Source: an uncultured Roseateles sp. (GTDB lineage: Bacteria; Pseudomonadota; Gammaproteobacteria; Burkholderiales; Burkholderiaceae_C). From it: a DNA stretch of 39,457 nt. The translations under genes were made by a program, and so were the position numbers. The notes below the pieces were generated by a model. It made no database searches. It had not been told where the DNA came from and saw only the letters and a program-made list of their open reading frames with translations. Of this stretch, positions 1 to 39,457 are shown in pieces (position 1 is the stretch's first letter; every line of letters begins with the position of its first letter). The stretch spans positions 1 through 39,457 of the forward strand of contig NZ_CAMFJS010000035.1 of the NCBI RefSeq assembly GCF_945956965.1, in the 5' to 3' direction.

Positions 1-51
1 CGCGACCTCAACCTTGGCAAGGTTGCGCTCTACCAACTGAGCTATTCCCGC
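1..51 (-). tRNA. tRNA-Gly(GCC), 3' part cut off by window edge
   Basis: Read on the minus strand, position 51 begins GCGGGAATAGCTCAGTTGG, a glycine tRNA acceptor stem and D-arm. The anticodon loop carries GCC at 18-16, flanked by a stem of the form CAACC/GGTTG. The T-arm, the acceptor 3' strand and CCA lie beyond the left edge. It follows lon on the same strand, about 200 bases after the lon stop, and may have its own promoter in the AT-rich gap. Confidence 0.93.
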
Positions 52-255
52 ATTGTCTTGACGACATCTCACTTCTTGCCGCGTAGTATTTGATTTTTCG
101 TCAGAACCAAAGTTTTGACTTATTTACAAACTTGCGCGTTTCGAAGCAAGACCAAGATTGTATGCCGGATTTAAGTGGCTTTGCAAGCTTTTGAGAAATT
201 TCTTCAAAAATCTTTCAATCGCTCTACTTCAACCCGGCTCAAGCTCAAACCGCGC

Positions 256-2664
<2,409 letters not shown>

Positions 2665-2688
2665 GTAAACCTCTCTTTCTCAGCCCTA

Positions 2689-2715
2689 GCTGCGGGCTGA
2701 GCGGGCAATTGCAAG
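2689..2715 (-). promoter_or_regulatory. Candidate sigma-32 (heat-shock) promoter of lon
   Basis: On the minus strand CTTGCAA (2715-2709) and CCCGCAGC (2696-2689) are separated by exactly 12 bases. The RpoH consensus is CTTGAAA, 11-16 bases, CCCCATNT. The match is partial in both boxes, but the position 25-50 bases before the lon start is apt. lon is a classic RpoH target in proteobacteria. The assignment is by pattern only. Confidence 0.42.
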
Positions 2716-2730
2716 ACGCCGAACAAAACA

Positions 2731-2754
2731 GAACAGGCGGTGATTCACCTGTTC
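2731..2754 (-). terminator. Hairpin after clpX, possible weak terminator
   Basis: GAACAGG and CCTGTTC form a 7-bp stem around a 10-base loop. The loop contains GGTGATTCACC, which can fold alternatively. On the minus strand it lies 36 bases past the clpX stop and is followed by TGTTTTGTTC, a broken T tract. It may partly separate clpX from lon. Confidence 0.4.
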
Positions 2755-2790
2755 ATTCGGGGCTAGATAGATTGGTTGATTGATTGATGC

Positions 2791-4059
2791 TTAGGCGCTG
2801 GCCTTGGCTTGCTCGCGGTAAACCAGCAGAGGTTTGGCGTTCTCGTCGATGGTGTGCTCATCCAGCACCACTTTGGCCACACCATCCAGCGCGGGCAGTT
2901 CGAACATGGTGTCGATCAGCGCGAGCTCCATGATGGAGCGCAGGCCACGCGCACCGATCTTGCGCGCCAGTGCCTTCTTGGCAATGGCAGTCAAGGCCGA
3001 GGGGCGGATCTCCAATTCCACGCCGTCCATCGCGAACAATTGCTGGTACTGCTTGACCAGGGCGTTCTTGGGCTCGGTCAGGATCTGGATCAGCGCGTCT
3101 TCGGTCAACTCGCCCAGCGTTGCCACCACAGGCAGACGGCCCACCAACTCGGGGATGATGCCGAACTTGATCAAGTCGGCCGGCTCCACCTCGCGGAAGA
3201 TCTCGGACACGCGACGCTCGTCCTTGCTCTTGACCGAAGCGCCGAAGCCAATGCCGGTCTTCTCAGAACGGTTCTGGATGACTTTTTCCAAGCCGTCAAA
3301 GGCGCCACCGCAGATGAACAAGATATTGGTCGTATCGATCTGCAGGAAGTCCTGATTCGGGTGCTTGCGGCCGCCCTGCGGCGGCACCGAGGCCATCGTG
3401 CCTTCCACCAGCTTCAGCAAGGCCTGCTGCACGCCTTCGCCCGACACATCACGGGTGATGGAGGGGTTATCGGCCTTGCGGGAAATCTTGTCGATTTCGT
3501 CGATGTAGACAATGCCGCGCTGTGCGCGCTCGACGTCGTAATTGCAGTTCTGCAGCAGCTTCTGGATGATGTTTTCAACATCCTCACCCACATAACCGGC
3601 CTCGGTCAGCGTGGTTGCATCGGCAATCACAAAAGGCACGTTGAGCAGGCGGGCCAGCGTCTGGGCCAGCAAGGTCTTGCCCGAGCCGGTAGGGCCGATC
3701 AAGAGAATATTGCTCTTGGCCAGCTCGACCGTGTCCTTGGTGCCGGCCATATGGCGCAGGCGCTTGTAGTGGTTGTACACCGCCACCGACAGCGTGCGCT
3801 TGGCAACATCCTGGCCAATCACATACTGGTCAAGGCTGGCCTTGATCTCGCTGGGCACGGGCAAGTCCGACTTGCTGGCGCGCGCCGCGGGCGTATCGGC
3901 AGGCACTTCGTCGCGCACGATGTCGTTGCACAGCTCGATGCATTCATCACAAATGAATACCGACGGGCCAGCAATCAACTTCTTCACTTCATGCTGGCTC
4001 TTGCCGCAGAAGGAGCAGTACAGGACTTTTTCGCTGGAGTTGCCTTTTTTCTCGGCCAT
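2791..4059 (-). CDS. clpX: ClpX, ATP-binding unfoldase subunit of ClpXP
   Basis: ClpX is the AAA+ unfoldase that recognises tagged substrates (for example ssrA-tagged proteins) and threads them into ClpP. The protein has 422 residues, the usual length. The N-terminal zinc-binding domain shows CSFCGK and CDECIELC (four cysteines, residues about 15-43). The AAA+ core shows Walker A GPTGSGKT, followed by the Walker B motif [10 protein letters not shown] and the sensor/RKH-type segments. The IGF loop that docks onto ClpP appears as IGFGAS. It lies 118 bases after clpP on the same strand, the standard order, and is followed by lon. The start at 4059 gives the canonical N-terminus. No strong Shine-Dalgarno sequence is seen before it. 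Confidence 0.98.
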
Positions 4060-4116
4060 GGATCTGCTTGTCTTTCAGGCGTTAATGCCTGCTGTGATGA
4101 TAGTTCAAACGCATAC

Positions 4117-4142
4117 GGGGCCCTTGTCTTGAAAAGGGCCCC
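4117..4142 (-). terminator. Strong stem-loop between clpP and clpX
   Basis: A perfect 9-bp stem (GGGGCCCTT with AAGGGCCCC) closes an 8-base loop. On the minus strand it lies 36 bases past the clpP stop and is followed by GTATGCGTTTG, so the T tract is poor. It could be a partial terminator or an mRNA-stabilising or processing hairpin that sets clpP above clpX. No function is shown by sequence alone. Confidence 0.4.
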
Positions 4143-4177
4143 CTTACGCTCGCTGTTAGAAGCGGCAATTCAGCGGA

Positions 4178-4786
4178 TCAGGGGCGCTTCTCGAGCACAC
4201 CGTCGACCAGACCATAGGCCTGCGCTTCAGCAGCGGACATGTAGTAGTCGCGCTCGGTGTCGGCCTGAATCTTCTCCAGGGTCTGGCCCGAACGCTCTGC
4301 CAGGATGCGGTTGAGTTGTTCACGCGTTTTGAGAATCTCGCGCGCATGAATTTCGATGTCCGTGGCTTGGCCCTGTGTGCCGCCAAGCGGTTGATGAATC
4401 ATCACCTTGGCATTGGGCAGCGCAAAACGCTTGCCCTTGGCGCCGGCGGCCAACAAGAAGGCGCCCATGCTAGCGGCCATGCCCATGCACAAGGTCGAAA
4501 CCTCGGGCTTGATGAAGTTCATGGTGTCAAAAATCGACATGCCGGCCGAGACGCTGCCGCCAGGCGAGTTGATGTACAGGAAGATGTCCTTGTCCGGGTT
4601 CTCGCTCTCCAGGAACAACATTTGCGCCACCACCAGATTGGCGACCGCGTCATTGACCGGACCCACCAAGAAGATGATGCGCTCGCGCAGCAAGCGGCTG
4701 TAAATGTCGTAGGCACGCTCGCCGCGGCCCGACTGTTCGATGACGATGGGCACCATGCCCAGATTGTTGATTTCCAGCGCGCTCAT
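4178..4786 (-). CDS. clpP: ClpP, proteolytic subunit of Clp protease
   Basis: ClpP is the serine peptidase that forms the 14-subunit degradation chamber used with ClpX (and ClpA if present). The catalytic triad is visible as Ser106 ([10 protein letters not shown]), His131 (VMIHQPLGG) and Asp180 (TERDYY). The spacing matches E. coli ClpP (111/136/185) minus a shorter propeptide. The start at 4786 ([10 protein letters not shown]) gives 202 residues and has AGAGGA 8 bases upstream. A longer reading back to 4846 is possible but has no ribosome site and runs across the likely promoter. It is flanked by tig upstream, separated by a strong terminator, and clpX downstream, so clpP probably starts its own transcription unit. 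Confidence 0.97.
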
Positions 4787-4820
4787 GTAGGTCCTCTGAA
4801 GAAAGTCTCTATGGATCAGG

Positions 4821-4847
4821 TGTTGGGGCTGATTATGTCGCCACAAG
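4821..4847 (-). promoter_or_regulatory. Candidate sigma-32 (heat-shock) promoter of clpP
   Basis: On the minus strand CTTGTGG (4847-4841) is followed after 12 bases by CCCCAACA (4828-4821), close to the RpoH pattern CTTGAAA-N12-CCCCATNT. The CCCCA core is intact. The expected start of transcription would be near 4814, about 28 bases before the clpP ATG. The tig terminator upstream means clpP needs its own promoter, which supports this. Unproven. Confidence 0.5.
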
Positions 4848-5049
4848 ACCTGACCCTTTGAATTTGGAGCTTATCCGCAACTTGGCACGACTCAGGCAAA
4901 CACGAAACCGGGCCATGGGCACGAGCACCAATGCTCGCAAGTAACGCGGACTCAAGCCCTGCGTTGGCCGCGCCCATCGGCGCCCTACCCTGAGCCCAAG
5001 TCAGCTCGCCGCCCTCCGCCGCGAAAAACTCGGACAAGAGTTCTGAGCC
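4848..5049. other. Rest of the clpP-tig intergenic region, no gene seen
   Basis: The gap between clpP and tig (4787-5112, 326 bases) holds the clpP promoter candidate at its left and the tig terminator at its right. The middle can be read as an open frame of about 80 codons on the minus strand. It has no recognisable motif, no ribosome site and no family resemblance, so I do not call it a gene. Confidence 0.5.
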
Positions 5050-5085
5050 AAAAAGCAAAAAGCGCCGCCCTTGCGGTACGGCGCT
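5050..5085 (-). terminator. Intrinsic terminator of tig
   Basis: On the minus strand a 7-bp GC-rich stem (AGCGCCG/CGGCGCT, 11-base loop) is followed at once by TTTTGCTTTTTG. It lies 28 bases past the tig stop. This is a textbook rho-independent terminator and separates tig from clpP. Confidence 0.88.
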
Positions 5086-5112
5086 CTCTTCAAGCTGATG
5101 ATCGGGTGAGGA

Positions 5113-6429
5113 TCAGTTGGCTTGTTGAGCCATCAGTTCGTCGAAAGGCAGAGCCTTGTCGCTGACCTTGGCCTTGGCCAGCACGAAGTCGGTGACGTTG
5201 TTTTCAACGACAACGGCTTCCACTTCGGCCAGACGATTGCGGTCGCTGAGGTACCAGCGCACGACCTCGGCGGGCTTCTCGTAGCTCTGAGCCAGGTCTT
5301 CGATGTGGGCTTGCAGTTGCTCAGGCTTGGCTTGCAGGTTGTTGGAGCGAACCAACTCACCCACCACCAGGCCCAGGCGCACGCGACGCTCGGCTTGCGG
5401 ACGGAAGATTTCCTCGGGGATCGGTGCCTTGTCAGCATCCTTCACGCCACGCTTCTTCAGGTCTTCACGGGCAGCCGCCACCATGCGCTCGGTTTCACCG
5501 GCGACCAGGGCGTTGGGCACGTCGAGTTCAGCAGCAGCGACCAGAGCGTCCATCACGGCACCCTTGTTGCGAGCCAGCACGCGGAACTTGACTTCGCGCT
5601 CAAGGTTCTTCTTGATGTCGGCGCGCAGGCCTTCAACGCTGGCGTCGCTGATGCCCAGGGACTTGGCGAAAGCCTCGTTCACTTCGGGCAGATGCTGGGA
5701 CTCGATCTTCTTGACCGTGACCAGGAAGTCGGCCTCCTTACCAGCGACGTCCTTGCCGTGGTAATCCTCAGGGAAAGCCAGCGGGAAGGTCTTGGAGTCG
5801 CCGGCCTTCATGCCGCGCACGGCCTTCTCGAACGCTTCCAGCATCTGGCCTTCGCCGATGATGAATTGGAAACCTTCGGCCTTGCCGCCTTGGAAGGGCT
5901 CGCCATCGAGCTTGCCTTCGAAGTCGATGGTGACGCGGTCGGTGTCGCCAGCCACATCGGCAGCGCCACGCTGGGCGAAGCTGCGGCGCTGCTTGCGCAG
6001 GATTTCAACCGTCTTGTCGATGGCTTCTTCGGTCACTTCGCTGACCACACGCTCAACTTCGGCGCCAGCCAGATCGCCGATCTTGACGTCCGGGTAGACC
6101 TCGAAAGTAGCGTCGAAAGCCATTTGGCCTTCGGGCGACTCTTCCTTCTGGGCGATGCGGGGTGCGCCGGCCACGCGCAGCGCGGCTTCGTTGGCGGCGG
6201 CCGAGAAGGCCTCGCCCAGCTTGTCGTTCATGACTTCGTACTGGACGGAGTAGCCATAACGTTGTGTGACAACGCTCATTGGCACCTTGCCGGGGCGGAA
6301 GCCATCGGCCTTGACGGTGCGAGCGAGTTTCTTCAGACGTTGCTCGACTTCGCTGTTGATGTCAGCAGCCGCCAGCGTGAGCGTGATGCGGCGTTCGAGC
6401 TTTTCGAGGGTTTCGACGGTGACAGCCAT
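5113..6429 (-). CDS. tig: Trigger factor, ribosome-bound chaperone and prolyl isomerase
   Basis: Trigger factor binds the ribosome exit tunnel and shelters nascent chains. The protein has 438 residues, normal for the family. The N-terminal ribosome-binding domain carries the signature GFRPGKVP (about residues 43-50), the loop that docks on protein L23. The FKBP-type isomerase domain follows near residues 160-245 (for example GFQFIIGEGQMLEAFE). The rest is the helical substrate-binding domain. It starts 23 bases after the 3' end of tRNA-Leu on the same strand, so the two are probably transcribed together. A strong terminator follows. The order tig-clpP-clpX-lon is conserved across proteobacteria. 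Confidence 0.98.
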   Translation of the reverse strand: MAVTVETLEKLERRITLTLAAADINSEVEQRLKKLARTVKADGFRPGKVPMSVVTQRYGYSVQYEVMNDKLGEAFSAAANEAALRVAGAPRIAQKEESPEGQMAFDATFEVYPDVKIGDLAGAEVERVVSEVTEEAIDKTVEILRKQRRSFAQRGAADVAGDTDRVTIDFEGKLDGEPFQGGKAEGFQFIIGEGQMLEAFEKAVRGMKAGDSKTFPLAFPEDYHGKDVAGKEADFLVTVKKIESQHLPEVNEAFAKSLGISDASVEGLRADIKKNLEREVKFRVLARNKGAVMDALVAAAELDVPNALVAGETERMVAAAREDLKKRGVKDADKAPIPEEIFRPQAERRVRLGLVVGELVRSNNLQAKPEQLQAHIEDLAQSYEKPAEVVRWYLSDRNRLAEVEAVVVENNVTDFVLAKAKVSDKALPFDELMAQQAN

Positions 6430-6452
6430 AGTTGACTCAATACAAAGTTATC

Positions 6453-6539
6453 TGGTGCGCGGGGCCGGACTCGAACCGGCACGCCGGTGAAGGCGTCAGG
6501 ACCTAAACCTGGTGCGTCTACCAATTTCGCCACCCGCGC
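6453..6539 (-). tRNA. tRNA-Leu(UAG), complete with encoded CCA
   Basis: On the minus strand the gene begins GCGCGGGTGGCGAAATTGG and ends with the matching acceptor strand CCCGCGC followed by ACCA (CCA at 6455-6453). The anticodon loop TTTAGGT places TAG at 6505-6503. A long variable arm (GCCTTCACCGGC region) and the T-arm GTTCGAGTC mark a class II tRNA. The 87-base length fits leucine. It lies directly upstream of tig. Confidence 0.97.
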
Positions 6540-6634
6540 TAGAAGGATTTCAGGCCCGCTCTTCCGGCTGATTGGCGCCAGGCTTCTGGCACCAACACAT
6601 CCGAGCAAGCCTGCGGCATTTCGGCAAACCGTGG

Positions 6635-6640
6635 ATTGTA
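6635..6640 (-). promoter_or_regulatory. Possible -10 box for the tRNA-Leu-tig unit
   Basis: TACAAT on the minus strand matches the sigma-70 -10 box at five of six positions and lies about 95 bases before the tRNA. No good -35 box is found 16-18 bases upstream, so this is a weak call. Confidence 0.3.
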
Positions 6641-6655
6641 GCCATTTGCGGAGCC

Positions 6656-6692
6656 GATTTTCGCGACCCGGTGAAAGCCCGGGTCGGAAATC
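6656..6692 (-). terminator. Stem-loop after the RND pump gene
   Basis: An 8-bp stem CGACCCGG/CCGGGTCG closes a 7-base loop and is extended outward by GATTT/AAATC across a small internal loop. It starts 27 bases past the pump gene's stop on the minus strand. There is no T tract, so it may act as an mRNA 3' end or a rho-related structure. Confidence 0.4.
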
Positions 6693-6718
6693 TACATCGC
6701 CCCGCGATTTTTCGCAGC

Positions 6719-9700
6719 CTATTCAGGCCGTTTGACGCGGAACCAGGCCGCATACATGGCCGGCAGCGCCAGCAAAGTCAGCGCTGTAGCCACGATCAAT
6801 CCGCCCATGATGGCCACGGCCATCGGGCCCCAGAACACGCTGCGCGACAGCGGCACCATGGCCAGCACAGCCGCTGCTGCGGTCAGCACGATGGGACGGA
6901 AACGCCGCACCGCCGACTCCACCACCGCCGCCCAATCGGGCACGCCACGCGCCCGGTCTTGCTCGATCTGATCGATCAGGATGACCGAGTTGCGCATGAT
7001 CATGCCCATCAAGGCGATCACGCCCAGCAGCGCCACAAAACCGAAGGGTCGATTGAAGACCAGCAAGGCCGCGGCAACACCGGCAATGCCCAGCGGGCCA
7101 GTCAAGAAGACCAGCATGGCGCGAGAGAAGCTCTGCAACTGCAGCATCAGCAGCGTGAAGATGAGGAACAGCATCATCGGCACACCGGCCGCAATCGAGC
7201 CCTGGCCCTTGCTGCTTTCTTCCACCGCGCCGGCCACCGAGATGCTGTAGCCCACCGGCATCTTGGCCTGCAAAGCCTGCATCTGCGGCCACACCTGGGC
7301 GGTGACAGTGGCACCCTGCATGCCCTCAGCCACATCGCCTTGCACCGTCACCGCATAGTCACGCGCTTCACGCCAGAGCACGCCCGGCTCCCAGGCAAAA
7401 CTGACCTTGGCGATTTGCGTCAGCGGAATCGAGCGGCCGCTGGCCGTGGGCACATAGGCGTTGCCGATGTCGCTGATCGCATTGCGTTCATTCAAGGGCT
7501 GGCGCAGCACGATGTCGATCAGGCGGTCGCCATCTCGATACTGGCCGATGGTGCTGCCCGAGAACATGGTGCGCGCCGCCTGAGCCAAAGCCTGGCTGCT
7601 CACACCCAAGGCGCGCGCCTTGTCCTGATCGACCTCCAGGCGCAAGACCTTGATCGGCTCGTTCCAGTTGTCATTGACGCCACGCATATTCACATTGGCC
7701 GCCAAAATCGCCTTGGCCTGGTCACCCCATTGGCGCACTTCTTGCGCATTCGGCCCTGCCACGCGGAACTGCACCGGATAAGGCACCGGCGGCCCGTTAG
7801 GCAGCAGTTTGACCCGCGCCCGCACCTCTGGGAACTCCGCGGCCACCAGGGTTGGCAGGCGCTTGCGCAGTTCCTCGCGCTCGGGCAGGTCCTTGCTGAG
7901 AATGATGGCCTGGCTGACATTGGCCTGCGGGAAGATCACGTCCAGGGGCAGGTAGAAACGCGGCACGCCGCTACCAATCCAGGTGCTGACCGACTCCACG
8001 CCCTGCTCTTTGAGCATGCGGGCCTCGAAGCGCTTGGCGACTTCGCGGCTTTGCAAAATGGTGGAGCCTTCGGGCAAGGTCAGGTCCACCAGGATCTCCG
8101 GTCGCGACGAATCCGGGAAGAACTGCTGCTGCACCCGCCCCATGCCGACCAAGCCCAGCGCAAAGGTCAGCACCGTCAAGCCAATGGTCTTCCAACGATT
8201 CAGCACGCACCAGCGCACCAGGCTGCGGAAGCGGTTGTAAAAAGGCGTATCGAAGAGCTCATGCGCCTCCCCGCCCTCATTGGACTTGTGGGCGCGCAAG
8301 AGCAAGGCACCCAGATAAGGCACAAAGTAGACCGACACCAGCCAACTGATCACCAGCGCCGCGGCGGTGACCGCAAAGATGGCGAAGGTGTACTCACCCG
8401 TCTGCGACTTGGCTAGGCCGATGGGTAAAAAGCCCGCTGCGGTGATCAAGGTGCCGGTCAACATGGGCATGGCCGTGGCGTCGTAGGCGAAGGTGGCCGC
8501 CGTCATCTTGTCGTAGCCCTCTTCCAGCTTACGCACCATCATCTCCACGGCAATGATGGCGTCATCCACCAACAGGCCTAGCGCGATGATCAAGGAGCCC
8601 AGCGAGATTTTGTGCAGGCCCACGCCCCAGTAAAACATGGTCACAAAAGTGATCGCCAGCACCAGCGGAATGGTGATGGCCACCACCATGCCGGGCCAGA
8701 TGTCGATGCGCAGCGGCTTGGTGTGCAGCCCCAGGGAGATGAAGCTGACCGCCAGCACGATCACCACGGCCTCGATCAAGACCTTGATGAATTCATTCAC
8801 CGAGCGGGTCACAGCCCGGGGCTGATCCTGAATCTGCTCCAGCTCGATGCCGGCCGGCAGCTGGGCGCGAATGCGTGTGGCCGTCGCTTGCAAGGCCTTG
8901 CCCATGGCCACGATGTCGCCCCCCTTGGCCATGGACACACCCAGCGCAATCACGTCCTTGCCCTGATGCCTCACCATGACCGCCGGCGGGTCAGCGTAGC
9001 CTCGCGTGACCTCGGCAATATCCGCCAGGCGCAGGCTGCTGGCTTGGCCTGTCGTTGGATTGACGGCGCGAATCGGAAAGTCCTTCAGCGCTTGCACCGA
9101 CTGGAACTGACCCTGCACCCGCACCTGCAGATTGCCACTGCCAGCATCCAGAATGCCGCCGCCTTCGATTGCGTTTTGCGCGCCGATCTGGGCAATCACC
9201 TGATTGAAATCCAGGCCCAAGGTGGCCACCCGCTTTTGCGAGATCTCGACAAACACCTTCTCGGCCTGCACGCCGAAGGGCTCAACCTTGGCCACATCCG
9301 GCACCTTGAGCAGGGCCGAGCGCACCCGGTCCGCATGGGCACGCAACTCCTCAAACGAGAAGCCTTGCGCCGAGAGCGCAAAAATGCTGCCGTAGACATC
9401 ACCGAACTGGTCATTGAAGACCGGCCCCACCACGCCTTGCGGCAAGGTGTGCGCCATGTCCCCGACCCGTTTGCGCACCTGGTACCAAACATTGGGCACC
9501 TCGGCCGCTGGCGTGTGCTCTTTGAGCTGGAAGACGGTCAGCGATTCACCCGGCTTGGTGTAGCTGCGCACCCGGTCAGCGTAAGGCACCTCTTGCAAGG
9601 TCTTTTCGATCTTGTCGGTGACCTGCTCGGCCACCTGTTCGGCCGTGGCACCGGGCCAAAAGGCCTGCACCACCATCACACGAAACGTAAAGGGCGGGTC

Positions 9701-9865
9701 CTCATCCTGGCCGAGCTGGAAATAGGCAGCAAAGCCCATCAGCATGAAAACGACCAAGAGGTAGCGCGTCAGCGCCGGATGTTCCAGGGCCCAGCGCGAG
9801 ACGTTGAAATTGCGGCGCCCTCCGGCGCCCGAAGGCTTGCTTGACTTGACTGGCTTGATGCTCAT
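6719..9865 (-). CDS. RND efflux transporter, inner-membrane permease subunit
   Basis: This is a proton-driven multidrug-type exporter of the resistance-nodulation-division superfamily (AcrB/MexK/TriC-like; exact subfamily uncertain). At 1048 residues it has the full length, with two halves each made of a membrane bundle and a large periplasmic loop. The first membrane helix lies near residues 30-50. The transmembrane-4 proton-relay acids appear as LLVDDAIIAVE. The C-terminal bundle shows GVIALMGMIMRNSVILIDQI. The start at 9865 is 17 bases after the adaptor stop, with GGAG upstream, so the two genes form one operon. No outer-membrane channel gene is present here, so the pump presumably uses a TolC-like protein encoded elsewhere. 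Substrate cannot be told from sequence. Confidence 0.95.
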   Translation of the reverse strand: MSIKPVKSSKPSGAGGRRNFNVSRWALEHPALTRYLLVVFMLMGFAAYFQLGQDEDPPFTFRVMVVQAFWPGATAEQVAEQVTDKIEKTLQEVPYADRVRSYTKPGESLTVFQLKEHTPAAEVPNVWYQVRKRVGDMAHTLPQGVVGPVFNDQFGDVYGSIFALSAQGFSFEELRAHADRVRSALLKVPDVAKVEPFGVQAEKVFVEISQKRVATLGLDFNQVIAQIGAQNAIEGGGILDAGSGNLQVRVQGQFQSVQALKDFPIRAVNPTTGQASSLRLADIAEVTRGYADPPAVMVRHQGKDVIALGVSMAKGGDIVAMGKALQATATRIRAQLPAGIELEQIQDQPRAVTRSVNEFIKVLIEAVVIVLAVSFISLGLHTKPLRIDIWPGMVVAITIPLVLAITFVTMFYWGVGLHKISLGSLIIALGLLVDDAIIAVEMMVRKLEEGYDKMTAATFAYDATAMPMLTGTLITAAGFLPIGLAKSQTGEYTFAIFAVTAAALVISWLVSVYFVPYLGALLLRAHKSNEGGEAHELFDTPFYNRFRSLVRWCVLNRWKTIGLTVLTFALGLVGMGRVQQQFFPDSSRPEILVDLTLPEGSTILQSREVAKRFEARMLKEQGVESVSTWIGSGVPRFYLPLDVIFPQANVSQAIILSKDLPEREELRKRLPTLVAAEFPEVRARVKLLPNGPPVPYPVQFRVAGPNAQEVRQWGDQAKAILAANVNMRGVNDNWNEPIKVLRLEVDQDKARALGVSSQALAQAARTMFSGSTIGQYRDGDRLIDIVLRQPLNERNAISDIGNAYVPTASGRSIPLTQIAKVSFAWEPGVLWREARDYAVTVQGDVAEGMQGATVTAQVWPQMQALQAKMPVGYSISVAGAVEESSKGQGSIAAGVPMMLFLIFTLLMLQLQSFSRAMLVFLTGPLGIAGVAAALLVFNRPFGFVALLGVIALMGMIMRNSVILIDQIEQDRARGVPDWAAVVESAVRRFRPIVLTAAAAVLAMVPLSRSVFWGPMAVAIMGGLIVATALTLLALPAMYAAWFRVKRPE

Positions 9866-9882
9866 GAAGGCGGGCTCCGGGC

Positions 9883-11064
9883 TTACTTGGAAGCCGCAGG
9901 GGCTGTGCTGTTCGGCGCACTTGGAGCCGTCGGCACCGCAGGCACAGTGGGCACGGAAGTACCCGCTGCCGCCGGCTGCACATAACGGCTAACCTTCTGG
10001 CCGGCCTTGAGCACATGCACACCCGCCACCACCACCTCCTGCCCGGCCACCAGGCCGCCGGCAATCAGCACCTCATTGCCATCGGCACCGCCCACTTGCA
10101 CCGGCTGCGCCTTCAAGGTCATGCTGGCCGGGTCCAGCACCCAGACCGAACTCTTGCCCTGATCCTGGCGCAGCGCGGCCAGCGGCAGCTTGATGACTTG
10201 CTCGACACGAGGTGATTGCAGGGTCACGGTGGCCGTCTGGCCCAGCTTGGTGTCCAAGCGCCCCACATCCGCCTTGACCATGAAGGTGCGCGTGACCGGA
10301 TCGGCCGCCGCAGACATTTCACGCAGCACCGCGGCGCGCGGCGGCTGGCCTGTGCCCCACAAAGTGAATTTCAAGGCCCCGGGCTGGCTGGCAGCGGCGC
10401 GGAACTGATCCAGCTGGTCCTCCGGCACGGCAAACACCACATCGCGCGGGCCGTCCTGGGCGATGCGCACAATCGGCGTCCCGGCCGTCACGACCATGCC
10501 GGGCTCGGCGTCCACACCCGTCACCACGCCGGCCGCATCGGCGAGCAAGCTGGCGTACTCGGTTTGATGGCCCTGCGCCTCGCCTTGCGCTTTGGCTTGA
10601 TCGAGTTGCGACTGCGCGGCCTTGAAGGCGCTGTTGCGGCGCTCCAATTCGGCGGCACTGATGAAACCCTGCTGTTGCAGATCGATGAAGCGCTTGTAAT
10701 CGGCGGCAGCTTGGTCGCGATTCGTCCTGGCAGCGGCCACCGCGGCGTCAGCGGCGCTGCGGGCCAGCACCAAGTCTTGCGCGTCAAGTTGGGCCAGCAG
10801 TTGCCCCGGCTTGACGGCATCACCCAGATTGACCTTGCGCGACAGCAGCTTGCCGCCCACCCGGAAGGACAGGCGGGACTCCACCCGCGCGCGCACTTCA
10901 GCCGCGTATTCAAAACTCGTGCCTACCGGCGCTGTCTGCAGCACCAGGGTGCGCACGGCACGCTCGGGTTCGGCCGCCGGTTCTGGTTTGCCGCAGGCCA
11001 CGAGCAGCACGCTCAAGCTGAACACCGGCGCCAAGCGCAAGAACCTGGAAGATCGCAAAGACAT
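9883..11064 (-). CDS. RND efflux periplasmic adaptor (membrane fusion) lipoprotein
   Basis: The adaptor links the inner-membrane RND pump to an outer-membrane channel. The start at 11064 gives 393 residues and a clear lipoprotein signal, MSLRSSRFLR followed by LSVLLVAC with the lipobox cysteine near residue 24. A barrel-sandwich segment (GGKLLSRKVNLGDAVKPGQLLAQLD), a helical hairpin rich in Ala and Gln, and beta-barrel domains follow, as in AcrA/MexA. The tail is rich in Pro and Ala. The frame stays open upstream to 11190, but that start would overlap the -35 box and bury the signal peptide, so the shorter form is preferred. It is the first gene of the operon with the pump. Confidence 0.93.
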   Translation of the reverse strand: MSLRSSRFLRLAPVFSLSVLLVACGKPEPAAEPERAVRTLVLQTAPVGTSFEYAAEVRARVESRLSFRVGGKLLSRKVNLGDAVKPGQLLAQLDAQDLVLARSAADAAVAAARTNRDQAAADYKRFIDLQQQGFISAAELERRNSAFKAAQSQLDQAKAQGEAQGHQTEYASLLADAAGVVTGVDAEPGMVVTAGTPIVRIAQDGPRDVVFAVPEDQLDQFRAAASQPGALKFTLWGTGQPPRAAVLREMSAAADPVTRTFMVKADVGRLDTKLGQTATVTLQSPRVEQVIKLPLAALRQDQGKSSVWVLDPASMTLKAQPVQVGGADGNEVLIAGGLVAGQEVVVAGVHVLKAGQKVSRYVQPAAAGTSVPTVPAVPTAPSAPNSTAPAASK

Positions 11065-11144
11065 GGATAACCCCGAGATGCGGAACTCAGGCGCGCCATC
11101 AAAACCGCCCCAAAAAGCAGCACGATGACGGGCCTGAATCCTTA

Positions 11145-11163
11145 TTGACTGATTGGTCAGTAA
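11145..11163. promoter_or_regulatory. Palindromic operator at the efflux promoter
   Basis: The 19-base sequence TTGACTGATTGGTCAGTAA is an imperfect palindrome with ACTGA/TCAGT arms spaced by four bases and outer TT/AA pairs. It overlaps the last bases of the -10 box and the expected start of transcription, where a repressor would block initiation. Its form resembles TetR/AcrR-type operators, but no such regulator gene is adjacent. Confidence 0.65.
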
Positions 11164-11190
11164 TGTATGCAAGGGCCTAGTGCCTGTCAA
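11162..11190 (-). promoter_or_regulatory. Sigma-70 promoter of the RND efflux operon
   Basis: On the minus strand TTGACA (11190-11185) and TACATT (11167-11162) are separated by exactly 17 bases. The -35 is perfect and the -10 matches four of six. It lies about 100 bases before the adaptor ATG and feeds directly into the palindrome at 11145-11163. Confidence 0.75.
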
Positions 11191-11283
11191 ACCAAGCAGT
11201 CACGCCGCCAACTCAGGCGTAAATGCGCCTTGACAAGACCGCCCAGCGGCTGAGCAGCCCAAATCCCCGACACAATCTCGCCC

Positions 11284-12135
11284 GTGAACATCGACCACTA
11301 CGAAAACTTTCCCGTTGCCTCCTGGCTGTGCCCCAAGCCGCTGCGCCCGCCCATCGCCGCGATCTACCATTTCGCCCGCACGGCCGATGATCTGGCCGAT
11401 GAAGGCGATGTCAGCACCGCGCAACGCCAAGCCGATTTGCAGGCTTACCGCGCCGACCTGCACGCCATCTTCCAAGGCCAAGCCTGCTCGCCGCGCTGGG
11501 CCGCCAGGGTATTTGAGCCGCTGCGCCACGCCAGCTTGCAATATCGGCTGCCCATGCGCCTGCTTGACGATTTGCTGGACGCCTTCGAGCAAGACCTGCA
11601 CCAAAACAGCTACGCCGACCGGCCCGAGTTGCTGAACTACTGCCGCCGCTCCGCCAACCCGGTGGGCCGCTTGCTGCTGCATCTGTACGGCATTGATGAC
11701 GCCCTGGCCTTGCAGCGCTCCGACGCCATTTGCAGCAGCCTGCAGCTGATCAACTTCTGGCAAGACTTCAGCCGCGACGGGCCACGCGGCCGCGTTTACG
11801 CCCCGCGCGCCGACCTGCAGCGCCACGGCCTCAGCGAAGAGGCGCTGCGCCAATGCCAGGACAGCCCTGCCGCCCGCGCCCTGATTGCCGAGCTATGCGC
11901 CTGGGCTGAGGACTTGATGCAACAAGGCGCCCCCCTAGTTCACCAGATTCCGGGCCGCGCCGGCTGGGAATTGCGGCTGGTGGTGCAAGGCGGCCTGCGC
12001 ATTCTTGAGAGAATCCGCGCCATGCAATTTGCCAGCCTGACTCAGCGGCCTCAGATCGGTGCGCTGGACGCGCCGCGACTGCTGCTGCGCGCCATGCTGA
12101 TGCGCCCCCAATCCAACCCGAAGGAAACCTTGTGA
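11284..12135 (+). CDS. hpnC: HpnC, hydroxysqualene synthase of the hopanoid pathway
   Basis: This is a squalene/phytoene synthase family enzyme. In the HpnCDE route, HpnD makes presqualene diphosphate from two farnesyl diphosphates, HpnC turns it into hydroxysqualene and HpnE reduces that to squalene. The protein has 283 residues. The first Asp-rich motif is DDLADE (residues 35-40) and the second is the HpnC-type NFWQDFSRD near residue 157, followed by GRVY. The start is GTG at 11284, with no obvious ribosome site. The stop overlaps the hpnD start by GTGA, indicating translational coupling. It is divergent from the efflux operon. A TTGACA lies upstream at 11230-11235 but has no convincing -10 partner. 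Confidence 0.92.
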   Translation: MNIDHYENFPVASWLCPKPLRPPIAAIYHFARTADDLADEGDVSTAQRQADLQAYRADLHAIFQGQACSPRWAARVFEPLRHASLQYRLPMRLLDDLLDAFEQDLHQNSYADRPELLNYCRRSANPVGRLLLHLYGIDDALALQRSDAICSSLQLINFWQDFSRDGPRGRVYAPRADLQRHGLSEEALRQCQDSPAARALIAELCAWAEDLMQQGAPLVHQIPGRAGWELRLVVQGGLRILERIRAMQFASLTQRPQIGALDAPRLLLRAMLMRPQSNPKETL

Positions 12136-12980
12136 GTCCCGAGCAGTACGTGCAGGACAAGGCAGCCAAGAGTGGCTCCAGTTTTTACTACGCCTTCTTA
12201 TTTTTGCCGCCGGCGCGCCGCGCCGCCATCACCGCCTTCTATGCCTTCTGCCGCGAGGTGGACGATGTGGTGGACGAAACGCAAGACGCCGGCGTGGCCG
12301 CGACCAAGCTGGCCTGGTGGCGCAAGGAAGCCGCCAGCGCCTTCGCCGGCCAGCCCCAGCATCCGGTGATGCGGGCCCTGATGCCCCATTGCCAAAGCTA
12401 TGACATCCGCTTGGAGCACCTGAACGCTGTCATCGACGGCTGCCAGATGGATCTGGAGCAGACCCGCTACCTCGACTTCCCCGGCCTGCAGCGCTACTGC
12501 CACCTGGTGGCCGGCGTGGTGGGCGAGGTGGCGGCCAGCATCTTCGGCCAGACCCAGCCGCAAACCAAGGCCTACGCCCACAAGCTGGGCCAGGCCATGC
12601 AGTTGACCAATATCATCCGCGACGTGGGCGATGACGCCCGCCGTGGGCGCATCTACCTGCCCGTGTCGGAGCTGCAGCAGTTCGAGGTCAAGGCGCATGA
12701 AATCTTGCTGCGCCAAAAGCCCTGGGGCTATAGCGAGCGCTTCACCGCCTTGATGAAGTTCCAAGCCGAGCGCGCCCACCGCCTTTACGACGAAGCCTTT
12801 GCCCTGCTGCCCGAGGCCGACCGTCGCACGCAAAAGCCCGGGCTGATGATGGCCAATATTTACCGCGCCTTGCTGCGCGAGATCGAAGCGGAAAACTTCC
12901 GCGTACTGGAACAGCGCATCTCGCTGACCCCGCTGCGCAAGCTCTGGATCGCCATGCGCACCAACTGGACGGGTCGTTGA
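12132..12980 (+). CDS. hpnD: HpnD, presqualene diphosphate synthase
   Basis: This is the second squalene/phytoene synthase family member of the trio, with 282 residues, acting first in the pathway by joining two farnesyl diphosphates. It carries CREVDDVVDE (DDVVDE at residues 44-49) and NIIRDVGDDARRGRIYLP near residue 159, both classic diphosphate-binding motifs that coordinate magnesium. The GTG start at 12132 overlaps the hpnC stop and has AAGGAAACC upstream. Its own stop overlaps the hpnE start. HpnD is closer to phytoene synthase in its second motif than HpnC is, which is how I separate the two. Confidence 0.93.
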   Translation: MSPEQYVQDKAAKSGSSFYYAFLFLPPARRAAITAFYAFCREVDDVVDETQDAGVAATKLAWWRKEAASAFAGQPQHPVMRALMPHCQSYDIRLEHLNAVIDGCQMDLEQTRYLDFPGLQRYCHLVAGVVGEVAASIFGQTQPQTKAYAHKLGQAMQLTNIIRDVGDDARRGRIYLPVSELQQFEVKAHEILLRQKPWGYSERFTALMKFQAERAHRLYDEAFALLPEADRRTQKPGLMMANIYRALLREIEAENFRVLEQRISLTPLRKLWIAMRTNWTGR

Positions 12981-14278
12981 GCCCAAGCGCCCCAGATCAG
13001 CAGCAGCGCCAGCGCAAGCTCGCCGTCATCGGTGGCGGCTGGGCAGGACTGGCGGCCGCCGTCAGCGCGGTGCAGGGCGGCGCCGAGGTCAGCGTGCTGG
13101 AGATGGCGCCCCAACTGGGCGGCCGCGCCCGCAGCCTGAGCGCCGAGGACAAGCAGGCGCAACTGGACAACGGCCAGCACATCCTCATCGGCGCCTACAC
13201 CCAGAGCCTGGCCTTGCTGCAGAGCCTGGGCGTCGAGGCCGAGCAAGCTTTTTTGCGCACACCCTTGCGACTGCGCTATCCGCGCCAAGAAGGTCTGCGC
13301 CTGCCTGGCGGCGCCCCGCTGCTCAGCTTCACGCGCGGGGTGCTGGGCAACCGGGATTGGCCCTTGTCGGCACGCCTGAGTTTGCTAATGACCGCCGGCC
13401 GTTGGCTGCTCAAAGGCTTTCAATGCCCGCCGGACTGGAGCGTTAGCACTTTGTGCGCGGGTCTGCCCAGCTCTGTGCGCGAAAGCCTGATCGATCCGCT
13501 GTGCGTGGCCGCCCTCAACACCCCGGCCACCCAAGCCAGCGCCAGCACTTTTTTGCGTGTGCTGCGCGACGCCCTATTCAGCGGCCCCGGCAGCGCCGAC
13601 TTGCTGCTGCCGCGCCTGCCGCTCAGCGACTTGCTCGCCACCCCCGCGCAGCACTGGTTGCTCGCCCATGGTGCCGAGCTACGCCTGGGTCAGCGCGCGC
13701 AAAACCTGCAAGCCGAGGGCGCGGGCTGGCGCCTGGAGGGCGAGTATTTCGACCAAGTGGTGTTGGCCTGCACCTCGGTGGAAGCGGCCCGGCTGTGCCG
13801 TGAGATTGCGCCAGCCTGGTCACAGCAAGCGCAAGCCTTGCGCTTCGAGCCCATCTTGACTGTCTATCTGCAAAGCCCCGGCAGCCGCCTGCCCGCGCCC
13901 ATGGTGGCCTTGAAAGAAGGGCCGCAAGCCCCCGCCCAATTTGCTTTCGATCTAGGGCAGCTGGGCACCCACGCGGGGCTGTTCGCTTTCGTCATCAGCG
14001 GCGCGGCGCCCTGGGTCGAACGCGGCTTGACTGAGAGCGGCCACAGCACCCTGGCGCAAGCCATTCAGGAATTCGACTGGGCCACACCGCCGACGGTCTA
14101 CCGCGTCTTGGCCGAAAAGCGCGCCACCTTCGCCTGCACACCCGGCCTGGCACGCCCGCCCATGGCGATTGCGCCGGGCCTTTGGGCGGCGGGTGACTAT
14201 GTCACCGGCCCCTACCCCGCCACGCTGGAAGGGGCCGTGCGCGCCGGGCAAGCCGCAGCCGCGCAGGCTTTGCGTTAG
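12977..14278 (+). CDS. hpnE: HpnE, FAD-dependent hydroxysqualene dehydroxylase
   Basis: This is a flavin-dependent amine oxidase/desaturase-like enzyme that removes the hydroxyl group from hydroxysqualene to give squalene. It has 433 residues. The N-terminal dinucleotide fold shows VIGGGWAGLAAA with GxGxxG at about residues 19-24, then LEMAPQLGGRARS, the FAD-contacting stretch. A C-terminal FAD-binding segment reads GLWAAGDYVTGPYPATLEGAVRAG. The start appears to be TTG at 12977, overlapping the hpnD stop as TTGA, so all three genes are coupled. It ends 28 bases from the convergent TIGR03790 gene. No squalene-hopene cyclase gene is present in this window. Confidence 0.93.
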   Translation: MSPSAPDQQQRQRKLAVIGGGWAGLAAAVSAVQGGAEVSVLEMAPQLGGRARSLSAEDKQAQLDNGQHILIGAYTQSLALLQSLGVEAEQAFLRTPLRLRYPRQEGLRLPGGAPLLSFTRGVLGNRDWPLSARLSLLMTAGRWLLKGFQCPPDWSVSTLCAGLPSSVRESLIDPLCVAALNTPATQASASTFLRVLRDALFSGPGSADLLLPRLPLSDLLATPAQHWLLAHGAELRLGQRAQNLQAEGAGWRLEGEYFDQVVLACTSVEAARLCREIAPAWSQQAQALRFEPILTVYLQSPGSRLPAPMVALKEGPQAPAQFAFDLGQLGTHAGLFAFVISGAAPWVERGLTESGHSTLAQAIQEFDWATPPTVYRVLAEKRATFACTPGLARPPMAIAPGLWAAGDYVTGPYPATLEGAVRAGQAAAAQALR

Positions 14279-14306
14279 GGCATCAGCGCAGATGGACCCA
14301 AGTTGA

Positions 14307-15524
14307 TCAGAACTTTGGCGTCAATGGAGAAGTAAAAGGTGAAGTAAAAGGCGCCGCCAAAGGCTCGCCAATGAACACCCCCTGCCCGGGCCACAGCACG
14401 CTATGCCAATAGGCCTCCAAGGCTGACAAGCCCTGCACATAACTCAACAGCAAGACTTGAGGATGCGGGAACTTCTGGCGATGGTTGCAGGGTTCTGTGA
14501 CCGTGCCGTAGCTGGCCGTGGCGCCCGCCTCCAGCCAATCCATGGCACTCATCTGCCCGCTGTCAGGCCGGCGCTCCAGTTGACCACCGTACGAGGTCAG
14601 GTGGTCGGCCAAGGCGCCTGGCACCCAATCCACCTGGTCAAGACCTGGCACCACAGCCAAGCCGGTTTGGTAAATCAGGGTGCGTCGAAGCGCCGGCAGA
14701 TCTTTATGGACCGGGGTATGCGCCTCCACGCCCAGGCCGCGCAGCGAACCTGCCGGGGGGAACAGAGTGGCCCGCACATTCCGTGCCGCATCCGCCGTGT
14801 TGACGAAGTAGACATTGGCGGGCGCAAAGCCCGGCAAGCTTTGGTCGGCCGCAATGCCGCGCTCGATCAAGGCTTGCGCACTCTCCACCGTGCGTGCCGC
14901 CAGCAACATGGCCGGCCGCATGCCCAGATCGGCAAACGGCTTGGCCCCCTGATAGCTGAAATAGGGAGACGGCTTGGACGGCCCACAGCTATTGCTGCAA
15001 AGTTCGGCCTGATAGCCCAACGCCAGCGCGCCGGTGATGGAGTTGCAGCCCACGGCGTAGGGCTGCGTCCAGGCCAAGGCCAGGCCCTGAACCTCGGGGC
15101 CTAGCTTGCTTTTGATCTGGGCCTGCAAGGCCTCGAACTCATCGGGCTGCAAGCTCGCGCGAGTTGGCAGTGCAAGCCGGAGCACATGGGCCTCGGGAAT
15201 GCCGCGGCGGCGGGCGTAGTACTCCCCCACGGCCACCGAATAGGGATCGGCCGTGTTGATCACCAAACCCAGCTCCGCCGCCGTGATGCGGCCTTGTAGG
15301 CGAGGCATGCGCAACCAGCTTGGCGCCGGTGCGCTTGGCGTCATCGCCGGGCCGGCGCTTGAAGCGCCGCCGCCAGCTGGAACGCTTGCTGTTTGTGCTT
15401 GTGCAGCCACCAGCGCCAGCAGACCCGCCAGCAGCATCAAGGCCTGGCCAGCCACGCGTCGCCAAGCTGTTGCGGAGCGGTCACCATACCGAGGGGCGAA
15501 TCTACTTTTCGCAATACAAAACAA
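14307..15524 (-). CDS. TIGR03790-family secreted protein, function unknown
   Basis: The protein core matches my knowledge of family TIGR03790. It includes LGLVINTADPYSVAVGEYYARRRGIPEAHV near the N-terminus, then LALAWTQPYAVGCNSITGALALGY, and a conserved Gly-rich C-terminal third containing GATASYGTVTEPC. The family is described as uncharacterised and confined to genomes that carry exosortase. The start is uncertain. A TTG at 15524 has GGGAG six bases upstream and gives an Arg-rich n-region before the hydrophobic LMLLAGLLALVAAQAQT. The ATG at 15437 would give a signal peptide without a charged n-region. An open frame also runs antisense through the iclR-type gene up to 16061, which is not real coding. 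The 3' end has a 12-base tandem duplication (14329-14352) encoding TSPF/TSPL. Confidence 0.8.
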   Translation of the reverse strand: MFCIAKSRFAPRYGDRSATAWRRVAGQALMLLAGLLALVAAQAQTASVPAGGGASSAGPAMTPSAPAPSWLRMPRLQGRITAAELGLVINTADPYSVAVGEYYARRRGIPEAHVLRLALPTRASLQPDEFEALQAQIKSKLGPEVQGLALAWTQPYAVGCNSITGALALGYQAELCSNSCGPSKPSPYFSYQGAKPFADLGMRPAMLLAARTVESAQALIERGIAADQSLPGFAPANVYFVNTADAARNVRATLFPPAGSLRGLGVEAHTPVHKDLPALRRTLIYQTGLAVVPGLDQVDWVPGALADHLTSYGGQLERRPDSGQMSAMDWLEAGATASYGTVTEPCNHRQKFPHPQVLLLSYVQGLSALEAYWHSVLWPGQGVFIGEPLAAPFTSPFTSPLTPKF

Positions 15525-15548
15525 AGAAATCTCCCGCACAATCAAGGC

Positions 15549-16319
15549 ATGAAAAACACAGAGGAAAAAACACCTGCCATCCAGGTGTTGGAGCGCATGT
15601 TTTCGCTGCTGGATGTGTTGGCCAGCCATCAGGATCCGGTCTCGCTGAAGGAAATCAGCGCCAGCACCGGTCTGCACCCCTCCACGGCCCACCGCATTCT
15701 CAACGACTTGGCGCTCGGTCGCTTCGTTGACCGGCCCGAAGCCGGCAGTTATCGCTTGGGCATGCGCATGCTGGAGCTGGGCAATCTGGTCAAAGCCCGG
15801 CTGGACGTGCGTGACGCCGCCATCGGGCCGATGCGCGAGTTGCACAAATTCACCCACCAGCCCGTGAATCTGTCGGTTCGCCAAGGCGACGAAATCGTCT
15901 ACATCGAGCGCACTTACAGCGAACGCTCGGGCATGCAGGTCGTGCGCGCTGTGGGTGGCCGTGCGCCCTTGCACCTGACCTCGGTGGGCAAGCTCTTCCT
16001 CGCCAGCGATGACCCGGCGCGGGTGCGCAGCTATGCCGCCCGCACCGGCCTGGCTGGCCACACGCGCAACAGCCTCACCGATATTCAGGCCCTGGAGCGC
16101 GAAATGGCCCTGGTGCGCCAGCGCGGTGTGGCGCGCGACGATGAAGAGCTGGAACTCGGCGTGCGATGCATGGCCGCCGGCATTTATGACGACCAGGCCA
16201 AGCTAATTGCCGGTTTGTCGATCTCCGCCCCCGCGGACCGGCTGGAGGAATCTTGGATGGTGCGACTGAAGGAAACCGCCGGACAAATCTCGGCCGAGCT
16301 GGGTTACCGAGGCGGCTGA
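15549..16319 (+). CDS. IclR-family transcriptional regulator
   Basis: The protein has 256 residues, the usual IclR length. An N-terminal winged helix-turn-helix covers about residues 10-70 (SLKEISASTGLHPSTAHRIL). A C-terminal effector-binding domain runs from about residue 85 to the end, with GRAPLHLTSVGKLFLA and the late ISISAPADRL-like segment (SISAPADRLEE). Family members are dimeric regulators that bind small aromatic or carboxylic acids. The ATG at 15549 has AAGG just upstream. It is divergent from the TIGR03790 gene with little space between, so the promoters must overlap. The regulated gene may be that neighbour, but nothing in the sequence proves it. A strong terminator follows. Confidence 0.93.
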   Translation: MKNTEEKTPAIQVLERMFSLLDVLASHQDPVSLKEISASTGLHPSTAHRILNDLALGRFVDRPEAGSYRLGMRMLELGNLVKARLDVRDAAIGPMRELHKFTHQPVNLSVRQGDEIVYIERTYSERSGMQVVRAVGGRAPLHLTSVGKLFLASDDPARVRSYAARTGLAGHTRNSLTDIQALEREMALVRQRGVARDDEELELGVRCMAAGIYDDQAKLIAGLSISAPADRLEESWMVRLKETAGQISAELGYRGG

Positions 16320-16341
16320 GCCACTCGCGCCAAGCGGCCAC

Positions 16342-16374
16342 AAAAAAGCGCGCTCGATGAGCGCGCTTTTCATT
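16342..16374. terminator. Bidirectional intrinsic terminator
   Basis: A stem AAAAGCGCGCTC/GAGCGCGCTTTT with a three-base loop is flanked by an A run on the left and TTTTCATTT on the right. It sits between the convergent IclR gene (plus) and the PBP7-type gene (minus) and can stop transcription from both sides. Confidence 0.9.
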
Positions 16375-16413
16375 TGAGGACTCCGCGACTGGCGAAGCCC
16401 TAGAGGCCACCCT

Positions 16414-17472
16414 TCAGCCTACAACCTTGATCTTGTTGTGATTGAGCTCGGCAGGGTTGCTGGTGATCCACTTGCGCACCCGCTCTGCATCGCCAATCCG
16501 CGAATACTTGCCGGTCGAGTCCAGGAACACCATGATCAGCTTGCGGCCCGCCATGCGGGCCTGCATCACCAAGCAGCGACCGGCCTCGTTGATGAAGCCG
16601 GTTTTCTGCAGACCGATGTCCCAGCCCGGATTGCTCAGCAAACCATTGGTGCTGTGGAAATTGACCTGGCGGCGGCCCAGCGCGACCTGATATTCACGCG
16701 AGGTCGACAACTCACGCAGCAGCGGCACCTCATGCGCCACCTTCACCAAAGCCGCCAAATCCTTGGCGCTGGACTGGTTGCGACTGGACAGGCCGGTGGG
16801 CTCAACATAATGCGTGTCGGTCATGCCCAGGCTCAAGGCCTTCTGGTTCATGGCTGCCACAAAAGCACTCAGGCCACCGGGATAGTTGCGTCCCATGGCG
16901 TTGGCGGCGCGGTTTTCCGAGGACATCAGGGCCAAGTGCATCATCTCGCCGCGCGTCAGCGTGGTGCCAACGGCCAGGCGCGAGCGGGTGCCCTTCTCCG
17001 AGTCAATGTCTTCGTCGGTGATGGTCAGCTTTTCGTCCATGGCCTGGCCGGCATCCACCACCACCAGGGCCGTCATCAGCTTGGTGATCGAGGCAATCGG
17101 CAGCACGGCCGATGGATTCTTGGAGAACAGCACCTCGTTGGTGTCTTGATCCAAGACCAGCGCAACGCTGGACTTCAGATCCAGCGGGTCTTCCACCGCG
17201 TGCAAACCATACAACTGACCATAGGTCGGCTTGGCGGCAACGACGGCAGCGGCACCAACAACAGCGGCCTTGCGAACGCCAGAACGCGTTTGAACCGTGG
17301 TCTTGGCTTTGCGCACGCTCTTGACCTGCGGCTTCTGAGCCTCAGACTTGGCCGCCGTGGAAACCTTGGATTTGGCGCGCGTTGCTTCAGCTTGCGCGGG
17401 CGTCACCAAGCCCGTGGCCGCCAAAGCGGCGCACAAGACGGTACGCGACAACAATGAATAAATGTTCTTCAA
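16414..17472 (-). CDS. pbpG: D-alanyl-D-alanine endopeptidase, PBP7-type (peptidase S11)
   Basis: This is a low-molecular-mass penicillin-binding protein, a periplasmic serine peptidase that cleaves peptidoglycan cross-links. It has 352 residues. The signal peptide is MKNIYSLLSRTVLCAALAATG, cleaved after the AQA at residues 26-28. A Lys-rich linker (about residues 30-70) follows. The three catalytic motifs are clear: SITK with Ser128 and Lys131, SEN at 185-187, and KTG at 290-292. There is no long C-terminal amphipathic anchor as in PBP5, which favours the endopeptidase (PbpG) over DacA. It lies downstream of leuA on the same strand with a 172-base gap holding no clear terminator. Confidence is high for the family, moderate for the symbol. 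Confidence 0.9.
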   Translation of the reverse strand: MKNIYSLLSRTVLCAALAATGLVTPAQAEATRAKSKVSTAAKSEAQKPQVKSVRKAKTTVQTRSGVRKAAVVGAAAVVAAKPTYGQLYGLHAVEDPLDLKSSVALVLDQDTNEVLFSKNPSAVLPIASITKLMTALVVVDAGQAMDEKLTITDEDIDSEKGTRSRLAVGTTLTRGEMMHLALMSSENRAANAMGRNYPGGLSAFVAAMNQKALSLGMTDTHYVEPTGLSSRNQSSAKDLAALVKVAHEVPLLRELSTSREYQVALGRRQVNFHSTNGLLSNPGWDIGLQKTGFINEAGRCLVMQARMAGRKLIMVFLDSTGKYSRIGDAERVRKWITSNPAELNHNKIKVVG

Positions 17473-17644
17473 CTCGGTCCCCAGCGACTGTCACTCAGTT
17501 TAAGTGATCAGGAAAACACACGCAAGATCAATCGCTTAACCGCGGCTCTTAAAGTCAAGCCTCGTTCAGCATCGCATCAATCGACGGCCCCAAATCTAAC
17601 GCAGCTGTCAGCCCGAGCGATGACAAAACGAGGCCGGGACTTCC

Positions 17645-19186
17645 CTAGCCCTGCGCCGCCACACGCTCCAATTTGCTTCGCAGCTTGTTCAAAGCGCTCA
17701 AATAGGCCTTGGCGGACGCGACCACGATGTCGGGGTCGGCGCCCACGCCGTTGACGACGCGGCCGGCATGCTGCAGGCGAACGGTCACCTCGCCTTGCGA
17801 TTCTGTGCTGCCACTGGTGATGGCATTGACCGAATAGAGCAGCATCTCGGCGCCACTTTGGGCGGCCGACTCAATCGCCTTGAGCACGGCGTCCACCGGG
17901 CCGTTGCCCTCGCTCTCGGTGCGGCGCTCTGCCTCACCGGCCGCGAAGACGACGCTGGCGTGCGGGCGCTCGCCCATTTCGGAGCGCTGCGCCAGCGCCA
18001 CCAGACGGTAATGCTCTTGCTCGGCGGTGACCGACTCGTCCATCACCAGGGCGATGATGTCTTCGTCAAAGATTTCGTTCTTGCGGTCGGCCAGGTCCTT
18101 GAAGCGCACAAACGCCGCATTCACCTCGGCCTCCGACTCCAGCGAAATACCCAACTCCTGCAAGCGCTGCTTGAAGGCATTGCGGCCGCTCAGCTTGCCC
18201 AGCACGATTTTGTTGGCGGCCCAGCCCACGTCCTCGGCCCGCATGATTTCGTAGGTGTCGCGTGCCTTGAGCACGCCGTCCTGGTGGATGCCCGAAGCAT
18301 GGGCAAAGGCGTTCGCCCCCACCACCGCCTTATTGGGTTGCACCACAAAGCCAGTGGTCTGCGAGACCAGGCGCGAGGCGGCCACGATGTGGGAGGCGTC
18401 GATATTGCAGTCCAGGCCAAAGTAGTCGCGCCGGGTCTTGACGGCCATCACCACTTCTTCCAGCGAGCAGTTACCCGCCCGCTCACCCAGGCCGTTGATG
18501 GTGCATTCGATCTGACGCGCGCCGCCGATCTGCACACCGGCCAGGGAATTGGCCACCGCCATGCCCAGGTCGTTATGGCAATGCACCGACCAGATGGCCT
18601 GATCCGAATTGGGCACACGCTCGCGCAAGGTCTTGATGAAGTTGCCGTACAACTCGGGGATGGCGTAACCCACCGTGTCCGGGATGTTGATGGTGCGCGC
18701 GCCTTCCTTGATCACCGCCTCAACGACGCGGGCCAAAAACTCTGGATCCGAGCGATAGCCATCTTCGGGCGAGAACTCCACGTCATCCGTCAGATTGCGG
18801 GCAAAGCGCACCGCCAGAATGGCTTGCTCCAGCACCTGCTCACGCGTCATGCGCAGCTTCTTCTCCATGTGCAACTCGCTGGTCGCAATGAAGGTGTGAA
18901 TGCGCGAGCGCGCCGCACCCTTGAGCGCCTCGGCCGCACGGGCAATATCGCGGTCATTCGCACGCGCCAAGGAACAGACCGTGCTTTCACGCACCGCGTC
19001 GGCAATTGCCTTCACCGCCTCAAAGTCGCCAATGCTGGAGGCGGCAAAGCCGGCCTCGATCACATCCACTCGCAGGCGTTCCAACTGGCGCGCAATGCGC
19101 AGCTTCTCGTCCTTGGTCATGGAGGCGCCGGGGCTTTGCTCGCCGTCACGCAAGGTGGTGTCGAAAATGATCAGTTGCTGGCTCAT
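17645..19186 (-). CDS. leuA: 2-Isopropylmalate synthase, short bacterial type (LeuA)
   Basis: It condenses acetyl-CoA with 2-ketoisovalerate, the first committed step to leucine. The protein has 513 residues. The TIM-barrel catalytic domain carries [12 protein letters not shown] (about residues 9-20), the metal ligands [11 protein letters not shown] (about 205) and GLGERAGN. The C-terminal LeuA dimer or allosteric domain (about residue 390 on) confers leucine feedback in this family. The start at 19186 has AAAGGAT upstream. It follows the other, longer leuA by 77 bases with no terminator between them, so both are probably expressed from the attenuator-controlled transcript. Citramalate synthase is a less likely alternative, since the sequence matches LeuA throughout. 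Confidence 0.95.
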
Positions 19187-19263
19187 GGCTGGATATCCTT
19201 TAATCGCGGATGCGGAAGTTTATTGATTGATTCATTCGATCGCTTGATCAGGCGCGCGTTCGG

Positions 19264-20955
19264 TCAGTCGACCGCGATGGCCGCGCGTGCCACGCTAAGC
19301 TGGCCTTTGCCGGCCGCCCGGTTCAGGCCTGAGACCACAGCTTTGAGCGAGGCCGACACGATATTGGCATCGACGCCCACGCCGAAGAGCGTCAAGCTCT
19401 CGCCAATGCGCAATTCCAGATAGGCCACGGCGCGGGCATTGGCGCCGCTGCCAATCGCGTGTTCGTGATAGTCCAGCACCCGCACGGCGGCGCCGAGCTG
19501 GCGGCTCAAGCCGGCAACAAAGGCATCGATGGGACCGGTGCCCTGTCCGTCGATTTGCAGCGTTTGGCCGGCCACTTGCGCTTGGCCGCGCAAGCTGGCG
19601 ATGCCGCCCGCCGCTTCACTCAGCTGCGCCTGCACGCTGGTGCTGGCCAGGCCGTATTCGCCTTCAAAAATACCCCACAGATCGGCGGCGGACAACTCCT
19701 TGCCAGCGTCATCCATCACCGCCTGAACCACCTGGCTGAATTCAATTTGCAGGCGGCGCGGCAACTCCAGGCCGTACTCGGTTTCCAGCAAATAGGAGAT
19801 GCCGCCCTTGCCCGACTGGCTGTTGACGCGGATCACCGCGTCGTAGCTGCGACCCAAGTCCTTGGGGTCGATGGGCAGATAAGGCATGTCCCACAGATCA
19901 CCCTCGTTGCGGGCGGCAAAGGCTTTTTTGATCGCGTCCTGGTGCGAGCCCGAGAAGGAGGTGTAGACCAGATCGCCCACATAAGGATGGCGCGGATGCA
20001 CGCTGAGCTGATTGCAATGCTCAACACAGCGGCGCACCTCATCGATGTCAGAGAAATCCAGCTGCGGGTGTACGCCCTGGGTGTAGAGATTCAGCGCGAT
20101 ATTGACCAGGTCGACATTGCCGGTGCGCTCGCCATTGCCGAACAAGCAGCCTTCGATGCGGTCGGCCCCGGCCATCAGCGCAAACTCACCCGCCGCCGTG
20201 CCGGTGCCGCGGTCGTTATGCGGATGGACCGACAAGATGATGGAATCACGGCGCGCCAGATGGCGATCCATCCACTCGACCATATCGGCAAAGATATTGG
20301 GCGTGGAATGCTCCACCGTGGCAGGCAGGTTGATGATGCATTTGCGCTCGGGCGTCGCACCCCAGGCCTCGGTCACGGCATCCACCACCTGCTTGGAAAA
20401 AGCCAGCTCGGTGCCAGAGAACATCTCGGGCGAGTACTGGAAAACAAACTCGGTATCCGCCTGCGCAGCAGCCAGTTCACGCACCATGCGGGTGTGATGA
20501 GTAGCAAGCTCGACGATCTGCGCCTCATCCAGCCCCAGCACCACCCGGCGCATCACCGGCGCCACGGCGTTGTAAAGATGGACGATGACGCGGCGCGCGC
20601 CGATCAGCGATTCAAAAGTGCGCTCAATCAGGGGCTGGCGCGCCTGCGTCAGGACCTGGATCGTCACATCCTCAGGGATATGGTTTTGCTCGATCAGCAG
20701 GCGCACAAAATCAAAATCAGCCTGCGAAGCGGAGGGGAAGCCGACCTCGATCTCCTTGAAGCCGATCTTCACCAGCATCTGGAACATGCGCAGCTTGCGC
20801 TGCGGATCCATGGGCTCGATCAAGGCCTGGTTGCCATCGCGCAGATCGGTGCTCAGCCACAGCGGCGCCTGCGTCAGCTGGGCATCGGGCCAAGTCCGGT
20901 CGGGCAAGGCGATGGGGGCAAAAGCGCGGTACTTGGTCTGTGGCTGCTTCAACAT
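19264..20955 (-). CDS. leuA: 2-Isopropylmalate synthase, long type (LeuA type 2)
   Basis: This is a second isopropylmalate synthase, 563 residues, of the long LeuA type otherwise known from actinobacteria and fungi. Its N-terminus [17 protein letters not shown] is typical of that type. Catalytic motifs are [20 protein letters not shown] (metal histidines) and GNGERTGN, each differing from the neighbouring leuA. A C-terminal regulatory domain ends [21 protein letters not shown]. The ATG at 20955 is preceded by TCTGGAG. A longer frame to 21027 would run through the terminator stem and is rejected. It is the first structural gene after the leucine attenuator leader. Two different leuA types side by side is unusual. 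Confidence 0.94.
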
Positions 20956-20997
20956 GGGGAATGCTCCAGAGTGATTGATTTGCAACCCACAGACACG

Positions 20998-21037
20998 AAA
21001 AAAGAAACGGCCCGCTGCAGATTGCATACGGGCCGTT
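20998..21037 (-). terminator. Intrinsic terminator in the leuA leader (attenuator)
   Basis: On the minus strand a perfect 9-bp stem AACGGCCCG/CGGGCCGTT with a 14-base loop is followed immediately by TTCTTTTTTCG. It lies 36 bases after the leader-peptide stop and 42 bases before the leuA start. A terminator inside a 5' leader, after a leucine-codon-rich peptide, is the hallmark of transcription attenuation. Confidence 0.88.
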
Positions 21038-21073
21038 GAGATCAGATTGACGTTCTTGTAGAGACGCGCGCGA

Positions 21074-21130
21074 TCACCGAACCCGTGGGGTTCCTAGTAG
21101 TAGACCGAGCATGTTCAACGAGAAATTCAT
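21074..21130 (-). CDS. leuL: Leucine leader peptide of the attenuator
   Basis: The 18-codon frame reads [18 protein letters not shown]. Five residues are leucine, with three consecutive CTA codons (21103-21095), a rare leucine codon in GC-rich genomes. An internal ATG at 21112 could start a 12-residue version. No strong ribosome site is seen. If transcription starts near 21131, the first ATG would be at or near the 5' end (leaderless). GAACCC and GGGTTC at the end of the frame (21093-21079) form a hairpin. ACGGGTT (21086-21080) can instead pair, with two G-U pairs, with GGCCCGT of the terminator's 5' arm. Ribosome stalling at the CTA codons would cover GAACCC and favour the second pairing. 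Coding potential and folding are read directly; the mechanism is inferred from the known enterobacterial leu operon. Confidence 0.75.
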
Positions 21131-21137
21131 AGCGCCG

Positions 21138-21146
21138 AATATAGCA
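21138..21146 (-). promoter_or_regulatory. Extended -10 promoter for the leu leader
   Basis: TGCTATATT on the minus strand fits the extended -10 form TGnTATAAT with one mismatch. No good -35 is visible 17 bases upstream, which is normal for extended -10 promoters or for activator-dependent ones. The expected transcript start is near 21131, at the leader ATG. Confidence 0.5.
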
Positions 21147-21149
21147 CGC

Positions 21150-21165
21150 AAGCGCCCAGGCGCTT
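21150..21165. repeat. Inverted repeat at the -35 position of the leu promoter
   Basis: AAGCGCCCAGGCGCTT is a perfect inverted repeat with 7-base arms and a 2-base centre. It lies 12 bases past the pssA stop and covers where the -35 box would be. It could be a regulator site or a hairpin at the pssA 3' end; there is no T tract. Confidence 0.5.
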
Positions 21166-21176
21166 GGCGCACAAGC

Positions 21177-22019
21177 TTATTGATGCAAGCCCTTTTCATC
21201 GGGCTCATCTGTCGAGGTGGCAATCACGCTGACAGGCTTACCCTTGAGTTTTTTGTAGGTGTAGACCGCGTAACCCGACAGGCCGTAGAGGCAGAACAAG
21301 AAGAACAGCACCCGCGGCGGATCGATATTGATCACCGCGATCAAAAGCGCAATCGCCACGATCACGATGAAGGGCACCGAACGCTTGAAGCTCACATCCT
21401 TGAAGCTGTAGAAGGGCACGTTGGTGACCATGGTCAGGCCGGCATACAGCGTGACCGCAAACACCAGCCAAGCCTGCGTGGGCTGGGCATGCACATTCTT
21501 GAAGCCGGCTTCATCCATCACCCACACCAAGCCGGCCAGAATGGCCGCCGCCGCCGGGCTGGGCAAGCCCTGGAAGAAGCGCTTATCGACCACGGCTAGA
21601 TTGGTATTGAAGCGAGCTAGGCGCAAGGCCGCGGCGGCGCAATACACAAAGGAGGCGAACCAGCCCCATTTACCCAGGCCTTGCAGGCCCCAGATGTACA
21701 TGATCAAGGCAGGCGCAGCGCCAAAAGACACCATGTCGGAGAGGCTGTCCATCTGCTCGCCGAAGGTGCTTTGGGTGTTGGTCATGCGGGCCACGCGCCC
21801 GTCCAGGCTGTCCAGCACCATAGCGCTGAAAATGCCGAAGGCGGACTGCTCGAAGCGCCCGTTCATCGCCATCACGATGGCGTAGAAGCCGCTGAACAGG
21901 GCCGCCAGCGTGAACAGATTGGGCAGGATGTAAATGCCCTTGCGACGCGGGCGCAGGGGTTCTTGGAGTTCGGTGTTGTCGTCTTCGGGAAGATCGACGG
22001 AGGTCTTTGGCTCAGTCAT
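21177..22019 (-). CDS. pssA: CDP-diacylglycerol-serine O-phosphatidyltransferase
   Basis: Phosphatidylserine synthase joins CDP-diacylglycerol and serine at the inner membrane, the first step to phosphatidylethanolamine. The protein has 280 residues from the ATG at 22019. The CDP-alcohol phosphotransferase signature is complete: DSLDGRVAR, then FGEQMDSLSD, matching D-x2-DG-x2-AR-x8-G-x3-D-x3-D. About eight hydrophobic segments follow. This is the membrane type (type II), not the E. coli-type PssA. An in-frame TTG three codons upstream is an alternative start. pssA between ilvC and leuA is a known Burkholderiales arrangement, usually with psd next to it, but psd is absent here. A terminator after ilvC suggests pssA relies on read-through or its own promoter. 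Confidence 0.94.
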   Translation of the reverse strand: MTEPKTSVDLPEDDNTELQEPLRPRRKGIYILPNLFTLAALFSGFYAIVMAMNGRFEQSAFGIFSAMVLDSLDGRVARMTNTQSTFGEQMDSLSDMVSFGAAPALIMYIWGLQGLGKWGWFASFVYCAAAALRLARFNTNLAVVDKRFFQGLPSPAAAAILAGLVWVMDEAGFKNVHAQPTQAWLVFAVTLYAGLTMVTNVPFYSFKDVSFKRSVPFIVIVAIALLIAVINIDPPRVLFFLFCLYGLSGYAVYTYKKLKGKPVSVIATSTDEPDEKGLHQ

Positions 22020-22050
22020 GGGGCGCAAGGATACAGCAGACGGGCCATGG

Positions 22051-22083
22051 AAAAAGCCGCGTGGCCTGCTGGCGCACGCGGCT
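22051..22083 (-). terminator. Intrinsic terminator after ilvC
   Basis: On the minus strand a 9-bp stem AGCCGCGTG/CACGCGGCT with an 11-base loop is followed by TTTTT (the last stem T included). It begins 24 bases past the ilvC stop and lies 32 bases before the pssA start, so it ends most of the ilvIHC transcript. Confidence 0.88.
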
Positions 22084-22106
22084 CTCGGCGCTGGTGAGAT
22101 CAGTGC

Positions 22107-23670
<1,564 letters not shown>

Positions 23671-23697
23671 TTGACTCGTCCTTCGCGCTCTTCAAAC

Positions 23698-23715
23698 CGG
23701 CAGCGGTAACTGCCG
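23698..23715. repeat. Hairpin 1 in the ilvI-ilvH gap
   Basis: CGGCAG and CTGCCG form a 6-bp stem around the loop CGGTAA (plus-strand reading). It is 28 bases before the ilvH start. No T tract follows on the minus strand. The same loop occurs in the second hairpin of this gap. Confidence 0.5.
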
Positions 23716-23784
23716 ATTCTTGGCCACGCTCTTCGATTGATGGGAGTAGGTGTCCGAACTCGAAATCTGGTTTGCCGGGCCATT

Positions 23785-23809
23785 GGCCGTGCGCGGTAAC
23801 GCAGCGGCC
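23785..23809. repeat. Hairpin 2 in the ilvI-ilvH gap
   Basis: GGCCGTGCG pairs with CGCAGCGGCC (one bulged G) around the loop CGGTAA, giving a 9-bp stem. It lies 20 bases past the ilvI stop. It may stabilise or process the mRNA, or attenuate read-through to ilvH. Confidence 0.5.
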
Positions 23810-23828
23810 CCAGCCCCGCTCACAAGAC

Positions 23829-25622
23829 TCAGAGGTCTTCGGACCCCAGGCGCATTTCGGAAATGCCCTTGCCGGCCTGCACCATGGGCCAGACGTTCTC
23901 AGTCTGGTCGGTGCGGATGTCCAGAAAGACCGTGCGGTCTTTCAAGCGGATGGCCTCTTTCAAAGCGCCTTCCACATCTTCGGGCCGGGTCACCAAGAGG
24001 CCCACATGTCCATAGGCTTCGGCCAGCTTGACGAAGTCAGGCAGCGCTTCCATATAGCTGTGGGAGTAGCGGCCGCCGTAATCCAGCTCTTGCCACTGCC
24101 GCACCATGCCTAGATAGCGGTTATTCAAGGCGACGATCTTGACCGGCGTCTTGTACTGCTGGCAGGTGGACAGCTCCTGAATGCACATCTGGATCGAGCC
24201 TTCGCCCGTCACGCAGAACACATCCGATTCCGGCTTGGCCAGCTTGATGCCCATGGCGTAGGGCAGGCCCACGCCCATGGTGCCCAGACCGCCGGAGTTG
24301 ATCCAGCGGCGCGGCTGCTCAAAGCGGTAGTACTGCGCCGCCCACATCTGGTGCTGGCCCACATCGGAGGTGATGTAGGTGTCGCGATCCTTGGTCAGGC
24401 GGCACAGGGTCTCGACCACCATCTGCGGCTTGATGACCTCGGTGGACGGTTTGTAGACCAGGCAATCCTTGCGGCGCCATTCATTGATCTGGCTCCACCA
24501 GGCGTTGATGGCGGCCGAATCCGGCAAGGCGCGTGCTTCCTTGATCTGGAAGATCAATTCCTGCAGCACATCCTTCACATCGCCGACGATGGGGATGTCG
24601 ACCTTGACCCGCTTGGAGATCGACGAAGGGTCGATGTCCACATGGATGATCTTGCGCTCAACGGAAGCGAAATGGGCGGGGTTGCCAATCACCCGGTCGT
24701 CGAAACGCGCGCCCACGGCCAGCAGAACATCGCAGTTCTGCATGGTCATATTGGCTTCGAAGGTGCCGTGCATGCCCAGCATGCCGAGGAACTTGGGATC
24801 GCTGGCCGCCGTGGCACCCAGGCCCATCAAGGTATTGGTGACCGGGTAGCCCAGCAGATCGGTCAGCTCGCGCAACTCGGCGCAGGCTTCACCCAGGATG
24901 ACGCCGCCGCCCGAATAGATATAAGGGCGCTTGGCCTGCAGCAGCAGTTGCACGGCTTTGCGGATCTGGCCGGAGTGGCCTTTGCGCACCGGGTTGTAGC
25001 TGCGCATCTCCACATGCTGTGGGTAGGCGAAATTAGGCAGTTTGGCCATCGAGACATCCTTGGGGATGTCCACCACCACCGGGCCGGGGCGGCCGGTGCG
25101 GGCGATGTGGAAGGCCTTCTTCATGGTCGTGGCCAAGTCACGCACATCCTTGACCAGGAAGTTGTGCTTGACGATGGGCCGGGTGATGCCGACGGTGTCG
25201 CATTCCTGGAAGGCGTCCAGGCCGATGGCGGGTGTCGGCACCTGGCCGGTCACGATCACCATCGGGATCGAGTCCATATAGGCGGTGGCGATGCCGGTGA
25301 TGGCATTGGTCACGCCAGGGCCCGAGGTCACCAGCGCCACGCCGACATTGCCGGTGGCACGGGCATAGCCGTCAGCGGCATGCACGGCAGCTTGCTCATG
25401 GCGCACCAGAACATGCTGGATGGTCTCTTGCTTGAAGAGTGCGTCGTAGATGTAGAGCACCGCGCCGCCTGGGTAGCCCCAAAGGTACTGAACACCTTCG
25501 GACTGCAGACAACGAATCAACGCTTCGGAGCCATTGAGCTCAGACGAGGTCGAATAGTTCGGGGGAGTAATGTGCGACTGTGCCGCGGAGGCACGCTTGA
25601 AGTCCGCGCTTTGCAATTCCAT
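23829..25622 (-). CDS. ilvI: Acetolactate synthase, large catalytic subunit
   Basis: A thiamine-diphosphate enzyme making acetolactate from pyruvate, the first common step to valine, leucine and isoleucine. At 597 residues it has an N-terminal extension of about 25 residues before GSEALIRCLQSEGV. The catalytic glutamate is in VRHEQAAVHAADGYARA. The cofactor motif reads VTGEGSIQMCIQELS through NN (the GDG-type motif with Glu). The FAD-contact region FDDRVIGNP is intact. The ATG at 25622 is preceded by AAAGG. It heads the ilvI-ilvH-ilvC operon and is divergent from the ECF sigma gene with 183 bases between. Confidence 0.97.
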   Translation of the reverse strand: MELQSADFKRASAAQSHITPPNYSTSSELNGSEALIRCLQSEGVQYLWGYPGGAVLYIYDALFKQETIQHVLVRHEQAAVHAADGYARATGNVGVALVTSGPGVTNAITGIATAYMDSIPMVIVTGQVPTPAIGLDAFQECDTVGITRPIVKHNFLVKDVRDLATTMKKAFHIARTGRPGPVVVDIPKDVSMAKLPNFAYPQHVEMRSYNPVRKGHSGQIRKAVQLLLQAKRPYIYSGGGVILGEACAELRELTDLLGYPVTNTLMGLGATAASDPKFLGMLGMHGTFEANMTMQNCDVLLAVGARFDDRVIGNPAHFASVERKIIHVDIDPSSISKRVKVDIPIVGDVKDVLQELIFQIKEARALPDSAAINAWWSQINEWRRKDCLVYKPSTEVIKPQMVVETLCRLTKDRDTYITSDVGQHQMWAAQYYRFEQPRRWINSGGLGTMGVGLPYAMGIKLAKPESDVFCVTGEGSIQMCIQELSTCQQYKTPVKIVALNNRYLGMVRQWQELDYGGRYSHSYMEALPDFVKLAEAYGHVGLLVTRPEDVEGALKEAIRLKDRTVFLDIRTDQTENVWPMVQAGKGISEMRLGSEDL

Positions 25623-25649
25623 ATAAAACCTTTGTGAATTTCTCTAACG

Positions 25650-25677
25650 AAAAACCATCGGTGCTCCTTCTCGCACC
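25650..25677 (-). promoter_or_regulatory. Hairpin plus T run in the ilvI leader, with a 4-codon mini-frame
   Basis: On the minus strand GGTGC/GCACC (25677-25673 with 25664-25660) close an 8-base loop that contains AAGGAG. Five bases after that Shine-Dalgarno-like motif comes ATG GTT TTT CGT TAG (M-V-F-R), whose T run could also serve a weak terminator. It lies about 30-55 bases before the ilvI start. No branched-chain-codon-rich leader peptide was found, so a classic attenuator is not supported. Confidence 0.3.
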
Positions 25678-25805
25678 CTTGTGAGGTGGACTCGGAACCT
25701 GCGCAATCAAAAAACATGGCGCCCCGGTTGGGCAGCCAGCTTGAGACCAGAAAATTCATTGTGCGAAGCAGCATTATGCACTGAGTTCGCACAGCCCCGG
25801 CTGGA

Positions 25806-26444
25806 GTGACTAGTCAATTCGCTTGGAATGCGATACTGCGACCCTATTTGCCAGCAGCGGGTTCGCCCCTTTCCTCCTTGGCCACCGACAAAGAACTCAA
25901 CGATTTCCTGAAAAGCGTGGACCGCCGCGCCTTCAAACGCACCGTCTATTTGGTGCGTGACGATGATGGCGCGCTGGACATCGTCCAAGACGCCATGATC
26001 AAGCTGGCGGAAAAGTACTTCGACCGCCCGGCGGCCGAGCTGCCGCTGTTGTTTCAGCGCATCTTGTCGAACGCGACCATGGATTGGTTCCGCCGGCGCA
26101 AGACGCGCACGGCCGTCATGCAGAACATGTCGGACTTCGAGTCCAACGACCCCGACAGTGATTTCGACCTGATGCAAATGCTGGACAGCCAGGATGGCGG
26201 TCTGGGCGCGCTCAGCGCGGCCGACGAGGTTTCGCGGGTGCAGATCTTGCATGCGATCGAAGCCGAGGTGGCCGAATTACCCGAACGTCAACGCGAAGCC
26301 TTCCTGCTGCGTTACTGGGAGGAGTTGGACGTCGCAGAGACGGCCGCCGTCATGGGTTGCTCGGAAGGCAGCGTTAAAACGCACTGCTCGCGCGCCACCC
26401 ATTCATTGGCAAAATCGTTGAAGGCCAAGGGAATCACACTATGA
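25806..26444 (+). CDS. ECF-type RNA polymerase sigma factor
   Basis: A group 4 (extracytoplasmic function) sigma factor. Region 2 covers FKRTVYLVRDDDGALDIVQDAM through ATMDWFRRRK, contacting the -10 element. Region 4 covers LPERQREAFLLRYWEELDVAETAAVMGCSEGSVKTHCSRA, a helix-turn-helix for the -35. The 212-residue length includes an extra N-terminal stretch. GTG at 25806 is used here, but TTG at 25878 (giving ATDKELNDFLKSV, like relatives) is a serious alternative. Neither has a clean ribosome site. Its stop overlaps the start of the next gene (ATGA). It heads a four-gene coupled unit with DUF3619, DUF3106 and RDD genes. Confidence 0.9.
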   Translation: MTSQFAWNAILRPYLPAAGSPLSSLATDKELNDFLKSVDRRAFKRTVYLVRDDDGALDIVQDAMIKLAEKYFDRPAAELPLLFQRILSNATMDWFRRRKTRTAVMQNMSDFESNDPDSDFDLMQMLDSQDGGLGALSAADEVSRVQILHAIEAEVAELPERQREAFLLRYWEELDVAETAAVMGCSEGSVKTHCSRATHSLAKSLKAKGITL

Positions 26445-26890
26445 GTACAACAACACATTTCGCGCAGGAGCTGGACGCCCGCGTGGCACGCTTTGGCCTC
26501 AGCGTTGCGGCCAGCCTGAGCGAGGCGAACGACACCCTGCCCCACGATATTTCCGAGCGCCTGCGCGTCGCGCGCGATCAAGCCATGCTGCGCGCCCGCT
26601 CAGCCCGTGCCACCCAGGTGCAATTGGCACCCAAAACGGTGCAGAACACAGTCCAAATGGGCGCCACTTTGGCACTGGGCGGCGGCCCCTCGCCGCGCTG
26701 GCTCAAGTTCGCCTCGGTTTTGCCCTTGCTGATGCTGGTGCTGGGCTTGGCACTGATTCAGCAAAGCCAGTGGTACCAGCAGATCAATGCCTCGGCCGAG
26801 GTCGATACCGCCTTGCTGTCCGACCATCTGCCGCCCGCTGCCTACAGCGACCCTGGTTTCACGGAATTTCTGAGCGAAGAGCAACAGTGA
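26441..26890 (+). CDS. DUF3619 family protein, probable membrane partner of the sigma factor
   Basis: A 149-residue protein of the DUF3619 family seen next to ECF sigma genes in betaproteobacteria. The N-terminal half (about 1-85) is soluble and charged, with FAQELDARVARFGLSVAASLSEA near the start. One membrane helix follows at about residues 93-108 (FASVLPLLMLVLGLALI). The short C-terminal part would be periplasmic. That layout and its coupling to the sigma gene by ATGA overlap suit an anti-sigma factor, but no recognised anti-sigma domain is visible. Function is therefore inference from topology and context. Confidence 0.82.
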   Translation: MSTTTHFAQELDARVARFGLSVAASLSEANDTLPHDISERLRVARDQAMLRARSARATQVQLAPKTVQNTVQMGATLALGGGPSPRWLKFASVLPLLMLVLGLALIQQSQWYQQINASAEVDTALLSDHLPPAAYSDPGFTEFLSEEQQ

Positions 26891-26903
26891 TGATGGGTAT
26901 TGC

Positions 26904-27727
26904 ATGAGAGAGTCCGCTATCGCCTTTGCACTCGTTTTCACGCCATGGCTGAGTTGGGCCCAGGTCAGTGACGGCGCTTCCGCCCCCGTGGCAGCGCCAA
27001 GCGTCGGTGTCGCCGTCGCCGCCAGTGCGGCACCGGCAACAGCGCCAGCACCCAGCTTGACTGCGTCGAGCCCGATCTCAGTCAAGCCCGCGCCCCTGCC
27101 GCGCACCACCAGTTCGCCTCTTTTGTCCGCCCCAGTGTGGAAGAACCTGAGCGCGGCTCAGCAATCGGCCTTGCAGCCGCTGGAGCGGGACTGGAACAAG
27201 ATGGACGACTTCGGACGCAGCAAATGGCTGGAAATTGCGGCCCGCTACCCTGCCCTGCCCGCGGCGGAGCAGAGCCGCATGCAAGAGCGCATGCACAGCT
27301 GGGCCCGCATGAGCCCGGCCGAGCGCCAGCAAGCGCGCCTGAGCTTCCAAGATGCGCAGCAACTCAAGCCAGACGCTCGCCAGGCCAAATGGGAGGCCTA
27401 TCAGGCTCTGACGCCCGAACAGCGCCAGGCTTTGACCGAAAAGGCCATCAGCAAGCAGATCAAGCGACCGGCCGGGGCTGAGCAGCCAGAAGCCGGCGCT
27501 CAGCAACAAGCCAAGTCCAACCTGATCCCTGCCACCAGCAAGGGCTTGCCGAATCGCTCGGTGGCGCCTGCCGTGGTGCAGGCCAAGTCGGGCGCCAGCA
27601 CAGTGCTGATCAACCAGCGCCTGAGCCAGCCCAGCCATCAGCAAGCCGGCCAGACCAAGGTGTTCGCCGACCCCAGCCTGGTAGACAGCAAGACCCTCTT
27701 GCCCAAGCGAACCCCGCCCACCCAGCA

Positions 27728-27731
<4 letters not shown>
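26904..27731 (+). CDS. DUF3106 family secreted or periplasmic protein
   Basis: A 275-residue protein with an N-terminal signal peptide (MRESAIAFALVFTPWLSWA, cleaved before QVSD). A low-complexity Ala/Pro/Ser stretch (about 25-70) follows. The DUF3106 core (about 78-180) contains repeated helical motifs WKNLSAAQQSALQPLERDW, RMQERMHSWARMSPAERQQAR and WEAYQALTPEQRQAL. The tail is rich in Gln, Lys and Pro. The repeated 'LSPEQR'-like helices recall CpxP/Spy-type periplasmic sensor-chaperones, but I see no firm homology. It lies 13 bases after the DUF3619 gene and overlaps the RDD gene by ATGA. Confidence 0.82.
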
Positions 27732-28653
<922 letters not shown>

Positions 28654-30342
28654 TTAAGCACGGAACTTTGAGGTGATTGGATAGCGCCAATCTCGGCCAA
28701 AAGCGCGATGGGTGATGCGTATGCCCACCGGCGCCTGCCGGCGCTTGTATTCGTTGATCTTGATCAGGCGAGTCACCCGCTCCACATCGGCCGGGGCATA
28801 GCCGGCCTGGATGATGTCCGCAATGGACTGGTCCTGTTCCATGTAGAGCGCCAGGATGCCGTCCAAGACCTCGTAGGGCGGCAGGCTGTCTTGATCCTTC
28901 TGGTCGGGTCGCAGCTCGGCCGAGGGCGGGCGCGTGATGATGCGCTCCGGGATCACCGGGCCGATGCTGCCATCGGCGCGCCGTGTGGGCTGCTGATTCT
29001 TCCAGTTAGCCAGGCGGAACACCAAGGTCTTCGCCACGTCTTTGATGACCGCAAAGCCCCCAGCCATATCGCCGTAAAGCGTGCAGTAGCCGGTGGCCAT
29101 CTCGCTCTTGTTGCCGGTGGTCAGCACAATCGCACCAAACTTATTAGACAAGGCCATCAGCAAAGTGCCGCGGATGCGTGCCTGGATATTCTCTTCGGTG
29201 GCATCCAGCGGCAGTCCGGCAAACTCATCGGCCAGGCCGGCATTGAAGGCATCGAACATCGGCACGATCGATTTCTCGTCGTAGCGCACGCCCAGGCGCT
29301 CGGCCATATCGCGGGCATCGATCCAGGAAATATCAGCTGTGTAGGGCGAAGGCATCATCACCGTGCGCACCCGGTCCGCACCCAGGGCATCCACAGCAAT
29401 CGCCAGCACCAGGGCCGAATCGATGCCGCCGGACAAACCGATGATGGCGCCAGGAAAACCGTTCTTGCCGATGTAGTCCCGCACGCCGGTCACGAGGGCG
29501 GCCCAGGCTTGCGCCTCCATTTCGGGCAGAGGCAAGACCTGACCCTGGACGCTGCCGTCGGCGCCCACCTCGATCATGGTCAAGGCTTCTTCAAACATCG
29601 GTGCCCGCGCCGCGACCTGGCCGCGTGCATCCAGCGCGAACGAGGCGCCGTCAAACACCACCTCGTCCTGGCCGCCGACCAAGTGCGAATACAGCAGCGG
29701 CAGGCCCACATCGGCGACTCGCTCGGCCATGCGCTGTTCGCGCTCTTCGACCTTGCCCAAATGGAAGGGCGAGGCATTGAGGACGCACAGCACCTGGGCG
29801 CCGGCAGCCTTGGCGGCGCGCGCCGGCTCGGCGAACCAGGCGTCTTCACAAATCGTCAGGCCAAAGCGCAGGCCATCAACCTCGAACACCACCGGCGCCT
29901 GGCCCGCATCACGGCCGGAGACGAAGTAGCGGCGCTCATCAAACACCTGGTAGTTGGGCAACTCGCGCTTGCAATAAGTCTGCAAGACCTGACCCCCAGC
30001 CAGCACCGAGGCGGCATTGAAGCGCGCCGGCACGGCCCAGCTCTTGCTGCGCTGCTCGGCCGCACCGGCCTGCTGATGAGGGTGGCCCACCACCAGATGC
30101 AGGCCCTCGCAATCGCGCAGCTCATGGGCAATCCAGCGCAAGGCTTCATCGCAAGCCTCGATGAAAGCCGGACGCAGCAAAAGGTCTTCCGGGGGGTAGC
30201 CACACAGGCTCAGCTCTGGCGTGAGCAACAATCGGGCGCCTGCGGCGTGCGCCCGGCGGCCCCAGTCGACCATCTTTTGGGCATTGCCTTGGATGTCACC
30301 GACGGTGACATTGATTTGCGCCAGCGCGACTTTGACGGACAT
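28654..30342 (-). CDS. nadE: Glutamine-dependent NAD+ synthetase
   Basis: It makes NAD+ from nicotinic acid adenine dinucleotide, using ammonia from glutamine. At 562 residues it is the two-domain form. The N-terminal nitrilase-type glutaminase has the triad Glu43 (LLTPELSLCGYPPEDLL), Lys125 (YCKRELPNY) and Cys165 (LTICEDAWF). The C-terminal synthetase shows the PP-loop SGGIDS (residues 304-309) and the conserved GNKSEMATGYCTLYGDMAGG. glnB follows downstream. The start at 30342 is only 11 bases from the divergent GNAT-like gene, so the promoters of both must reach into the other's coding sequence. Confidence 0.97.
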   Translation of the reverse strand: MSVKVALAQINVTVGDIQGNAQKMVDWGRRAHAAGARLLLTPELSLCGYPPEDLLLRPAFIEACDEALRWIAHELRDCEGLHLVVGHPHQQAGAAEQRSKSWAVPARFNAASVLAGGQVLQTYCKRELPNYQVFDERRYFVSGRDAGQAPVVFEVDGLRFGLTICEDAWFAEPARAAKAAGAQVLCVLNASPFHLGKVEEREQRMAERVADVGLPLLYSHLVGGQDEVVFDGASFALDARGQVAARAPMFEEALTMIEVGADGSVQGQVLPLPEMEAQAWAALVTGVRDYIGKNGFPGAIIGLSGGIDSALVLAIAVDALGADRVRTVMMPSPYTADISWIDARDMAERLGVRYDEKSIVPMFDAFNAGLADEFAGLPLDATEENIQARIRGTLLMALSNKFGAIVLTTGNKSEMATGYCTLYGDMAGGFAVIKDVAKTLVFRLANWKNQQPTRRADGSIGPVIPERIITRPPSAELRPDQKDQDSLPPYEVLDGILALYMEQDQSIADIIQAGYAPADVERVTRLIKINEYKRRQAPVGIRITHRAFGRDWRYPITSKFRA

Positions 30343-30353
30343 GAGGATTTGGA

Positions 30354-31526
30354 TTGAATACGAGGCCGCACGATTATGTCATTCGGGTACACAGCGACCC
30401 GCACGCGCTGCCACTGGCCGCCTGGAACGCACTGCTTGCCTCAGCTGCCCAGCCCACCCCCTTCATGCGCCTGGAATACCTGCGCGCCCTGCACGCATCC
30501 AACAGCGCCGTGGCCGCCAGTGGCTGGCAAGCGCAGTTCATCAGCGTGTGGCTGAATGAGGCACTGGTGGCCGCCTGCCCGGCCTATCTGAAGAGCCACT
30601 CCTACGGCGAGTATGTGTTTGACTGGGCCTGGGCCGATGCCTACCAGCGCCATGGCCTGGCCTACTACCCCAAGCTGCTGGTGGCAGTGCCTTTCACGCC
30701 GGTGCCAGGCAGCCGCTTGCTGGCCCAGGACGACGCTGCGCGCAGGGCCTTGATGCAAGGCTTGCAGGCGCTGGCCAGCCAGCAAAAACTCTCATCCGCC
30801 CACCTGCTGTTTGGCACCGAGCAAGACCATGCGGCAGCGCAACTTCAGGGCTGGATGGCCCGGCACGGCGTGCAATTTCACTGGCAGAACCGTCAGCCTC
30901 TGCCCTACGCATCCTTCGAGGAATTTCTCGCCTCCATGCAGCGCGAGAAGCGCAAAAAGATCCAGCAAGAGCAGCGCCGTGTGCGCGAGGCCGGCATTGT
31001 TTTTGAAGCCCGCGAAGGCGGGCAAATCACGCCGGCTGACTGGGACTTTTTCTACCGCTGCTACCAACTCACCTACCGCGCTCACCACAGCACCCCCTAT
31101 TTGACGCGCGACTTCTTCACTCAGATGAGCGAGAGCATGCCGGCCAACTGGCTGCTCTTCATCGCCAGGCGTGAAGATGGCGAGCGGGTCGCAGCATCAC
31201 TGATTGCGCTTGACCCCGCCAACGGCGCAGCCTACGGCCGCTACTGGGGCGCGCTGGAGAGCATCTCCTGCCTGCATTTCGATGCTTGCTACTACCAGCC
31301 GCTGCAATGGTGCATTAGCAAAGGCTACCGCCGCTTCGAGGGCGGCGCCCAGGGCGAGCACAAGATGGCACGCGGCCTGCTGCCGGTGCCCACCCAGTCC
31401 AGCCATTGGCTGGCGCATGCCGGCTTCAGTGATGCGGTGGCGGACTTTCTGGCCCAGGAGGGTCAGGCCATACGCGGCTATGTCAACGAGTTGGAATCTC
31501 ACCTGCCCTTTAAGCCCGCGCCATGA
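30354..31526 (+). CDS. COG3146/DUF482 GNAT-fold acyltransferase-like protein
   Basis: A 390-residue protein of the DUF482/COG3146 family (FemAB-like, labelled 'peptidoglycan biosynthesis/recognition' but experimentally unclear). Visible motifs: PTPFMRLEYLRALHAS near the N-terminus, YGEYVFDWAWADAYQRHGL YYPKL-type core around residue 85-110, and the C-terminal SCLHFDACYYQPLQWCISKGYRRFEGGAQGEHK, the most conserved family stretch. A basic patch MQREKRKKIQQEQRRVREAG lies near residue 195. The start is TTG at 30354, immediately divergent to nadE. No signal peptide is seen, so it is probably cytoplasmic. Substrate unknown. A strong terminator overlaps its stop. Confidence 0.87.
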   Translation: MNTRPHDYVIRVHSDPHALPLAAWNALLASAAQPTPFMRLEYLRALHASNSAVAASGWQAQFISVWLNEALVAACPAYLKSHSYGEYVFDWAWADAYQRHGLAYYPKLLVAVPFTPVPGSRLLAQDDAARRALMQGLQALASQQKLSSAHLLFGTEQDHAAAQLQGWMARHGVQFHWQNRQPLPYASFEEFLASMQREKRKKIQQEQRRVREAGIVFEAREGGQITPADWDFFYRCYQLTYRAHHSTPYLTRDFFTQMSESMPANWLLFIARREDGERVAASLIALDPANGAAYGRYWGALESISCLHFDACYYQPLQWCISKGYRRFEGGAQGEHKMARGLLPVPTQSSHWLAHAGFSDAVADFLAQEGQAIRGYVNELESHLPFKPAP

Positions 31527-31557
31527 AAAAAGCGCCGGGCTTTCGCGCGGCGCTTTT
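31525..31557. terminator. Bidirectional intrinsic terminator
   Basis: A 10-bp stem AAAAGCGCCG/CGGCGCTTTT with a 10-base loop sits between the convergent GNAT-like gene (plus) and ppa (minus). The A run before it and T run after it let it work in both directions. Confidence 0.9.
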
Positions 31558-31581
31558 ACTGGGTAGGCTTGAAAAGAAGGC

Positions 31582-32121
31582 TTAGGCCTTGTTGGCAGCC
31601 TGGTAAGCGGCCATGCCCGAGACGATCTCGGCCTTGGCGGCTTCTGGGCCTTCCCAGCCCTTGACCTTGACCCATTTATTGGGTTCCAGATCTTTGTAGT
31701 GCTCGAAGAAATGCTGGATGGCGTTGAGGCGCATCTTGTTGACGTCCTCAGGCTTTTGCCAGTGGGTGTACATCGGCAGGATCTTGTCGATGGGCACGGC
31801 CAGCAGCTTGGCGTCGCCGCCAGCTTCGTCGTCCATCTGCAAGACGCCGATGGCGCGGCAGGTCACCACCACGCCAGGGGTCAGCGCGAAGGGGGTGATC
31901 ACCAGCACATCCACCGGATCGCCGTCATCAGACAGCGTTTGCGGGATGTAGCCATAGTTGCACGGATAGTGCATGGCCGTGGTCATGAAGCGGTCGACGA
32001 AGAGCGCGCCGCTCTCTTTGTCCACTTCATACTTGATCGGATCGGCATTCATCGGGATCTCGATGATGACGTTGAATTGCTCGGGCGCCTTGGCGCCAGG
32101 GGTCACGTTGTGCAGGCTCAT
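31582..32121 (-). CDS. ppa: Soluble inorganic pyrophosphatase (family I)
   Basis: A cytoplasmic magnesium-dependent enzyme hydrolysing pyrophosphate. It has 179 residues from the ATG at 32121 (MSLHNVTPG), normal for bacterial family I. The substrate and metal residues are in [16 protein letters not shown], the active-site signature [10 protein letters not shown] (about residues 65-74), and the late [15 protein letters not shown]. An upstream extension to 32208 is open but has no family match. It ends near the bidirectional terminator and is divergent from the membrane pyrophosphatase gene, with 253 bases between, so PPi disposal by both routes is encoded here. Confidence 0.96.
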
Positions 32122-32211
32122 GGGATTGTCAATTTGCCGAGGGGAAACCCGGATTCTAAGGGCAGGCCTTGCCCAGAACTGACGTGATGATGAATCCAAT
32201 CCACACACCCT

Positions 32212-32238
32212 TGTTTACCCGCACACATTGGGTAAACA
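32212..32238. promoter_or_regulatory. Large inverted repeat between ppa and hppA
   Basis: TGTTTACCC and GGGTAAACA form perfect 9-base arms around a 9-base spacer, 27 bases in all. It lies 91 bases before ppa and 137 bases before hppA, so it could be a dimeric regulator's operator serving both genes or a stem-loop. A smaller repeat CACTT-N6-AAGTG is at 32273-32288. The regulator is not known. Confidence 0.55.
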
Positions 32239-32374
32239 CCCACACGCCTCAATTGCATTGCCGCAAGCCCATCACTTAAGCTCAAGTGGCGTGACCTGAC
32301 CCCATGGGGCGCAGGCCTAGTTGCATACGGACATTCCATCCATTACGGCAATCACTAGAACGGGAGACAGCTAC

Positions 32375-34807
<2,433 letters not shown>

Positions 34808-34840
34808 GCCGCCGAGGAACGAAGGCTCAGACGATGGAAT

Positions 34841-34868
34841 AAACAGCCCGCATGCGGGCTGTTTCTAC
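34841..34868 (+). terminator. Intrinsic terminator of hppA
   Basis: A 24-base perfect palindrome (34841-34864) with CAGCCCG/CGGGCTG at its core and AAA/TTT ends, followed by CTAC. It starts 33 bases after the hppA stop. The T tract is short (TTTCT), so termination may be partial. Confidence 0.72.
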
Positions 34869-34911
34869 TTTGAAGCGCCCCGCTAACAGGCCACAATCAG
34901 CCCATCCGAAA

Positions 34912-35844
34912 ATGCAGCCCGAACAGCCCCACATGTCGATGTCCTCTTCCGCGCTGTCACGCCATGGCCTAGAACGCCGCCGCAGCCAGCTGAATGATCT
35001 GCATCGCTTTCTGGCTCAACAAGAGCAGGCCTTCGTCTCGCTGCGTGAACAGGTGCAGGCCTTTGTGGATCGCTACACGGAGAGCTTGGGCGAGCATTAC
35101 CTGGAACTCGACGCGCTGGAGTCTCAGCTGCATTGCGCCACCCATTACCTCGCCGAAGCCTTGCGCCGCAATGGCATCGAAGTGCCCTTGCCACGCGCCC
35201 CACAGGCCACCGCGCTGCCGGTGCTGCCGCAGCTGCCCACAGGTACCAATTTGCCAGCGCCGCCGGAAGCTAGCCATGTCGAGCTGGCCCCACCCAGTTT
35301 GAAAACCTTGTATCGCCGCGCCGCCATGCGCATGCACCCTGACTTTGCCGCCAGCACGGTCGAGCGCCAGCGCCGCGAGCAGGCCATGATGACGGTCAAT
35401 GAAGCCTATGCCGCCAATAATCGCGCGCAGCTGGAAGCCTTGCTGCTGGCGGCCGGTGAAGATCCTCTGCGGGTGATGGGCGGCAACGCCGACGCAATGC
35501 AGACCTGGCTGAGCCGCAGCGAACAATTGGTTCAGGGCCGCCTGCGGGTGGTGCAGGCGCATTTGATTGCCCTGCAGGCACACCCCATGCATCAGCTCTG
35601 GCAAGCGATTGCTCAAGCTGAGCTCAAAGGCCTGGATCCCCTTTGCGTGATGGCCAACCGCCTGCGCAGCCAGATTCAAGAACGCCGCCGGGAGCTCTAC
35701 ATCGGCCAGCGACTCTTACCCGAATCCAGCCTGGCGCAAGCCTTTTTACGCCGCCGTGTGGAGCGCATGGGCGTGGCCCCCATGCCGACTGGCGCAAGCA
35801 GCCATCAAACGAGGCGCTCCGCGTCGGCTGAGCAGCCGCTGTAG
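34912..35844 (+). CDS. J-domain-containing protein
   Basis: A 310-residue protein with a J-domain, the part of DnaJ co-chaperones that stimulates Hsp70 ATPase. The HPD signature is at residues 142-144 within LKTLYRRAAMRMHPDFAA, followed by the helix IV-like EAYAANNRAQLEALL. The N-terminal segment (about residues 20-80) is rich in Leu, Glu, Gln and Arg and looks coiled-coil. There is no Gly/Phe region and no zinc domain, so it is not DnaJ or CbpA. A Pro-rich linker and a long C-terminal helical part follow. Starts at 34912, 34933 or 34939 are all possible; none has a clear ribosome site. It is convergent with the large secreted gene. Confidence 0.82.
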   Translation: MQPEQPHMSMSSSALSRHGLERRRSQLNDLHRFLAQQEQAFVSLREQVQAFVDRYTESLGEHYLELDALESQLHCATHYLAEALRRNGIEVPLPRAPQATALPVLPQLPTGTNLPAPPEASHVELAPPSLKTLYRRAAMRMHPDFAASTVERQRREQAMMTVNEAYAANNRAQLEALLLAAGEDPLRVMGGNADAMQTWLSRSEQLVQGRLRVVQAHLIALQAHPMHQLWQAIAQAELKGLDPLCVMANRLRSQIQERRRELYIGQRLLPESSLAQAFLRRRVERMGVAPMPTGASSHQTRRSASAEQPL

Positions 35845-35937
35845 ACGCGCTCAATTCCTACGGTGGACAGCGCTGCGGCCTCGCAGGGCGATCAATCTAG
35901 CTCGCCGACCAACCGGACCGAACCGCCCCTGCACCGT

Positions 35938-38900
35938 TCAATCCGCCGAGAGTGAAATCGTTGCCGGAGCCACCGGCAGCGCTAACTCTCGCCCCTCCCA
36001 CACCAAGGGTTTGCCATCCGCAGCTGCGCGGGGCAGGCTCATGCTGCCGGGCCAAAGCAGACGAGTCGGCGCACCCGCCTGCTCCAGCGACAAGCGCCAA
36101 CCCCAATCCGTGCGCTCCAGGGCATAACTCAAAGGTCCATAGCTCGTGGCCAGCCCGCGCACGCTGAGATTGCCCTGACTCAACCACTCGGGCTTAAAGC
36201 CCGCACCGATCAGCAATTGGCCCGGCTTCTCGCGCTCGAAAGCAAACATATCCAAGGCCGAGCGAATGAAGTCCGATGACACCCAGGCATGGGGCATCTC
36301 GCCCAAGAAGCGCGGCTCGCGTGCCTCCGGCAGCACCACCTCGGCCCATTGATTCCAGCCCGCCGGCCGCTGATGCTTGAAGAAGAAGTTCAGCATGGCA
36401 TGAGCCCGCTCAGCTTGTCCCAGCCGCAGCAAAGCGCCCACTGTGCGCAGCTCATACGGGGTGTAGTCGGTCCAGGTGCGCTGGCCTTCGCTGCGGGCAT
36501 TCATCTCACTCCAGTAGCGCTCAAAAGTGCCGGCCAACAAGCTGGCCGGCAGCACGTCTTGCGCCTGGGCGGGATCAAGCGCAATCGACGACGAGGTCGG
36601 ATCAAAGTCCCCCCGATCTGCCGCACCGGCAATGGTGTCGATATGAAAGCGCTTGGCCGTTGCCGCAATACTGGCCATCAACTCAGCTTGAAATTCATCT
36701 CGCTGCGCCGCCCATTGCTCAGCCTGCTGATGCTGGCCCATGGCACGCGCCACGACGACCGCATCTTTGTAGCCACGCAGCGCCCAGAAGTCATCCCAGT
36801 AGGAGTAAGCGGGCTTGTCCGTATAGCCTTCATGGCTGATCGACGGCGGCAAGAGCCCAAACAGATGTGCCCGCTCAATTTGCCGGTTATTGCTCTTGCG
36901 CTCAGCTTGCCGCAAGCCCTCCATCCAGCCCATCACCGCCTGCACCCGTGCCCAGTGATGTTGCAAAAAATCATGATCATGGCCGTGCCGCCACACTTCC
37001 GCCACGGCATACAGATACTGGCCCTGGCTGTCGTATTCATCCACCGGATCTACGCCGCGCGCATCCACGCAGCAAGGCACTTTGCCACCGAAGAAGATCC
37101 GGTCGCCATACCAGTCGACAAAATCACGCGCGGCCTCCAACTCACCCATGCGCAACAAGGCCGCAGCCATCATGGCGCCTTCGCGTATCCAACTGCGCGG
37201 ATAGGCCCGCGTGCCAGGCCGCAAAACAAGCCCGTCGCGTGACATCAGAATATGGGCCAGCGAACTGCGCAAGCTGTCGACAATCGGCTGGGCGTTGCCG
37301 GGCGCTTGAATGCTGACGCGATTGAGTCGTTCGCGCCAAAGCGCAGCCGCGAGATCCATGCGCTGATTCAGCTCCGCCGCACCCAGTTGCCCCATCTTGC
37401 TGGACTTCACGTCGGCGCCACCCAAAGGCGCCACCCAGCCCAAGCTGCGGGACTCGCCTGGAGCGAGCAAGAATCGGAACTGCAACATGCCCGAAGCCAG
37501 TTCCTGCGGATCGTTCAGACTACCCAGACTCGCAGCACTCAACAAAGCCTTGAGGCTCAAGCCACCGTCAAAAGGCAGGCCAGTGATGAGTTGCGGCGCC
37601 TCAGTGGGGTGCAGCCCTGTAAGCCCATTGACCAACAGCTCACTGTTCTGCCAGCGCAAGCTCCGCACCGCGCTGGCGCCGCCTGGCACCGTCAAGTACT
37701 GCTGCGGGGGATTCACTTGCCAGGGCCTCAAGGCCAGTGCCAAGGTGTAAAGCTGTTTGCGATCACTCGTATTGCGAAGTACATAGCGCGCGAGCAAGCT
37801 TGGCGACTGCCGCGGCCCGTCCGCAGCCGCCTCAATATCCAGACTAAACGCCGCATGCTGCCAATGCACACCGGGAAGTGGCAGATAGCCGTCGCGCAGA
37901 CTCTGCGTCAGGGACACATTGGCCCAATTGACGAGCGTGCCATCGTCCAATTTCACGAGAGGCTCGATGCTGAAACCGCCACGGCCGACCTCCAGAGCTC
38001 CGTCTTCGCTCATCAAGGCAGAACGCTGGCCGCCACCATCCACGCCCACCAGCGTCCAATAGTTCTGCTCGCCCAACCAAGCGCGTGGCACATCACCACG
38101 CAGCACCTCGGCCCGCGGCTTGTCCTGCGCCAAGCTGGCCAAAACAGCATTGATATGGGGCCATTGCGCGGCCGAACGCAGTTCCAGCAAGGGTTGCGCC
38201 ATCACGCTAGACTTGATGCGCAACCAACGCGATTCGCTATCGGGCAAAAAGACAGCATCCAGCCCGCCGTCGCTGCCCTTCACGGTACGCAAGGATTGCC
38301 AGGCCTTGCCATCTTGGGACGAGAGGATCTCGTAATTGATCCCACGCGCAAACGCCGGCCAACGCAAAGCCAAACCATTGAACTCGCGCGGGCTATGAAA
38401 ATCGAAATCGACAAAGCCGCTATCCACCAACACCTTGGGCTCAAGGGTGGCGACAGGCTCTGCCGAACGTTCAATCAGACTGAGATTCGACAAACACAAA
38501 GTGCCCTTGCCGCCCGCGCGCTCACCAGAACCCGATGAGACCACAAACTCAATGCTCTGAGTGCTGCGCAAGCGCTTGTCTTTTGCCGGGCCCGCCGCGA
38601 ACTCGAACTGCCTGCTGCGAAGTTTGAACTCACTGTATTTGGCAGGGAACATCATCGCCGGCCTATTGGCCAACCAAACGTTGTCGCCAGAGCCATCCAA
38701 CAACTTGATCTGCACATCATTCGGTCCGCCGACGCCTCTCAGCTTGGCCAGCAACTCGAATCGATCAGGCCAAGTCACCGGCAACTGACGCCGCATAAGC
38801 GCAAAGCCCACGGTGCCGCTGAAGTCGTAGTCCAGGCACATGCCCGCTCCAACTTCGTGCCGCAAACTGGCCCGAACCAGTTCTGAGCCAGACGCAGTCC

Positions 38901-39099
38901 AGGGGGAACTTGAAAGCGCTGCCTTGTTCCCTTTGCTGGACTTGGTGGTGGCGAGAGACGGGGAGCCGGCTTTGAAATCGTCCAAAACCTCTAGCCGCAA
39001 GGGCGAACGTTGGCCTGCATTCAGCACTTCCGCCGCCAGCACCCAATGGGACGCAAGCGAGGCCAAGACCCAAATGACTACGCTTCGAATCAACCCCAC
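35938..39099 (-). CDS. Large secreted glycosidase-like protein with an F5/8-type (discoidin-like) segment
   Basis: A 1053-residue protein with a signal peptide (MGLIRSVVIWVLASLASHWVLA, then AEVL). Residues about 228-295 (VDFDFHSPREFNGLALRW to SRWLRIKS) resemble an F5/8-type C, discoidin-like, carbohydrate-binding fold. The C-terminal half (about 600-960) reads like an (alpha/alpha)6 barrel of the six-hairpin glycosidase kind, with SWIREGAMMAAALLRMGE (636 on), EYDSQGQYLYAVAEVW, YSYWDDFWALRGYKDA and PYELRTVGALLRLG. A basic assignment to glucoamylase- or debranching-type enzymes is likely but the GH family is not certain. It is not part of an evident operon. It is probably periplasmic or exported. 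Substrate unknown. Confidence 0.8.
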   Translation of the reverse strand: MGLIRSVVIWVLASLASHWVLAAEVLNAGQRSPLRLEVLDDFKAGSPSLATTKSSKGNKAALSSSPWTASGSELVRASLRHEVGAGMCLDYDFSGTVGFALMRRQLPVTWPDRFELLAKLRGVGGPNDVQIKLLDGSGDNVWLANRPAMMFPAKYSEFKLRSRQFEFAAGPAKDKRLRSTQSIEFVVSSGSGERAGGKGTLCLSNLSLIERSAEPVATLEPKVLVDSGFVDFDFHSPREFNGLALRWPAFARGINYEILSSQDGKAWQSLRTVKGSDGGLDAVFLPDSESRWLRIKSSVMAQPLLELRSAAQWPHINAVLASLAQDKPRAEVLRGDVPRAWLGEQNYWTLVGVDGGGQRSALMSEDGALEVGRGGFSIEPLVKLDDGTLVNWANVSLTQSLRDGYLPLPGVHWQHAAFSLDIEAAADGPRQSPSLLARYVLRNTSDRKQLYTLALALRPWQVNPPQQYLTVPGGASAVRSLRWQNSELLVNGLTGLHPTEAPQLITGLPFDGGLSLKALLSAASLGSLNDPQELASGMLQFRFLLAPGESRSLGWVAPLGGADVKSSKMGQLGAAELNQRMDLAAALWRERLNRVSIQAPGNAQPIVDSLRSSLAHILMSRDGLVLRPGTRAYPRSWIREGAMMAAALLRMGELEAARDFVDWYGDRIFFGGKVPCCVDARGVDPVDEYDSQGQYLYAVAEVWRHGHDHDFLQHHWARVQAVMGWMEGLRQAERKSNNRQIERAHLFGLLPPSISHEGYTDKPAYSYWDDFWALRGYKDAVVVARAMGQHQQAEQWAAQRDEFQAELMASIAATAKRFHIDTIAGAADRGDFDPTSSSIALDPAQAQDVLPASLLAGTFERYWSEMNARSEGQRTWTDYTPYELRTVGALLRLGQAERAHAMLNFFFKHQRPAGWNQWAEVVLPEAREPRFLGEMPHAWVSSDFIRSALDMFAFEREKPGQLLIGAGFKPEWLSQGNLSVRGLATSYGPLSYALERTDWGWRLSLEQAGAPTRLLWPGSMSLPRAAADGKPLVWEGRELALPVAPATISLSAD

Positions 39100-39140
39100 T
39101 TCACGCCCCTTTCAATGAGCTAAGCCGCCCATTGCCTCAA

Positions 39141-39154
39141 AACGAACAATCGTT
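39141..39154. repeat. Palindrome AACGA-N4-TCGTT upstream of the secreted protein gene
   Basis: AACGAACAATCGTT is a perfect inverted repeat with 5-base arms; the overlapping GAAC-N4-GTTC is also symmetric. It lies 42 bases before the start of the secreted glycosidase-like gene, in promoter position. Confidence 0.45.
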
Positions 39155-39305
39155 CAAACACCCACCGCATCATCGTCAAAAAGCGAAGTTGCACGGCGCA
39201 CCGCTATATATTCTTCTCGGCCCCGCGCCCGCGGAGGCCATGAGCTTATTATGCGGTCCCCGCCAAGCATGTTGAGGCAACACGCAGGGAACTGTTTTTC
39301 AGGAC

Positions 39306-39321
39306 ACGTTCAGTTGAACGT
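39306..39321. repeat. Palindrome ACGTTCA-GT-TGAACGT
   Basis: A perfect inverted repeat with 7-base arms and a 2-base centre, 16 bases in all. It contains GTTC-N4-GAAC, the mirror of the GAAC-N4-GTTC at 39144-39155. It may be an operator site. Confidence 0.5.
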
Positions 39322-39405
39322 CTAGGCTGCCCAGGCAACAGGCGCACTGAAAAGATCCGCCTGGAAAGGACTAACTATCTTGCTAAAGAGATTTAGCGCC
39401 GCCAA

Positions 39406-39446
39406 AGCAAAAAGCCCCCAACTCTTTCGAGCTGGGGGCTTTGCAT
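39406..39446. terminator. Strong stem-loop terminator at the window's right edge
   Basis: AAAGCCCCCA pairs with TGGGGGCTTT over 10 bp, with a further CTC/GAG pair inside. On the minus strand it is followed by TTTGCTTTGG after the stem T's, stronger than the plus-strand side. It probably ends a minus-strand gene beyond the window, or a plus-strand RNA from this gap. Confidence 0.82.
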
Positions 39447-39457
39447 AAATATTAGCC

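Follow-up and report, generated by a model that had tools for sequence, protein, structure and literature searches.

Two genes for 2-isopropylmalate synthase lie in tandem in the stretch of DNA analysed here (39,457 nucleotides, referred to as the window), and the short region in front of them raises the question of whether entry into leuA is controlled there by an attenuator that responds to leucine. The region is situated on the minus strand between pssA (21177-22028), which lies upstream, and leuA1 (minus strand, 19264..20955, ATG at 20955), which codes for a yeast-type 2-isopropylmalate synthase of 563 aa (NF002991 and TIGR00970 above cut-off). The second gene, leuA2 (minus strand, 17645..19186), codes for a bacterial-type 2-isopropylmalate synthase of 513 aa (NF002087 and TIGR00973 above cut-off). 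These profile matches bear out the initial annotation, which had spoken of tandem leuA genes; the yeast-type gene comes first and the bacterial-type gene second. The genes ilvC, ilvH and that for the large subunit of acetolactate synthase are located upstream of pssA. Elsewhere on the minus strand of the window, Rfam matches to tRNA are present at 6456-6539 and 1-51, the latter being cut by the window end.

Judged from its sequence, the region is a genuine attenuator for leucine of the well-known type; two of its traits appear uncommon, namely an apparently leaderless leader peptide and a putative conserved pairing placed behind the terminator. We consider it very probable that it works as a ribosome-mediated transcription attenuator for leuA, which would sense leucyl-tRNA via rare CTA codons in a leaderless leader peptide.

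Parts of the leader and their conservation

Inspection of the minus strand reveals every attenuator part that the initial annotation had named, whereas one element, at 20992-20981, which can pair with the terminator loop, was missing from its list. The extended -10 promoter element TGCTATATT (21138..21146) is identified from its sequence and from the consensus TGCTACATT of 144 unique leaders, in which positions 1, 2, 7 and 9 are identical in 97-100% (positions 4 and 5 were search requirements for the leader set). The ATG of a leader peptide gene of 18 codons, predicted to be leaderless (21074..21130), follows 7 nt after the -10 element at 21130; no other occurrence of TGNTANNNT followed by an ATG at 5-9 nt is present on either strand of the window. 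Three CTA leucine control codons (21095..21103), assigned from the sequence and from the enrichment of CTA in leaders, are followed by a protector hairpin (21079..21093), seen in the sequence and in folding, with the arms GAACCC (21093-21088) and GGGTTC (21084-21079). The antiterminator strand ACGGGTT (21080..21086) is located inside the peptide gene and has its partner GGCCCGT at 21034-21028, within the intrinsic terminator hairpin (21006..21037). The arms of this hairpin, AACGGCCCGT (21037-21028) and GCGGGCCGTT (21015-21006), include one T-G pair, and the T run TCTTTTTT occupies 20998..21005. Folding of the stretch 20996-21129 is better than that of 200 out of 200 dinucleotide shuffles (z -4.57). 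Just 5' of the -10 element lies an inverted repeat, AAGCGCC TG GGCGCTT (21150-21165), which is possibly an operator or the end of the pssA transcript.

A plain BLAST search with the leader gives a match in 31 of 100 genomes of the window's family. A covariance model (R1), made from 30 BLAST-matched loci and containing the terminator as its only structure, matches 272 of 300 family genomes and 109 of 115 genera at E ≤0.001; the genomes were at least 95% complete and included those used for training, and the 272 matches were counted without one-by-one inspection of a model trained on the same family. A weak R1 match may represent another leader, as the model also matches an aromatic leader in the window's own genome. 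Across the order, R1 matches 27 of 399 genomes; 18 of these matches are of whole length (at least 59.9 bits), 13 in the window's family and five in one other family group (f9), and the remaining nine are weak, eight of them being partial matches at the terminator. Within the own genome of the window, a 261-base query around the leader finds only itself. Rfam has no family at gathering score in the leader region of the window, where a search at E up to 10 yields a single chance-level match to another family, and no match above cut-off in 20 related loci, most of which (18) represent other families of the order.

A search of named genomes with a pattern for the terminator only gave at least 119 loci, and 110 of the 119 listed have the complete arrangement; Comamonas, Hydrogenophaga, Polaromonas, Ramlibacter, Pelomonas, Piscinibacter and Lautropia are among the genera listed, together with others. 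The full arrangement is also present in all 43 loci retrieved by leader similarity. The pooled set comprises at least 153 loci with the same order of parts and 144 unique leaders, and the next gene in the 153 loci is leuA1 in 94 and leuA2 in 56, with no leuA in reach in three. Repeats of other loci (L001, L032-L036) and loci with weak or partial model matches or aromatic leaders (L050-L061) were left out of the leader counts. No leader was accepted in nine loci (L099, L103, L104, L106, L119, L121, L138, L169 and L170), of which L103, L104 and L106 (Streptomyces) and L121 (a Planctomycetota MAG) look like chance matches to the pattern, L099 and L119 are situated at the edge of the available sequence and L169 has a leader-like peptide below the cut-off. 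One record named as a Chitinophaga pinensis MAG (L164, CALPRQ020000015.1) contains a Burkholderiales leader whose peptide is the same as that of L018, a genome of the window's family; the name of this record is probably wrong.

The run of leucine codons, the CGGG[CT] strand of the antiterminator and the terminator, whose conservation the initial annotation had proposed to check, are all kept across the family. The sequence-based outcome that it had named as a refutation, a lack of such conservation in relatives, was not observed. Covariation, which it had also proposed to test, is scarce in the antiterminator strand, where almost every leader has the same letters. When 30 leaders are folded together with RNAalifold, the terminator is the sole structure found, and the protector and the antiterminator do not emerge.

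Leader peptide and proposed antiterminator

CTA accounts for 338 of the 614 leucine codons in the 144 unique leaders, as against 7 of 4672 in the downstream leuA genes, counted over the first 1200 nt at most of each gene. At least one CTA is present in all 144 leaders and LLL in 125 of them, although acceptance of a leader demanded at least three leucines and an adequate -10 box, which conditions both the leucine and the spacing statistics. It has been reported that CUA codons are the sensitive control codons in the leu attenuator of Salmonella (passages of PMC1183508, citing Carter 1986). The same passages state that a change of CUA to CUG in the Salmonella leu leader lowered its sensitivity, and that CUA is in theory the most suitable leucine control codon in E. 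coli (PMC1183508).

The start codon is ATG in 143 of the 144 unique leaders and GTG in one. The distance from the end of the -10 element to the start codon is 6-8 nt in 136 of the 144 and exactly 7 nt in 81; candidate starts scored higher for ATG, for leucine and for a -10 box at 5-10 nt upstream, which conditions the range, while the peak at 7 nt is not built in. Transcription typically starts about 6-8 nt after the -10 element, which would leave the leader with a 5' untranslated part of about 0-3 nt. The conserved spacing therefore suggests that the leader peptide is probably leaderless, with the transcript starting at the ATG or within about 3 nt of it, and lends support to an earlier guess that the first ATG lies at the transcript start. 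The pattern of an extended -10 element and ATG is not enriched over the window's own genome as a whole (8 matches, compared with 5 in a reversed control), and two of the 8 matches are the leu leader and the aromatic leader. The relevant parts of PMC4603805 and PMC7563307 document transcripts without a leader for Burkholderia cenocepacia and Cupriavidus metallidurans; the term leuA is absent from the main text of both papers. If the leader peptide is indeed leaderless, it would make leaderless initiation measurable in a natural regulatory setting.

The motif CGGG[CT] is present within 132 of 140 unique leader ORFs, compared with 17% of dinucleotide-shuffled ORFs. It falls in two main reading frames (99, 30 and 3 leaders in the three frames), and is translated as HGRRR-like in one set of leaders and as PRVR-like in the other. 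Retention of the motif while the peptide differs by frame points to selection on the RNA. In 109 of 144 leaders the best match to the antiterminator starts 7-10 nt past the leucine run, and in 132 of 144 it starts 13, 14 or 17 nt before the end of the ORF, so that a ribosome on the early leucine codons would leave the motif mostly free, and a ribosome at the stop codon would cover it.

Nascent RNA was folded with the footprint of the ribosome masked, and the pairing of CCCG, in the 5' arm of the terminator, with CGGG was scored. With the ribosome at the leucine run, the predicted pairing probability exceeds 0.5 in 127 of 129 leaders (mean P 0.97), compared with 46 of 129 without a ribosome (mean P 0.36); the count of 0 of 129 with the ribosome at the stop codon is true by construction, because the footprint masks the motif itself. 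For the window leader the corresponding values are 0.999 when stalled, 0.0008 without a ribosome and 0 at the stop. A measure that accepts any pairing of the arm with the leader gives 0.94, 0.36 and 0.38 for the stalled, ribosome-free and stop states of 137 leaders, the partner stretch differing among the three states. Dinucleotide shuffling of the stretch between leucine run and terminator still leaves a mean P of 0.64 for arm-leader pairing (0.94 unshuffled), with values above 0.5 in 73%, which indicates that part of this signal is G+C content. Once complete, the leader folds into the terminator in every ribosome state (mean P 0.99-1.00). The complete leader thus always prefers the terminator at equilibrium, and antitermination could only come about kinetically. 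The antiterminator shows few compensatory changes, two leaders having GCGGGCT/GGCCCGC, and the strand is nearly invariant.

The conserved parts and the ribosome-masked folding agree with the attenuation mechanism that had been proposed earlier, and anatomy, conservation and folding together suggest the following course. Transcription would begin at the ATG or within about 3 nt of it, and the ribosome would load straight onto the 5' end. When leucine is ample, the ribosome would reach the stop codon and cover ACGGG, leaving the GGCCCGT arm free, and the terminator would form. When leucine is scarce, the ribosome would stall on the CTA codons and disrupt the protector hairpin; ACGGG could then pair with CCCGT before the 3' arm of the terminator is made, and RNA polymerase would read into leuA. 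In the read-through mRNA, the terminator loop would pair with a strand (S2') that lies about 26 nt ahead of leuA. The locus might instead be a plain terminator after pssA accompanied by a chance ORF; the terminator does come after pssA, and G+C-rich stems with T runs are common. This is scarcely credible, as the ORF, its spacing from the -10 element, the CTA bias and the CGGG[CT] motif are all conserved.

A pairing element behind the terminator

The additional pairing, S2, is formed by a 5' strand TGCAATCTGCAG (21015..21026), which consists of the terminator loop and the top base of the 3' arm, and by S2' CTGTGGGTTGCA (20981..20992), which is located between the T run and the leuA start. The two strands of the window can form 12 pairs, some of them G-U, with -16.6 kcal/mol as a duplex, and 1 of 2000 single-base shuffles is as good. 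Of 141 unique segments, about 86% score above the 95th percentile of their single-base-shuffled downstream sequence, as against 33% when loops are matched with the downstream stretches of other loci. In an alignment of the 141 segments made from sequence only, the top three column pairs by mutual information are pairs of S2, in one register with one gap column between. Pair 19-74 is A-T in 60 segments, C-G in 37, T-G in 15 and T-A in 9 (121 standard), pair 24-70 is G-C in 69, A-T in 45 and G-T in 7 (121 standard), and pair 17-76 is standard in 128. Mapped onto a tree of 83 LeuA1 proteins, changes of the middle pair of S2 number at least 17 on the 5' side and at least 22 on the 3' side, and the pair is standard in 70 of the 83 rows. 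Independent contrasts with all letters kept, taken from well-supported pairs only, run in the same direction in a mean of 4.8 of 5 in one test (p 0.0625) and of 2.9 of 5 in the other (p 0.25), and never in the opposite one, five each being too few to reach p 0.05 alone. At the level of these alignments, it is shown that the complementarity of S2 has been maintained in evolution.

Of 143 loci, 123 have an S2 helix score of at least 18 (77 of 88 loci ahead of leuA1 and 46 of 55 ahead of leuA2), and the 20 loci that have no good S2 indicate that it is not essential. The junction between S2 and the terminator arm measures 0 or 1 nt in 106 of the 123 loci, and the end of S2' lies at a median of 26 nt before leuA1. 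This layout suggests an H-type pseudoknot consisting of the terminator stem and the loop pairing, with the T tract as the crossing loop. Polymerase reaches S2' only once it has passed the termination point, so whether transcription ends at the first T run cannot depend on S2', and the roles left for it are in the read-through mRNA, in trans, or none. There is somewhat less than an even chance, in our estimate, that S2 forms the pseudoknot and acts on the translation or stability of leuA mRNA, not on termination. S2 is conserved and readily testable, and it sits where the classical attenuator model has nothing. A Polaromonas MAG (JAURVI) has the attenuator twice (L077 and L078), once before leuA1 and once before leuA2; the two loops differ (ACCAGCAAC and AAACGCAGC) and each is matched by its own S2'.

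Several other roles for S2 have to be weighed. The terminated leader RNA might act in trans, its loop pairing with S2' in leuA mRNA, in the way of rnTrpL of Sinorhizobium; termination is expected to release a leader RNA of some 130 nt whose loop covaries, and a leaderless trp leader RNA is described as working in trans in S. meliloti in the part of PMC7298713 concerned. This seems unlikely, because the leuA mRNA has its own copy of the loop nearby and the spacer between leuA1 and leuA2 in the window pairs with the loop no better than chance (score 10, shuffled median 12).

It also appears quite unlikely that S2 is a second, alternative terminator, in which the loop strand would form a hairpin with S2' and, with a U tract behind it, stop polymerases that had escaped the first. 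A T run (at least 4 T within 9 nt) does follow S2' in 33 of the 123 loci, including 21 of the 46 before leuA2, but the other 90, with the window among them, are without one, and only 12 of the 77 loci before leuA1 have it; as a general function of S2 this is rejected.

A further explanation needs no selection on RNA. Templated changes would by themselves copy complementarity, and S2 could be a by-product of quasi-palindrome mutation by template switching between the loop and the downstream repeat, which would fit the weakness or absence of S2 in 20 of 143 loci. We regard this as improbable in view of the junction of 0 or 1 nt in so many loci and of the many separate changes on both sides that keep the pair.

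Least probable among these is a translation switch in which S2' would have two alternative partners, the terminator loop and the first codons of leuA, and in the latter pairing would hide the ribosome site. Minimum-energy folds do pair S2' with early leuA codons in several of 7 loci folded. However, S2' matches the leuA start of its own locus no better than starts swapped in from other loci (median 16.5 for both in 75 leuA1 loci; 11.5 and 12.0, respectively, in 46 leuA2 loci), which leaves sequestration of the leuA start by S2' unsupported, and blocking of S2' has no consistent effect, the ribosome site becoming more open in 27 and less open in 18 of 75 loci.

Related leaders in the order and in other bacteria

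Leucine attenuation is textbook knowledge in enterobacteria, and the leader described here resembles the enterobacterial leu attenuator in having a leucine-codon leader peptide, a putative antiterminator and a terminator before leuA. The passages concerned describe CUA codons in the enterobacterial leu leader of Salmonella (PMC1183508) and a leader of 28 aa with 4 leucines in E. coli (PMC6123439). The window leader differs from it in lacking an Rfam match, in being apparently leaderless, in the sequence of peptide and RNA, in the covarying pairing past the terminator, and in that the next gene is the yeast-type leuA in 94 of 153 loci. The Rfam family in question is Leu_leader, which we take to be RF00512.

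The actinobacterial LEU element likewise combines a leuA leader, a leucine peptide and a proposed pseudoknot; there the pseudoknot has at its base a pairing of the leucine codons with the Shine-Dalgarno sequence of leuA, and the leucine section of the paper describes no terminator (PMC1262725). Here, in contrast, the terminator is central and its loop would be used by the putative pseudoknot. The trp attenuator of Sinorhizobium meliloti (rnTrpL/peTrpL) is described in PMC7298713, in the part that concerns it, as an RNA that starts at the ATG of the leader peptide, a start that is predicted for our leader; it differs in responding to tryptophan, in belonging to Alphaproteobacteria and in the trans roles reported for it (PMC7298713), such roles being hypothetical here. 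The attenuator peptide of Staphylococcus aureus, as summarized in PMC5794164, is also a leucine-rich leader peptide of branched-chain amino acid genes, but in a Firmicute. No account of a leuA attenuator in Betaproteobacteria was found in the open-access literature, covered mostly as titles and abstracts. A passage in a review mentions putative leuA attenuators 'across various Gram-negative species', citing the 2004 survey of proteobacterial attenuators by Vitreschak and colleagues (PMC6123439), and an attenuator of leuA in this lineage may have been described earlier, for example in that survey.

Outside the window's family, 45 loci upstream of leuA from 30 other family groups of the order were analysed, namely 25 of the best leuA1 loci and 20 hand-picked leuA2 loci. 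A leucine-rich, apparently leaderless ORF (TANNNT, an ATG 5-9 nt later, and 15-40 codons with at least four leucines and one leucine pair) is present before leuA in 27 of the 45 loci and in 20 of the 30 groups, compared with 0 of 45 reverse complements and 0.8% of single-base shuffles. The peptide has LLLR near its end in 18 of the 27 (LLLRPAR, LLLRLAR, LLLRGRAH and the like), and CTGCTGCTGCGC...GCGCGC is near-invariant in an alignment of 21 of them, from which L186, L187, L217, L218, L222 and L227 were omitted as deviating. For 17 of the 27 loci, the 350 nt that precede leuA contain no TTTTT, L222 being an exception with a clear hairpin and T run. Several of these leaders have a well-paired hairpin further down whose sequence varies. 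A Rho-dependent output from the C-rich tract past the peptide stop was also considered, and the tract does not discriminate (median percentile 0.94 in the 27 other-family leaders and 0.90 in 153 leaders of the window type).

A wider reading, tentative and on balance rather doubtful, is that an order-wide leaderless leucine leader has had its output exchanged. In the window's family it would act through a terminator and a read-through pseudoknot, the latter being a second, post-terminator layer of control on leuA mRNA; elsewhere it would consist of a structured leader, mostly without a T run and possibly translational or Rho-dependent, with LLLRPAR-like peptide ends.

The window's own genome contains another leader that appears to be leaderless, MNSRFAFFSFWYFCNRTGG... 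(L059 1501-1661; G000:C14:3234-3394). It encodes an aromatic-rich peptide, MNSRFAFFSFWYFCNRTGGDRGDSVNHK, and has a terminator, and the gene that follows is for a class I DAHP synthase (TIGR00034). Similar aromatic peptides are present in L058 and L060.
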